The translations under genes and the position numbers were made by a program. Below, piece after piece: positions 1 to 53,471 of a stretch of DNA of 53,471 nucleotides (position 1 is its first letter; each line of letters starts with the position of its first letter). This stretch comes from Acidimicrobiia bacterium (GTDB lineage Bacteria; Actinomycetota; Acidimicrobiia; Spongiisociales; ZC4RG35): NCBI GenBank assembly GCA_025937235.1, contig JAICRU010000010.1, forward strand, positions 1 to 53,471, read 5' to 3'. The notes beneath the pieces were generated by a model. That model saw only the letters and a list, made by a program, of their open reading frames with translations. It was not told the origin of the DNA and did no database searches.

Positions 1-333
1 ATCGGGGTGTGTGAGGCGGCTTGTCGTTCCACCCCGGCCACATCGAGATACTCCAGGAGTCCGATCTTGTCCCGGATCTTGGACCGGGCTTGGACCCGGT
101 CGAAAGACACCCCTGCTTCGAGAGCCTCCCGCAGGTGGGGCACTGTCCAGCGAAAGGTCCAGTCGACCGGCGGCCCATTCGGACAGGCTGCGACAGCCAT
201 CCCGGGTAGCCACCTGCCGATAGTCCATCTCCTCGAGATCGGCCAAATGTTCGGCGGTGAGCCGGCTGATCTCGGCCTGGCGCCAGAGCATCCGCTGTTC
301 CAACTGGTCCGTACTGGTCGTGCTATCGAACAT
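1..333 (-). pseudogene. DUF222/HNH-endonuclease-like N-terminal fragment, frameshifted, runs off the window
   Basis: Reading leftward from an ATG at 333, the first frame gives a helical start (MFDSTTSTDQLEQRMLWRQ) and then a segment like DUF222 (the 13E12-type N-terminal domain that often precedes an HNH nuclease): GCRSLSEWAAGRLDLS. From about position 170 the plausible continuation is in another frame (REALEAGVSFDRVQARSKI), which again resembles DUF222. Family proteins usually have an extra stretch between these two blocks, so a small deletion with a frame change is likely. The gene runs off the left edge, so any HNH domain is outside the window. The original frame stays open to the edge, so a normal but divergent gene is not excluded. 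The family assignment is from recalled sequence character only. Confidence 0.45.
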
Positions 334-433
334 ATGTTCGTAGCGTACAACCCGTCCCCGACGAGAACGACCCCTTGGAATAGGATAAAAGTTCCCGTTC
401 CTGGTGACCCCTCCCCGGTCGAACACTCAATCC

Positions 434-462
434 TTCGCCGGACCGACTCTCCGGGTTACCTT
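434..462 (+). promoter_or_regulatory. Putative sigma-70-like promoter for the DUF1761 gene
   Basis: TTCGCC (434-439) and TACCTT (457-462) are 17 bp apart. The inferred leader of about 25 nt contains a GGGAGGA ribosome-binding site just before the ATG at 493. The same TACCTT -10 hexamer occurs in front of both putative RNA genes in this window. Confidence 0.4.
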
Positions 463-492
463 GATCCGGAAGCCGGCCCCTGGGAGGACGGG

Positions 493-909
493 ATGATTCT
501 CGATTTCTTCAGCGAGCTGAACTGGCTCGCCGTCATCGTGGCCACGATCGCCTGGTTCGCATTCAGCGCCATCTGGTATTCGGTGCCACCGCTGAGCAAG
601 GCATGGCAGGACGCCTCCAAGGTGGACATGGCCGCCGACGGCCCGCCGTTGGCCGTGCTCTTCATCCCCACCCTCATCGGCTACTTCGTCACGACGGTCG
701 TGATCGGCCTCATCGTCGAGGCGATCGGGGTCACAGAGATCGGGGATGGCGTGATCCTCGGCGTCGTTCTCGGGATCGGCTTTGGCGCAGTGAGCGCCCT
801 GGTCACCCAGGTCTACGAACGAAAGGGATCCAACTACTGGCTGATAAACGGGATCAACGCCGTGATCGCCTATGTGATCGTCTCGGTGATCCTGACCGCG
901 TGGCAGTAG
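493..909 (+). CDS. DUF1761 family membrane protein
   Basis: A 138-residue protein with four predicted membrane helices (about residues 8-28, 52-75, 80-103 and 115-135). The first helix is followed by the W-Y-x-V-P-P-L-S-K-A-W segment that is typical of DUF1761, a family of unknown function. The open frame extends upstream to position 7, but that part is low-complexity and overlaps the opposing DUF222 fragment. The ATG at 493 has a GGGAGGA site a few bases upstream and starts directly before the first helix, so it is the better start. Transcribed toward the JAMM peptidase gene, which ends at the adjacent base. Confidence 0.8.
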   Translation: MILDFFSELNWLAVIVATIAWFAFSAIWYSVPPLSKAWQDASKVDMAADGPPLAVLFIPTLIGYFVTTVVIGLIVEAIGVTEIGDGVILGVVLGIGFGAVSALVTQVYERKGSNYWLINGINAVIAYVIVSVILTAWQ

Positions 910-1299
910 CTAGCCCAGCGAGAGCTCTTCGATCACCCCATCACGGATCCAGAATGCCCTGATCTCATCGGGTGAGGCGATCAGGTACATCCAGTCCGGA
1001 TCCAGCGCTGTTTGCACGTCGATCATCGACGGCATGGCAGTGCCTCCCGGGTGGGAGTGGAACACACCGCCGATCTCCCAGCCCATCGTCTCGGCGTGAC
1101 TCATGGCATGGAAATACTCGTCGGGGTCGATCGTGAATGTGACGGGTGAGGGGTCGGCGTTGGTCAGGGGATAGGCGAATCTGAAGCCGCCTTCACCATC
1201 GATGGCGAGCAGTCCGCAGCACTCGTCGGGTGCGCATTGCGCGGCATGGGCCAGGATGGCCTGCCTGATCGGATCAGGCAGACGTGGCACGGGCCACAT
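910..1299 (-). CDS. JAMM/M67 family metallopeptidase (Mec-like)
   Basis: A 129-residue single-domain JAB1/MPN/Mov34 metalloprotease. The zinc-site signature is complete: H81-S-H83, seven residues, S91-M-I-D94, with a candidate catalytic Glu at about residue 26. In actinobacteria the closest functional model is Mec+, which removes the cysteine made on the C-terminus of the sulfur carrier CysO. The gene overlaps the 3' end of the rhodanese-ThiF gene by 26 bp, which fits a shared role in sulfur-carrier activation and release. No CysO-like carrier or cysM is in the window, so the pathway link is inferred. A general role in processing ThiS/MoaD/ubiquitin-like carriers is equally possible. Confidence 0.85.
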   Translation of the reverse strand: MWPVPRLPDPIRQAILAHAAQCAPDECCGLLAIDGEGGFRFAYPLTNADPSPVTFTIDPDEYFHAMSHAETMGWEIGGVFHSHPGGTAMPSMIDVQTALDPDWMYLIASPDEIRAFWIRDGVIEELSLG

Positions 1300-2448
1300 T
1301 GCCGGCCGGCCTGCAGGCTTGGTCGTACTCGACCAGCATCGGCGGACGATCGGGGTCGGCGCACGCCGGGCACCCAGGGTCCCGGCCGATGGTCACCGTG
1401 TCGAAAGACTCGTCGAGGGCGTCGTAGATCAGCAGCTTGCCCACCAATGGCTCTCCCAGCCCGAGCAGGAGCTTGATCACCTCCATCGCCTCGATAGACC
1501 CGATGATCCCGGGCAGCACTCCCAGCACTCCGGCCTCGGCGCAGGAGGGAGCCAGCTCTGGTGGTGGTGGCTCGGGGAAGAGACAGCGGTAGCAAGGCCC
1601 TTCGTAAGGGGCGAACACCGAGACCTGGCCCTCGAACCTGAAGATCGAGCCGTGCACCACCGGCACGCGCAGATGGAGGGATGCGTCGTTGACCAGGTAG
1701 CGGGTAGGGAAGTTGTCGCCACCGTCGAGCACCACGTCGTACCCGGCCATGATGTCCAGGGCATTCTCGGCTCCGAGCCGCTCGTTCTGTGTGATCACCT
1801 TGACGTCGGGGTTGAGAGCTGCGATCGCCTCGCGGGCGGACTCGGTCTTGGCCATGCCCACCCTGTCGAGGTTGTGCAGCACCTGACGCTGCAGGTTGGA
1901 GCGGTCGACGACATCGAAGTCGACGATTCCAATCGTCCCCACCCCGGCGGCGGCCAGGTAGAGGGCGGCAGGGGAGCCCAGCCCACCGGCGCCGATCAGG
2001 AGCACGCTCGAGTCGAGGAGGCGGGCCTGGCCCACCTCTCCAACCTCCTGCAAGAGGACGTGGCGGGAGTAACGGTCTCGTTGTTCGGGGGTGAGGCCCT
2101 CACCTGTGGTCCATGGTCGTCCCTCGGCCTTCCAGCGGTCGAACCCGCCTGCGAGGGAGTACACGTGTTGGTATCCCATGTCCATGAGGCTCACCGCAGC
2201 GAGGGCGGAGCGGGCCCCACCGGAGCAATACAGGACGAGTCGCCGGTTCGAGTCCGGGATCATGGCGGCGATGTCCCGCTCCAGGATCCCGCGTGGGAGG
2301 AGCCTGGCCCCCCGCAATGCCCCCTGTTCGTGCTCTCCGGCCTCCCGGACGTCGATCAGGACGAACTCGGCGAGCCTGGCTTCGAGCGCCTCCGGGCTGA
2401 TCTCGCTGATACGCGTCTTGGCGCTGCGCACCAGGTCCCGATAGGACG

Positions 2449-2452
<4 letters not shown>
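1274..2452 (-). CDS. Rhodanese-ThiF fusion: sulfur-carrier adenylyltransferase/sulfurtransferase (MoeB/MoeZ-like)
   Basis: A 392-residue protein that adenylates the C-terminal glycine of a small sulfur carrier and supplies sulfur to it. Residues about 18-115 form a rhodanese domain with the active-site loop YCSGGARS (C76). Residues about 120-370 form a ThiF/E1-like domain with the ATP loop GAGGLGSP, and two CxxC pairs (CYRC and CPAC) that should bind structural zinc. The domain order is rhodanese first, the reverse of the common MoeZ order (ThiF then rhodanese). The ATG overlaps the aceE stop as ATGA, and the 3' end overlaps the JAMM gene, so the three are probably co-transcribed. The carrier protein is not encoded here. 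Confidence 0.88.
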
Positions 2453-5172
<2,720 letters not shown>

Positions 5173-5206
5173 CCCAAAAAGCCTAGTGAGCGGCCGGGTC
5201 TCTCTT

Positions 5207-6100
5207 TCAGGGGCCTCCGGCTGCCACCGCACTGTCACGCGTACCTGCCAGCCAGTCCCTCACCACCGCGAGAAAGCGCTGGGGTGCGTCCATCTGCGGG
5301 GTGTGACCGGTGTCGTCGAGCTGGGCCAGGTGCCAGTCGGGACGCAGCGTGCACAGCCATTCCACCGAGGTCGGAGAGACGATGTGGTCCGATGTCCCCT
5401 GCACCACCAGGGTTGGAGCCTCGATGGACAGGATCATCTCCATGTACTCGGGCCGGCGCGCGTAGAGACGTGCGATCGATGTGGCTGTCCGGGCGGTGGC
5501 ATGCTCGGCCCAGGGCAGGACCTTGCGAATCCGGGCCATCTCCCGGGACTCCTCGATGAGCGACATCGGGACCCGCCCCGGTTTGTGGGTGATCATCGCC
5601 ATGCTCTTGCGTACCAGCTCCTCAGGCGTGTTCCTCCTGATGAAGCGCCGTCCGTAGGCCTCACCGAGGCCGGGCGTTGCCTGGATGGCGAGCCGTATCG
5701 CGGTGGGCCAGTCCATGCGAGGATCGGGCAGGATCGGAGGCGTGGCCGGGCAGACCAGGACGAGACGATCGATCAGATCGGGCCGTCGGGCGGCCACCAG
5801 CTCGGCCAGCAGGCCACCCGTGGAGTTCCCGATCAGGGTCGAACGCCGTTCCAGGGTTTCCAGGTAGTTGATGACCGAATCGCGGTGCGTGTCGAGCCGA
5901 TAGTCGGCCCGAGGCGGGCTCAACCCGAATCCGGGCAGGTCGATGGCCCTGACCGCCCCGAGGTCGGTGAGTGATGGCCCGACCGCGTTCCAATTGGTGG
6001 TGGACCCTCCCAGACCGTGGATGAGGACGATGGCCGGCCCCGATCCCCCGAAATCGACTTCGTGGATGGGGCCTTCTGGGGTCGGCACATACCGGCTCAT
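5207..6100 (-). CDS. Alpha/beta hydrolase
   Basis: A 297-residue alpha/beta-hydrolase-fold protein. The oxyanion-hole segment is HGLGG near residue 29. The nucleophile elbow is GNSTGG near residue 92, and the likely acid and base are the Asp of QGTSDHIV and the His of DDTGHTPQ near the C-terminus. The substrate cannot be told. It lies just upstream of aceE on the same strand with a 34-bp gap, and is divergent from the radical SAM gene across 39 bp. No Shine-Dalgarno sequence is visible, so it may be leaderless. Similar proteins include esterases, meta-cleavage hydrolases and lysophospholipases. Confidence 0.85.
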   Translation of the reverse strand: MSRYVPTPEGPIHEVDFGGSGPAIVLIHGLGGSTTNWNAVGPSLTDLGAVRAIDLPGFGLSPPRADYRLDTHRDSVINYLETLERRSTLIGNSTGGLLAELVAARRPDLIDRLVLVCPATPPILPDPRMDWPTAIRLAIQATPGLGEAYGRRFIRRNTPEELVRKSMAMITHKPGRVPMSLIEESREMARIRKVLPWAEHATARTATSIARLYARRPEYMEMILSIEAPTLVVQGTSDHIVSPTSVEWLCTLRPDWHLAQLDDTGHTPQMDAPQRFLAVVRDWLAGTRDSAVAAGGP

Positions 6101-6126
6101 CGTCAGAGGCTACCCGGGACCGCTCT

Positions 6127-6132
6127 TACACT
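6127..6132 (+). promoter_or_regulatory. Putative leaderless -10 box (TACACT) of the radical SAM gene
   Basis: TACACT fits TANNNT and lies exactly 7 nt before the ATG at 6140, with no Shine-Dalgarno sequence. That spacing would place the transcript start at the start codon, as in leaderless actinobacterial genes. Confidence 0.4.
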
Positions 6133-6139
6133 CGATCCG

Positions 6140-7543
6140 ATGAGACTGCTCCTGGTGAGCACCTACGAACTGGGGCGCCAACCGATCCACCTCGCCTCTC
6201 CCGCGGCCGCCCTGTCCGCCGCCGGCATCGAAGTGGACACCGTCGATCTCGCCGTGGAGCCCTGGGACCCGGCCCGACTCGATGCGGTGGAGGCGGTCGC
6301 ATTCTCGGTACCGATGCACACCGCGATGCGTCTTGCTGTCCCCATTGCCGAGACGGTCAGGCAGCTTCGGCCCGGTATGCCCATCGCCTTCTACGGGCTC
6401 TATGCCGGTGTCGCCGCCAATGGATCCGATGTGGCCGACATTCGTCTCGTCGGCGAATACGAGCCGGGTCTGGTCGCCTGGGCCCGGTCGATACAGGAAG
6501 GCGGGCGTGTGCTCACGGATCCAGTGCGCTCCCGCTTCCGTCGGCCACAGCGCACCGGCCTTCCCCCCCACGACGCATATGCACGGCTCGAATGGGAGGG
6601 CGAGGCTCGTCGCGCTGCTGCGGTGGAGGCATCGCACGGTTGCAGACACCGATGCCGCCACTGCCCCGTCCCGTCGGTTTACGACGGCAGACTGCGTGTG
6701 GTCGGGGCCGAGGCCGTCCTGGCCGACATCGACCAGCTCGCCGACGACGCGGTGACGCATGTCACGTTTGGCGACCCTGACTTCTTGAACGCCCCCCGGT
6801 ACTCGCTCGACATCCTTCGTGCGGCACATTCCGCCCACCCCGATCTCACCTATGACATAACGGTGAAGGTGGAGCACATCCTCGATCATGAGGCGATCTG
6901 GCCGGAGGTGGCTTCCCTTGGCGTGCTGTTCGTGGTCAGCGCCTTCGAGACCACCGATGACCGAACCCTTGCCATCCTGGACAAGGGTCACAACGCGGCG
7001 GGGATGTCCCGGGCCGTTTCGATCCTGCGGTCGGCCGGTGTCCACATCCGGCCGACCTGGCTCCCGTTCTTCCCCTGGACGACGCCGCGAGAGATAGCCG
7101 AGATCGCCCGATTCGTCGATGAGCACGGTCTGTGGGCTGCGACAGACCCGGTCCAACTGGCGATCAAACTCTTGATCCCGCAGGGCTCGCTGCTCTTGGA
7201 GCATCCCGCGGTGGCGCCTCATCTCATCGGCTACGACCCTGTGACCCTGACCTGGACGTGGCCGTTCGAGAACGCCGCCACGGCGCGCCTTCACGGGGAT
7301 CTCGACTCGATCGCGGCCGACGGCTCCGACTGCGGCGCTGAGGCCGAGGAAACCCTCACGTTGATGCGGGCACGGATCGAGGAGATATCTGGGGTCGTTC
7401 TCGGCCCTCTCCCATGGTCTCCGCCGGCACCTCGCCTCACCGAGAGCTGGTTCTGTTGTGCCGAGCCCACCGCCGCCCAAGGGGCGGCCGTCGGCCTCAC
7501 AATCGGTAGGGTCCCCCTCGCATCGACTACAGGGAGCGGATGA
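6140..7543 (+). CDS. CUAEP/CCAEP-tail radical SAM protein with B12-binding-like N-terminus
   Basis: A 467-residue protein. Residues about 1-125 look like a cobalamin-binding Rossmann domain. The radical SAM cluster motif is C168-R-H-R-C172-R-H-C175 (CxxxCxxC), which should bind a 4Fe-4S cluster. Near the C-terminus is W-F-C439-C440-A-E-P, the tail that defines the CUAEP/CCAEP-tail radical SAM (seleno)protein family. Here both tail codons are TGT, so this is the all-cysteine form with no selenocysteine. The product of that family is not known to me. The stop overlaps the ABC ATPase start by 4 bp, so the enzyme and exporter are translationally coupled. The frame is open from 6017, but the conserved start and the -10 box support 6140. 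Confidence 0.88.
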   Translation: MRLLLVSTYELGRQPIHLASPAAALSAAGIEVDTVDLAVEPWDPARLDAVEAVAFSVPMHTAMRLAVPIAETVRQLRPGMPIAFYGLYAGVAANGSDVADIRLVGEYEPGLVAWARSIQEGGRVLTDPVRSRFRRPQRTGLPPHDAYARLEWEGEARRAAAVEASHGCRHRCRHCPVPSVYDGRLRVVGAEAVLADIDQLADDAVTHVTFGDPDFLNAPRYSLDILRAAHSAHPDLTYDITVKVEHILDHEAIWPEVASLGVLFVVSAFETTDDRTLAILDKGHNAAGMSRAVSILRSAGVHIRPTWLPFFPWTTPREIAEIARFVDEHGLWAATDPVQLAIKLLIPQGSLLLEHPAVAPHLIGYDPVTLTWTWPFENAATARLHGDLDSIAADGSDCGAEAEETLTLMRARIEEISGVVLGPLPWSPPAPRLTESWFCCAEPTAAQGAAVGLTIGRVPLASTTGSG

Positions 7544-8478
7544 CGACGGTCCTGGCCGCGAAAGGGCTGAACAAGAGGTTCGACGACCTGGTCGCCGTCG
7601 ACGGGGTCAGCTTCGAGATCGCCGAAGGGGAGACCTTCGGGCTGCTCGGCCCGAACGGCGCCGGCAAGACCACCTCCATCTCGATGGTGGCGGGTCTGTT
7701 GGAGCCCGACAGCGGCACCGTCCACGTGGGGGGGACGGCAATCAGGACGAGTTCGACGGACGGACGGGCGGAGATCGGTCTCGTGCCACAGGAGCTGGCC
7801 ATCTATCCGGACCTCACCGGGGCGGAGAATCTGAAGTTCTTCGGGCGGCTCTACGACATGGCCGGTGACGAGCTGGAGAGGAGAGTAGGGGAGGTGCTGG
7901 AGGTCATCGGCCTCTCCGACCGGAAGGACGACCTGACCCGTGAGTACTCCGGTGGGATGCAGAGAAGGCTGAACATCGGGATCGGGCTGCTGCATCGTCC
8001 CCGTTTGCTCATCCTCGACGAGCCCACGGTCGGTGTCGATCCCCAGTCGAGGAACTCGATCCTAGAGTCGGTGGAAAATCTGTCCGGGCAGGGCATCGCA
8101 GTTCTCTACACCACCCACTACATGGAAGAGGCCGAGAGGCTGTGTGACCGGGTTGCCATCATCGACGAGGGTGTGATCCAGGCCGAGGGGACCCGGCGTG
8201 AGCTTGTCTCACTGGTTGGGGAGAAGGATCGGATCAGGGTCACCATGACCGGCGACGTCGAGGAGGTGGCCCGAATCGCGTCGGAGCTGCCCAACGTGCA
8301 CGAGGCCAGCGTCTCCGATTCTGGGGTCGACGTCCTCGCCGCGGAGGCCTCCACCCTGCTTCCCGAGCTCCTGTCGAGAGTTTCGGCCGCCGGGGCCAAC
8401 GTCACCGGAGTCGCCGTGTTCGAGCCCAATCTCGAGGCAGTGTTCCTGCATCTCACGGGCAAGGCGCTGCGCGACTGA
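7540..8478 (+). CDS. ABC transporter ATP-binding protein (ABC-2/drug-export type)
   Basis: A 312-residue ATPase for an export-type ABC transporter. Walker A is GPNGAGKTT at about residues 37-45, the signature is YSGGM near 136, Walker B is LLILDEP near 156, and the H-loop histidine is in YTTHYMEEAE. The C-terminal 80 residues form the extra domain (starting GEKDRIRVTM) seen in CcmA/NatA/DrrA-like exporters. It starts inside the stop of the radical SAM gene (ATGA) and is followed after 2 bp by a permease gene. The cargo is unknown, but the coupling suggests it carries, or protects against, the product of the radical SAM enzyme. Confidence 0.93.
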   Translation: MTTVLAAKGLNKRFDDLVAVDGVSFEIAEGETFGLLGPNGAGKTTSISMVAGLLEPDSGTVHVGGTAIRTSSTDGRAEIGLVPQELAIYPDLTGAENLKFFGRLYDMAGDELERRVGEVLEVIGLSDRKDDLTREYSGGMQRRLNIGIGLLHRPRLLILDEPTVGVDPQSRNSILESVENLSGQGIAVLYTTHYMEEAERLCDRVAIIDEGVIQAEGTRRELVSLVGEKDRIRVTMTGDVEEVARIASELPNVHEASVSDSGVDVLAAEASTLLPELLSRVSAAGANVTGVAVFEPNLEAVFLHLTGKALRD

Positions 8479-8480
8479 CC

Positions 8481-9662
8481 ATGGGCGCGGCGACCCGCAT
8501 CGCGGGGAAAGACCTCAAACTCCGCCTGCGCGATCGATCCGTATTCATCCTCGGGATCATCACTCCGCTGGCGCTGGCCTACATCTTCCATCTCGTCTTC
8601 GGGAACGCCTTCTCGGCGGATTCCCTGGAGCTGGAGGTCGGTCTGGTCGATCTGGACGGGAGCGCCGTTTCGCAATCTCTGGGTGAGGTGCTCGCCGACC
8701 TCGACGCGGACGGGATCCTCGTGCTGTCCGAGTTCGATGACCCGGTCGCGGCGGAGGCCGCAGTCGAACAGGGTGATATCGGGGCGCTCATCGAGCTCGA
8801 ACCGGGGCTGGGCGACGCCGTCCTGATGGGTCAGCCCTTCACCATCGAGGTAGTCGGTGACGTGGACAGCCCGACGAGCACCCAGGTGGCCAGCTCCATC
8901 GCCTCGGAGTTCGGCTCCGCGGTCGAGCGGGCGCAGCTGTCGGTGGCCACCGCAGTCGAACTGGGACAGGGACCTCCACCAGAGGACGTGGCGGCTTGGG
9001 GTCAGGAGGCGGCGCAGAGGCCACCAGCCTTCACCTTCACCGACGTGTCTGCCGACACACGGCAACTCGACGCCAACACCTTCTTTGCGGCGGGCATGGC
9101 GGTGTTCTTCCTCTTCTTCACGGTCCAGTTCGGGGTGGTGGGGATTCTCGAGGAGAAACAGGGAGGGACCATGGCGCGCCTCCTCGCCGCGCCGATCAGC
9201 CACGCCAGCGTGGTCGCCGGCAAGGCGATCCTCTCCTTTGTTCTCGGGGTCATCTCGATGGCCGTCCTGATGGTGGCCACCCACTTCCTGATGGGTGCTC
9301 AATGGGGCCCTCCGCTCGGTGTGGCGTTGCTCGTCGTCACGGGTGTGCTCGCCGCCACCGCGATCATGGGAGTCATCGCTGGGGCGGCGACCACTGCCGA
9401 TGGCGCCGGCAACCTCGGCGCCGTCATTGCGGTGATCCTTGGGATGCTTGGCGGGACCTTCTTCCCCATCGGGCAGGGCAACGAGTTGTTGGCCAGGCTG
9501 TCTTATCTCACCCCACATGCCTGGTTCATGCGAGGGCTCGCCGACATCTCGGGCGGGGCGGAATGGACGGCGGCATTGCCCGCTGCGGGAGCCCTTCTTC
9601 TCTTCTCCGTCGTGTTCGGAGCGGTGGCCTGGGCCCTCCTCCGGAGGAAGCTGGGCAAATGA
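8481..9662 (+). CDS. ABC-2 type permease, first subunit
   Basis: A 393-residue ABC-2 permease. It has one N-terminal helix (about residues 22-42), a large outside domain (about 45-195), then five membrane helices (about 205-390). This is the usual layout of YhgE/YadH-type and DrrB-like exporters. It contains the conserved EEKQGGTMARLLAAPIS segment of the ABC-2 cytoplasmic loop. It lies 2 bp after the ATPase gene and its stop overlaps the next permease start as ATGA. The two permeases probably form a heterodimer. Confidence 0.9.
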   Translation: MGAATRIAGKDLKLRLRDRSVFILGIITPLALAYIFHLVFGNAFSADSLELEVGLVDLDGSAVSQSLGEVLADLDADGILVLSEFDDPVAAEAAVEQGDIGALIELEPGLGDAVLMGQPFTIEVVGDVDSPTSTQVASSIASEFGSAVERAQLSVATAVELGQGPPPEDVAAWGQEAAQRPPAFTFTDVSADTRQLDANTFFAAGMAVFFLFFTVQFGVVGILEEKQGGTMARLLAAPISHASVVAGKAILSFVLGVISMAVLMVATHFLMGAQWGPPLGVALLVVTGVLAATAIMGVIAGAATTADGAGNLGAVIAVILGMLGGTFFPIGQGNELLARLSYLTPHAWFMRGLADISGGAEWTAALPAAGALLLFSVVFGAVAWALLRRKLGK

Positions 9663-10825
9663 GCAAGATGATTGCGATCGCCGCCTCCAACGTGAGAAGG
9701 ATGTTGCGCGAGCGATCCAACATCTTCTTCGTCTTCATCTTCCCGATCGCACTCATCCTTCTCATAGGTGCTCAGTTCGGCGGGGACTTCGCCCCCGGTG
9801 TCGGGGTCTTCCAGGCCGATGACGACCCGCTGGCCGTCGCCATCACCGATGAGATCCAGTCCGAGGATTCGTTGGCGGTGTCGATCTTCGAATCGAGCGA
9901 CGAGTTGACTGCCTCGGTCGAGCGCGGCACGGTCCAGGCCGGGGTCATCATCCCGCCCGGGGCGAGTGGCCAGGCCGAGGCGGGGACCCAGGTCGTGGTC
10001 GAATTCCTGGCCCGGCCAGACGGAGCTGGACCCCAGCTCCAGTCGATAGTCAGCGCCGCAGTGGCACGGGTGATGACTCCCGTGGCAGCGGCGCAGTTCG
10101 GAGCCGAGAAGACGGACTCACCATTCGATCAGGCCCTGACCGTCGCCCGGTCCCAGACGGCAGTGGCTCCCGGCCTGGACGTGGTGACCACGGCCGTTGG
10201 CGATTCCCTCTTCCCATCGACCCTGGGCCGATTCGATCTGGGGGCGGCCCAGCAACTCGTGCTCTTCACCTTCCTCACGGCCCTGGCCGGCTCGGCCGCC
10301 CTCATCCTCAGCCGGAAGCTCGGGTTATCCAGACGCATGCTCTCCACTCCGACCTCCATCGGCACCATCGTGTCGGGCGAGGGGGCGGGGCGATGGGCCG
10401 TTGCGATGCTCCAGGGCATCTACATCGCCGTCGTCACCTATCTCCTGTTCCGGGTCGACTGGGGCGACCCGTTGGGGGCGCTGCTCATCCTCATGACGTT
10501 CTCGGCGGTTGGGGCGGGCGCCGGGATGCTGATGGGCGCCGTGTTCAGCAACGATCAGCAGGCCGGTGGGATCGGTGTCGTGGTCAGCCTCGGTCTGGCC
10601 GCGTTGGGCGGCTGTATGGTCCCAATCGAGCTGTTCTCGCCCACCATGACCCGGGTCGCACATCTGACTCCACACGCATGGGCACTCGACGGGTTCGCCG
10701 AGTTGGTCCGCCGTGAGGGCACCGTGGCCGACATCCTCCCCGAGCTCGGCGTCCTGACCGTCTATGCCGCCCTCCTCCTGGTGCTGGCGGGATGGCGGCT
10801 CCGGCGGGTGTTGACCAGGCCGTGA
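9659..10825 (+). CDS. ABC-2 type permease, second subunit
   Basis: A 388-residue permease with the same plan as its neighbour: an N-terminal helix (about 20-38), an outside domain (about 40-210) and a C-terminal group of helices with the LSRRMLSTPTS loop. It is diverged from the first permease but clearly a paralogue, so the transporter is likely a heterodimer. I chose the ATG at 9659 because it overlaps the previous stop and starts with MSKMIAIAASNVRRM, the usual cytoplasmic leader of the family. The open frame extends far upstream but only in the shadow of the previous gene. Confidence 0.9.
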   Translation: MSKMIAIAASNVRRMLRERSNIFFVFIFPIALILLIGAQFGGDFAPGVGVFQADDDPLAVAITDEIQSEDSLAVSIFESSDELTASVERGTVQAGVIIPPGASGQAEAGTQVVVEFLARPDGAGPQLQSIVSAAVARVMTPVAAAQFGAEKTDSPFDQALTVARSQTAVAPGLDVVTTAVGDSLFPSTLGRFDLGAAQQLVLFTFLTALAGSAALILSRKLGLSRRMLSTPTSIGTIVSGEGAGRWAVAMLQGIYIAVVTYLLFRVDWGDPLGALLILMTFSAVGAGAGMLMGAVFSNDQQAGGIGVVVSLGLAALGGCMVPIELFSPTMTRVAHLTPHAWALDGFAELVRREGTVADILPELGVLTVYAALLLVLAGWRLRRVLTRP

Positions 10826-10841
10826 GTCGAGATGAGATGTA

Positions 10842-11339
10842 ATGGCTGACCAGCAGATCGAGCCTGTCGGCTGTCTCGGGCGACTGCTCACGTTGCTCGG
10901 GATCCTCTGGCTTGGTGCCGTCGTCTTCGCCGGAGTCTTCGGGCTCCGTGACAATCCCGGGACCATCGGCGCCCTAATCGGGAGTACGGTCCCCGCGCTC
11001 CTCTTCATCGCCGCCGGCCGTGCACTGAGCCGTCGCGCCGCCGCCCGGCGAGAGACGGTCCCGGTGACACCGCCAGCCGAGCGGCCCTTCAGGACCTCGA
11101 CCTCATCGGCAGACTGGTCTGCGCCCAAATCTCCGACGCCGGTCGCACCACCGTCTGCCCCACCATCCGCCCCCTCGCGACCTGCGAGACCGGCTCCCGC
11201 TGCGGAGCCCGAGCCCGATACGCCCCCCTCACTCCCACCACCTCTGACACCGCCACCACCCAAGACGTCCCAGGAGATGATCGAAGAGGCGCGGAGACGC
11301 TGGGGGGGCGGTCCTCGACCCCGTGACGAGGGGCTCTAG
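10842..11339 (+). CDS. Small membrane protein with proline-rich tail
   Basis: A 165-residue protein with two predicted membrane helices (about residues 13-32 and 41-60), then a long proline/alanine/serine-rich stretch (about 75-145). It ends in a short charged helix (SQEMIEEARRRW) that resembles part of a SHOCT-type oligomerisation tail. I do not recognise a family and would not assign a function. It starts 16 bp after the exporter operon on the same strand, so it may belong to it. Its stop codon sits inside the first of three 12-bp palindromes. Confidence 0.7.
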   Translation: MADQQIEPVGCLGRLLTLLGILWLGAVVFAGVFGLRDNPGTIGALIGSTVPALLFIAAGRALSRRAAARRETVPVTPPAERPFRTSTSSADWSAPKSPTPVAPPSAPPSAPSRPARPAPAAEPEPDTPPSLPPPLTPPPPKTSQEMIEEARRRWGGGPRPRDEGL

Positions 11340-11390
11340 AGCCGGTGACGATTGCAGGCTCTTGAGCCGGTGATTCCGGGCTCTAGAGCC
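11332..11390. repeat. Three 12-bp palindromes between convergent genes, covering both stop codons
   Basis: GGCTCTAGAGCC occurs at 11332-11343 and 11379-11390, and GGCTCTTGAGCC (two central changes from the first) at 11357-11368. The first two copies are both followed by GGTGA. The first contains the TAG stop of the rightward gene (11337-11339) and the third the TAG stop of the leftward plsB gene (11383-11385). The repeats could act as a two-way terminator or protein-binding array. There is no T-run on either side, so a classical intrinsic terminator is doubtful. Confidence 0.75.
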
Positions 11391-13656
11391 CGCGGGCGGC
11401 GAGGCGCCGGGCCTCACGAACCTCGGCGGCAAATGCTCTCCGACGATCTGCCACACCTGGGGTGTCATCGAGGAGGCCCCGGTTGGAGGCGAGGCCCAGG
11501 GCCGACTTGAACAGAACCTGACTGGCGCTCTCACCCGAGATCAACTTCTGCTCGATCCGGTACATACGTGCCCGGGCGAGGCAAGCCTTGAGAAAAGGCC
11601 TCTCTTCGTACCTCCCCTTCATCGATTCCAGTTCGTCCCCGACCACCTGATAGGCATCGAGGATCGGGAGCACGGCCCAGTAGGCGACCAGGGGGCCGAG
11701 CTCGGCCTGGACCTCGCCCGCCCCGGTGGTCACCAGCACCCGGTCCCAACCGGGGACGTCGATGGCGATGTCCGCTTCGATCGCATCCAGGAACTCCTCC
11801 TTCTCCGGGAAGAAGAACTCGAACTTGAGCAGGTCCCTGAATCCGAGCAGCTCGTCCCTGACCCGCTCGGGGACGTCATCGCCGCGGTCGGCCGCCTGTC
11901 CGATCGCCATCTCTGCCAGGGCGCGGTTCACGAAGAAGTGAACGATCACGTTGCGGTAATACGAGATCCGGATCATCTGGTCCTCGTCGAGCCAGAAGAC
12001 CCGTCGTCCCAGCGCCTCATGACTGCTCACGTTGCCGTGCTCGGCTAGCCAGTCCAGGATGGCCGAGACCCGGGTCGGATCCCTCAGGTCGGCGTCTTCG
12101 GTGGTGGGGAGGTCTCGCGCAGTGGCGAACTCAGTCATCCGGGTCGTCACTTCGGCGAGCTGGCCGGCCGACCGGGCCGTGCCCCTTGCCTCGAGCAGTG
12201 CCAGGCTCACCAGGGCGGTGGGGGTGATCGGGGTGACCTGTCCGATCCGGTACATGACCTCGAACGCGAGCTTTTGTAGACCGATGGAGGTCTCGTCCTC
12301 CCCACCGGCAACCCCGACCATGGCGCGGGCCGAGACGGGCTGGCCGAAGCGGATGTGGATGTCGCCGTATCGGCGGCGTAGCGACCGGACGGCCCTGAGC
12401 ATCCAGCCCAATGACTCCTTCTCCTTGTCGTTGCCTTGAGCCTCCCTCGCGTAGTCGGGGACGTCCTGGATCTGGTCGTAGGCGATGGATACCGGGATGA
12501 GCTGGAGGTCCGCGGCTTTCCCCCGGTGCAGCGAGTCGACCACGTAGCTGAGCAAGCCCAGGCGGGGTGGCAGCATCTTGCCCGAGCGGGAGCGCCCCCC
12601 CTCCATGTACCACTCCAGGGGGAAGCGCTTCTCTATCAGGTAGTCGAGATAGGAGCGCAACACGACCTTGTAGAGCGGGTTGTCCTTGAAGCTACGTCTT
12701 ATGAAGAAGACACCGGTTCGCCGCACCAGTGGACCGACCGGGAAGAAGTTGAGGTTGACCCCGCCCGCGGTGTGGTTGGGAGGGAAGTCGTTCTCCCAGA
12801 GCATGAACTGGAGGCTGAGTCGGTCGAGATTGGAGCGATGGGCGGGGAGGAAGATGAGTGGATCGCCGTCACCGAGAGCGGCAAGCATCTTCACGTCGTC
12901 CTCCGAGTACTTGATGTCGCCGTATCCCTGGCTGTAGAGCTTGTGGATCGCGTTTGCGATGAGGTCGATCACGAACGGTGAGTGAGTGGCTGCGATCTCA
13001 CGCAGGTAGCGCTCCGCCTTCTCCCGTGCCGCGGCCCGGGGCATCGCCGTCTCGGCCGCGACACCGTCGACAGCCTGTAGGAACTCACGACGGGACAAGA
13101 TCGCCTCTGGGACGAAGCGGGGGATCTTGTAGCGGTTGCCCACCAGCCTCCGCTCGGCCCGGTCGAGGGTGAGCCATGCCCTCCGGGTGACGTAACTCGA
13201 CAACGGGTCCACCTGGCCGGACGTCTGATAGTCCGCGGCCAGGGCCGAGGCGTGCTCGCCGAGGGCAGCGATGAGACGAACTCGACCTGGGCGCGCCAAC
13301 CTGATCCATCTCGCCCTGATACCCCGCGGATCGCGGGCGTCGCCGGGTCTCAGCGCATCCCACCAGCTGACGGCCCTCCGACCCCGTTTGAGGGGGGCGA
13401 GCCAGATCACACGGAGCGGGATGAGATACGGGTCGTCCGGAGCATTCAGCTCCGCAGTCAGCGCTGCGGGGTCACCACCTTTGCCCCGGCGAGACGAGGT
13501 GATCCGGATGGTGGTCGACCCCGCGCCCCCCTCCTGGGTGAGCCAGTTGGCGAGCATCGCTGCCTCGAAGTCTGAGGCGGCGTCGAGCAGATATACGTGG
13601 CGCGAGCCCTCCGCCGCGGTGAGGACTGGAGTGGGCTCCGACGGTTTTCTGGCCAC
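11383..13656 (-). CDS. plsB: Glycerol-3-phosphate acyltransferase, PlsB-like
   Basis: A 757-residue protein of the PlsB/GPAT family, which adds an acyl chain to the sn-1 position of glycerol 3-phosphate at the inner membrane. The acyltransferase motif I is HRSNLD at about residue 270, and the substrate motif EGGRSRSGK lies near 350. The length fits actinobacterial PlsB-like proteins, and the N- and C-terminal parts outside the acyltransferase core are helical. The start is GTG, with TAGAGT 6 nt upstream and no Shine-Dalgarno, suggesting a leaderless transcript. The plsX gene elsewhere in this window provides an alternative acyl-phosphate route, but its partner PlsY is not seen here. Confidence 0.9.
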   Translation of the reverse strand: MARKPSEPTPVLTAAEGSRHVYLLDAASDFEAAMLANWLTQEGGAGSTTIRITSSRRGKGGDPAALTAELNAPDDPYLIPLRVIWLAPLKRGRRAVSWWDALRPGDARDPRGIRARWIRLARPGRVRLIAALGEHASALAADYQTSGQVDPLSSYVTRRAWLTLDRAERRLVGNRYKIPRFVPEAILSRREFLQAVDGVAAETAMPRAAAREKAERYLREIAATHSPFVIDLIANAIHKLYSQGYGDIKYSEDDVKMLAALGDGDPLIFLPAHRSNLDRLSLQFMLWENDFPPNHTAGGVNLNFFPVGPLVRRTGVFFIRRSFKDNPLYKVVLRSYLDYLIEKRFPLEWYMEGGRSRSGKMLPPRLGLLSYVVDSLHRGKAADLQLIPVSIAYDQIQDVPDYAREAQGNDKEKESLGWMLRAVRSLRRRYGDIHIRFGQPVSARAMVGVAGGEDETSIGLQKLAFEVMYRIGQVTPITPTALVSLALLEARGTARSAGQLAEVTTRMTEFATARDLPTTEDADLRDPTRVSAILDWLAEHGNVSSHEALGRRVFWLDEDQMIRISYYRNVIVHFFVNRALAEMAIGQAADRGDDVPERVRDELLGFRDLLKFEFFFPEKEEFLDAIEADIAIDVPGWDRVLVTTGAGEVQAELGPLVAYWAVLPILDAYQVVGDELESMKGRYEERPFLKACLARARMYRIEQKLISGESASQVLFKSALGLASNRGLLDDTPGVADRRRAFAAEVREARRLAARGL

Positions 13657-13662
13657 CGCTTC

Positions 13663-13668
13663 ACTCTA
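13663..13668 (-). promoter_or_regulatory. Putative leaderless -10 box (TAGAGT) of plsB
   Basis: On the minus strand TAGAGT lies 6 nt before the GTG start at 13656, with no ribosome-binding site between them. It overlaps the alternative ATG of the divergent dtd gene, which favours the later dtd start. Confidence 0.35.
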
Positions 13669-13691
13669 TGTGGCTGCCACAATCGCCACCC

Positions 13692-14147
13692 TTGCGAATC
13701 GTGCTTCAACGTGTCAGCCGTGCCACGGTCACCGTGGATGGTTCCGTCGCCGGTTCCATCGGCCCCGGTCTGCTGCTGCTGGTCGGGATCGAGCCTTCTG
13801 ACACTGATGAAGACGTGGACCAAGCCGCGGAGAAGGTGGTGAACATGAGAGTCTTCCCGGATGGTCAGGGGCGGATGAACATGTCGTTGCTCGACAGCGG
13901 CGGATCCGCCCTCGTGGTCAGTCAGTTCACCCTGCTCGGTGACGTTCGAAAGGGCCGTCGCCCGTCGTACGGGGGTGCTGCTTCACCCGAGTTGGCCGAG
14001 CCGATGGTAGGTCGCATGGTCGAACGGCTCCGGGCGGCTGGTGTTCACACGGAATCGGGCGTCTTCGGCGCAGCCATGGAGGTGGAGCTGGTCAACTCGG
14101 GCCCGGTGACCCTGGTAATGAAGGTCAACGAAGGGAAGGTGCTTTGA
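13692..14147 (+). CDS. dtd: D-aminoacyl-tRNA deacylase
   Basis: A 151-residue homodimeric enzyme that removes D-amino acids (and glycine) from mischarged tRNAs. It contains the family motifs SQFTLLGDV and, near the C-terminus, NSGPVT, the bacterial form of the Gly-cisPro/NxGPVT signature. I placed the start at the TTG at 13692 because it gives the family's usual N-terminus (M-R-I-V-L-Q-R-V). An in-frame ATG at 13668 would add eight residues, but it overlaps the putative plsB promoter box. Divergent from plsB, and its end overlaps a degraded opposing reading frame. Confidence 0.9.
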   Translation: MRIVLQRVSRATVTVDGSVAGSIGPGLLLLVGIEPSDTDEDVDQAAEKVVNMRVFPDGQGRMNMSLLDSGGSALVVSQFTLLGDVRKGRRPSYGGAASPELAEPMVGRMVERLRAAGVHTESGVFGAAMEVELVNSGPVTLVMKVNEGKVL

Positions 14148-14356
14148 GTCGCGTCCGTGCGTCGCGCCATTGTCGCGGCCCGATGATCATGCCCAAGCCG
14201 AGGATCTGGACCACATAGCCCGGTTTGATCGATCCCCCAGAAGGCGTGGATCCCGAGACGCTCCCACGCCAGGGCCAGGACCAGATGAACCCCTAGGTGA
14301 TCAGGCTCCCCATGCCGAACCCCCCACAACTTCCCCAGCCAGACTGCCGTCCGCAC
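14125..14356 (-). pseudogene. Possible frameshifted small membrane protein
   Basis: Between dtd and adnB the minus strand reads HLGVHLVLALAWERLGIHAFWG in one frame. It continues plausibly in another frame as PGYVVQILGLGMIIGPRQWR and stops at 14125, overlapping the end of dtd by 23 bp. Both pieces look like membrane helices followed by a basic end. I know no family match. The two-frame reading could be chance in high-GC DNA. Confidence 0.22.
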
Positions 14357-14389
14357 CGAGATAGCCCGCTCCGGCAGGGACGAGGGCTG

Positions 14390-17300
14390 TCACCCGCCCA
14401 TTTCCCGACGGCCCTCCGGGCAGAAGCGGAGGAAGTCACAGCTCGCGCACCAGGTGCCCGGGGCGGGCTCGAAGCCCTCGCGCTCGATCCCGTCCGTGAG
14501 GTTCTCGATCTCGAGCGCGGCCGCCTCGCGCCAGGCTCGGTCTGCCTTCTCGGTGTGAACGTCGAGCCCCCCGCCGAGATAGGCGAAGCTCACATCGATC
14601 TCCCGGGGGCCATCGATGCCGAAGTCGAACCGATCGGCGGCGAGGGCGTACGCCTGGAGCTGGACCAGGCGGGCCGGCTCATCCCGTCTTCGACCGCTCT
14701 TGAAGTCCACGATCTCCCAATTCCCATCTTGTTCGTAGATGGCGTCGATGCGGCCCCTCACCTCGTAGTCGCTCTCGGTGCGGAGCGTGAAAGGCGCTTC
14801 GATGAGGGCGGCCGGCTGGATGGCGAATCGAGAGTCGAGGAACGCTTTGAAGCCACCGCTGCCTTCGGCCTCGTCCATGGCGTCGTAGAGACCTGGCTCG
14901 AAGTCGTCGAAGGGGATCTGCCCTCGTTGGTGGAGCTCGATCCGCCTGTGCAGATCGGTGCCGGCGATGGCGGCAGGATTGCGCCGGCGGGGAAGCGGGT
15001 CGATCTCGGACCAGAAGAAGCGCTTCGGGCACTGGGCATAGGTGACCAGCCCTGTGACCGAGACCACCCGGCTCTTCTCGGGAGCGATCTCTATGAGGCC
15101 GGCCGCATCCAGGTCGAACAATGACCGGGTGATGGTCTCGACTCGCTGCTCGAAGGGCTCGGCGACATCGTGGGCCAGGGCCGTCGCCCTCAACGCATGC
15201 TCGTCGGCGACCGCCCTCCTGATCGCCCCCTCCCACCCATCCTCGAACAACGGGTCGGGTGAAGCCCCGGTAGCAGCGAAGCGGAGCAAGGGGGGTCGGG
15301 GCGGCTCGTCGGCATGGCCCTCGTTGCGATTGAGCGGGTGCTGTTCGACCAGGTCGAACAGCTCGGACGGCGTCTTGGCATTGACGGTGGGCTCCGGCAG
15401 CCCGTACCAATAGGAGCCGGTCAGGATCAAGATCCGACGCGCCCTGGTCGCGGCGACATAGGCGACTCGCCATTCTCCGAGGTCGTTCTGATTGCGAAAG
15501 AAGTCCATCCGTTCCTTCTCGTCGGCTGGCATGTCGGCGAGGGCCTCGTCGATTCGGAGGTCGGGAGGAAGGAACTGAGGGAATCGCACCGGGTCGGGGA
15601 AGGGCCCCCCCTTGACCGGGAAATTCTTCTCGGTGACCGCCGGGATCGCCACGACATCCCACTCGAGGCCCTTGGCCCGGTGCACCGTGACCAGCGTCAC
15701 GGCTTCCTCCCCGGAGAGGTGGGCGGAGTCGAGCTCCTCGGCTGGCTCGTCTTCCATCGCCTCGAGGTAGTCGAGGAACGCCGCCAGTGAGGGTCGTCCC
15801 CTCAACGGGCTCCACTCCTCGGCGAGGTCGAGCAGCCGGTAGAGGTTCAGCCTGGCCGTCATTCGCTGGTTGGGCGGCAGGGACTCGACGTCCTGCCAGG
15901 CGCGGGTGCGGTCGAGGACGAGCCGGCAGACCTCCACCAGGCTGGCGCCCTGGCTCTCGCTGAGGATGTCCCGGTAGATGCCGACGAAATGTTGCAGCCC
16001 TGCCCTCGCCTCGGGGCGCAGGTCTTCGATATGATCGACCTGCTCGATCGCCTCGAGCACGCTCAGGCCCGGGACACTGTCGGCGTCCATGTGCTCGGAG
16101 CGCATGCCGCCCAGCCAGGTCGTGAGCGGTGCGATGTCGGCGAAGCCCAGGCGGTAACGACTGCCAAACAGGATCTGGACCAGCGAAGGAGAGTGCTCGG
16201 GTCGCTCGATCACAGTGAGCCAGGCACGAAGGTCGGCGACTTCGGGCACGGAGAGCAGGCCGCCCAGGTTGGCCACCTCGACCGGTATGTCGTGACGAGC
16301 CATGGAATCGACGACGATGGCGAAGTCCCGGTTCTTCCTGAACAACACGGCCATCTCCGACCAGGGTGTGCCTGCCTGGTGCAGCGCCTCGAACTTGCGG
16401 GCGATCCAGTCGGCCTCGGCGACGGCATCGGCGGCCCAGTGGGTGATCACCTCACCTCTGGCTTCCGGGTCATGCGAGACGAGGTCCTCGGCTGCCGGGT
16501 TGGCGCGTCGACGAATCAGATTGGCCACCTGCAGGATCTCGGGCGCGGATCGGCGGTTCAGGGTGAGCGCCCCGTGACGAGCCGGGGTGCCATCGCTGCT
16601 CGGGAAGTGGCTGGGGAAGAGCTCGAAGTTCTCGGCAGAGGCGCCCCGCCATTCGTAGATGGTCTGGTCTTCGTCACCGACCGCTATCACCGGGAACCCA
16701 CTGCCCCGGGATGGGCCGAACAACGTCGTGAGCAGCACCCGCTGAGCTGGATTGGTGTCCTGGTACTCATCGAGGATGAGCGCCTGGTAACGCCCACGGA
16801 TCTCAGTCACCAGCTCGGGGTGGTCGCTGAGGATGCGGGTCGAAAGGGTGACGAGGTCGGAGTAGTCGACGACGCCTAGCCGCCGTTTGTCGTCGTCATA
16901 TCGGCGCAAGGTGTCCAGCATCTCCGCCCTCGTTGCCCACACGTCGTCCGCGAGGTCGACATGTGCAGCGAGATCATCGGGGGTGAGGAGATGATCTCCC
17001 ATCCGGTCACCCAGGGTTCGAATCCTGTCCAGACCGTGCAGGTTGGTGATGTCGAGATGGGCATACGAGGTCTGGTGATAGGTCTCCCCAAGGATCTGAC
17101 GGGAGAAGGTCGGGGTGATCACCCGGAGCCTGGTGTCGACTCCGGCCAGGGCTCCGAACTCGGACAGGATCTGGGCGGCAAAGCCGTGATAGGTGTGGAT
17201 CTCGGCCTGGCGACCTTCCTCCATCGCCTCGCCCAGGTAGGTCTTGACCCGGTCTGCCAGCTCGTAGGCTGCCTTGTTCGTGAACGTTATGCCGAGGATC

Positions 17301-17455
17301 CGCTCAGGCTCGATCCCGTGGTTCTGCACCAGGTTGGCAATCACCAGGGCCACTGTCGTCGTCTTGCCGGTGCCGGCCCCGGCCCGGATCCTGATCGTCT
17401 CCAGACCGAGGTCGAGCACCGCCATCTGCTCAGGGGAGGGATCCACCCGGCTCAT
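14390..17455 (-). CDS. adnB: AdnB-like helicase-nuclease subunit (UvrD/RecB hybrid)
   Basis: A 1021-residue protein with an SF1 helicase motor followed by a RecB-type nuclease. Walker A is AGAGTGKTT at about residue 25, motif II is LILDEYQDT, motif III has GDEDQTIYEWRGA, motif V is HRAKGLEWD and motif VI is AATRARRI. The C-terminal nuclease shows GRIDAI, then IVDFKSG, the D/DxK active site. Four cysteines (one in YAQCPKRFFW and three in WCASCDFLRFC) frame the nuclease, as in Fe-S AddB/AdnAB nucleases. With the adjacent upstream gene it forms the heterodimer that resects double-strand breaks in actinobacteria lacking RecBCD. Its ATG overlaps the adnA stop. Confidence 0.88.
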   Translation of the reverse strand: MSRVDPSPEQMAVLDLGLETIRIRAGAGTGKTTTVALVIANLVQNHGIEPERILGITFTNKAAYELADRVKTYLGEAMEEGRQAEIHTYHGFAAQILSEFGALAGVDTRLRVITPTFSRQILGETYHQTSYAHLDITNLHGLDRIRTLGDRMGDHLLTPDDLAAHVDLADDVWATRAEMLDTLRRYDDDKRRLGVVDYSDLVTLSTRILSDHPELVTEIRGRYQALILDEYQDTNPAQRVLLTTLFGPSRGSGFPVIAVGDEDQTIYEWRGASAENFELFPSHFPSSDGTPARHGALTLNRRSAPEILQVANLIRRRANPAAEDLVSHDPEARGEVITHWAADAVAEADWIARKFEALHQAGTPWSEMAVLFRKNRDFAIVVDSMARHDIPVEVANLGGLLSVPEVADLRAWLTVIERPEHSPSLVQILFGSRYRLGFADIAPLTTWLGGMRSEHMDADSVPGLSVLEAIEQVDHIEDLRPEARAGLQHFVGIYRDILSESQGASLVEVCRLVLDRTRAWQDVESLPPNQRMTARLNLYRLLDLAEEWSPLRGRPSLAAFLDYLEAMEDEPAEELDSAHLSGEEAVTLVTVHRAKGLEWDVVAIPAVTEKNFPVKGGPFPDPVRFPQFLPPDLRIDEALADMPADEKERMDFFRNQNDLGEWRVAYVAATRARRILILTGSYWYGLPEPTVNAKTPSELFDLVEQHPLNRNEGHADEPPRPPLLRFAATGASPDPLFEDGWEGAIRRAVADEHALRATALAHDVAEPFEQRVETITRSLFDLDAAGLIEIAPEKSRVVSVTGLVTYAQCPKRFFWSEIDPLPRRRNPAAIAGTDLHRRIELHQRGQIPFDDFEPGLYDAMDEAEGSGGFKAFLDSRFAIQPAALIEAPFTLRTESDYEVRGRIDAIYEQDGNWEIVDFKSGRRRDEPARLVQLQAYALAADRFDFGIDGPREIDVSFAYLGGGLDVHTEKADRAWREAAALEIENLTDGIEREGFEPAPGTWCASCDFLRFCPEGRREMGG

Positions 17456-20403
17456 GGCAGATAAGCCCCCTTGCCTTCGGTCCAGGCGGGACAGGAGAGT
17501 CGGAAGTCACAGCGCCGGCACAAGTCATTGACCCGCGGCACCCAGGCCTCGGCGACGATGGCGTGACTCACCGCCTCCAGCACCTCCATCACCTCGGGGA
17601 GCGCGTCCATGTCGAGCGACCGAATGGTCACCGACTTGGACTCATATCTGGGGAACCACATCTCGGCGCCATCCACCCTCTCATCGGTCTCCCCGCCCAC
17701 AGCCGTCGCGTAGAAGGCGAGCTGCAACGACTTCTTCGCATCCGGCACCCTCGGGGGGTTCCTCGTGGTCTTGTAGTCCACCACTTTCAGGCCCGCGGAA
17801 GTCCGTTCCAGTCGATCGATGACACCCACCCATCGCACACCGCCGATCTCGCTTTGGACCTGCTTCTCGAGGGCGATCGGCTCACCGTCCCCGGGCCAGG
17901 CGCCGTAGAGGCGGGTGATGGCGGCGCGGGCATGTTTCAGCCAGGCATCGTTGAGCTGAGGCGTGCCGAAATCCGCCTCCTTCCACACCTCTTCCAGGTG
18001 CCTGAGGGCATCTGCCAGGTCGGCATGCCGACGCCCGGTGCCGACCACCTCTCTCTCGGCCCCCTCCAGTGCGGCATGAACCAAGGTGCCCAGCTCGGCA
18101 TATGGCGAGAAGGTGTCGCTGAGCCGGAGTCTGCGCTCCAGGGCATAACGGCGGGGACAGGTGACATAGGAGTCGGCCTGACTGGGGGACAGCCTCACGT
18201 CGTCACCCAGGATGGGCCGATCCGGTCCGGCGGAAGGCACACCGGCGAATGCCATGGGGTCCCACCACGGGCCAGGGGGGCGGGCCAGCAGTTGTGCTGC
18301 GGCGAGACGCTCGTGCACAGGTGCCGCCGGGTCGAGCAACGTCCGTCTCAGCGCGATCTCGGCCTCGCTCATGGACACGGGTGGCCGGTCGACCTCGACG
18401 GGACGGCCGGGCACCGTGCCCGGCTCGGCCGCGGCGAGCAGGAACCGGGAAGGACGGCTCTCTCCCTGGTCGACACCCGCAGAGGTGGCGGTCCAGACCA
18501 CCTTCGACCGCGCCCTGGTCATCGCGGTGTACGCCAGCCTCATCTCCTCCTGGACCTGGAAGATGTGTTGTGCTTCGGGATTCGTGGTCCTCTCGGGCGA
18601 GAGGAGCTCCGGCCTGAGCATCCTTCGTCCCCGCCGCAGGTCGGGAAAGACACCTTCGACCGCGTTGGAGATATAGACGACGTCGAACTCGAGGCCCTTC
18701 GCCTGATGGAGGGTGGTGAGTGTCACCTGCTGTCGGGTGGGCCGATAGGGGAGGAGGGGGATCGACTCGATCCCTTCCTCGTCGGCATAGGCGAACACTT
18801 GCTCCAGGGTCACCGAGGGGTCACGCTCCGCCTGTCGCTCGAGCACCTGGGAGAAGGAGGTGAAGGCGAGTCTCCAATCCCGTCGCTCCGGGTCGAGGAC
18901 GACACCGTCGAGCTCGTCGATATGGGTCCACAGCTGCCAGAAGCCGTCGACTGCGGACACGGACACCGCCCACGACGGATCGTCGAGGAGGGCGGCGAGG
19001 CCGGGGTGCTCGGGGAGCTCACGGGCGAAGATCTCGGGCCACGAGGCCGAGCTGAGGCGCCGGCCGCGGACGATCTCCCTCTCCCGACCCAGGCTCAGCC
19101 CCATCAACGGGCCAAGGAGCAGTCGACGCACAGCCCGATCGGCGTCGGCAGCCTCACCGAGATGCTCCGGGGAGATGGGCCCCCCATGCCTGGCCACGGT
19201 CACGAGGTCCTGGATCATCCTCACCGCGGGATGCTCCACGAGTCGGGTCTCGGGTGAGTCGTGAGGCACGCTGCGACGGGCGAGGGCGCGGCTCAGCTCG
19301 TTGAGCATCTCGCGCTTGGAACGCACCAGCACCGCGATCGTCGCTGGGGTGCGTCCCCCGACCCTGATCTGATGTTCGATGTCGCGAGCGATCCAGTCGG
19401 CCTCCGCGGTCTCCTGGTCGAACACGTAGGTCTCGACCCGGCCGGCATGTGCCGCCGGCTGCACGTGCCCGGCCGCCCCGGGCAGATCCCCTGAGGACAC
19501 GATGCGCAACGCAGAGTCGAGCACGGCCGCCGGGACCCTCAGACTCCGTCCCAGGACGATCCGGCGTGCCCCGGGGTGGTCTTCGGAGAAGGCAGCGATG
19601 TTGCGCACCTCGGCGCCCCGGAACGAGTAGATCGATTGATAGGGGTCTCCGGCCACAGTGAGGTTTCCGTGGGAGTGTGCGAGGAGCCGGGCGATCTCGG
19701 CCTGCACCGGCGACGTGTCCTGATACTCGTCGACGAGCACATAGCGGAACGGTGCGACCAGCTCTTGTCCTTCCGGGCGGGCCAACAGCTGGGCCGTCGA
19801 CACCAGCAGTGTCGCATAGTCGGTGCGGCCGCTCTCGGCGAGCGTCTCCCGGTAACGGCGGAACAAGCCGGGGAGACCCTTCCAGTCTGCCCGGGATGCC
19901 GCCCTCTGCTCGAGGTCCGCGGGTGAGAGAAGGCGCTCCGAGCAGCGCATGAGGAAATCGGCGACCTCTCCGGCGAATGCCGGGCTACCCAGGATGCCGC
20001 GATAGAGGACGGGCCAGGTCAGGGGGTCCTCGTCGACGAGGAGCCGGCCAACCAGCGCGATCTGCTCGGGAGAGGTGAGGGGTATAGGCCGTTCCGACTC
20101 CGGCCCTGCTTCGAGAAGCCGCAGTGCCAGCGAATGGAAGGTGGAAGCGGCGATTTGCAGACCGCCGCCGCCTAGCGCCTCCTCGACCCTTCGTCTCACG
20201 TCGCCCGCCGCCCGCCGGGAGAAGGTGAGCAGGGCGACCTGTTCGCGACGCGCCAGGCCAGACTCGAGGAGGTGGCAGACACGTCGGACCAGGAACTCGG
20301 TCTTCCCGGTGCCCGGCCCGGCGACGACCAGCTGTGCTCCGTCGGTGTCGGCGAGGGCGGGGCCCCAGTCGTCCGGCTCGAGCCGGATCTCGTTCACTGA
20401 CAC
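17452..20403 (-). CDS. adnA: AdnA-like helicase-nuclease subunit (UvrD/RecB hybrid)
   Basis: A 983-residue partner of the next gene with the same two-part plan. Motor motifs: AGPGTGKTEF near residue 29, VLVDEYQDTSPVQ, AGDPYQSIYSFRGA, HQAKGLEFDVV and AMTRARSKV, all intact. The nuclease has GVIDRLER and VVDYKTT, and the four Fe-S cysteines are in VTCPRRYAL and LCRRCDFRLSC. The gene order adnA-adnB and the 4-bp overlap match the mycobacterial operon as I recall it. The start is GTG at 20403; the second GTG (at 20397) is an alternative. The small gene at 20420-20548 lies directly upstream. Confidence 0.88.
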   Translation of the reverse strand: MSVNEIRLEPDDWGPALADTDGAQLVVAGPGTGKTEFLVRRVCHLLESGLARREQVALLTFSRRAAGDVRRRVEEALGGGGLQIAASTFHSLALRLLEAGPESERPIPLTSPEQIALVGRLLVDEDPLTWPVLYRGILGSPAFAGEVADFLMRCSERLLSPADLEQRAASRADWKGLPGLFRRYRETLAESGRTDYATLLVSTAQLLARPEGQELVAPFRYVLVDEYQDTSPVQAEIARLLAHSHGNLTVAGDPYQSIYSFRGAEVRNIAAFSEDHPGARRIVLGRSLRVPAAVLDSALRIVSSGDLPGAAGHVQPAAHAGRVETYVFDQETAEADWIARDIEHQIRVGGRTPATIAVLVRSKREMLNELSRALARRSVPHDSPETRLVEHPAVRMIQDLVTVARHGGPISPEHLGEAADADRAVRRLLLGPLMGLSLGREREIVRGRRLSSASWPEIFARELPEHPGLAALLDDPSWAVSVSAVDGFWQLWTHIDELDGVVLDPERRDWRLAFTSFSQVLERQAERDPSVTLEQVFAYADEEGIESIPLLPYRPTRQQVTLTTLHQAKGLEFDVVYISNAVEGVFPDLRRGRRMLRPELLSPERTTNPEAQHIFQVQEEMRLAYTAMTRARSKVVWTATSAGVDQGESRPSRFLLAAAEPGTVPGRPVEVDRPPVSMSEAEIALRRTLLDPAAPVHERLAAAQLLARPPGPWWDPMAFAGVPSAGPDRPILGDDVRLSPSQADSYVTCPRRYALERRLRLSDTFSPYAELGTLVHAALEGAEREVVGTGRRHADLADALRHLEEVWKEADFGTPQLNDAWLKHARAAITRLYGAWPGDGEPIALEKQVQSEIGGVRWVGVIDRLERTSAGLKVVDYKTTRNPPRVPDAKKSLQLAFYATAVGGETDERVDGAEMWFPRYESKSVTIRSLDMDALPEVMEVLEAVSHAIVAEAWVPRVNDLCRRCDFRLSCPAWTEGKGAYLP

Positions 20404-20419
20404 GTCCTGATCGTAGGTT

Positions 20420-20548
20420 TCAGGCTGCCTCGGGAAGGCTGCGAACGACCTCGACCAGCTCGGCCTCGATGCCGTGCTCGGCCAGATAGGCCACGGGATC
20501 GGCGAAAGGGTCGATTGTCACCACGTGTGATGTCTCCAAAGTGCTCAT
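20420..20548 (-). CDS. Short uncharacterised acidic protein
   Basis: A 42-residue reading frame starting at an ATG (MSTLETSHVVTIDPFADP), ending 16 bp before adnA on the same strand. It is acidic and helical at the C-terminus (YLAEHGIEAELVEVVRSLPE). TATAGC occurs 9 nt before the ATG and could serve as a leaderless -10. There is no Shine-Dalgarno site. I do not recognise a family. The conserved-looking C-terminus and position make it a candidate small partner of adnAB, but it may be non-coding. Confidence 0.4.
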   Translation of the reverse strand: MSTLETSHVVTIDPFADPVAYLAEHGIEAELVEVVRSLPEAA

Positions 20549-20602
20549 ATCGGGCAAGCTATAGGCCGGGTGTGACACATTCCCCGGAGCGCCCCCGGGG
20601 CT

Positions 20603-20637
20603 TAGGATGCGCATACGTGCGCCTGCTTGAACGGAGG
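20603..20637 (+). promoter_or_regulatory. Putative promoter/operator and ribosome-binding site of the glutamate-type dehydrogenase gene
   Basis: TAGGAT (20603-20608) could be a -10 box. It is followed immediately by a perfect inverted repeat, GCGCA-TACG-TGCGC (20609-20622), that would cover the transcript start and could be an operator. GGAGG (20633-20637) lies 5 nt before the TTG start, which supports that unusual start codon. Confidence 0.4.
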
Positions 20638-20642
20638 CCGGG

Positions 20643-21914
20643 TTGACCACGCCGGTTGGTAACGAATTTCAGTCGCCGATGTATCACGAAGCGGCCGGTC
20701 AGTTCGACCGGGTGGCCCGGCTCATGGGTCTCGACGACAACGTGGCCGATCGGCTCCGTGTCCCGCAGAAATCCACCATGGTCAGCTTCCCGTTCCGTCG
20801 CGACACCTACTCCGAGGTGGAGACCCTGTTCGGATATCGGGTACAGCACCTGACCACCATGGGCCCAACCAAGGGCGGCATCCGCTACGCGGCCGACGTC
20901 GACCTCGGGGAAGTCGCCGCCCTGGCCATGTTGATGACCTGGAAGTGCGCCATCGTGGGTGTCCCTTTTGGTGGCGCCAAGGGCGGGGTGAGAGTCGACC
21001 CGATGGGTCTGTCCCGGGCCGAGCTGCAACGGGTCACTCGCCGCTTCACCATGGAGATCATCAATGTGATCGGGCCGGAGACGGACATCCCTGCCCCCGA
21101 CCTGGGTACCAACGAGCAGGTCATGGCGTGGCTGATGGACACCTATTCCCAGCATGTCGGCCACTCGGTCCCGGCTGTGGTGACCGGGAAGCCCCCCGCC
21201 CTCGGTGGCAGCGTCGCCCGACGGGAGGCGACCGGGCGTGGGCTGATGTTCCTCCTACCGCAGGCGGCCGGGATTCGTCAGATGAACCCCAACGAGCTCA
21301 CGATCGCGATCCATGGCTTCGGGAACGTCGGCCGTTATGCCGCCATTGCCGGCCACCAGATGGGGCTGAGGATCGCTGCGGTGTCCGACATCTCAGGCGC
21401 GTTGTATGACCCGGAGGGCCTCGATGTCGATGCAGTGGCCAAGTGGGTCGACGAGAACCGGTTCCTGGAGGGCTTCCCGGACGCCGACTTCATCGACGGG
21501 GACAAGATCTTCGTGCTCCCTGTCGACGTCCTCGTCCCGGCCGCCATCCAGAACGTGATCCGCGCCGACAACGCCGGGGACATCCAGGCCAAGATCGTGA
21601 TCGAGGGGGCCAACGGGCCCACGACGATCGAGGGGGATGACATCCTCAGGGAGAGAGGAATCCTGGTGATCCCCGACATCCTGGCCAATGCCGGGGGTGT
21701 CACCGTCTCGTACTTCGAGTGGGTACAGGACGTCCAGAAGTACTTCTGGACCGAGAACGAGGTAGTGGCCCGTCTCCGCGAGATCATGACTCGTGCCTTC
21801 AGCGACGTGCACAACGTGGCCCTGAACGAAGACGTCGATCTGAGGACGGCGGCCCTGATCAAGGGGATCCGCAAGGTGGCAGACGCCAAGTTGGTCCGGG
21901 GGATCTTCCCCTAG
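20643..21914 (+). CDS. Glu/Leu/Phe/Val dehydrogenase (glutamate dehydrogenase-like)
   Basis: A 423-residue oxidoreductase that interconverts an amino acid and its 2-oxo acid with NAD(P). The substrate-binding segments GPTKGGIRY and PFGGAKGGVRVDP (with the catalytic lysine) are in the first half. The nucleotide-binding loop is GFGNVGR in the second half. The length is typical of glutamate dehydrogenase, the likely activity, but branched-chain or phenylalanine specificity cannot be ruled out. The start is TTG, supported by a strong GGAGG. The stop overlaps the stop of the opposing nuclease gene within the tetranucleotide CTAG. Confidence 0.93.
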   Translation: MTTPVGNEFQSPMYHEAAGQFDRVARLMGLDDNVADRLRVPQKSTMVSFPFRRDTYSEVETLFGYRVQHLTTMGPTKGGIRYAADVDLGEVAALAMLMTWKCAIVGVPFGGAKGGVRVDPMGLSRAELQRVTRRFTMEIINVIGPETDIPAPDLGTNEQVMAWLMDTYSQHVGHSVPAVVTGKPPALGGSVARREATGRGLMFLLPQAAGIRQMNPNELTIAIHGFGNVGRYAAIAGHQMGLRIAAVSDISGALYDPEGLDVDAVAKWVDENRFLEGFPDADFIDGDKIFVLPVDVLVPAAIQNVIRADNAGDIQAKIVIEGANGPTTIEGDDILRERGILVIPDILANAGGVTVSYFEWVQDVQKYFWTENEVVARLREIMTRAFSDVHNVALNEDVDLRTAALIKGIRKVADAKLVRGIFP

Positions 21915-22699
21915 TCCCCGGGGCCGGAGAAGGCCGGGCAGATCTCCTGGAACGAGCACCAATTGCACAGGGTCCCGGGCCGGGTTGGGAAGTTGCGGGT
22001 GGCCAAGGCCCGGTCGATGGCGTTCCACAACGCCCGTAGCTGGGAGTCCATGGCATCGAGCTGGCGATCGTCGATCTCCAATCGGTACAGGGTCGGCCCG
22101 CTCAGATAGAGGAGCCGAAGCTCCTTTGGGGTCTCACCGCTCCGTCGCCTGATCAGCAACGCATAGATCTTCAATGCGAAGAAGGCAGGGAGGGCGAAAC
22201 GCTCAGGTGGCGCCTTGCCGGTCTTGTAGTCGGTGATGACAAGACGCCCATCGTCGTCACGATCCATCCGGTCGAGGATGCCCCTGATGGTGATCCCGTC
22301 GAGATCCTCCAGCATGTCGAGCTCTCGGTCGATCGGGTCGAGACGAGCCGGGTCCTCGATGCTGAAGTAGTTGGCCAGCAGGACCAGCGAATCGACACCC
22401 CAGCGCCGCTCCTCCTCGGTGTCGGAGAACAGCCCGGTGAACTCGTCCGAGCCTCGGAGCTCGGACCATGCCTCCCGAAAGAGATCGTAGAGAAGCTGTG
22501 GTGAGCGTTCTGCGGAGGGATGGTCGAATAGGCGCTGGAGGGCGAGGTGGGCGGTGGTGCCGCGGGCCTGATAGATCGATGCCGGCTCGGCGAGACGGTC
22601 GATGGCGCGGAACTTGAAGAGCTGGGGGCACGTCTTGAAGTCCCCCGCCCGGCTCGGGGAAAGGGTCTCGAGAGGTGACAGCTCCAGTTCGACGGTCAT
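21911..22699 (-). CDS. RecB-family PD-(D/E)XK nuclease with four-cysteine Fe-S motif
   Basis: A 262-residue stand-alone nuclease. It has SRAGDFKTCPQLFKFR at the start (first cysteine), then GILDRMD and ITDYKTG (the D/DxK catalytic residues) and ends with LCNWCSFQEIC (three cysteines), the same four-cysteine frame as the nuclease domains of AdnA and AdnB. It resembles Cas4/RecB-like single-domain nucleases, but there is no CRISPR locus here. It overlaps the 3' end of the dehydrogenase gene tail to tail. It probably acts in DNA repair; partner unknown. Confidence 0.85.
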   Translation of the reverse strand: MTVELELSPLETLSPSRAGDFKTCPQLFKFRAIDRLAEPASIYQARGTTAHLALQRLFDHPSAERSPQLLYDLFREAWSELRGSDEFTGLFSDTEEERRWGVDSLVLLANYFSIEDPARLDPIDRELDMLEDLDGITIRGILDRMDRDDDGRLVITDYKTGKAPPERFALPAFFALKIYALLIRRRSGETPKELRLLYLSGPTLYRLEIDDRQLDAMDSQLRALWNAIDRALATRNFPTRPGTLCNWCSFQEICPAFSGPGD

Positions 22700-22899
22700 G
22701 CCGGCGAGTGTAAGACGGGCCTGTGACAGGAACGGGGAGCGTCGGGCGGGCCGCCACCAGAGGCGGATTCTCGGCGTGCGACGCGCAGCAAGCGGACGGC
22801 TCCCGATGCCGTCCGCACGTTTCTCTCGGGCCTTTCGTCATGGGGCAGACTGAGCGCGAAAAGATCGTCTAGCCCGCGAAAACAACGGCCCCGTAGGGC

Positions 22900-22928
22900 T
22901 TGACGCTCCCGGGACGATTTCGTACCTT
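22900..22928 (+). promoter_or_regulatory. Putative promoter of the first structured RNA
   Basis: TTGACG (22900-22905) and TACCTT (22923-22928) are 17 bp apart. This is the best sigma-70-type match I found in the window. No protein gene follows on this strand for 2.9 kb. Confidence 0.6.
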
Positions 22929-22934
22929 GCCGTC

Positions 22935-23082
22935 TACCGACACGGGTTCGCCCGGGTCGGGGAAGGCGAGGCTTCGGCCTCTCCGGATCGCCACCTGACT
23001 GGGGGCCCGCTTTCCCGGTCGAGTGGCACTGAGAGCCCCGAGAGGGCTGCGGCTTCGGCCAAGGCTTTCTCGGGGTCTCTCG
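22935..23082 (+). ncRNA. Putative structured non-coding RNA 1
   Basis: About 150 nt that form four successive strong hairpins. SL1: CCGAC(a)CGGG-UUCG-CCCG(g)GUCGG at 22937-22960. SL2: GAGGC-UUCG-GCCUC at 22968-22981, extended by GG/CC. SL3: GCCAC/GUGGC outside (22990-23027) and GACUGGG/CCCGGUC inside. SL4: the final hairpin at 23031-23081. UUCG tetraloops closed by C-G are favourable only on the plus strand, so the transcript should run rightward. A good promoter lies just upstream. I cannot match it to 4.5S, 6S, tmRNA, RNase P or any riboswitch. The rest of the 22700-23157 gap shows no gene. Confidence 0.6.
23031..23081 (+). terminator. Final hairpin of RNA 1, shared with RNA 2
   Basis: GAGAG/CUCUC and CCCCGAGA/UCUCGGGG form a 13-bp stem with one bulge, closed by an inner GGC-UUCG-GCC hairpin. 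The same element, with changes at several sites, is found at 25734-25787. No clear U-run follows. Confidence 0.5.
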
Positions 23083-23157
23083 CGTTCGAGGGCGTGTGGT
23101 CTGCGATCGGCCAGCCGACGCGGGCGTGCCGTCTCCGAGCCGACGTCCCCGGATCGC

Positions 23158-23664
23158 TCAGATGAAGATCGTTTGCGCTCCCTCGGAGAGCTCTATGAAG
23201 TCGCTGGCGCTGATGATCCCCTCCACACGATCGTAGAGGTCCTCGGGCTCGAGGTGCATCATGTCAGCCGACATCTTGCAGGCCCAGAGATGACCACCGG
23301 AGTCGGTGATCATCTCGAGGAACTCGGGGATGTCGGGCACGTCGATGCCCTCGATCTGCTTTTTCATCATGTGGGTGGCGAAGGAGGTCATACCTGGAAG
23401 CCCCATCAACATGGGTGGCATGTGGGTGGCCGGGTTGCCGAGGGGGGTGAACTGCAGGTGTGACATCGTCTCCTTGTTGATGATGTCGAACCCCCAGAAC
23501 GTGAAGAAGAGGTGGGTTTCGATTCCTTCCCCTAGTGCCGCGTTGGCCAGGACCATCCCCGGGTATGCCATGTCCAGCGAGCCCTTGGAGCAGATGATCG
23601 CCAGTTTGCGGCCAGAGCCCAGGTCGTCGAACACGGGGACCGGCGCTTCGAGTGTCAACGTCAT
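23158..23664 (-). CDS. DsrE2-like sulfur-relay protein
   Basis: A 168-residue DsrE/DsrF/DrsH-fold protein. C25 lies in AIICSKGS and C129 in WACKMSADMM; the latter matches the sulfur-carrying cysteine of DsrE2-type proteins. Residues about 85-100 (MGLPGMTSFATHMM) form a methionine-rich hydrophobic stretch often found in this subfamily. A strong GGAGGTG site lies 5 nt before the ATG. It is the last gene of a leftward sqr-dsrC/tusE-dsrE cluster with a 14-bp gap, which points to transfer of sulfane sulfur made by sulfide oxidation. The full sulfur-oxidation machinery (dsrAB, sHdr) is not in the window. Confidence 0.85.
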   Translation of the reverse strand: MTLTLEAPVPVFDDLGSGRKLAIICSKGSLDMAYPGMVLANAALGEGIETHLFFTFWGFDIINKETMSHLQFTPLGNPATHMPPMLMGLPGMTSFATHMMKKQIEGIDVPDIPEFLEMITDSGGHLWACKMSADMMHLEPEDLYDRVEGIISASDFIELSEGAQTIFI

Positions 23665-23678
23665 GTCAGCACCTCCGA

Positions 23679-23993
23679 TCAGACGCAGCCTGCCGGCTTG
23701 GGCAGGCCTGCGATGTATGCCATCTTCTTTGCCGGCTTCTTCGGGAAAAGCTCGAAGAGCCTCTTGGTGGGGATCCCGCCCACGGTCGTGACTCGACGCA
23801 GCGTCGGGGTCTCGCCCATCGCTTTGAAATCGTCACGGATGAACCGGATGGCCGCCCAGTGCTCATCGGTCAGCCGGATATCGATGTTGTCGGCCAGCGT
23901 GGAGGCCAGGTCTTCGGTCCACTCGTCGTAGACCGTCATGAATCCTTCCTGATCGACGTGAACGTCGTGGCCGCCGATGGTCGCAGTGCTCAT
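23679..23993 (-). CDS. DsrC/TusE family protein with a single cysteine
   Basis: A 104-residue small sulfur-relay protein. It ends in AGLPKPAGCV, the family signature, with the penultimate-position cysteine (C103, CysA). The second cysteine of true DsrC, eleven residues earlier, is alanine here (A92 in KKMAYIAG), so by the usual classification it is TusE-like and cannot form the intramolecular trisulfide bridge of DsrC. It starts within the sqr stop (ATGA) and has an AAGGAG site. Tandem placement with sqr and a DsrE-like gene argues for a role in sulfide-derived sulfur transfer rather than tRNA thiolation, but that is inferred. Confidence 0.88.
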   Translation of the reverse strand: MSTATIGGHDVHVDQEGFMTVYDEWTEDLASTLADNIDIRLTDEHWAAIRFIRDDFKAMGETPTLRRVTTVGGIPTKRLFELFPKKPAKKMAYIAGLPKPAGCV

Positions 23994-25252
23994 GGCACCA
24001 TCTCCTTTTCTGAGGTCGGTGTGGGAACGACCCGCTTCTTGCCGCGCATGGACATGGCCGTGGGCACCGGAAGGTCCCGGCCCGGCAGAAGAGCGTTCCA
24101 GTAGAGCCAACGGAAAGCGAGCTTGCCCCAGTGGTTGACCCGGCTCTCCCCCAGCAGTGTCAGGGGGCCAATGCCAGGCAGCGGGTACCGGCCGGGGAGG
24201 GGTTCCACGTCGTAGTTGAAATCGATGAGCATCGCCTTGCCGGAGCCGGATTCGACGAAACAGTTGGCGTGCCCGTCGAAGGAGTGAGTCATTGGCTTGC
24301 CCTTGATGTGCTCGAGGAAGTTGTCGACGAACACATCGACTGCGAAGTGGGCGACCGAGCCGGCTTTCGAGATGGGTAGATCGGCGGCATCGCCGATCGC
24401 GAAGACGTTGTCCCAGTGGGGAGAGAGAAAGGTGTGCTTGTCGACGGGAACACAATTGAGCTCGTTGCCCATGCCGCTCCTCTCGACGTAGGTTGCCCCC
24501 ATGTTGAGCGGGACCGTCACCAGCAGGTCGAAGGGAACGACTCTCTCGTCGAAGGAGATGATCTCCCCGGCATCGACATCGACTCTCTCGATGTAGAAAT
24601 CGGGCTCGATCCTGATGCCCCGCACCTCGAGCATGTCACCGAGCAGACCGGCTGCGACCGGCTTGGTGAATGCGGCGTCGAGCGGGGTCACGTAGGTGAT
24701 GTCGACGCGGTCCCTCATCCCACGCTCTTTGAAGAAGGAGTCGGCGAGAAAGGCGAATTCGAGCGGGGCGACGGGGCACTTGATCGGCATCTCGGTGATG
24801 TGCACCACCAGCCCCCCGCCCTCCCAGGTAGCCAGTCTCTCGCCCAGGGCACGGGCCCCGGCCAGGGTGTAGAAGTCGAATACGTTCTTTCCCCATCCCT
24901 CGGTCATGCCCGGCGTCTGGTCTGGTCGAGGCTCGACGCCGGTGGCGATCACGAGGAAGTCGTACGGGAGTTCGGTCCCGTCGACCAGGACGACATCGTC
25001 GTCGGGACGGACACGATCGATCTGGCCGATCACGAGTTCGACCCCGCTGGTGAGGTAGCGGCTGCGGGTTCGCAATATCTCGTCGGACTGGAAGCGCCCG
25101 AACGGGATGAAGAGATAGCCGGGCTGGTAGTGGTGGGTCTCGTATTGGTCGACGACGCTGACCTGCCATTCATCCTCCGGGAGGAGTGGTCGCATCCGAT
25201 TCGCGACCATGGTCCCCGCTGTGCCGCCGCCTAGCACGAGAAGGCGTTTCAT
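23990..25252 (-). CDS. sqr: Sulfide:quinone oxidoreductase-like flavoprotein
   Basis: A 420-residue FAD-dependent disulfide-reductase-fold enzyme that likely oxidises sulfide to sulfane sulfur and passes electrons to quinone at the membrane. FAD-binding loop GGGTAG is at residues 8-13 and the second FAD motif is AIGDAAD near 287. Three cysteines are present: C159 (IKCPVAP), C267 and C331 (HANCFVESGSGK). C159 and C331 fit the conserved pair of SQR. I chose the ATG at 25252, preceded by AAGGAG, rather than the far upstream open frame. It is the first gene of the sqr-tusE-dsrE operon. Confidence 0.88.
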   Translation of the reverse strand: MKRLLVLGGGTAGTMVANRMRPLLPEDEWQVSVVDQYETHHYQPGYLFIPFGRFQSDEILRTRSRYLTSGVELVIGQIDRVRPDDDVVLVDGTELPYDFLVIATGVEPRPDQTPGMTEGWGKNVFDFYTLAGARALGERLATWEGGGLVVHITEMPIKCPVAPLEFAFLADSFFKERGMRDRVDITYVTPLDAAFTKPVAAGLLGDMLEVRGIRIEPDFYIERVDVDAGEIISFDERVVPFDLLVTVPLNMGATYVERSGMGNELNCVPVDKHTFLSPHWDNVFAIGDAADLPISKAGSVAHFAVDVFVDNFLEHIKGKPMTHSFDGHANCFVESGSGKAMLIDFNYDVEPLPGRYPLPGIGPLTLLGESRVNHWGKLAFRWLYWNALLPGRDLPVPTAMSMRGKKRVVPTPTSEKEMVP

Positions 25253-25335
25253 CACCGCTCCTTGTCCGGGCAGGGACTCCTGTCTGCCACAAGGCCAGAA
25301 TCGGAGGGTTCCCGGAGACCCGATAGGGGACAAGG

Positions 25336-25347
25336 GCCCGATCGGGC
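25336..25347. promoter_or_regulatory. Perfect 12-bp palindrome upstream of sqr
   Basis: GCCCGATCGGGC lies 84 bp before the sqr start, between sqr and the promoter of RNA 2. It could be an operator for a dimeric repressor of the sulfide operon, but no such regulator is encoded nearby. Confidence 0.3.
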
Positions 25348-25399
25348 GGGACCACGGGGATGGCCACAAGCCTTCGCGAAAAAGAATCATCGTATGGAG

Positions 25400-25429
25400 T
25401 TGCCACCTCGATGGGTGCCGGTCTACCTT
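25400..25429 (+). promoter_or_regulatory. Putative promoter of the second structured RNA
   Basis: TTGCCA (25400-25405) and TACCTT (25424-25429) are 18 bp apart. The sequence TACCTTGCC is identical to the -10 region of RNA 1. Confidence 0.5.
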
Positions 25430-25435
25430 GCCCGC

Positions 25436-25790
25436 CACGCCGAAGGGGAAACTCGGCGGCGGCCCGAGCCAAGAGGCGCGGAGAGGCGAGAGCCGCTTCG
25501 AGGCCGTGGAACGGGACCCGGAGCCATCGGGAGACCGAGGGCACCGGGGACTTTCGGAAGATCGGACGGGGATCCTTCGGGATCGTCGAGCGGTCCCCGG
25601 ATGGCGGGTCTCACGACCCGCACAACCATCCCGGAGACGGGAGGGGCGATCTTCGGATCGCAACCTGCCGGAGGCCTCGGCCACCGGTAAGAACTCCACT
25701 CGGAGTTGGGTCCCCGGCCCGACACCGAATGGGCGAGAGTCCCGAGAGGGTCGAGGCTTCGGCCAAGGCTCCCTCGGGGCTTTCTCGTTT
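25436..25790 (+). ncRNA. Putative large structured non-coding RNA 2
   Basis: About 355 nt with a dense set of hairpins. GCCGA/UCGGC lies at 25439-25457. A long-range stem CCGGGGAC (25544-25551)/GUCCCCGG (25593-25600) encloses GAUCC-UUCG-GGAUC. GCGGGUC-UCAC-GACCCGC is at 25604-25621, GCGAUC-UUCG-GAUCGC at 25646-25661, CCGGaGGC-CUCG-GCCaCCGG at 25668-25687 and AACUCC-ACUC-GGAGUU at 25692-25707, then the final hairpin shared with RNA 1. No convincing protein-coding frame exists in 25253-25849. The hallmark conserved blocks of RNase P RNA and tmRNA are absent. The length and compactness suggest a stable RNA of unknown class. Confidence 0.6.
25734..25790 (+). terminator. Final hairpin of RNA 2, shared with RNA 1
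   Basis: CGAGA/UCUCG outside and CCCGAG/CUCGGG inside, capped by a UUCG hairpin and followed by CGTTTCT. About 44 of 52 positions match the element at 23031-23081 by eye, and the outer stem is kept although its unpaired bases differ. Confidence 0.55.
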
Positions 25791-25837
25791 CTGGCGGGCT
25801 TCCTCGCCTCCGCCCGCCGCCCGCCATGCCCCATCGG

Positions 25838-25843
25838 TAGCCT
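25838..25843 (+). promoter_or_regulatory. Putative leaderless -10 box (TAGCCT) of the PH-domain gene
   Basis: TAGCCT fits TANNNT and lies 6 nt before the ATG at 25850; there is no ribosome-binding site. Confidence 0.35.
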
Positions 25844-25849
25844 CAGCCC

Positions 25850-26461
25850 ATGGCCTACCCAGAGAAACTGCTCAGCCCGGGGGAGGAGATCAAGAGCGAG
25901 TTCCGGCCCCATTGGTCGGGGATCGTCTCGGAGCTACTGGTCTCGTTGATCGCACTCGTGGTGATCGTCGTAGTGGCGATACAGGGCTTCAGCTGGGGCG
26001 TCTGGGCGATCGGAGCCATCGTGTTGCTCTGGGTGGTCCTGGTGGCACGCGGTTTCATTCGATGGTTCACCACGTTGCACGTGATCACGAGCGAACGAGT
26101 CATCCATCGCGTGGGCTGGATCTCCAAGCAGGGAAAGGAGATCCCCCTGGAGGTGATCAACGATGTCGCCTTCAGCCAGTCGGCGTGGGAGCGGATCTTC
26201 GGCACCGGCGACCTTCTCATCGAGTCGGCTGGCACCCACGGCCAGACCAAGTACACCGACATCCCCGACCCGGAGGCGGTCCAGTCGTTGATCTATCAGG
26301 TTCGGGAGCAGCGTCAGCACGCCCTCCAGTCGGGCGGGGCGGCTGTCGCCGCTGAGAGCTCGGCCTCCCAGTTGGCCACGTTGTCCCGGCTCCACGACGA
26401 GGGCAAGCTCTCCGACATCGAGTTCGAAGCAGAGAAGCGCAAGCTGCTCGGAGGCACCTGA
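25850..26461 (+). CDS. PH-domain (bPH2) membrane protein with SHOCT tail
   Basis: A 203-residue protein with two predicted membrane helices (about 24-45 and 48-68), followed by a bacterial PH-like domain (about 75-150; VITSERVIHRVGW, then EVINDVAFSQSAWERIFGTG). It ends in a SHOCT motif (LSRLHDEGKLSDIEFEAEKRKLL). This architecture matches YdbS/DUF304-type proteins, whose role is membrane-associated but poorly known. TAGCCT lies 6 nt before the ATG with no Shine-Dalgarno, so it may be leaderless. Its stop overlaps the start of the acyl-CoA ligase. Confidence 0.85.
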   Translation: MAYPEKLLSPGEEIKSEFRPHWSGIVSELLVSLIALVVIVVVAIQGFSWGVWAIGAIVLLWVVLVARGFIRWFTTLHVITSERVIHRVGWISKQGKEIPLEVINDVAFSQSAWERIFGTGDLLIESAGTHGQTKYTDIPDPEAVQSLIYQVREQRQHALQSGGAAVAAESSASQLATLSRLHDEGKLSDIEFEAEKRKLLGGT

Positions 26462-28074
26462 TGCCGCACATGCAGGACTTCCCCCTCAACCTCTCCACCC
26501 TCTATGACAGGGCGGTCTGGCTCTACCCGGATCAGGAGATCGTCTCGGTCGAGTCGGATCGTTCCCGGGTCCGGACCACTTATGGCGAGACGGACGATCG
26601 GGTACGCCGCCTCGCCTCGGCTCTTCAGGGCCTTGGGCTTTCCTCAGGAGATCCGGTCGGTACATTCGCCTGGAACAACCGTCGTCATCACGAGCTCTAC
26701 TGGGCGACCGCGAACACAGGTCTGGTCTGTCACACCGTCAACATCCGCCTCTTCGCCGACCAGGTGGCCTACATCGTCAACCACGCCGGCGATGGGGTGA
26801 TCTTCGTCGACCCGGACCTGGTGCCGGTCCTCGCCCCGATCGTCCCTCTCCTGGACTCGGTCCGGACGGTCGTGGTCATGGGGGAGCAGGCCACCGAGGA
26901 CATCCCGGGGTCGATCGCGTACGAGGACCTGATCGGGGATGCCGAACCGCATGGATCTTGGCCCCAGCTGGACGAGCGTTCTCCGATGATGTTCTGTTAC
27001 TCATCGGGGACGACTGGCAACCCCAAGGGCGTCGCCTACACCCAGCGATCGACGTATCTGCACACCATCTCCAACCTGGCCAACTTCTCGATGCTGCCCA
27101 GTGACAACGTGCTGCCGGTGGTGCCGATGTTCCACGCCGCCGCCTGGGGGTATCCCTTCATGGCCGTCACCCAGGGGGCCAAGCTGACCTACCCCGGGCC
27201 CGACCTGACACCGCAGGCCCTGGTGCCCCTGCTCCAGGAGGAAAGGGTGACTTTCAGCGCCGGCGTGCCCACGGTATGGCTCGGCATCAAGCAGTACCTG
27301 GAGGCGCACCCGGAGGCGGATCTCTCCGCGATCCGGGCCTTCCTGTGTGGCGGGTCAGCGGTCCCGCGGGCCATGATCGAGTGGTACTGGCAGAACCTGG
27401 GCATCCGCGTGGTGCAGGGTTGGGGCATGACCGAGACCAACCCGGTCGCTTCGACCAGCTTGCTCAAACCGGAGATGGAGGACTGGGACCTCGAGCGTCA
27501 GCTCGATTTCCTGGAGACGGCCGGCATCCCGGTGGCCGGCCTGCAAGTCAAGATCGTCGACGAGGGCGGCGACGAGCTCCCCCACGACGGAGAGGCGTTC
27601 GGCGAGCTACTGATCCGAGGGCCATGGATCGCCGCCGAGTACTACCAGGACACCCGGTCCGCCCAATCGTTCGAGGATGGCTGGCTGCGCACCGGGGACG
27701 TGTGCAAGATCACCCCTGAGGGCTATATCAAGATCACCGATCGGGCCAAGGATGTGATCAAGTCGGGAGGAGAATGGATCTCCTCGATTGACCTCGAGAA
27801 TGCCCTGATGGCCCATCCGGACGTCAGCGAGGCCACAGTGGTCGGCCTGAAGCACGTGAAGTGGCAGGAGCGCCCGGTCGCCTTCGTGGTCCTCAGAGAG
27901 GGAGCCGAGGTTTCACAGCAAGAGCTGGCCGTCTTCCTCGAGGAGAGGGTTGCCAGGTGGTGGCTGCCCGACAGGATCCTGTTCATCGACCAGATCCCCA
28001 AGACCGGGACAGGCAAATTCGACAAGAAGGTGGTCCGGAACGAATACGCCGATCTCCTGATGGAGGACGGCTGA
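26461..28074 (+). CDS. Fatty-acyl-CoA synthetase (AMP-forming)
   Basis: A 537-residue ANL-superfamily ligase that activates a fatty acid to its acyl-AMP and then acyl-CoA. The P-loop is YSSGTTGNPKG near residue 180, the A5 motif is GWGMTETNP near 322, and the hinge region reads DGWLRTGDVCKITPEGY followed by ITDRAKDVIKSGGEW. The catalytic lysine is in PKTGTGKFDKK near the end. The layout fits medium- to long-chain fatty acyl-CoA synthetases of the FadD type; the exact chain length cannot be told. The ATG overlaps the TGA of the PH-domain gene. Confidence 0.93.
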   Translation: MPHMQDFPLNLSTLYDRAVWLYPDQEIVSVESDRSRVRTTYGETDDRVRRLASALQGLGLSSGDPVGTFAWNNRRHHELYWATANTGLVCHTVNIRLFADQVAYIVNHAGDGVIFVDPDLVPVLAPIVPLLDSVRTVVVMGEQATEDIPGSIAYEDLIGDAEPHGSWPQLDERSPMMFCYSSGTTGNPKGVAYTQRSTYLHTISNLANFSMLPSDNVLPVVPMFHAAAWGYPFMAVTQGAKLTYPGPDLTPQALVPLLQEERVTFSAGVPTVWLGIKQYLEAHPEADLSAIRAFLCGGSAVPRAMIEWYWQNLGIRVVQGWGMTETNPVASTSLLKPEMEDWDLERQLDFLETAGIPVAGLQVKIVDEGGDELPHDGEAFGELLIRGPWIAAEYYQDTRSAQSFEDGWLRTGDVCKITPEGYIKITDRAKDVIKSGGEWISSIDLENALMAHPDVSEATVVGLKHVKWQERPVAFVVLREGAEVSQQELAVFLEERVARWWLPDRILFIDQIPKTGTGKFDKKVVRNEYADLLMEDG

Positions 28075-28097
28075 CAGGCCGAGCCCGTACCAGCCGT

Positions 28098-28103
28098 TAC
28101 GGT
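28098..28103 (+). promoter_or_regulatory. Putative leaderless -10 box (TACGGT) of the HD-GYP/LuxR gene
   Basis: TACGGT lies 7 nt before the ATG at 28111, with no Shine-Dalgarno sequence between. Confidence 0.35.
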
Positions 28104-28110
28104 CGTTTGG

Positions 28111-29682
28111 ATGGGATCGACCCCACAAGGCGAGGAAGACGCGGTTCGTACCGCCGAAGTGATCGCGGCTGCGTGTCTGGCCACCGATCTCGGCATGGGC
28201 TTTCCCTTCGAGCACGGTCTCCACGCCACTCTGATGACGATGCGTCTTGCCGAGATACTGGATATCGGCGAGGAGATGGCATCACAGACGTACTACGCCT
28301 CTCTGCTGATGTACTCCGGCTGCACCACGGACTCGGACCTCGCTTTGGAGATCTTCGCCGGGAGTCGGACGGAGCACCTCACCCCGGCCATGTTCGGTTC
28401 ACGCATGCAGGGTCTCGGTGGAGTGATGCGGGCGGTGAGAGACCCGGAGGACGCCGCACTTCGGCCGTTCGACACCGCGGGACGTTTGGTCAGGGCGGCA
28501 AGGTTTCGACAGCCGCATTTCGCCGCCATATGCGAGGTCGCCGAGATGTTGGCGAATCGACTCGGGGTTCCCGATTCGGTGAGCGGGCTGTTCCCCTACT
28601 TGACCGAGAGATGGGACGGAAAGGGAGTGCTGGGCCGGGCTAAGGCTGAGGAGCTGCCCCTCCCGATCCGGATCATCCACGTCGCCCGCGATGCCGCATA
28701 TCAGCAGATGGTGAGGGGTGATGACGACGTCGCGGAAACGGTCCGTAGTCGAGCCGGCCACGCTTTCGACCCGGCGATAGCCGAAGCGCTCGCCACCGCC
28801 TGGCCCGAGATCCTCGCGGCAGCCCGGGTCGGGGGGTCGGTGTGGGATGTCGTGCTCGACGTCGAGCCCAATCCCCGGTACGTCCTGGAGGGCAGTGGCA
28901 TCGATCGCGCGCTGGCCGCCATCGGTTACTTCGGCGACCTCGTGTCCCCATACCAGTCGGGGCACGCCAGTGGAGTGGCCGATCTGGCCGCAGCCGCGGC
29001 CGAGGTCTGTCGATTGGGAGGCGCGGAGAAGAGCCGGGTAAGGCGCGCTGCGTTCGTTCACGACGTGGGGCGTGTCGCCGTCCATCCCCGGGTTTGGCAG
29101 ACCACTGCTCGGCTCACCGCCGACGATTGGGAACAGATCAGACTCCACCCCTATCACACGGGACGTGTCTTCTCCCGATCCCCCCTCCTCTCCTCCGTCG
29201 CCGACATCGGTTGTGGTCATCACGAGCGGCTCGACGGATCCGGCTACCACCGAGGCCTCTCCGGGCCCGCGCTGCCGCTGCCGATCGCTCTGCTGGCAGC
29301 AGCCGACGCCTATCACGCCATGACAGAGCCCCGACCACATCGGTTGGCCATGACCGGGGAGGAGGCTGCCGTCATGTTGGGCCAGGAGGCGAAGGACGGT
29401 CGCTTTCACCCCGACGTGGTGGCCGCCGTGCTCGAGGCCGCGGGACAATCAGTCCCTCCGCTGCCCCGCCCGGCCGGCTTGACAGATAGGGAGGCACAGG
29501 TCATCGGCCTGGTCGCCAGGGGTCTTCAGACCAAGCAGGTCGCGCGGCGTCTCGACATATCGCCGAAGACGGCAGACCGTCATATCCAGAACGCGTACCG
29601 CAAGATCGGGGTCTCGACTCGAGCGGCCGCCACCGTGTTCGCGATGGAGCACGGACTGGTTAGTGGGGAGAATTCCCAATAG
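28111..29682 (+). CDS. Tandem HD-GYP domain protein with C-terminal LuxR-type DNA-binding domain
   Basis: A 523-residue cytoplasmic regulator. The first half (about 10-230) resembles an HD-GYP domain that has lost its metal ligands: the HD position reads LMYSGC and the later motif reads LTERWDGKG. The second half (about 290-445) is an HD-GYP domain with HDVGR and HHERLDGSGYH; the usual GYP is GYH. Residues about 455-520 are a LuxR helix-turn-helix (LTDREAQVIGLVARGLQTKQVARRL is too long to quote whole; key parts are LTDREAQVIGLVARG and TADRHIQNAYRKIG). It may link cyclic-dinucleotide or nucleotide turnover to transcription. No partner is evident. Confidence 0.85.
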   Translation: MGSTPQGEEDAVRTAEVIAAACLATDLGMGFPFEHGLHATLMTMRLAEILDIGEEMASQTYYASLLMYSGCTTDSDLALEIFAGSRTEHLTPAMFGSRMQGLGGVMRAVRDPEDAALRPFDTAGRLVRAARFRQPHFAAICEVAEMLANRLGVPDSVSGLFPYLTERWDGKGVLGRAKAEELPLPIRIIHVARDAAYQQMVRGDDDVAETVRSRAGHAFDPAIAEALATAWPEILAAARVGGSVWDVVLDVEPNPRYVLEGSGIDRALAAIGYFGDLVSPYQSGHASGVADLAAAAAEVCRLGGAEKSRVRRAAFVHDVGRVAVHPRVWQTTARLTADDWEQIRLHPYHTGRVFSRSPLLSSVADIGCGHHERLDGSGYHRGLSGPALPLPIALLAAADAYHAMTEPRPHRLAMTGEEAAVMLGQEAKDGRFHPDVVAAVLEAAGQSVPPLPRPAGLTDREAQVIGLVARGLQTKQVARRLDISPKTADRHIQNAYRKIGVSTRAAATVFAMEHGLVSGENSQ

Positions 29683-29702
29683 TGAGCTCGAAAATCGGCC
29701 CT

Positions 29703-29708
29703 TAGGTT
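29703..29708 (+). promoter_or_regulatory. Putative leaderless -10 box (TAGGTT)
   Basis: TAGGTT lies exactly 7 nt before the ATG at 29716, with no ribosome-binding site. Confidence 0.35.
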
Positions 29709-29715
29709 CGGGGCC

Positions 29716-30129
29716 ATGGCGGACAGCCGTGGGGACCATCACACATCAGGCGCTATCAAGCACGGTCACAGGCGGATGCGGGCAGCCGCCCTGTCCAGCC
29801 TGACGGTGTCCCTGCTTCTGGTCGTCACCTCCCAACAGGGGGGCGGATCGGCTCTAGGTGCCCCCGGGTATTGGCCCTGGCTGCTCACCGGGCTCCAGGT
29901 CCTCGCCCTCTGGGCGGCTGGGGCGAAGCGAGGCTGGGGCTGGCTGCTCGGGGCCGCGGTCCAGCCGGTGTGGATCACCTACGCGGTCGTGACCGGCCAG
30001 ATCGGGTTCATTCCCGGATGTCTGTTCTCGGCCGGCGTGCAGGCCCGGAGCTTTGTTCGCCTCCACCCCGCTGTCCGGTTGCCGGGCGCGAGCGTGCGGT
30101 CCGTGCAGATATCGAAGGAGTCGAGATGA
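29716..30129 (+). CDS. Small multi-pass membrane protein, unknown function
   Basis: A 137-residue protein with a histidine/arginine-rich N-terminus, then about four hydrophobic segments (about 22-40, 50-68, 73-92 and 97-110). I do not recognise a family. It appears leaderless, and its stop overlaps the start of the flavoprotein gene (ATGA), so the two are translationally coupled. The coupling suggests a membrane partner for that oxidoreductase, but that is inferred. Confidence 0.65.
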   Translation: MADSRGDHHTSGAIKHGHRRMRAAALSSLTVSLLLVVTSQQGGGSALGAPGYWPWLLTGLQVLALWAAGAKRGWGWLLGAAVQPVWITYAVVTGQIGFIPGCLFSAGVQARSFVRLHPAVRLPGASVRSVQISKESR

Positions 30130-31223
30130 CGAGTTCCGACAACGGTCAAATCGTGGTCATCGGAGCGGGCCAGGCAGGCCTGTCGATGGGGTACCACCTG
30201 AGGCAGCGGAGTCTCCCATTTGTCATCCTGGATGCGAATCCGGGAGTCGGTGACTCGTGGCGGAACCGCTGGGATTCCCTGCGTCTCTTCACCCCAGCCC
30301 GGTATGACGGGTTGGATGGGATGCCCTTCCCGGCACCTCCCCAATCCTTTCCGACCAAGGAGGAGATGGCGAACTACCTGCAGGCCTACGCAGAGCACTT
30401 CGACTTGCCGGTTCTCCACGGCACACGAGTCGAATCCTTGGAGCGTAAAGCCGGCCGGTTCGTGATCCGGGCGGGAGAACGGCACTTAGAAGCCGACCAG
30501 GTCGTGGTGGCCATGTCCGGGTGGCAACATCCGCGGATCCCCGCCTGGGCAAATGACCTCAGGCCCGACATCCTCCAGATCCACTCGGCGGACTACCGAA
30601 ATCCGGGGCAACTGCGGGATGGTTCGGTCCTCGTCGTTGGCGCCGGGAACTCGGGGGCCGAGATTGCGTTGGACGTGGCCGACGGGCGAACGGTCCTGCT
30701 CGCCGGCCCCGACACCGGTCACGTCCCGTTCCGCGTCGAGGGAAGGATCGGCAGGGTCATGGTCCCCGTGGTGCTCAGGTTGCTGTTCCACCGCGTCCTC
30801 ACCGTCAACACTCCTATGGGTCGACGGAAGCGCCCGAAGATGATCGCCCACGGTGAGCCGCTGGTGCGAGTCAAGCCGGGTGATCTGCTCGAGGCAGGAG
30901 TCGGGCGGGTCGGACGAGTCGTCGGCGTGCGCGAGGGCAGGCCACTGCTCGATGCCGACATTGTGGTTGACCCTTCGAATGTGATCTGGTGCACCGGATT
31001 CGAGCCCGGGTTCGACTGGATTCGCCTGCCGGTCTTCAAGGACGGTTACCCCGACCATCATGCGGGCATCGTCCTGGACGAGCCCGGTCTGTACTTCGTC
31101 GGCTTGAAGTTCCTGTTTTCGGTCTCCTCGGCGCAGGTCCATGGAGTCGGGCGCGATGCGGCGCGGATCGCTGACGCCATCGTGACCGCCCGCGAGAACG
31201 CCGGTCTCCCCCTTTCTGTCTGA
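30126..31223 (+). CDS. FAD/NAD(P)-dependent oxidoreductase (flavin-monooxygenase-like, CzcO type)
   Basis: A 365-residue two-dinucleotide-binding flavoprotein. The FAD loop is GAGQAG near residue 12, followed by the motif GDSWRNRWDSLRLFTPARYD typical of YUCCA/CzcO-type monooxygenases. The NAD(P) loop is GAGNSG near residue 176, and the C-terminal ATG-like motif is WCTGFEPGFDWI. It is shorter than Baeyer-Villiger enzymes and lacks their long fingerprint. The substrate is unknown. It starts inside the stop of the small membrane protein. Confidence 0.88.
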   Translation: MTSSDNGQIVVIGAGQAGLSMGYHLRQRSLPFVILDANPGVGDSWRNRWDSLRLFTPARYDGLDGMPFPAPPQSFPTKEEMANYLQAYAEHFDLPVLHGTRVESLERKAGRFVIRAGERHLEADQVVVAMSGWQHPRIPAWANDLRPDILQIHSADYRNPGQLRDGSVLVVGAGNSGAEIALDVADGRTVLLAGPDTGHVPFRVEGRIGRVMVPVVLRLLFHRVLTVNTPMGRRKRPKMIAHGEPLVRVKPGDLLEAGVGRVGRVVGVREGRPLLDADIVVDPSNVIWCTGFEPGFDWIRLPVFKDGYPDHHAGIVLDEPGLYFVGLKFLFSVSSAQVHGVGRDAARIADAIVTARENAGLPLSV

Positions 31224-31261
31224 GACTCGGGCGTGGGATCCGTCCCAGAGGAGGCTCTCAG

Positions 31262-31640
31262 ATGCTCACCGACTTCAAGGCCTACGCCGTGCTGCCTCGT
31301 CGGATCTGGATCGGGCCCGGGCCTGGTTCGAGGAGAAGCCGGCGCGGCGCCCAAGATGGTCGACCCGGGTGGCCTCCGGTACCAGTGCGCTGGCGGAACC
31401 TGGTTCGTGATGACCCGCATCGCCTATGCATGGACTGCGAAGAACACCGCAATCATCTTCCGGGTGACCGGGATCGAGCAGGTGATGACGAGCTTGAGAG
31501 GGCGGGGAGTCGTGTTCGAGGAGTATGACCTGCGACTTCAACACGGGTGGACGGGCTGCTGGCAATGGGCCCGTACACGGCGGCATGGTTCAGGCATGGC
31601 GACGGGAACGGCGTCGAGCTGAGCGAGATTGAGAACCAGT
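31262..31640 (+). pseudogene. Glyoxalase/VOC-family protein, several frameshifts
   Basis: Pieces of one VOC-fold protein lie in order in three frames. MLTDFKAYAVLP starts at an ATG with an AGGAGG site. GAAPKMVDPGGLRYQCAGG to VVFEEYDL follows in a second frame (about 31335-31530), and DGLLAMGPYTAAWFRHGDGN to LSEIEN in a third (about 31547-31630). Joined, they make a normal VOC protein of about 125 residues, so at least two indels have broken the gene. The good ribosome-binding site and high quality of each piece suggest recent decay or assembly error. Confidence 0.75.
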
Positions 31641-31661
31641 GTGAGGCCGAGGCCTCTCCCC

Positions 31662-31922
31662 CTAGACCTCGACCAGCTGACCCGTGGCCAGGTCGAGCAC
31701 GAACTCCTTGTCGCTCTTCGAGTCCGCTATGAACTGGGCCAGCCGCTCTCCCGGCTGACGCACCACCCACCAGACGTATTCCTCGGACCCGGTCTCGATT
31801 AACGAAGTCCGTTCCGCTCGCACCGCGTCCACAGCGCTGATCTCGTCAGGAAACACCCCGATGACGCGCTCATCGGGCTCATCTCTGCCGCGAACCTCGG
31901 TGAACTCGACCGCTTCGAACAT
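31662..31922 (-). CDS. Small uncharacterised protein
   Basis: An 86-residue soluble protein, acidic, with alternating strand-like and helical segments. The start is the ATG at 31922, preceded by AGGAGG at 7 nt, which is preferred over the ATG at 31943. It contains SAVDAVRAERTSLIE and EEYVWWVVRQPGERLAQFI. I do not recognise the family, and it may be a small actinobacterial DUF. It is divergent from the 4-helix membrane protein gene. Confidence 0.65.
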   Translation of the reverse strand: MFEAVEFTEVRGRDEPDERVIGVFPDEISAVDAVRAERTSLIETGSEEYVWWVVRQPGERLAQFIADSKSDKEFVLDLATGQLVEV

Positions 31923-31995
31923 GATCCAGCCTCCTGCCGGCATTCTAGATGTTCGTGAGCCGGCGAAAAGGGGTGGAGACCTAAGCTCGCTCTCC

Positions 31996-32358
31996 TTGAT
32001 CGGATTCCATGAGACCTGGGGTTACATCGCGGCCGGGATCAGCGGTGTCGTCGGTCTCTGGGGGGTGATCATCCGGCGCCGGGTTCCACCCCCGACCTCC
32101 TTCTGGTGCGGCGTCGGCCTCGCCATTGCCGCCCTGATGGTCCAGGTGGTGGCCGGGATCGCCTCGATGAGGGCGTCGAGAATCGATCCCGGCGACCAGC
32201 ATGTGTTCTACGGTGTACTGATCGCGGTGACCTTCTCCTTCGCCTACATCTACCGGGCCCAGTTCCGCAAGAGTCCGGCGCTCTACTACGGGCTGGTCCT
32301 CCTCTTCGCCATGGGCCTCGCCATCAGGGGCATGACCACCGTCGGCGTCGACTTCTGA
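31996..32358 (+). CDS. Four-helix membrane protein, unknown function
   Basis: A protein of about 120 residues with four predicted helices (about 8-22, 35-55, 70-85 and 95-112 from this start). The short lead-in GFHETWGYIAAG precedes the first helix. I chose a TTG at 31996 because it starts just before the conserved-looking part. The ATG at 31921 is a possible alternative that adds 25 residues and overlaps the opposing gene. It ends 3 bp before the inhA-like gene and is probably co-transcribed with it. Confidence 0.6.
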   Translation: MIGFHETWGYIAAGISGVVGLWGVIIRRRVPPPTSFWCGVGLAIAALMVQVVAGIASMRASRIDPGDQHVFYGVLIAVTFSFAYIYRAQFRKSPALYYGLVLLFAMGLAIRGMTTVGVDF

Positions 32359-32361
32359 GCG

Positions 32362-33147
32362 ATGACGATGCTGCTCGAGAACAAGAAGCTCGTGGTGACC
32401 GGGGTGCTGACCGACGACTCGATCGCCTGGCACGTGGCCCGGATCGCACAGGAGGAGGGCGCCGAGATCGTGGTGACCGGGTTCGGCCGCGGCCTGCGCC
32501 TGACCGAGCGCTCGGTCCAGCGTCTGCCCGTGGCCTGCCCGGTGCTCGAGCTCGACATCAACGATCCCGACCAGGTGGCCGGTCTGACCGCCGACCTGGG
32601 GGAACGCTGGGGTCGGGTGGACGGGGCCCTGCACGCCATCGCCTTCGCCCCCGAGGATGCCCTCGGGGGAAACTTCCTCAGTACCCCGCCTGAATCCGCG
32701 CAGACCGCCTTCATGACGTCGGCCTTCTCTTACAAGACGTTGGCTGTGGCCCTCATGCCACTGATGAGCGACGGTGGGGCGCTGGTGACCCTCGATTTCG
32801 ACAACAGACAGGCCTGGCCCGCCTACGACTGGATGGGAGTGGCCAAGTCCGCCCTGCAGAGCGTGACCCGATACCTGGCTCGCGACCTGGGACCACACGG
32901 GATCAGGGTCAACGCGGTCTCGGCGGGCCCGTTGAGCACCGTCGCCGCCAAGTCGATTCCAGGCTTCGACGCCTTCGATCGGGTGTGGAAGGAGCGTGCC
33001 CCACTCTCCTGGGACGGCTCCAATCCCGACCCCGTGGCCCGGATGGTCTGTGTCCTCCTCAGCGACTGGGCGCCGATGACCTCGGGTGAGGTCGTCCACG
33101 TCGACGGGGGGTTCCATGCCATCGCCGCCGGCGCCGACCGGGACTGA
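32362..33147 (+). CDS. inhA: Enoyl-ACP reductase, InhA type
   Basis: A 261-residue short-chain-dehydrogenase-fold enzyme that reduces the trans-2-enoyl-ACP in fatty-acid elongation with NADH. The N-terminal nucleotide segment is VVTGVLTDDSIAWHVA, typical of FabI/InhA. The catalytic Y-x6-K motif is in PAYDWMGVAKSAL, matching the InhA form closely, and NAVSAGPLSTVAAK follows, the substrate-binding loop. The overall similarity is to mycobacterial InhA rather than to proteobacterial FabI. It starts 3 bp after the four-helix protein gene. Confidence 0.9.
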   Translation: MTMLLENKKLVVTGVLTDDSIAWHVARIAQEEGAEIVVTGFGRGLRLTERSVQRLPVACPVLELDINDPDQVAGLTADLGERWGRVDGALHAIAFAPEDALGGNFLSTPPESAQTAFMTSAFSYKTLAVALMPLMSDGGALVTLDFDNRQAWPAYDWMGVAKSALQSVTRYLARDLGPHGIRVNAVSAGPLSTVAAKSIPGFDAFDRVWKERAPLSWDGSNPDPVARMVCVLLSDWAPMTSGEVVHVDGGFHAIAAGADRD

Positions 33148-33235
33148 CCGACGCCCATATATGCAACAAGCCACCGACCGTGTGGTCTCCCGCACACCAG
33201 GGGCGGGCCCACGGTTCTCGTCTGTGCGCCCGGCC

Positions 33236-33251
33236 ACCGACTCAGGTCGGT
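33236..33251 (+). terminator. Small hairpin between convergent genes
   Basis: ACCGAC-TCAG-GTCGGT forms a 6-bp stem with a 4-nt loop between inhA and the histidine kinase. No U-run follows, so it is a weak terminator candidate. The rest of this 119-bp gap shows no gene. Confidence 0.3.
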
Positions 33252-33266
33252 AGCCGTACCCGCCAT

Positions 33267-35045
33267 TCAGACCCGCTGGAGGGCCGGGGCGAGGGGCAAC
33301 TCGACCACGAAGGTTGCGCCGCCACCCTCGGTCGCCTCGACCCGGACCGCCCCGTGCATCACCTCGGTCAGGCTCTTCACGATGGAGAGGCCGAGTCCGG
33401 TCCCGCCCTTGGAGCGGGTGTCGGACTGGTCGATCTGGGTGAAGCGCTCGAAGACCCTCTCCTTGTCTATCTCGGGGATGCCCGGCCCGTGGTCGACGAC
33501 TGCGATGACAGCCTTGTTGGGCCGCTGCCACGCATAGAGCTCTACGGGGCTGTCCACGGCGTACTTGGCCGCGTTCTCGACCAGGTTGATGAGGACCCGG
33601 GTCAGATGGTCCCGGTCCGCCGACACGGTCAGATCTTCGGGCTCGATGGCGAACGAGGGCTCGATGGAGACGACCCGATTCACCTCGTCGAAGGCGTGCT
33701 TGATCGGGACCGGCTCGAGGTGGACCGGGATCGCCCCCCGATCGATCCGGGACACGACCAGGAGGTCATCGATCAGCCGCTGCAGCCGCCCGGCCTGTCG
33801 ACGCGCCGTGACCAGGAGCTGCTGGGCAGTCGCCTGGCTCGGGGCCAACTCGGGACGGTTCACGGTGTCGAGGGAGCCAATGATCGAGGTGAGAGGCGTG
33901 CGGAGCTCATGGCTGACAGTCGAGACGAAGTCGGTCTTCATCTGCGCCACCTCCTCCAGGCGACGGGTCATCTCGGCCTGCGCCTCGTAACGCCCGATCT
34001 GGGAGAGGACGAGGCCGGCGGGTGCGGCCAGTGACCCCAGCTGGTCGAGCTGGTCCTCGTTGAAGGTCCCGACGTATGGGTCACCGACGATGATTGCGCC
34101 CACCCTCAGGTTCTCCACCTTGAGCGGCGCCACGAGCGCCTGGCGAAGACCGAGCTCCTTCAGCAGGACGTGGGCGTCGGTGTCCTGATCGATCTCCCTG
34201 ACGAAGAAAGGTCGTCCCGACCGATAGACCTGGGCGACGATGGCGGGTGAGGCGACGTCGAGGACGATCGGGTCGGTGTCGAGGGGGTAGCCGTTGACCC
34301 AGATCGGGCTCATCACCTCGAGACGGTGCTGGTCCGCGTTGTAGAGGAGGACCACCCCCACCTGGGCATCGAGGTATTTGCAGATCGTCCCAACAAGGTG
34401 GGGGACGATCTCGGCCAGGGACTCGGCTCGTGCCAGGGTCGCACTGACTTCGTAGAGCCGCTCGAAGTCGAGCCGTTGCTGGTCGATCTGGCCTTCACGC
34501 GACGCCGAGCGGACCGCCTCACGCTCGAACTCCATCCCGACCAGGGCCGTGGCCGCAGAGACCACGGCCACGGTGACGACGGGAGCAACCACCTCGGCGA
34601 TGGCGTCGGCGCTCCCGGTCCGGAAGGAGATGTAGGCGATGGCGAACCCGATGAGCACCGTCATGAGGGCGTGGGCCCACCAGGTCAGGAGCAACCCGGA
34701 CACTGCGGCGATCCCGTAGAGGATCGGCGTGGCCGTGGCGGTCAGCTCGTCGATGAGGGCAAAAGCGGTGATCCCCAGGATGAGACCGGTGAGCCAGGCG
34801 ACAGCTATCCACGGCGCGTAGCGAGTCGCCATCGGGCGATCCCATCGGGTAGCCGTCGACACCACCAGCATCCCGGCCAGCCCCGCCATGGGTGCCCAGA
34901 AGCCGCGCTCGGCGAACACCTGCTGCCGGACTGCCTGGGCTGCGATGATGATCAGGATCACCCAAGCGACGGCCGAGGCGCGTCGAAGCAGAGAGGCCCG
35001 GAAGCGGGCCATCGCCTGATGAGTCGTGGGTGTGGTCCCGTCCAT
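33267..35045 (-). CDS. Membrane sensor histidine kinase with GAF domain
   Basis: A 592-residue kinase. The N-terminal part has about six membrane helices (about residues 15-165). A GAF domain covers about 185-330. HisKA contains the phospho-acceptor histidine in VSHELRTPL near 377, and the HATPase domain has the N box (LVENAAKYA), G1 (DHGPGIPE) and G2 (GTGLGLSIV). There is no response regulator next to it, so it is an orphan here. The ATG at 35045 is chosen; a TTG at 35093 is an alternative. It is divergent from the hydrolase-Mur ligase-Ddl operon. Confidence 0.9.
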   Translation of the reverse strand: MDGTTPTTHQAMARFRASLLRRASAVAWVILIIIAAQAVRQQVFAERGFWAPMAGLAGMLVVSTATRWDRPMATRYAPWIAVAWLTGLILGITAFALIDELTATATPILYGIAAVSGLLLTWWAHALMTVLIGFAIAYISFRTGSADAIAEVVAPVVTVAVVSAATALVGMEFEREAVRSASREGQIDQQRLDFERLYEVSATLARAESLAEIVPHLVGTICKYLDAQVGVVLLYNADQHRLEVMSPIWVNGYPLDTDPIVLDVASPAIVAQVYRSGRPFFVREIDQDTDAHVLLKELGLRQALVAPLKVENLRVGAIIVGDPYVGTFNEDQLDQLGSLAAPAGLVLSQIGRYEAQAEMTRRLEEVAQMKTDFVSTVSHELRTPLTSIIGSLDTVNRPELAPSQATAQQLLVTARRQAGRLQRLIDDLLVVSRIDRGAIPVHLEPVPIKHAFDEVNRVVSIEPSFAIEPEDLTVSADRDHLTRVLINLVENAAKYAVDSPVELYAWQRPNKAVIAVVDHGPGIPEIDKERVFERFTQIDQSDTRSKGGTGLGLSIVKSLTEVMHGAVRVEATEGGGATFVVELPLAPALQRV

Positions 35046-35104
35046 GTCGCTGAAAGAAAGCCTTCCGACAGTATTCTCGGCATCTCCGAACAAGGACTAG
35101 ATAC

Positions 35105-35851
35105 GTGCCTTTGCGCGCCCTCTTCGATGGCGCATTGTTCGCCGAGTCCTACGGCGAAGGCCCGCCGCGGGTCCTCGCGCTACATGGATGGGGCCGCCGC
35201 GGCAATGACTTCGCCAGGTCGCTGGCCGGATTCGACGCCCTGGCCGTGGACCTACCCGGATTCGGTGCCACCCCGGCGCCCGCTGAGCCGATCGGGGCGA
35301 GAGGCTACGCCGACGTCCTGGCGCCCGTGCTCGAGATGTTCGATAGCCCCCCGGCCCTCCTCGGCCATTCCTTCGGTGGCCGCATAGCGGTCTGTCTCGC
35401 CGCCGCCAGCCCCGAGCGGGTGGGGCCACTGGTGGTGACCGGCACCCCCTTGCTTCGCAAAGCTCCGTCCAGGAAACCGTCGGTGGGCTACCGGTTGATC
35501 CGAACTCTCAACCAGGCGGGCCTCGTGTCCGACCGGCGGATCGAAGAGATCCGTCGCAGCCGGGGCTCGGCCGACTATCGGGCTGCCACCGGTGTGATGC
35601 GGGACATCCTGGTCAAGGTGGTGAACGAGACGTACGAGGATGAGCTGGGCCGGCTCGAGTCCCGTGTCATGCTGCTCTGGGGCGGGGAGGACCACGAGGT
35701 ACCAGTCGAGGTCGCCGAAGAATCGCTGCGTCTGATCCGCCGGTCCGGCGGATCAGCGGAGCTGGAGGTCCTGGACGGGGTGGGACATCTCGTCCCGACC
35801 CAGGCCCCGGATGCGCTCGCCCGGGTGCTGGAGGAGGTCATGGCCAGGTGA
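35105..35851 (+). CDS. Alpha/beta hydrolase
   Basis: A 248-residue hydrolase-fold protein. The oxyanion part is LHGWGRRG near residue 26, the nucleophile elbow GHSFGG near residue 90, the acid likely in GGEDHEV, and the base in DGVGHLVP. It resembles BioH and small-molecule esterases. The GTG start is supported by an AAGGA site. The stop overlaps the Mur ligase start as GTGA, which ties it to the cell-wall genes that follow; the substrate is not known. Confidence 0.85.
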   Translation: MPLRALFDGALFAESYGEGPPRVLALHGWGRRGNDFARSLAGFDALAVDLPGFGATPAPAEPIGARGYADVLAPVLEMFDSPPALLGHSFGGRIAVCLAAASPERVGPLVVTGTPLLRKAPSRKPSVGYRLIRTLNQAGLVSDRRIEEIRRSRGSADYRAATGVMRDILVKVVNETYEDELGRLESRVMLLWGGEDHEVPVEVAEESLRLIRRSGGSAELEVLDGVGHLVPTQAPDALARVLEEVMAR

Positions 35852-37341
35852 TCTGGTGGCTGTTCGCCGCCTGCGTCCTGGCCACGATCCCGGCCGGGCT
35901 CCGTTGGCTACGCGTTGCACAGCGGGAGCACTACCTGCCATCAGCCGTGGCCACTTTCGCCGGTCGATGGTGGACCAGCGGCCCGGCGAATCTGAGTCTG
36001 CTGGGGCTGATGCTGATCGGGCTGGTCGGTTCCTGGTGGAGCATTTGGTGGGCGTTTCTGGTGCCGGCCGCCCAGGTGGGCCCGGTCGGCCTCTCCATCA
36101 AGGGTCGATCCTCCCCCCTGGCCTGGACGGCACGTCTTCGTCGCGTGTCGGTCCTTGCCGGCATCCTCGCCTCGGCGGTCTTCGGCTATGGCGCCGCTAT
36201 CGGCTCTGCCTTCTTCCTCGCCATTGGCGTGTTCCTCCTACCCGCTCTCGTCGATCTGGCCCTGCTCGCCATGGGCCCGGTCGAGCAAATGCTGGGCAAC
36301 CGATGGGTGGATCAGGCCGCCGCCCGGCTCAAGACGTCCGGGGCGAAGGTGGTGGCCATCACCGGCTCATACGGGAAGACCACGACCAAGCAGTACGTCG
36401 CCCATCTCCTGGCCGGGAGATTCCGGGTGGTCGCCAGCCCGGCGTCGTTCAACAACCGAATGGGGCTGGCCCGGGCCATCAACGAGCATCTCCTCCCCGG
36501 GACCGAGGTGTTCGTCGCCGAGATGGGGACCTATGGGCCCGGGGAGATCGATCAGCTGACACGATGGATACGGCCCGATGTCGCCGCGATGGTCGCCATC
36601 GGCCCGGTGCATCTGGAGCGGTTCCGTGACGAGGAGCGGATCGTGACGGCCAAGGCCGAGATCCTCGACCGGGCAGGAGTGGGAGTCATCTCGGTCGATC
36701 ATCCGCTTCTGTCCCGGCTGGCGGCGGACCGGGCCGAGAGGATGGAGGTCATAACCGTGTCGGGAGAGGGCTCCGCTGCTCGGGTTTCGGTGGGATACGG
36801 TGTCGTTCGCGTCGACGGGACAGAGGTGGGTGAAGTGCCCTCCGACGTTTTCGGGGTCAACCTCGCCACGGCGATCGGGGTCGGGCTGGCTCTCGGCGTG
36901 GGCCCGTCCGAGATGACATCGCGGCTCGGTGGACTGCCCCGACCCGAGCACCGACAGACCGTCTCGATCTCCCAGCGAGGGTTCACCGTGATCGACGACA
37001 CCTTCAACTCGAACCCGGCCGGCGCCCGTGCGGCCCTCGGCCTGCTGGAGAGATCAGTGGACGGGGGACGTAAGGTCGTGGTCACCCCGGGCATGGTCGA
37101 GCTGGGCCCACGGCAGCACCAGGAGAATGTCAGCTTCGCTGCCGACTCCTCGATACGTGCCGACGATCTCGTGATCGTGGGCAGGACCAACCGGGGGGCG
37201 CTGCTGGAAGGCTCCGGGAAGGGCCCGGCGTCGGTTACCGTCGTCTCGTCTCGGCAGGAGGCGGTGGACTGGGTTCGGGATCATCTCGGCCCCGGGGATG
37301 CCGTCCTCTACGAGAACGATCTTCCCGACCACTACCCCTGA
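35848..37341 (+). CDS. Membrane-anchored Mur ligase (MurF-like) lacking the usual N-terminal substrate domain
   Basis: A 497-residue protein. Residues 1-145 contain about four predicted membrane helices (about 2-19, 48-73, 98-116 and 117-142) where MurF normally has its UDP-binding domain. The central ATPase domain begins with ITGSYGKTTTK (residues 171-181), and continues with SFNNRMGLARAI and FVAEMGTYGPGEI. The C-terminal ligase domain has LPRPEHRQTV and DDTFNSNPAGARAAL, typical of MurF. It starts inside the hydrolase stop (GTGA) and is followed by ddl after 8 bp. It may add D-Ala-D-Ala (or another dipeptide) to a membrane-bound precursor, which is inferred from the domain change. Confidence 0.88.
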   Translation: MIWWLFAACVLATIPAGLRWLRVAQREHYLPSAVATFAGRWWTSGPANLSLLGLMLIGLVGSWWSIWWAFLVPAAQVGPVGLSIKGRSSPLAWTARLRRVSVLAGILASAVFGYGAAIGSAFFLAIGVFLLPALVDLALLAMGPVEQMLGNRWVDQAAARLKTSGAKVVAITGSYGKTTTKQYVAHLLAGRFRVVASPASFNNRMGLARAINEHLLPGTEVFVAEMGTYGPGEIDQLTRWIRPDVAAMVAIGPVHLERFRDEERIVTAKAEILDRAGVGVISVDHPLLSRLAADRAERMEVITVSGEGSAARVSVGYGVVRVDGTEVGEVPSDVFGVNLATAIGVGLALGVGPSEMTSRLGGLPRPEHRQTVSISQRGFTVIDDTFNSNPAGARAALGLLERSVDGGRKVVVTPGMVELGPRQHQENVSFAADSSIRADDLVIVGRTNRGALLEGSGKGPASVTVVSSRQEAVDWVRDHLGPGDAVLYENDLPDHYP

Positions 37342-37349
37342 GGACCCCA

Positions 37350-38426
37350 ATGGCGAAGCCGGCTGTGATATTCGGCGGTCCCTCCGACGAGCACGACATC
37401 TCCATCCTCACCGGTCTCCAAGTCACCAGGGCCCTGGGGGAGGTCCACGCCGTCTACTGGTCGAAGACCGGGGACTGGTTCGAAGTGGAGTCGGATCTGG
37501 AGGCGGCCGATTTCGCCGACGGTGTCCCCCGTCGGTCACGCGAGCTGAGCTTTGTCGCCGCTCCCGGCCAGGGCCTACTCATCAAGAAGAAGCCGCTCGA
37601 CATCGAAGTGGTGGTCATCGCCTGTCACGGTGGACCGGGCGAAGACGGGACGTTGCAGGGTCTGCTCGATCTGGCCGGGCTCCGGTACACCGGGCCAGGT
37701 CAGGCGTCGTCGGCGCTCGGCATGGACAAGCTCGCATTTGGCGCGGCGATGGCGGCAGCGGGTCTGCCCACCCTGCCCCGGGCCATCGTCTCCTCGGGCG
37801 AGGAGCCGGTCCCCGACTTCGAGGGGCCGTTCATAGTCAAGCCCAGGTTCGGAGGGTCTTCGATCGGGATCGAGCTGGCCGAGGACTGGCCAACCGTCCT
37901 GGCCCTGAAACGTGGTTCGTCGTTCTTCGACCAGGGTGCGGTGGTCGAGCCCTTCCTGGTCGGAAGCCGTGATCTCCAGGTGGCTGTTCGGACGTATCCG
38001 AAATGGGAGCTCTCGGCGATCGAGGCCCCGGCGCGGGCCGCGGACGGGATCTATTCCTACGACCAGAAGTACCTGGCCTGGGGTGGAGAGGTGAGCGCGG
38101 GTAGGGAGCTGCCGGCGACACTCGATCCGAAGGTCGAGGAGCAGGTCGTGCGTCTCACTGCCCGGGTGACCGAGGCAGCGGGCCTGCGGGGCATCGCCCG
38201 AATCGACTATTTGGAGCGGGACGGCGAAGTCGTGGTCAACGAGATCAACACCATCCCCGGCTCGATGGCGGCGTATCTGTGGATCGATCCCCCGATCAGC
38301 CGCGAACAGCTGTTCAGGGACATGGTGGACGAGGCGCGCTCGGGACCGGTCAGGAGGTTTTCGGTCGCAGGCAGCGATGGGACCGCGCTGCGCAGCGCGG
38401 GGACCATTGCTTCTAAGCTCGGTTGA
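37350..38426 (+). CDS. ddl: D-alanine--D-alanine ligase
   Basis: A 358-residue ATP-grasp enzyme that joins two D-alanines. The N-terminal domain begins VIFGGPSDEHDISI, with the family's conserved H-x-x-S/D-type start. The ATP-grasp core shows IVKPRFGGSSIGI, and the metal-binding end is VNEINTIPGSM. It pairs with the Mur ligase upstream, since Ddl supplies the dipeptide MurF uses. Specificity for D-Ala over D-lactate cannot be fixed from sequence by eye. A strong hairpin terminator follows 3 bp after the stop. Confidence 0.93.
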   Translation: MAKPAVIFGGPSDEHDISILTGLQVTRALGEVHAVYWSKTGDWFEVESDLEAADFADGVPRRSRELSFVAAPGQGLLIKKKPLDIEVVVIACHGGPGEDGTLQGLLDLAGLRYTGPGQASSALGMDKLAFGAAMAAAGLPTLPRAIVSSGEEPVPDFEGPFIVKPRFGGSSIGIELAEDWPTVLALKRGSSFFDQGAVVEPFLVGSRDLQVAVRTYPKWELSAIEAPARAADGIYSYDQKYLAWGGEVSAGRELPATLDPKVEEQVVRLTARVTEAAGLRGIARIDYLERDGEVVVNEINTIPGSMAAYLWIDPPISREQLFRDMVDEARSGPVRRFSVAGSDGTALRSAGTIASKLG

Positions 38427-38428
38427 TC

Positions 38429-38458
38429 AGAAAGGACCAGCGGCCGCCGGTCCTTTCT
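38429..38458. terminator. Strong bidirectional intrinsic terminator
   Basis: AGAAAGGACC and GGTCCTTTCT form a perfect 10-bp stem around a 10-nt loop between ddl and the convergent Lrp-domain gene. The A-rich/T-rich arms make it usable on both strands. Confidence 0.8.
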
Positions 38459-38477
38459 CAGTCGGCTCTTCTCCGAA

Positions 38478-38711
38478 TCAGAGGTGCACCACCGGGCAGG
38501 TGAGGGTGCGGGTGATTCCGTCGATCGCCTGGATCTTGGCTACGACCAGCTTGCCCAGCGAGTCGACGTCGTCGCTCGTGGCCTTGACGATCACGTCATA
38601 GGGCCCGGTCACATCGTCCGCCGAGTCGACACCGGGGATCTCACGCACTTCCTCTGCAACCAGGGCCGCCTTGCCGACCTCGGTCTGGATCAGGACATAC
38701 GCCTGGACCAA
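38478..38711 (-). CDS. Stand-alone Lrp/AsnC ligand-binding (RAM) domain protein
   Basis: A 77-residue protein corresponding to only the ligand-binding RAM domain of Lrp/AsnC regulators (VQAYVLIQTEVGKAALVAEE at the start, GPYDVIVKATSDD in the middle). There is no helix-turn-helix. The start is a TTG with a near-perfect AAGGAGG site 5 nt upstream, which decides it against the ATG at 38804. Such stand-alone domains form oligomers that bind amino acids; its target is unknown. Confidence 0.85.
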   Translation of the reverse strand: MVQAYVLIQTEVGKAALVAEEVREIPGVDSADDVTGPYDVIVKATSDDVDSLGKLVVAKIQAIDGITRTLTCPVVHL

Positions 38712-38797
38712 ATGAGCCTCCTTAGGGTCTCGGGTCGGCGTGACCCTAGTGAACGACCGCCGATCGTGGGCAATGGGCCGGGCTTGGGTCGGGAGCC

Positions 38798-39085
38798 ATG
38801 GCATTGGAGCCGATCGGGGAGTTGGACGACCGGTTCAGCAGCGAGGGAGCCCTCGCGGCCGATTGGGCCCAGGTGATAGAAATCCCCGCCGGGTCGGAGA
38901 TGTTCTGGCTGTCGACCACTCGCTCCGACGGGCGGCCCCATGTCAGCCCGCTCCCGGCCATCTGGCATGGCGACGATTCGATTGGGGGGATGCTCTATTC
39001 TGCACCGGCCCGGGGAGCAGAAAGCGAAGAACCTGGCCGGGGAGCCCCGCTGCATACTCGCCACCGGGACCAGTTCGTTCCTGAG
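38798..39085 (+). pseudogene. Truncated, frameshifted pyridoxamine-5'-phosphate-oxidase-like flavin-binding protein
   Basis: The first frame from the ATG at 38798 reads MALEPIGELDDRFSSEGA and FWLSTTRSDGRPHVSPLPAIW, the normal N-terminus of a PPOX/split-barrel protein. After about 38970 the match continues in another frame as GEQKAKNLAGEPRCILATGT and then ends, where the opposing cold-shock gene begins. The C-terminal half is missing. So it carries at least one indel and a truncation. Confidence 0.7.
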
Positions 39086-39086
39086 C

Positions 39087-39302
39087 TCAATACCCCTCTT
39101 GCCCCACCCCCACCGAGGTCACGTAGGAGGCCCCGTCCTCTTCCACGGTCTCGAAGACGAGTCGTTGCCCCTGGCGGAGGGTCCGAAAGATGGAGCCCTT
39201 GAGCGAGCCGGGGCGGAGAAAGACCTCGGATCGGTCGTCTTCGCGCACGATGATGCCGGCACCAGTCACAGGGTCGTAGGTCTTGACCACGCCCTGAGGC
39301 AT
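39087..39302 (-). CDS. Cold-shock-domain protein
   Basis: A 71-residue protein of the cold-shock OB-fold type. It begins MPQGVVKTYDPVTGAGII and has VFLRPGSLKGS and LRQGQRLVFETVEEDG. The RNP-1-type aromatic residues are less conserved than in CspA (GAGIIV in place of GFGFI), so its RNA-binding may be altered. It lies 2 bp after rpmB on the same strand and probably shares its transcript. Confidence 0.82.
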   Translation of the reverse strand: MPQGVVKTYDPVTGAGIIVREDDRSEVFLRPGSLKGSIFRTLRQGQRLVFETVEEDGASYVTSVGVGQEGY

Positions 39303-39304
39303 GC

Positions 39305-39493
39305 TCAGGCCTTCTCGATCTTGCCGGCGCGGATGCAGGAGGTGCAGACGCGGGCGCGGCGTGTGTTCGAGCCATGACGCACCCTCACCCTCTGGATGTT
39401 GGGCAGCCACCGGCGATTGTTGCGCTTGTGGGAGAAGCTCACGGTCTTCCCGTAGCTCGGCTCCTTGCCGCAGATCTCACAGCGATAAGACAT
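39305..39493 (-). CDS. rpmB: 50S ribosomal protein L28
   Basis: A 62-residue L28 of the zinc-ribbon type. CEIC near the start and CTSC near the end form the two CxxC pairs, and [14 protein letters not shown] is the family core. An AGGAG site lies 8 nt before the ATG at 39493, which is preferred over the upstream extension of the frame. A promoter-like pair is found at 39558-39586. Its stop is 2 bp from the start of the cold-shock gene. Confidence 0.95.
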
Positions 39494-40050
39494 CTCGAAG
39501 ACTCCTGGAGTGACCTGGAAGGGTAGACGGGCCGTTGGCCCGCTTCGACCGACCCGAAGGATAATCATGATACGGGCCAAGTCACAGTCCGCCCGGCTGA
39601 TGTCACGATCCGGTAGTTGCGGCCGCTTGGCACAACTGCCGGCCGAGGCGATGACCATTGGCCCCAGGCACAGGGTCGAATCCGACCAAGACTGGAAAAA
39701 TGCGTTGGATCCATCGTGGTCGTCTGCTGGCCGTGATCACCGCTTTCGTCCTCACTGGTCCATGCGTCGGTCGAGTATCGATGCCACCGACAACGGAGCT
39801 TGGTCGTACGACGATCGCGTCGACCCCAGCCATCGTGACACTGCCATCCACCTGAATTGGGTGCACCCTCGGTGACATGCGATGGGTGACCTATTGCATG
39901 CCGGCAGCCGACTCGGAGCATCCCGGGGCAGGCTCATGCACCCGGCGAGCGAGATCCGAATGGAGGACTGACCGCCCGAGCTGGGCCTAGGCCTCGTCCG
40001 GCTCAACGGTACCGTGGTGACATGGGCAGAGCGCGCATCCCGGTGACACG
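39494..40050. other. Intergenic region between rpmB and recG
   Basis: It contains the putative rpmB promoter and, near its right end, a possible leaderless micro-ORF before recG. A 51-codon frame at 39700-39855 begins with a hydrophobic stretch ([14 protein letters not shown]), but it has no ribosome-binding site and no family resemblance, so I do not call it. An inverted CATGC/GCATG pair lies near 39875-39903. I see no other gene. Confidence 0.5.
39558..39586 (-). promoter_or_regulatory. Putative promoter of rpmB and the cold-shock gene
   Basis: On the minus strand TGTGAC (39581-39586) and TATCCT (39558-39563) are 17 bp apart. The inferred leader is about 55 nt and contains the AGGAG site of rpmB. 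Confidence 0.45.
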
Positions 40051-40063
40051 TTGGCCACCCTGA
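40022..40063 (+). CDS. Possible leaderless micro-ORF overlapping the recG start
   Basis: A 13-codon frame (MGRARIPVTRWPP) starts 6 nt after TACCGT (40010-40015), a TANNNT box, and ends 12 bases inside recG, which begins with TTG at 40051 in another frame. recG itself lacks a clear ribosome-binding site, so translation of this micro-ORF could help start recG. It could also be chance. Confidence 0.25.
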   Translation: MGRARIPVTRWPP

Positions 40064-42216
40064 CCCGCCTCACCGAGGTCCCGGTCACGGAGGTGAAAGG
40101 GATCGGGTCCGATCGGCGCAAGGCGCTCACAGGCGGTGGCATCGAAACGGTGGCCGACCTACTCCACCACCTCCCGCGTACCTACGTCGACCGATCCGAT
40201 CGCCCTCGACTCGACCGCGTCCCACTCGGCACGGAGGTGACGATCGTCGCGGAGGTCAAGTCGATTGCCACCCGTAGGCCGAGGGCCAAGCTCACCATCA
40301 CAGAGGCCAAGATCTCCGACGAGACCGCGACGCTGAAAGTTGTGTGGTTCAACCAGCCGTTCCGAGCGAAACAACTACCGCCCGGAACCGAGGCGGCGTT
40401 TTCGGGGACCATCGACTCCTATCGGGGCAGTCTGCAGATGTCGAACCCCGTCGTCGGCGTGCTGAACAGCCAGCACGAGTCGTTGCATACGGGCCGTGTG
40501 GTGCCGATCTACTCACAGATCGGGAAGATGAAGCCACATGAGCTGATCGATCTCGTCGCCAACGCGCTGGCCAGGTCCCGGCCTATCCACGACCCCCTGC
40601 CGGATGTCCTGATGGCGGCCAATGGCCTCATGTCCCGTGACGAGGCATACGGGCGGATTCACTTCCCCGAGGACCTTCAACAGGTCCCCCCGGCGCGGCA
40701 ACGACTGGCGTACGACGAACTCCTACGGCTCGAGCTCGCTCTCGCCCTTCGCAAGCGAAGACAGACCGAAGAGGCGACAGGATTCGCCCACCGGCCCACC
40801 GGTGACCTGGCAGAACGGTTCGTGGCCGGGCTTCCCTACGAGCTGACGGGGGCCCAACGCCGTGTCATCGGCGAGATCCTCGCCGACCTGCAAGAGGCCC
40901 ATCCGATGCATCGACTGCTTCATGGTGAGGTGGGGTCCGGAAAGACGGTCGTGGCGGTGGCCACCCTGCTCTATGGGGTGGAAGGGGGCTGGCAGGGGGC
41001 GATCATGGCGCCTACAGAGGTGCTGGCGGAGCAGCACTACCTCGGGGTGACCGGCCTCCTCGCTCAGGCGGGGCTCTCCCCTGAGCCGTTCAGCACCCCC
41101 AGCGAGCTGGGCATGGACAGCCTCTTCGGCTCCGAGGGGCCGGCGGTCCACATCGGGATCCTCACCGGTTCCACCGCCTCCACCAACTACCGGCCCGAGA
41201 TCTCCCGCGCCGAGCTGCTCGACGACGTCGCCGGGGGACAGGTCGACATCCTTGTGGGCACTCACGCCCTGATCCAGGAGGGCGTGCATTTCGCCCGGCT
41301 CGGGTTGGCGGTGGTGGATGAACAACACCGGTTCGGGGTCTCACAGAGAGTGCTCTTGAAGGAGAAGGCCGATTCGATCGAGCCGGACCTCCTCATAATG
41401 ACCGCCACACCGATCCCGAGGACCCTGTCGATGACTCTCTACGGGGATCTCGACATATCGGGGCTCGACGAGATGCCACCTGGGAGGAGCCCCGTGAAGA
41501 CCGCGGTGTTGAGCGGCGCCGAGGAGTCGAAGGCATGGGAGTTGATCGAGGAGGAGGTGGGCGCCGGACAGCAGGCCTTCGTGGTTTGCCCTTTGGTCGA
41601 GGACAGCGCCAAGATCGAGGCGGCTTCGGCCACGGCAGAGCACGCCCGCCTCACCGGGCTCCTCCCCGGGCTCCGAGTCGGACTCATCCACGGTCAGCTC
41701 CGCCCGGCAGAGAAGGAGTCTGCGATGTCGGCGTTTCGGGCCGGTGACACCGACGTCCTCGTCTCCACCACCGTTATCGAAGTAGGCATCGACGTGCCCA
41801 ACGCCACGGTGATGGTGATCGAGGACGCCGACCGTTTCGGTCTCAGCCAGCTGCACCAGCTGAGGGGCCGGGTGGGCCGGGGGAGCCACCCAGGTACCTG
41901 CCTCCTCATCTCCGACGCTCCAAGTGAGGATGCCGCGGAGCGGCTGACGGCCATGGTGAAGACGAACGATGGGTTCGAGCTGGCCAACGAGGATCTTCGG
42001 ATCAGGGGCCAAGGGACAGTGTTCGGTGAGCGACAATCGGGGATGGCCGACCTGAGGATCGCCGATCTCTTCCGTGACCTCGAGCTCCTGATCGACGCCC
42101 GGAGGGACGCCTTCGCCATCGTCGACGGCGACCCTGGCCTCGTCGAGCACAGGGATCTCGCCGACGAGGTCCGCGCCTTTCTCGGAGAGTCGGTCGAATG
42201 GCTCTTCAAGAGCTGA
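40051..42216 (+). CDS. recG: ATP-dependent DNA helicase RecG
   Basis: A 721-residue SF2 helicase that remodels stalled replication forks and Holliday junctions. The N-terminal wedge domain begins VTEVKGIGSDRRKAL and has an OB fold (TIVAEVKSIATRRPRAKL). Walker A is GEVGSGKT near residue 292, the DExH box is DEQHRFG near 421, and the C-terminal motif TTVIEVGIDVPNATVM and RGRVGRG are typical of RecG. The start is TTG; upstream signals are weak. The stop is followed after 9 bp by rsmD. Confidence 0.95.
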   Translation: MATLTRLTEVPVTEVKGIGSDRRKALTGGGIETVADLLHHLPRTYVDRSDRPRLDRVPLGTEVTIVAEVKSIATRRPRAKLTITEAKISDETATLKVVWFNQPFRAKQLPPGTEAAFSGTIDSYRGSLQMSNPVVGVLNSQHESLHTGRVVPIYSQIGKMKPHELIDLVANALARSRPIHDPLPDVLMAANGLMSRDEAYGRIHFPEDLQQVPPARQRLAYDELLRLELALALRKRRQTEEATGFAHRPTGDLAERFVAGLPYELTGAQRRVIGEILADLQEAHPMHRLLHGEVGSGKTVVAVATLLYGVEGGWQGAIMAPTEVLAEQHYLGVTGLLAQAGLSPEPFSTPSELGMDSLFGSEGPAVHIGILTGSTASTNYRPEISRAELLDDVAGGQVDILVGTHALIQEGVHFARLGLAVVDEQHRFGVSQRVLLKEKADSIEPDLLIMTATPIPRTLSMTLYGDLDISGLDEMPPGRSPVKTAVLSGAEESKAWELIEEEVGAGQQAFVVCPLVEDSAKIEAASATAEHARLTGLLPGLRVGLIHGQLRPAEKESAMSAFRAGDTDVLVSTTVIEVGIDVPNATVMVIEDADRFGLSQLHQLRGRVGRGSHPGTCLLISDAPSEDAAERLTAMVKTNDGFELANEDLRIRGQGTVFGERQSGMADLRIADLFRDLELLIDARRDAFAIVDGDPGLVEHRDLADEVRAFLGESVEWLFKS

Positions 42217-42225
42217 GCCACACAG

Positions 42226-42774
42226 ATGAGGATCATCACCGGTGCGGCGAAGGGACGGCGTCTCATCGCACCGGACACGCCGGCGACCCGGCCCGTCACC
42301 GACCGGGTTCGTGAGGCAGTCTTCTCGATGGTCGGAGACTGGGTGGTCGAAGCCGCCGTGCTCGACCTGTACGCCGGATCCGGCTCCTTCGGCCTGGAGG
42401 CGCTGTCGCGGGGCGCCGCCAAAGCGACGTTCGTCGAGAACGGGAGTCGCGCCGTCGACGCCCTTCGCTCGAACATCGCCGTCGTGGCGCTGGGCGGGAC
42501 TCTGGTCACCGAGGAGGTGAGGAGGTTCCTAGCAGATGCCATTGGGAGTTACGACCTCGTGTTCATCGACCCACCCTGGGACATGCCGTCTTCATATCTG
42601 AGCGCTGACCTGGCAGACCTGGATCGGTTGCTCCCGGTCGGCGCCGAGGTGGTCCTCTCCCGACGCCACAACGACACGTTGCCATCGGCGCCGGCCAACT
42701 GGCTGGTTGCCACCGATAGACGGTACGGGGATACCAGAATCGTGAGGTACGAAAAGGAAGCGGAAGCCCAATGA
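42226..42774 (+). CDS. rsmD: 16S rRNA guanine-966-N2 methyltransferase
   Basis: A 182-residue SAM-dependent methyltransferase acting on the 30S subunit. It begins MRIITGAAKGRRLIAP and has RPVTDRVREAVFSM and LDLYAGSGSFGLEALSRG, the SAM-binding site. The catalytic motif is DPPW (the NPPY-type motif). The stop overlaps the coaD start as ATGA, the common rsmD-coaD pair. Confidence 0.93.
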   Translation: MRIITGAAKGRRLIAPDTPATRPVTDRVREAVFSMVGDWVVEAAVLDLYAGSGSFGLEALSRGAAKATFVENGSRAVDALRSNIAVVALGGTLVTEEVRRFLADAIGSYDLVFIDPPWDMPSSYLSADLADLDRLLPVGAEVVLSRRHNDTLPSAPANWLVATDRRYGDTRIVRYEKEAEAQ

Positions 42775-43238
42775 CCACCGCACTCTGCCCCGGGAGCTTC
42801 GACCCACCGACCAACGGTCACGTCGATGTGATCGAGCGAGCCATCCAGACCTTCGACCGTGTCGTGGTGGCGGTCGTCGACAATCCGTCGAAGGAGTCAC
42901 TCTTCACGGTCGGTGAGCGGGTGGCAATGCTGGAGGAGCTGTTCGGCGACGAGGTGGAGGTCGGCTCGTTCACCGGCTTGCTGGTGGAATACGCCGGCGA
43001 TGTCGGTGCAGACGTCGTCGTGAAGGGTCTTCGCACCGTCGACGATTACGAGTACGAGGTTCAGATGTCTCAGATGAACCGACATCTGACCGGGATGGAG
43101 ACCGTGTTCATGGCTACCAGGTCGGAATGGAGCTTCATTTCGTCGTCCCTCGTCAAAGAAGTGGCCAAACTGGGTGGTTCCATCGGCGGTCTGGTGCCAA
43201 GTGCCGTCGAGAAAGCCCTACAGGAGCGGCTGGCATGA
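42771..43238 (+). CDS. coaD: Phosphopantetheine adenylyltransferase
   Basis: A 155-residue enzyme that makes dephospho-CoA in CoA synthesis. It begins with the nucleotidyltransferase motif GSFDPPTNGH (usually GSFDPVTNGH, so one substitution), and has the C-terminal ISSSLVKEVA site for the substrate and ATP. It starts within the rsmD stop, and its own stop overlaps the start of the next gene. Confidence 0.95.
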   Translation: MTTALCPGSFDPPTNGHVDVIERAIQTFDRVVVAVVDNPSKESLFTVGERVAMLEELFGDEVEVGSFTGLLVEYAGDVGADVVVKGLRTVDDYEYEVQMSQMNRHLTGMETVFMATRSEWSFISSSLVKEVAKLGGSIGGLVPSAVEKALQERLA

Positions 43239-43807
43239 CCGACGAGCAGCAGGCGGACGTGGCCCCGCAGGGCGGTGGGGCGGGGGGCGATGGCGGCGTC
43301 GTCGAACAGGCCGAACCCGAGCATCGAGCCGAGCTGAGCGACCTCCAGGACACGGTGGACGATCTCATCGTGTATCTGCACGAGGCGAAGAGCGTTCCCC
43401 TCTCGGGCAACGCCATGGTCGACCGCGAGCAATTCCTCGGCCTGCTGGAGAAGATCCGGGCCGACTTGCCCGACGAGCTGCGGGCGGCGCGTTGGATGGT
43501 GCGCGAGCGGGAGGCCTTCATCGCCCGCACCAATGAGAAGGCGAGGGAGATGGTGGACCGGGCACGCAAGGAAGCAGATGCACTCGTCTCCGACTCCAAC
43601 ATCATGGCGGAGGCGGTCGAAGAGGCGAACATCCTCGTGCGCCGGGCCGAGGGCGAGGCCCGTCGCCTCCGTCTCGAGACCGAAGACGAGATCGAGCGCA
43701 AGCTGCAGCGTCTCGAGCTCATCCTCAATCAGATACTCGACCAGATCCTGGATGCCCGGGAGGAGCTCTATGAAGCGCGCCCCAGGCCACCCGACGTACC
43801 CCTCTGA
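43235..43807 (+). CDS. SepIVA/DivIVA-like coiled-coil protein
   Basis: A 190-residue protein with a glycine-rich, acidic N-terminus, then a long helix with heptad character (about 30-185) such as ADLPDELRAARWMV, ERKLQRLELILNQI and QILDAREELY. Its position between coaD and a DUF177 gene, followed by rnc, mirrors Rv2927c (SepIVA) in mycobacteria, which acts in septation and polar growth. The link rests on context and coiled-coil character; there is no membrane helix. It starts in the coaD stop (ATGA). Confidence 0.75.
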   Translation: MTDEQQADVAPQGGGAGGDGGVVEQAEPEHRAELSDLQDTVDDLIVYLHEAKSVPLSGNAMVDREQFLGLLEKIRADLPDELRAARWMVREREAFIARTNEKAREMVDRARKEADALVSDSNIMAEAVEEANILVRRAEGEARRLRLETEDEIERKLQRLELILNQILDQILDAREELYEARPRPPDVPL

Positions 43808-44297
43808 CATGAGCCTGATGGTCGTATCGGTAGGGGACCTGATCGGGTCTCCCGGCAAGGATCGCCCCTTCGCCGCGGTCGTCCCGGTGGAGCTCACATT
43901 CGAAGACGTTCATGTCGAAGGCCCAATGGAGGTGACGGGGCGGGCAATCGGGCTGATCGACGCGGTAGAGGCGGATTTCACCGTGTCCGCCGGTGCTCAC
44001 CTCACCTGCACTCGATGTCTCACCGCATGGGATTCCCGGGTCGAGGTCGCCACGAAACAGTTCTTTCGGCGGGTGCCCGACGAAGGCGGTTATCCCGTGA
44101 CGGGTGACGAGATCGATCTCTACGAGGCGGCCCGGGACGAGCTCGCCCTGGCCCTTCCCTCTACGCCGGTGTGCCGTGAGGACTGCCGGGGACTTTGCCC
44201 AACCTGTGGAACCGACTTGAATAGTGACCCTTGCGGCGGCCACGGGGATGAATCCGACTCACCCTTCGCCAGCCTCAGAGATCTGTTCGATTCCTGA
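43770..44297 (+). CDS. DUF177 (YceD) family protein
   Basis: A 175-residue protein of the YceD family found beside rpmF in many bacteria, linked to ribosome or rRNA-related processes. The central CTRC and the later CREDCRGLCPTC cysteines form the usual metal-binding pattern. I chose the ATG at 43770 because GGAGGAG lies just upstream; this overlaps the previous gene by 38 bp. The alternative ATG at 43809 has no ribosome-binding site. rpmF follows after 15 bp. Confidence 0.88.
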   Translation: MKRAPGHPTYPSDMSLMVVSVGDLIGSPGKDRPFAAVVPVELTFEDVHVEGPMEVTGRAIGLIDAVEADFTVSAGAHLTCTRCLTAWDSRVEVATKQFFRRVPDEGGYPVTGDEIDLYEAARDELALALPSTPVCREDCRGLCPTCGTDLNSDPCGGHGDESDSPFASLRDLFDS

Positions 44298-44312
44298 CCG
44301 AGGAGTGCACCA

Positions 44313-44489
44313 ATGGCGGTGCCCAAGAAGAAGATGTCGCGCTCGCGGACCAGACAGCGCAAGGCTGCATGGAAGGTCTCGCGTCCGACGACCGTTGCCT
44401 GCGAGCAATGCGGCAAGCCCAAGCTGCCCCACCGCGCCTGTCGCGAGTGCGGCACCTATGGCGGCCGCGAGGTGATCGAGGCCTCCTGA
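44313..44489 (+). CDS. rpmF: 50S ribosomal protein L32
   Basis: A 58-residue ribosomal protein beginning MAVPKKKMSRSRTRQRKAAW, the invariant L32 start. A zinc-binding CEQC and CREC pair is intact. A GAGGAG site lies 8 nt before the ATG. It sits in the classic YceD-rpmF-plsX order. Confidence 0.97.
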   Translation: MAVPKKKMSRSRTRQRKAAWKVSRPTTVACEQCGKPKLPHRACRECGTYGGREVIEAS

Positions 44490-44492
44490 GCC

Positions 44493-45467
44493 TTGGCCCG
44501 GATCGCCCTCGACGCAATGGGGGGCGACAACGCCCCCGTCGAGACCGTCGCCGGAGCAGTTGATGCTGCCACCCGCGGCGTCGATGTGGTCCTGGTCGGT
44601 CGGGGCGAGGTAATCGAGCCCGAGCTGGCCAGGCAAGACGCCGACCTTCCCGTAGTCGACGCCCCTGATGTCATCGGGATGGGGGACGACCCGGCCCGAG
44701 CCCTTCGGGACAAACCGGGCGCCTCGATCAATGTCGCCGCCCGTCTCGTTCGCGAGGGGGAGGCAGAGGGGCTCGTGTCCGCCGGTTCCACCGGCGCGGC
44801 ATTGGCAGCCTCTGCCATCTTGATCGGCAGGGTCGACAGGACCGCCCCTCCGTCTATCGCCTCTATCTTCCCAACCCCAGGCAGCCCAACTCTGGTCCTC
44901 GACTCGGGGGCCAACCCCGATGTCAGCGCCGAGAACCTGGTCCAATTCGCCATCATGGGTGCGGTGGGGGCCGAAGTGCTCCTGGGCGTCGCCAACCCCA
45001 GGGTCGGGCTGCTCACCAACGGGGAGGAGAAGGGCAAGGGCAGGAGCCTGGAGCGGGAGGCCTATGAGCTCCTCGAGAACGCGCCGCTTCGCTTTGTGGG
45101 CAACGTCGAAGGCCGCGACGTCGCCGCCGACAAAGCCGACGTCATCGTCACCGACGGCTTCACCGGGAACGTCTTTCTCAAGACCATGGAGGGGGCGGCC
45201 CAGGTCATCATGCGGTACGCCCTCGAGGCGATCTCCCATCTCGAGCCATCCGTGCAGGAGTCGGTGCTCCCCGCCCTGAGTGAGGTGAGGCGAAAGCTCG
45301 ACTACGAGACATATGGCGGCGCCCACTTGCTCGGGGTGAAGGCTGTGGTGGTGATAGCCCATGGCGCCTCGAGCCGGGTGGCCATCTCCAACGCGTTGGG
45401 CATGGCCTCCGATGCGGCCGCCCAAGATCTGCCGGGCCGGATGGCGGCCAGGCTCACGTCCTCGTGA
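44493..45467 (+). CDS. plsX: Phosphate acyltransferase
   Basis: A 324-residue enzyme that converts acyl-ACP to acyl-phosphate for membrane lipid synthesis. It begins ARIALDAMGGDNAP, the family's N-terminal signature, and has VSAGSTGAALAAS and VTDGFTGNVFLKTMEG. The start is TTG, 3 bp after the rpmF stop. Its stop overlaps the rnc start as GTGA. The PlsY partner is not in this window. Confidence 0.95.
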   Translation: MARIALDAMGGDNAPVETVAGAVDAATRGVDVVLVGRGEVIEPELARQDADLPVVDAPDVIGMGDDPARALRDKPGASINVAARLVREGEAEGLVSAGSTGAALAASAILIGRVDRTAPPSIASIFPTPGSPTLVLDSGANPDVSAENLVQFAIMGAVGAEVLLGVANPRVGLLTNGEEKGKGRSLEREAYELLENAPLRFVGNVEGRDVAADKADVIVTDGFTGNVFLKTMEGAAQVIMRYALEAISHLEPSVQESVLPALSEVRRKLDYETYGGAHLLGVKAVVVIAHGASSRVAISNALGMASDAAAQDLPGRMAARLTSS

Positions 45468-46138
45468 CCCTCGAACAGCGGCTCGGGTACGACTTCACGG
45501 ATGGGTCGTTGCTGAAGCTGGCCTTGACCCATCGCTCGGTGAGCTCCGACGACTCCTCCCGGAAGGACAACGAGCGGCTCGAATTCCTCGGTGATGCCGT
45601 GCTCCAGCTGGCGATCACCGCATACCTGTATCACACCTTCCCGAACCTCCACGAGGGCAACCTGGCCAAGATCCGCGCCGGTCTGGTGAGCCGGCCAGTC
45701 CTTGCCGAGGTCGCCCGCTCCATCGGGCTGGCCGAGCACATCGAGCTCACCCCGGCCGAGGATCGGACCGGCGGCAGGGAGAAGGATTCGATCATGGCCG
45801 ATGCCCTCGAGGCGGTTATCGGCGCTGTCTTCCTCGACTCAGGGCTGGGATCGGCCTCCGATCTGGTGCTGCGTCTGTGGGGCGGCCGCATCGACGAGAG
45901 GGCGCAGCGGCCCGGGCTCAAGGACTACAAGACCCGTCTCCAGGAGGTGCTCGCCAAAGACAGGCGATATCCCGAGTACCAGAGCGATGGATCCGGTCCC
46001 GACCATGAGCGAACCTTCGTCGCCACCGTGGAGGTCGATGGCCTCGTGCTCGGCACCGGATCGGGGCGGTCGAAGAAAGAGGCCGAGCAGGGGGCAGCAG
46101 AACAGGCGCTGGCCGCCCTCATCGAAGGCTCGAGATAA
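45464..46138 (+). CDS. rnc: Ribonuclease III
   Basis: A 224-residue double-strand-specific RNase. The catalytic signature is NERLEFLGDAVLQL near residue 36, followed by the second acidic site DALEAVIGAVFLDSG. The C-terminal dsRNA-binding domain is DYKTRLQEVLAK to KEAEQGAAEQALAAL. The GTG start overlaps the plsX stop. Its 3' end overlaps the opposing membrane-protein gene by 20 bp. Confidence 0.95.
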   Translation: MTLEQRLGYDFTDGSLLKLALTHRSVSSDDSSRKDNERLEFLGDAVLQLAITAYLYHTFPNLHEGNLAKIRAGLVSRPVLAEVARSIGLAEHIELTPAEDRTGGREKDSIMADALEAVIGAVFLDSGLGSASDLVLRLWGGRIDERAQRPGLKDYKTRLQEVLAKDRRYPEYQSDGSGPDHERTFVATVEVDGLVLGTGSGRSKKEAEQGAAEQALAALIEGSR

Positions 46139-46925
46139 CGATCGGTTCCTGCCGGGCACGGAGGTCGAAGTACCAGAGCGTGACCATGACCGCTATCGCC
46201 GCCACCACGAGGCCCTGCGCAACGATAAGGACGACGAACCCAAGGCCGGCGCCGATGCCGACCCCGGCTGCACCGATGATGGGGAGGGCGACCAGCTGCA
46301 CGAGCTGCGCGGCGATCGAGCCCAATAGCCCGACCATCACCAGGAATCCGACGGTAGGCCACCAGCGTCCCCTCACCAGCGCCATGCTGCGGCGCAGGGC
46401 AGCGACCGGCCCTATGTCCTCCAGCGCTATCACCGCGGTGATCATCGTGAAGCTGCCAATGAGCCACAATCCGGGGATGATCAAGGCGGCAAGCCCGACG
46501 CCGATCGAAATCAGGGCGAGCACTCCTGCCGCCAGGAGCGTCAACAGTCTCCTGAATGCGAACAGCGAAGCCTCCCCTCCTCGGATCGGCTCTCCGCCGA
46601 GCTCCCCGGCCACTATGCGATGCACTGTCATGCTGACGAAGCCTCCGGCAAGCAATTGGATCGCGGCGACGATGAGCCCTGCCTGGAGCAGGAGTAGGCC
46701 CAGCTCGCCGACCTCGGCATCGGTCATCTCGTCCAGGGCGAGAGGGTCGGCGAGCAGCAGCTGGAGCACGTCGCCGGCGCCGGTCAGTGCGAACACGCCG
46801 ATGGTGGCCCCGCCCAGGATGACGAATGCCCAGAAGGCCGGGGCGAGGATCCTCTTCCACACCCGCCCCAGAATCACCATCCCCTCGTTGAGGATCTCCC
46901 CGAACGGGCGTGGTGTGATCTCCAT
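46119..46925 (-). CDS. Multi-pass membrane protein (GDPD-associated-domain-like)
   Basis: A 268-residue protein with about six predicted helices (about 28-48, 75-95, 120-150, 155-170, 190-215 and 222-248), separated by short loops, starting MEITPRPFGEILNEGM. It resembles the membrane domain associated with glycerophosphodiester phosphodiesterases and related DUF-type proteins, but the assignment is weak. It is convergent with rnc and divergent from mutM across a palindromic promoter region. Confidence 0.65.
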   Translation of the reverse strand: MEITPRPFGEILNEGMVILGRVWKRILAPAFWAFVILGGATIGVFALTGAGDVLQLLLADPLALDEMTDAEVGELGLLLLQAGLIVAAIQLLAGGFVSMTVHRIVAGELGGEPIRGGEASLFAFRRLLTLLAAGVLALISIGVGLAALIIPGLWLIGSFTMITAVIALEDIGPVAALRRSMALVRGRWWPTVGFLVMVGLLGSIAAQLVQLVALPIIGAAGVGIGAGLGFVVLIVAQGLVVAAIAVMVTLWYFDLRARQEPIVISSLR

Positions 46926-46932
46926 TGGCCCG

Positions 46933-46943
46933 GTTACGGTAAC
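46933..46943. promoter_or_regulatory. Inverted repeat in the divergent mutM/membrane-protein region
   Basis: GTTAC-G-GTAAC is a perfect inverted repeat that includes TACGGT on the plus strand and TACCGT on the minus strand, both TANNNT-type -10 boxes. It could serve both genes. Confidence 0.3.
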
Positions 46944-46966
46944 GACCCCCTGGCCCGGAGCCGTCG

Positions 46967-47806
46967 GTGCCTGAGCTGCCCGAGGTCGAGTTGACCAGGC
47001 GTCATCTCGATGAGGCGATGAGAGGACGGCGTCTGGTTCGCGTCAGCACCACCCACCCCCGCACGGCACGTCACAACGCAGGTGGCGCCACCGAAGTCGA
47101 CGAGAGGCTGGAAGGCCGGACCGTCCGCGAGGTGGGGAGGAAGGGGAAGTTCCTGGCTGCTCCCCTCGACGACGGGCAGACACTCATCGCCCACCTTGGC
47201 ATGTCGGGCCGGTTCACCATCGGGGACCCGTCCGAAGAGGTGGCGCTGCACACCCATTTCCGGGCGACACTGGACGATGGCGTAGAGGTGCGGTTCATCG
47301 ACCCGCGTACCTTCGGGTTCGTCGCCGTCGTCTCCCCTGAAGAGATGGTCGAGTCGGGGCTTTCCCGGGTCGGCCCCGACGCGTGGGAGATGGCGCCCAC
47401 CGCCCCGGACCTGGCCGATGCGCTTGGGAAGCGGACGGCGCCGGTCAAGGCATTGCTCCTCGACCAGGTCATAGTCTCGGGTCTGGGCAACATCTACGCG
47501 GATGAGGCTCTCCATCTCGCCGGGATCCACCCTTTGCGTCCCGGTGGGGAACTGACCGTGTCCGATCTGGAGCGATTGCTCGCCGCTATCGAGATCGTCC
47601 TTGGTCAGGCCCTCGAAAACGGGGGAACCAGTCTCGACGATCTGGCCTATCTGCTCCCCGACGGGCGGGCGGGCGAGAACCTCGAGCGACTCCGGGTCTA
47701 TGGCCGCACCGGTCTTCCCTGTCCCACGTGCGGGGCAGCGGTCGAACGGATCGTGATTCGGGCCCGGTCGAGTCATTTCTGCCCGGTTTGCCAGCCGGCT
47801 CCGTGA
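46967..47806 (+). CDS. mutM: Formamidopyrimidine-DNA glycosylase
   Basis: A 279-residue bifunctional glycosylase/AP lyase for oxidised purines. The GTG start gives the needed N-terminus M-P-E-L-P-E, where P2 and E3 are catalytic; a CGGAG site supports it. Other family features are LIAHLGMSGRF and GLGNIYADEALH (helix-two-turn-helix). The C-terminal zinc finger has CPTC and CPVC. The stop overlaps or abuts the acyP start, and smc follows. Confidence 0.95.
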   Translation: MPELPEVELTRRHLDEAMRGRRLVRVSTTHPRTARHNAGGATEVDERLEGRTVREVGRKGKFLAAPLDDGQTLIAHLGMSGRFTIGDPSEEVALHTHFRATLDDGVEVRFIDPRTFGFVAVVSPEEMVESGLSRVGPDAWEMAPTAPDLADALGKRTAPVKALLLDQVIVSGLGNIYADEALHLAGIHPLRPGGELTVSDLERLLAAIEIVLGQALENGGTSLDDLAYLLPDGRAGENLERLRVYGRTGLPCPTCGAAVERIVIRARSSHFCPVCQPAP

Positions 47807-47808
47807 CC

Positions 47809-48099
47809 ATGAAAGCGGTCCATGCCCACGTCTCGGGCCAGGTGCAGCAGGTCGGCTTCCGCCAGGCGTGCCGTCAGGTGGCCCGTTCTGTGGGGTTGGT
47901 GGGGTGGGTCCGGAACCTGGCCGATGGGAGGGTCGAGGTGTGGGCCCAGGGCGATGCCGAAGGAGTCGATCGGCTGGTGGAATGGCTGTGGAGCGGGCCC
48001 GCCATGTCCGTGGTGATGGGAGTGGAGTCAGACGTGGTGGCTCCTGACCGATCGCTGCGTGACTTCTTCATCCAGCCGAATCCCATGAAGAGTGGTTGA
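47809..48099 (+). CDS. acyP: Acylphosphatase
   Basis: A 96-residue enzyme that hydrolyses acyl phosphates. The phosphate loop is GQVQQVGFRQ, with the catalytic arginine; the usual VQGVGFR glycine is glutamine here. The catalytic asparagine lies in GWVRNLADGRVEV. The start is the ATG at 47809; a GTG at 47803 overlapping mutM is an alternative. mutM-acyP-smc is a common actinobacterial order. Confidence 0.9.
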   Translation: MKAVHAHVSGQVQQVGFRQACRQVARSVGLVGWVRNLADGRVEVWAQGDAEGVDRLVEWLWSGPAMSVVMGVESDVVAPDRSLRDFFIQPNPMKSG

Positions 48100-48162
48100 G
48101 CCACTAGGCACTGTTAGCCTGCATCCGGTAATCACAGCCGTGTCATTCGCCAGGTGCTCTCT

Positions 48163-51100
48163 GTGTATTTGAAGTCACTGAAGCTCGTCGGCTTCAAGTC
48201 TTTCGCCGACCGGACCAGGCTCGAGTTCAGGCCCGGGGTGACGGTCGTGGTCGGCCCGAACGGATCGGGGAAGTCGAATCTGGTCGACGCCCTGTCCTGG
48301 GTGATGGGCACCCAGTCGACCAAGTCACTTCGCACCGGGAAGATGGAGGATGTGGTGTTCGCCGGCACGGCCACCCGTCCCTCCCTGAATCGGGCAGAGG
48401 CCACGCTGGTGATCGACAACGCTGAGAGGATGCTCCCGCTCGACCTCGAAGAGGTGGCCTTGACCCGCCGTCTCTACCGCGACGGCTCCTCGGACTACGA
48501 GATCAACGGTGTCGGGTGCAGGCTGCTCGACATCCAGGAGCTGTTGAGTGACTCCGGGGTGGGCCGACACCAACACGTGATCATCAGCCAGGGTCAGGTG
48601 GACGACGTTCTCAATGCCTCGCCCGAGGACCATCGCGCCGTCATCGAGGAGGCGGCCGGCGTCCTCAAGCACAGACGTCGCAAGGAGAAGGCCGAGCGTC
48701 GGCTCGAGCGCACCGACGAGGATGTCCTGCGTCTCCAGGATCTCATCGGTGAGATCGAGCGCCAACTGAGGCCGCTGCGCCGTCAGGCGCGAGCGGCCGA
48801 GCGATATCACGGACTGAAGTCGGAGGTGCGTGATCTGGCTCTGTACCTGGCCGGTCTCTCTCTGGACGCCTACGAATCGGAGATGGCCGAGGGAAGCATG
48901 CGTCTCGACCGGCTGAGCATCGAGATCGGGGAAGGTGAGATCGCCCTGGGAGACCTGTCGGCCTCTGTCGAGACGCTGACGACTCGGGCCTCCGTGGTTG
49001 GTCGTGATCTGGAACGGGACACCGGTGCAGCGGCGAGGCTGGAGACGATCATCGAGAGCCTGCGACGGCTCGGGGCGGTGGCCAAGGAGCGGAGGCGGGC
49101 AGTCAGCGGGCGGAGACAGGCCGGTATAGAGCGAAAGTCCGACCTCAGGATGGAACTGGCCGAGATCACCGACGAACTGGCCGGTGTCATCGAGGCCCAG
49201 GCGGCCGCGGCGGCCACCGCGGAAGCCATGGAGTCGCGCTTCCGGCGTCTCGAGGACGAGGAGCGCTCGATCGCCACCCACAACGCCCTCTCTCCCGAGG
49301 GTGCCCTGGCTGCCGCCCGCGGGGAGCTCTCGGTGCTCCACGCGGCCGGCGTCCGCGACGCCCGCGAGGTCGAGGCTGTCACTCACCGCATCGATGTCCT
49401 CGACTCACAGCTTCGAGATGAGGCCGGTGAGATCTCCAGGATCAACGACGAGGTGCGGGTGCTCGACGAGGAGGTCTCGTCGCTCCAGGAGGACTATCAG
49501 AGGCAAAGCGGGCGGCGTGAGGTCGATCAGGAGGGGTGGGCTCGCTCCGAGCAGGCCCTCACCGAGGCCAGACTCGCCCTGGCCGCTGCCACGGCGAGGG
49601 TCGAGGCTGTGGAGAGCGCCCTTTCCCGGCGCTTCGACCTGGAGGCTCGTCGCAAGGCCGAAACGGCGGAGGGCGCGATTGGGACGCTGGTCTCGCTGCT
49701 CGACATCCCAGCCGGGCTGGAACGGGCCGTCGACGCCGCCTTGGGCCGGTGGGTGGATGCCGTTGCCTTCCGGAGCATCGAAGGGCTGAAAGGGGCGGTG
49801 GAATTGGTCAAGGCCGAAGGCGGTGGTGGGGTGCCGGTCGTGTCCGCTGTGAACCGGGACACCGCACCGGCCTCCGAGATCGCCGCCGTCTCAGGGGTGG
49901 ACGCGCTGGTCGACCTGCTCGGGCCGAGCGCCGATATGGGGCTGGCCCGGCACCTGCTCGGCGATGTGCTCGTGGTGGAGGGGTGGTCCAGGGCCCTGAC
50001 CATCGTCGCCAGACACCCGGCTCTGCGCGCGGTGACCCCGGAGGGCGACCTCATCTCGATCGACGGCGTCCAGATCGCCCAGCCCGACGGGGCGGGCCCT
50101 GCTCTCCTCGAGACGGCTCAGGTCGATGCCGAGAAGGCGAGGACCGAACTGTCCCGCGCCACCTCAATCCACACCGCGGCCAGACGAGATTTCGAGAAGA
50201 GCCGCGAGACGGAGCGTGTGGCGCTCGAGAAGCTCGAAATGGCGGAGATCGGCCTGGCGGGCCATGCCGAGGCGATGTCCAGGCTGCAGAAATCTGCAGA
50301 CGCCCTCGAAGACGAGCGCAGGCGGCTCAAGGACCGTCTCGCTTCGCTCGAGGAGGGGGCGGCTGAGAGAGAGCGTCAGGTCCAAGACCTGAGCCGCCGC
50401 CTAGAGGCGCTGGAGGGGGAGGAAGCCGAGAGACTGTGGATGTGGGAGGAGCTGGAAGCGAGGCGGATCCAGATCGGGGCCGAGCGCGAGATCGCCCGCT
50501 CGGATTGGCATGAGGCCGCCTCGGCAGTGGTCAGCATCTCTGAGCGCCGCCGACTGCTCGAGGAGCGAGGGGGGAAGATCGAGTCCGAGCTGGAGCGGGT
50601 GGATGAGGACGCGCCCCAGCCGGTCGCAGTGGAGAGGCTCGAGCTCGTCGAGAGCTACGCACGCCGCTCAGTCGACATGCTCCAGAGCAGGCTGTCGACA
50701 CTGCGCGACCGTCAGAGTGGCCTCCGCGCCGAGAGTGACTCGATCATCGCAGAGCTGTCAACTGCGCGAGCCGACCTCGAAGAACGGCGAAATGACGTCT
50801 CCGCCGCCCGTGAGACCACGGCCGGTCTCCAGTTGCGGTTGACCGAGCTCCGCCTGATGAGAGAGAGCGTCGTCGAAGGCATTCGGCGCGACGCCGATGC
50901 CGAGGTGGATGCGGCTCGGGCTGCAACCCGCCCCGATTACCCCGAAGCGACCGATCTGAGTGCGATCCTCGATGAGAAATCGGCCCAGCTGCGACGGCTG
51001 GGCCCTATCAACCCGCTTGCCGCTGCCGAGTTCGCCGAGCTCGACGGGAGGCATACCTTCCTCGCCGAACAGCTAGCTGACGTTGAGGCCTCTCGGGCGG

Positions 51101-51603
51101 AGCTTCGCAAGGTGATCAGGGCGCTCGACGACGAGATCGAGCAACGATTCCAGGACGCGTTTGCGGAGGTCGCCGAGGCCTACCAACGATATTTCTCGGT
51201 CCTGTTCCCTGGCGGGAGGGGCCGGATCAGGCTGACCGACCCGGGCGACTCGCTTTCGGGCGTGACCATCGATGCTCAGCCGCTGGGCAAGAAGGTGAGC
51301 CAACTGACGCTTTTATCAGGTGGGGAGCGCAGCCTTGCGGCTCTCGCCTTCCTCTTCTCCATATTCGAAGCGCGTCCCAGCCCGTTCTACGTCCTGGACG
51401 AGGTGGAGGCCGCCCTCGACGATTCCAACCTGCGCCGTTTCTTGAGGATCGTCGATGAATTCCGGCAGCGGGCTCAGCTATTGATCATCACCCACCAGCA
51501 GCAGACGATGGAGGCAGCCGATGTGCTCTACGGGGTGACCATGGAGCCCGGCGGCTCGTCTCAGGTGGTGCGGAAGGACATGACGTCGGTGGGAGTGATC
51601 TGA
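48163..51603 (+). CDS. smc: Chromosome segregation protein SMC
   Basis: A 1146-residue SMC ATPase that organises the chromosome with ScpA/ScpB. It begins MYLKSLKLVGFKSFADRTRL, and the Walker A is GPNGSGKSN at residues 31-39. Two long coiled coils flank a hinge of about residues 510-640 (AIGTLVSLLDIPAGLERAVD near its start). The C-terminal head has LSGGERSLAAL near 1050 and the Walker B DEVEAALDDSN. The frame opens from a GTG at 48154, but I prefer the GTG at 48163, which has AGGTG 6 nt upstream and gives the family start. Confidence 0.95.
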   Translation: MYLKSLKLVGFKSFADRTRLEFRPGVTVVVGPNGSGKSNLVDALSWVMGTQSTKSLRTGKMEDVVFAGTATRPSLNRAEATLVIDNAERMLPLDLEEVALTRRLYRDGSSDYEINGVGCRLLDIQELLSDSGVGRHQHVIISQGQVDDVLNASPEDHRAVIEEAAGVLKHRRRKEKAERRLERTDEDVLRLQDLIGEIERQLRPLRRQARAAERYHGLKSEVRDLALYLAGLSLDAYESEMAEGSMRLDRLSIEIGEGEIALGDLSASVETLTTRASVVGRDLERDTGAAARLETIIESLRRLGAVAKERRRAVSGRRQAGIERKSDLRMELAEITDELAGVIEAQAAAAATAEAMESRFRRLEDEERSIATHNALSPEGALAAARGELSVLHAAGVRDAREVEAVTHRIDVLDSQLRDEAGEISRINDEVRVLDEEVSSLQEDYQRQSGRREVDQEGWARSEQALTEARLALAAATARVEAVESALSRRFDLEARRKAETAEGAIGTLVSLLDIPAGLERAVDAALGRWVDAVAFRSIEGLKGAVELVKAEGGGGVPVVSAVNRDTAPASEIAAVSGVDALVDLLGPSADMGLARHLLGDVLVVEGWSRALTIVARHPALRAVTPEGDLISIDGVQIAQPDGAGPALLETAQVDAEKARTELSRATSIHTAARRDFEKSRETERVALEKLEMAEIGLAGHAEAMSRLQKSADALEDERRRLKDRLASLEEGAAERERQVQDLSRRLEALEGEEAERLWMWEELEARRIQIGAEREIARSDWHEAASAVVSISERRRLLEERGGKIESELERVDEDAPQPVAVERLELVESYARRSVDMLQSRLSTLRDRQSGLRAESDSIIAELSTARADLEERRNDVSAARETTAGLQLRLTELRLMRESVVEGIRRDADAEVDAARAATRPDYPEATDLSAILDEKSAQLRRLGPINPLAAAEFAELDGRHTFLAEQLADVEASRAELRKVIRALDDEIEQRFQDAFAEVAEAYQRYFSVLFPGGRGRIRLTDPGDSLSGVTIDAQPLGKKVSQLTLLSGGERSLAALAFLFSIFEARPSPFYVLDEVEAALDDSNLRRFLRIVDEFRQRAQLLIITHQQQTMEAADVLYGVTMEPGGSSQVVRKDMTSVGVI

Positions 51604-51628
51604 CCGCCGGTTAGCTTGGCCCCGCAAA

Positions 51629-52627
51629 ATGGAACCGATCGCCATCCTCCTCGTCGTATTCCTCGCGGTCGTCCTCGGCGCCGCAGTGATCGTCGTGGTG
51701 ATCCGGGCCCGAACTGCGCCAGGGGGTGACGGGCCTCTCGAAGACGCAACCCGGACGTCCTCGATGGGGAAGTCGGCGGCGGCACTGGGCGCGTCCCTGC
51801 GCCGGGCATGGGGCGGCGGGCTAGACGATGACACCTGGGTCGAGCTCGAGGAGGCGTTGTTGGCGGCTGACGTCGGACTCGAGGCGACTACATCTGTCGT
51901 GGCAGGTGTCAAGGCGGCGTCGCCTCAGACCGTCGACGAGGCGAGGGCGGCGCTGACCGCCCGACTCCGGGCCGAGCTCGGGGACAAAGACCGCGAGTTG
52001 CGACTCGAGGGGCGCCCTGCAGTGATGCTGGTCGTGGGGGTCAATGGCACCGGCAAGACCACCACCATCGCCAAGCTGGCCGCAAGGCTGTCGGGCTCGG
52101 GGAGGTCGGTCATCCTCGCCGCCGGTGACACCTTCCGTGCCGCCGCCGGTGCTCAGCTGGATACTTGGGGCGAACGCCTCGGCATCGCGGTCGTCGCCGG
52201 GCAGGAAGGCGGCGATCCCGCCGCGGTGGCCTTCGACGCCATTGGGTCGGCCCGTGCGAAAGGCGTCGACGTGGTGATCGTCGACACAGCTGGACGTCTT
52301 CATGCCAAGAAGAACTTGATGGCGGAGCTGAGCAAGATCCATCGTGTCGCTTCCGGGGACCGTGGACACGTGGACGAGGTCCTGCTCGTGCTCGATGCGA
52401 CCGGAGGACAGAACGGCGTGACCCAGGTCCGGGAGTTCGCTTCGGCGGTGCCGCTGAGCGGCATCGTCCTGACCAAGCTGGACGGGACCGCAAAGGGCGG
52501 CATCGTCATCGCCATCGAGCGTCAGCTGGGAGTCCCGATAAAGTTCGTCGGGCTGGGTGAGGGGATCGATGACCTCGTGCCTTTCGACCCTGATGCGTTT
52601 GTCACCGATCTCCTGGAGCAATCGTGA
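51629..52627 (+). CDS. ftsY: Signal recognition particle receptor FtsY
   Basis: A 332-residue SRP GTPase that docks ribosome-SRP complexes to the membrane. It has an N-terminal membrane helix (about residues 4-25), then a linker, and the NG domain. The G1 loop is GVNGTGKTT near residue 136, the G3 region is DTAGRLH near 219, and the G4 region is TKLDGTAKGG near 280. smc-ftsY is a typical pair. The stop overlaps the cytidine deaminase start as GTGA. Confidence 0.95.
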   Translation: MEPIAILLVVFLAVVLGAAVIVVVIRARTAPGGDGPLEDATRTSSMGKSAAALGASLRRAWGGGLDDDTWVELEEALLAADVGLEATTSVVAGVKAASPQTVDEARAALTARLRAELGDKDRELRLEGRPAVMLVVGVNGTGKTTTIAKLAARLSGSGRSVILAAGDTFRAAAGAQLDTWGERLGIAVVAGQEGGDPAAVAFDAIGSARAKGVDVVIVDTAGRLHAKKNLMAELSKIHRVASGDRGHVDEVLLVLDATGGQNGVTQVREFASAVPLSGIVLTKLDGTAKGGIVIAIERQLGVPIKFVGLGEGIDDLVPFDPDAFVTDLLEQS

Positions 52628-53028
52628 ACCGAGAAGAGCTCGTGGCTGTGGCCCGGGATGCGGCCAAGAATGCCTACTCGCCCTACTCCAGGTTCAGGGT
52701 GGGCGCAGTGGTTGTAGCCGAGGACGGTCGTGTCTACACAGGGGCCAACATCGAGAACGCCGCCTTCCCGTCGTCCAATTGCGGCGAGGCGACGGCGATA
52801 CACACCGCAGCCGCCGACGGAGTGCGCAAGATCGACACCCTGGCCGTCGCATGCATCGATGCCACGGATGTCCGGGGGGCATATCCGTGCGGCCGGTGCC
52901 GGCAGATCATGGCCGAGTTCAGGGTGGACGACGTGATCGTTGCCGGGGGCGAAGGCTCAGAGATCCGTGAGCACACTCTCGATGAGCTGCTCCCACATCG
53001 ATTCACGTTCCGTTCAGACGCCCACTGA
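52624..53028 (+). CDS. cdd: Cytidine deaminase with atypical zinc site
   Basis: A 134-residue nucleoside deaminase. It begins with YSPYSRFRVGAVVV and has NIENAAF, the substrate-binding parts. The zinc-binding PCGRCRQ motif is intact. The first zinc motif, usually CAER, reads N-C-G-E-A here: the alanine is glycine and the following arginine is alanine. The catalytic glutamate is kept. The GTG start overlaps ftsY. The arginine change could alter zinc affinity or specificity, or it may be a related blasticidin-type deaminase. Confidence 0.9.
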   Translation: MNREELVAVARDAAKNAYSPYSRFRVGAVVVAEDGRVYTGANIENAAFPSSNCGEATAIHTAAADGVRKIDTLAVACIDATDVRGAYPCGRCRQIMAEFRVDDVIVAGGEGSEIREHTLDELLPHRFTFRSDAH

Positions 53029-53451
53029 TCAGGCGCTGGCCGGCCAGTCGGCCCTGTTCTCTTTTCGCACCACGAAGCGAAGACCCGACCAGGTCTCGTC
53101 GACGGCGACCACCTTGTTGTCGACCATGCCCGTGGGCAGGAAGAGGTCTCTCAGCGTCTGTTCGCTCAGATCCGTCTCGGCGCCCGAGCTCTTCTTCGGC
53201 CAGAAGACCCAGATCGCGCCATCCGCCGGGAGATTGGTCACAGCGTTCTGAAATCCGCGCTCCGCCTCGTCGGACCGCTCGGCGAAAACGATGAACACAT
53301 CGGCCGGGTAGTCACCTCGGTGGACCCGTACCCCGGCTGGGAGCTCACCGAGCTCGAAGTCGTAATAGTTGGGCAGGTTCAGGATCCCGACGGTCTTACC
53401 TTTGGTGATCCCCAGCTTCTGAAGCAGGGGTGTGCCGCTGTACCCAGCCAT
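53029..53451 (-). CDS. DUF3052 family protein
   Basis: A 140-residue protein starting MAGYSGTPLLQKLGITKG and containing VFIVFAERSDEAERGF and GAIWVFWPKKSSG. It fits DUF3052, a mostly actinobacterial family of unknown function. The ATG at 53451 is the natural start. It is convergent with cdd with no gap, and the 20 bases beyond the start hold too little to describe. Confidence 0.88.
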   Translation of the reverse strand: MAGYSGTPLLQKLGITKGKTVGILNLPNYYDFELGELPAGVRVHRGDYPADVFIVFAERSDEAERGFQNAVTNLPADGAIWVFWPKKSSGAETDLSEQTLRDLFLPTGMVDNKVVAVDETWSGLRFVVRKENRADWPASA

Positions 53452-53471
53452 CAGCGAGCCGGGATCATGTC

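Follow-up and report, generated by a model that had tools for sequence, protein, structure and literature searches.

Hairpin-chain RNAs with shared ends and an upstream CGCGAAA box: a predicted family of noncoding RNA genes in Acidimicrobiia

We find that an intergenic gap in a contig of an Acidimicrobiia bacterium (JAICRU010000010.1, positions 1–53,471, referred to below as the window) probably holds an independent noncoding RNA gene belonging to a set of two to three paralogues per genome, and we consider this explanation as a whole to be a good one. Comparative sequence analysis establishes the predicted RNAs, the strand from which they are read, their fold, their shared ends and their distribution, and the RNA in the gap, RNA-L, is almost certainly transcribed as a discrete molecule. 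We propose that each gene would be expressed from its own sigma-70-like promoter and that the RNA would end at its own terminator-like 3′ hairpin. Upstream of the promoter, at a constant spacing, stand one or two copies of the CGCGAAA box, the probable binding sites of a putative, dedicated activator. The body of the RNA would string together short hairpins with UUCG and GNRA tetraloop caps, leaving scarcely any free single strand.

The RNA genes and their neighbourhood

The gap that the original prediction described between sqr and a PH-domain gene is real on re-examination of the window. It spans 25252–25849, from the start of an sqr-like gene on the minus strand (25252) to the PH-domain gene (25850). 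The usual gene order in relatives is PD-(D/E)XK nuclease, RNA-S, RNA-L, PH-domain gene and acyl-CoA ligase, and the locus is syntenic between genera. In this window RNA-S, the second family member, lies 2.5 kb upstream of RNA-L, and DsrE-like, TusA-like and sqr-like genes separate the two; the first two are named from sequence, and the sqr-like gene is Pyr_redox_2 by Pfam. These sulfur genes (23158–25252) are absent from this place in most relatives and are a lineage-specific insertion within the conserved locus. Ahead of the sqr-like gene, 25260–25347 contains the inverted repeats CCTTGTCC/GGACAAGG and CCCGATAGGG/CCCGATCGGG, perhaps an operator of that gene. The features are as follows.

21911–22699, minus strand: PD-(D/E)XK nuclease gene (PF12705, E 1.2e-35), a conserved neighbour of the RNA genes by synteny
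22855–22881, plus strand: twin CGCGAAA boxes of RNA-S (22855–22861 and 22875–22881), found by pattern search
22900–22928, plus strand: RNA-S promoter (TTGACG 22900–22905, TACCTT 22923–22928), in the layout common to family members
22935–23087, plus strand: RNA-S, predicted paralogue of about 155 nt with four hairpins (9 homologues, two-sided change in 15 of 53 pairs)
25375–25381, plus strand: CGCGAAA box of RNA-L, 18 nt before the −35 (sequence and family promoters)
25400–25429, plus strand: sigma-70-like promoter of RNA-L (−35 TTGCCA 25400–25405, −10 TACCTT 25424–25429), position and hexamers kept in homologues
25436–25792, plus strand: RNA-L, predicted transcript of about 355 nt, a hairpin chain with a terminator-like hairpin last (homologues in 11 genomes, folding, compensatory changes; exact ends predicted)
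25438–25458, plus strand: first hairpin of RNA-L, GAAA tetraloop, kept in homologues
25523–25542, plus strand: GNRA-capped hairpin of RNA-L, two-sided change in 3 of 7 pairs
25560–25595, plus strand: core helix of RNA-L with the motif CGGGGAUCCUUCGGGAUCGUC, near-invariant in 11 homologues; outer pairs covary
25604–25621, plus strand: hairpin of RNA-L, two-sided change in 5 of 7 pairs, 96% of cells paired
25626–25645, plus strand: hairpin of RNA-L, GAGA tetraloop (fold comparison with homologues)
25646–25661, plus strand: hairpin of RNA-L, UUCG tetraloop, two-sided change in 3 of 6 pairs
25667–25688, plus strand: hairpin of RNA-L, two-sided change in 5 of 8 pairs
25696–25732, plus strand: hairpin of RNA-L with apical GGUCCCCGGCC, invariant in 11 homologues; two-sided change in 4 of 15 pairs
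25735–25790, plus strand: shared 3′ terminator-like hairpin of RNA-L (covariance model R1, 65.6 bits; 88-sequence alignment)
25850–26461, plus strand: PH-domain gene (PF03703), the usual downstream neighbour by synteny, outside RNA-L

The promoter-like pair of the original prediction is present, and the same arrangement recurs in 117 RNA genes of relatives, although a strict scan with the consensus of E. coli missed it at RNA-L. That scan came back empty because the −10 is TACCTT, and conservation was used to decide instead. The predicted length of about 355 nt fits the positions of promoter and terminator. Upstream, RNA-L in the window has only the second of the usual two boxes, the first being degraded, and in the window's own genus a single good box is left at this gene. 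The general layout is CGCGAAA, about 20 nt, CGCGAAA, 18 nt, TTGnnn, 17–18 nt, TAnnTT, body and 3′ hairpin. Among 153 distinct box-promoters, 117 have the same 3′ hairpin 102–698 nt further on, and the box stands 18 nt from the −35 (TTG) in 116 of these 117, where the search pattern allowed 17–19 nt.

The original prediction was right that an RNA lies here, but it missed the family: genomes carry two to three such genes, which have their ends and upstream box in common, and the family extends over the entire order. The last 55 nt or so of RNA-L recur, in a DNA search, at 23031–23086 in the window and once on another contig; the 3′ hairpin of RNA-S (23031–23087) matches model R1 with 73.2 bits, and a third family member of 164 nt is found on another contig of the same genome (G000:C101). 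This hairpin of about 56 nt is common to all family members and is followed by a short U-tract. Whole RNAs measure 102–698 nt, and the body, which varies between the fixed ends, is rebuilt from one genus to another with its loop chemistry, like the ends, kept constant. As a consequence, sequence searches or searches with a single covariance model miss the RNA family. When 99 related genomes were searched at the DNA level, 60 gave matches at E up to 0.01, some of them short or weak, and long or full-length homologues of RNA-L came from genomes of the same family. With a profile of the 3′ hairpin, nearly all relatives proved to have one to two copies at each locus.

In many genomes the PH-domain gene comes directly after RNA-L, in the same direction, and RNA-L has a terminator-like hairpin at its end, so that this RNA might be read as a cis-acting leader of that gene, of the riboswitch or attenuator kind. 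We regard this as improbable. RNA-S and the third paralogue share promoter, fold style and hairpin without a PH-domain gene behind them; elsewhere another gene follows RNA-L, or the PH-domain gene is on the other side (L045, L092, L145); and we saw no alternative folding by which a ribosome site would be exposed. That RNA-L is not always upstream of the PH-domain gene, and that RNA-S is independent of it, makes a cis leader unlikely, and we favor independent RNA genes.

Fold, covariation and identity

The plus strand of 25420–25795 folds with −215.9 kcal/mol (z = −4.92), against z = −2.64 for the minus strand, and the mean z over 91 family members is −5.4 and −2.8, respectively. In the 3′ two thirds of RNA-L, compared across 11 genomes, 90.4% of cells hold standard pairs. 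Compensatory changes are found both in RNA-L and in the terminal hairpin, as a structured RNA would have it: two-sided change occurs in 33 of 88 RNA-L pairs in the 11 genomes, a count that none of 500 shuffles equalled (17.8 on shuffling), and the signal vanishes when partners are slid. RNA-S, in 9 genomes, gives 15 of 53 pairs against 9.3 (4 of 500 shuffles as high). The 3′ hairpin, aligned over 88 sequences, has compensatory change in 9 of 17 pairs; under a tree-aware null the four highest-scoring column pairs out of 2485 all correspond to pairs in the structure, and 5 of 16 pairs fall below 0.05. The strict tree-aware test is passed by 3 of 45 RNA-S pairs and 4 of 88 RNA-L pairs, a low yield that was expected because the sequences are few and partly invariant.

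The local hairpins claimed for the gap are real and conserved among homologues. The 8-bp long-range stem of the original prediction (25544–25551/25593–25600) fared otherwise: it is present in the sequence but not conserved, forming in 50.7% of homologue cells, and as part of the native fold it was rejected since it competes with the conserved helix 25560–25564/25591–25595; it probably lies outside the native fold of RNA-L. A possible 6-bp pairing of CGGGGA with UCCCCG in RNA-L has both sides invariant, which puts it outside the reach of covariation.

Loop sequences point to the same strand. Across the 91 members, 590 of 717 hairpin loops are tetraloops, with 200 UUCG and 296 GNRA, so that these two kinds make up 496 of the 717 (69%), as against about 15 of 529 in shuffles (3%; UUCG 0.7, GNRA 14.7) and 3 of 622 on the minus strand (UUCG 0, GNRA 3); the counts include one shared 3′ hairpin loop per RNA, usually UUCG. 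Leaving that hairpin aside, the bodies contain 622 tetraloops, foremost CCGCAAGG, GCUUCGGC, GGGAAACC and CCUUCGGG. The plus-strand orientation that had been proposed from the UUCG hairpins is backed by this bias in loops and folding. Bodies have a median of 7 hairpins, and their longest unpaired run has a median of 7 nt and a maximum of 13 nt.

Sequence of this kind is GC-rich and hairpin-rich, and its terminal hairpin is repeated, which could suggest, in place of an RNA gene, a palindromic repeat of the extragenic kind or a structure that GC-rich DNA forms by chance. Given the strand-specific tetraloops, the fixed promoter, the compensatory changes and the one to few copies per genome at a conserved locus, we think that this reading can hardly be correct. 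A protein-coding body was also considered and rejected. None of the three frames is preferred by open reading frames (34, 40 and 35 of 91), an even spread that argues against coding; the lengths are not multiples of three, and a Shine-Dalgarno sequence with a start occurs in 6 of 91 bodies. Open frames number 70 compared with 27 in mononucleotide shuffles, an excess that arises because stop codons, which start with T, are scarce in hairpin DNA. RNA-L combines a promoter and terminator of its own with a conserved, covarying fold and lacks a coding frame, which is what marks an independent RNA gene.

As to identity, no Rfam family matched in the window at the gathering threshold, and loose thresholds gave only chance-level matches around the gap; over 40 related loci both kinds of threshold gave no match and no consistent weak match. 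The Rfam comparison that had been suggested as a check thus left the original prediction standing. RNase P RNA and tmRNA, which it had set aside, have no match at the locus and are both encoded elsewhere in the same genome (RF00010 at G000:C111:33161–33507, 297.6 bits; RF00023 at G000:C58:44007–44357, 165 bits), and SRP RNA, judged at this locus alone, has no Rfam match there either. The 6S RNA model (RF00013) gave no match in the window, in the related loci or in 31 genomes of the order, and models of the OLE/ROOL/GOLLD type gave none in the window and 20 related loci up to E = 2. In the open-access literature on UBA5794, on small RNAs of Acidimicrobiia and on a CGCGAAA/TTCGCG regulator we found no earlier description. 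The idea of a plus-strand structured RNA of an undescribed class is backed by the covariation, by the absence of an Rfam match and by the presence of RNase P RNA and tmRNA elsewhere. The RNA is new at the level of the family, belonging to no Rfam family and being neither RNase P RNA, tmRNA nor 6S, while its mode of action may be of an already known kind.

Distribution and the CGCGAAA box

We infer that the order carrying these RNAs is UBA5794 of the Acidimicrobiia, which contains only uncultured genomes and has been proposed as sister of Ca. Actinomarinales (PMC12008989). The comparison is limited by its use of MAG assemblies. A twin box followed by TTG is found in 106 of 138 genomes of the order compared with 4 of 257 other genomes of the class, and a reversed control of the box pattern gave 0 matches in the first 99 relatives. 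Model R1, built from 88 sequences of the 3′ hairpin, matches in 117 of the 138; outside the order its matches are weaker and occur in 29 of the 257 genomes of the class, and phylum genomes outside the class gave seven weak matches only. Inspection of loci turned up convincing relatives outside the order. Family f23, of another order, has an RNA of 255–264 nt with two-sided change in 20 of 84 predicted pairs. The RNA of family f13 (L209) lies behind TTGACG-N17-TATCTT, adjoining the same PD-(D/E)XK nuclease. The f23 RNAs of about 258 nt (L201–L205, L212) have a conserved 5′ CTCGTAGTTCACG and a hairpin GGCCTGTCCGACACGGG, and in one genome of that family, G326, the RNA occurs twice, as nearly identical copies lying 601 bp from each other. 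When 84,980 named genomes were searched with a stricter promoter pattern, the matches were mostly Acidimicrobiia MAGs, and the scattered others look like chance. A phage or mobile origin was rejected on the basis of the 0 matches of the promoter pattern in viral contigs together with the synteny of the locus between genera.

Genus g10 of the same family differs in that the RNAs were not found with R1, though twin boxes are abundant before a different element. Its genomes have 5–10 dispersed twin CGCGAAA sites each (L179–L198 in G028 and G033; also G011, G024, G030 and G032), and the 3′ hairpin is absent. Most sites precede a conserved element of about 300 nt (GGGCCCACCCCCGCCACCACC ... TTTTTTCGCG), perhaps another multi-copy RNA or a mobile element, and some adjoin DUF222/13E12-like genes as read by eye.

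The box also occurs at replication genes (loci L213–L241; L165–L170, L175, L176, L178; L172; L161–L163). At 14 loci with twin boxes away from these RNAs, nine boxes precede class II ribonucleotide reductase and one precedes dnaB. We fetched the reductase from 40 relatives, and among the 22 upstream regions that could be read an exact CGCGAAA, mostly a single box, is present in 19, compared with 0.9 expected. The dnaA gene has the box in front of it in three genomes that belong to another order, probably Ca. Actinomarinales; dnaB and dnaA were confirmed by Pfam. In these AT-rich genomes of about 1 Mb (family f12, L161–L163) the twin CGCGAAA stands directly before dnaA and is conserved between species. 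The reductase of G092 (L170:1–2319) has an intein with a LAGLIDADG domain. We suggest that the boxed genes, including those of these RNAs and of dNTP synthesis, may form a single regulon, and we lean towards the view that a putative CGCGAAA-binding regulator switches the RNA together with class II ribonucleotide reductase and in certain genomes also with dnaB or dnaA. The box shared with ribonucleotide reductase, DnaB and DnaA yields a testable claim, namely that RNA supply tracks DNA replication.

Possible modes of action and known systems

How the RNAs would act is a more tentative matter. We suggest, with somewhat less than even confidence, that they act in trans as a scaffold or decoy to which a protein would bind, because the hairpins are many and stable and there is no accessible base-pairing seed. 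The lack of a seed also argues against ordinary antisense action. They might instead be base-pairing sRNAs that alter translation when exposed stretches rich in G or C, in RNA-S and RNA-L, anneal to the leaders of mRNAs or to one another: invariant segments that could pair exist (GGGGGCCCGCUUUCCCGG in RNA-S, CGGGGAUCC and GGUCCCCGGCC in RNA-L), and, as noted by eye, the boxed nrdJ and dnaB genes have CUUCCCC repeats in their leaders. The invariant segments are however located in stems, and nearly the whole RNA is taken up by tetraloop-capped hairpins with the short unpaired runs given above, for which reasons we find pairing in trans unlikely.

It could also be that the RNAs functionally replace 6S or Ms1, binding RNA polymerase and tuning transcription with growth. 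In favor of such a role are the absence of 6S matches from the 31 genomes and the two paralogues per genome, which recall the two 6S RNAs of Bacillus, 6S-1 and 6S-2. Ms1 is likewise without sequence similarity between actinobacterial groups (PMC9130861). We still judge the replacement to be a rather poor prospect, as the conserved fold is a row of hairpins and not a rod with a central bubble, there is no Rfam match, and the HAD hydrolase and oxidoreductase genes that neighbor Ms1 (PMC9130861) differ from the conserved neighbors here. A protein-binding scaffold or decoy is the reading that we prefer.

Ms1 of Actinobacteria, which binds the RNA polymerase core (PMC4191392, PMC9130861), resembles the present RNAs in being an actinobacterial intergenic RNA of about 150–400 nt with poor sequence conservation, found through its neighbors and its structure. 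The differences are that PD-(D/E)XK nuclease, PH-domain and acyl-CoA ligase genes flank the RNAs described here, that a row of short tetraloop hairpins takes the place of a 6S-like rod, and that two to three paralogues share their ends. 6S RNA (RF00013) is comparable in its housekeeping role, its own promoter and the second copy that it sometimes has, but it is closed by both ends around a large central bubble, whereas the fold here is a series of local hairpins. OLE (PMC9723947) and similar large RNAs are also orphan, ornate and rich in hairpins, and they are presumed ribonucleoproteins. The RNAs described here are, in contrast to them, shorter, confined to Acidimicrobiia and without a match to the Rfam models, and they combine fixed ends with a body rebuilt from genus to genus. 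ROOL and GOLLD, like OLE, are large ornate bacterial RNAs, and the same differences apply. CsrB and RsmZ are protein-sequestering RNAs, built as arrays of similar hairpins whose number varies between species, and a hairpin array acting as a decoy would be alike in this respect. The loops here are UUCG and GNRA, and no repeated GGA loop motif was seen; capped motifs do recur in the bodies (GGGAAACC, CCGCAAGG), and one motif appears three or more times in 12 of 103 bodies.

Order-wide, multi-copy RNAs with their own promoter box are usually central to the cell, as 6S, tmRNA and Ms1 are, and the RNAs described here may fill a place comparable to that of 6S. To our knowledge, no such order-wide RNA has been described for this bacterial group. 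We hold the chances to be even that they constitute a new RNA class, universal in the order and with relatives in other orders of Acidimicrobiia, that would be defined by fixed ends, a fast-evolving tetraloop array and a replication-coupled CGCGAAA-box regulon. A body that is rebuilt while ends and loop chemistry are kept contradicts a common assumption.
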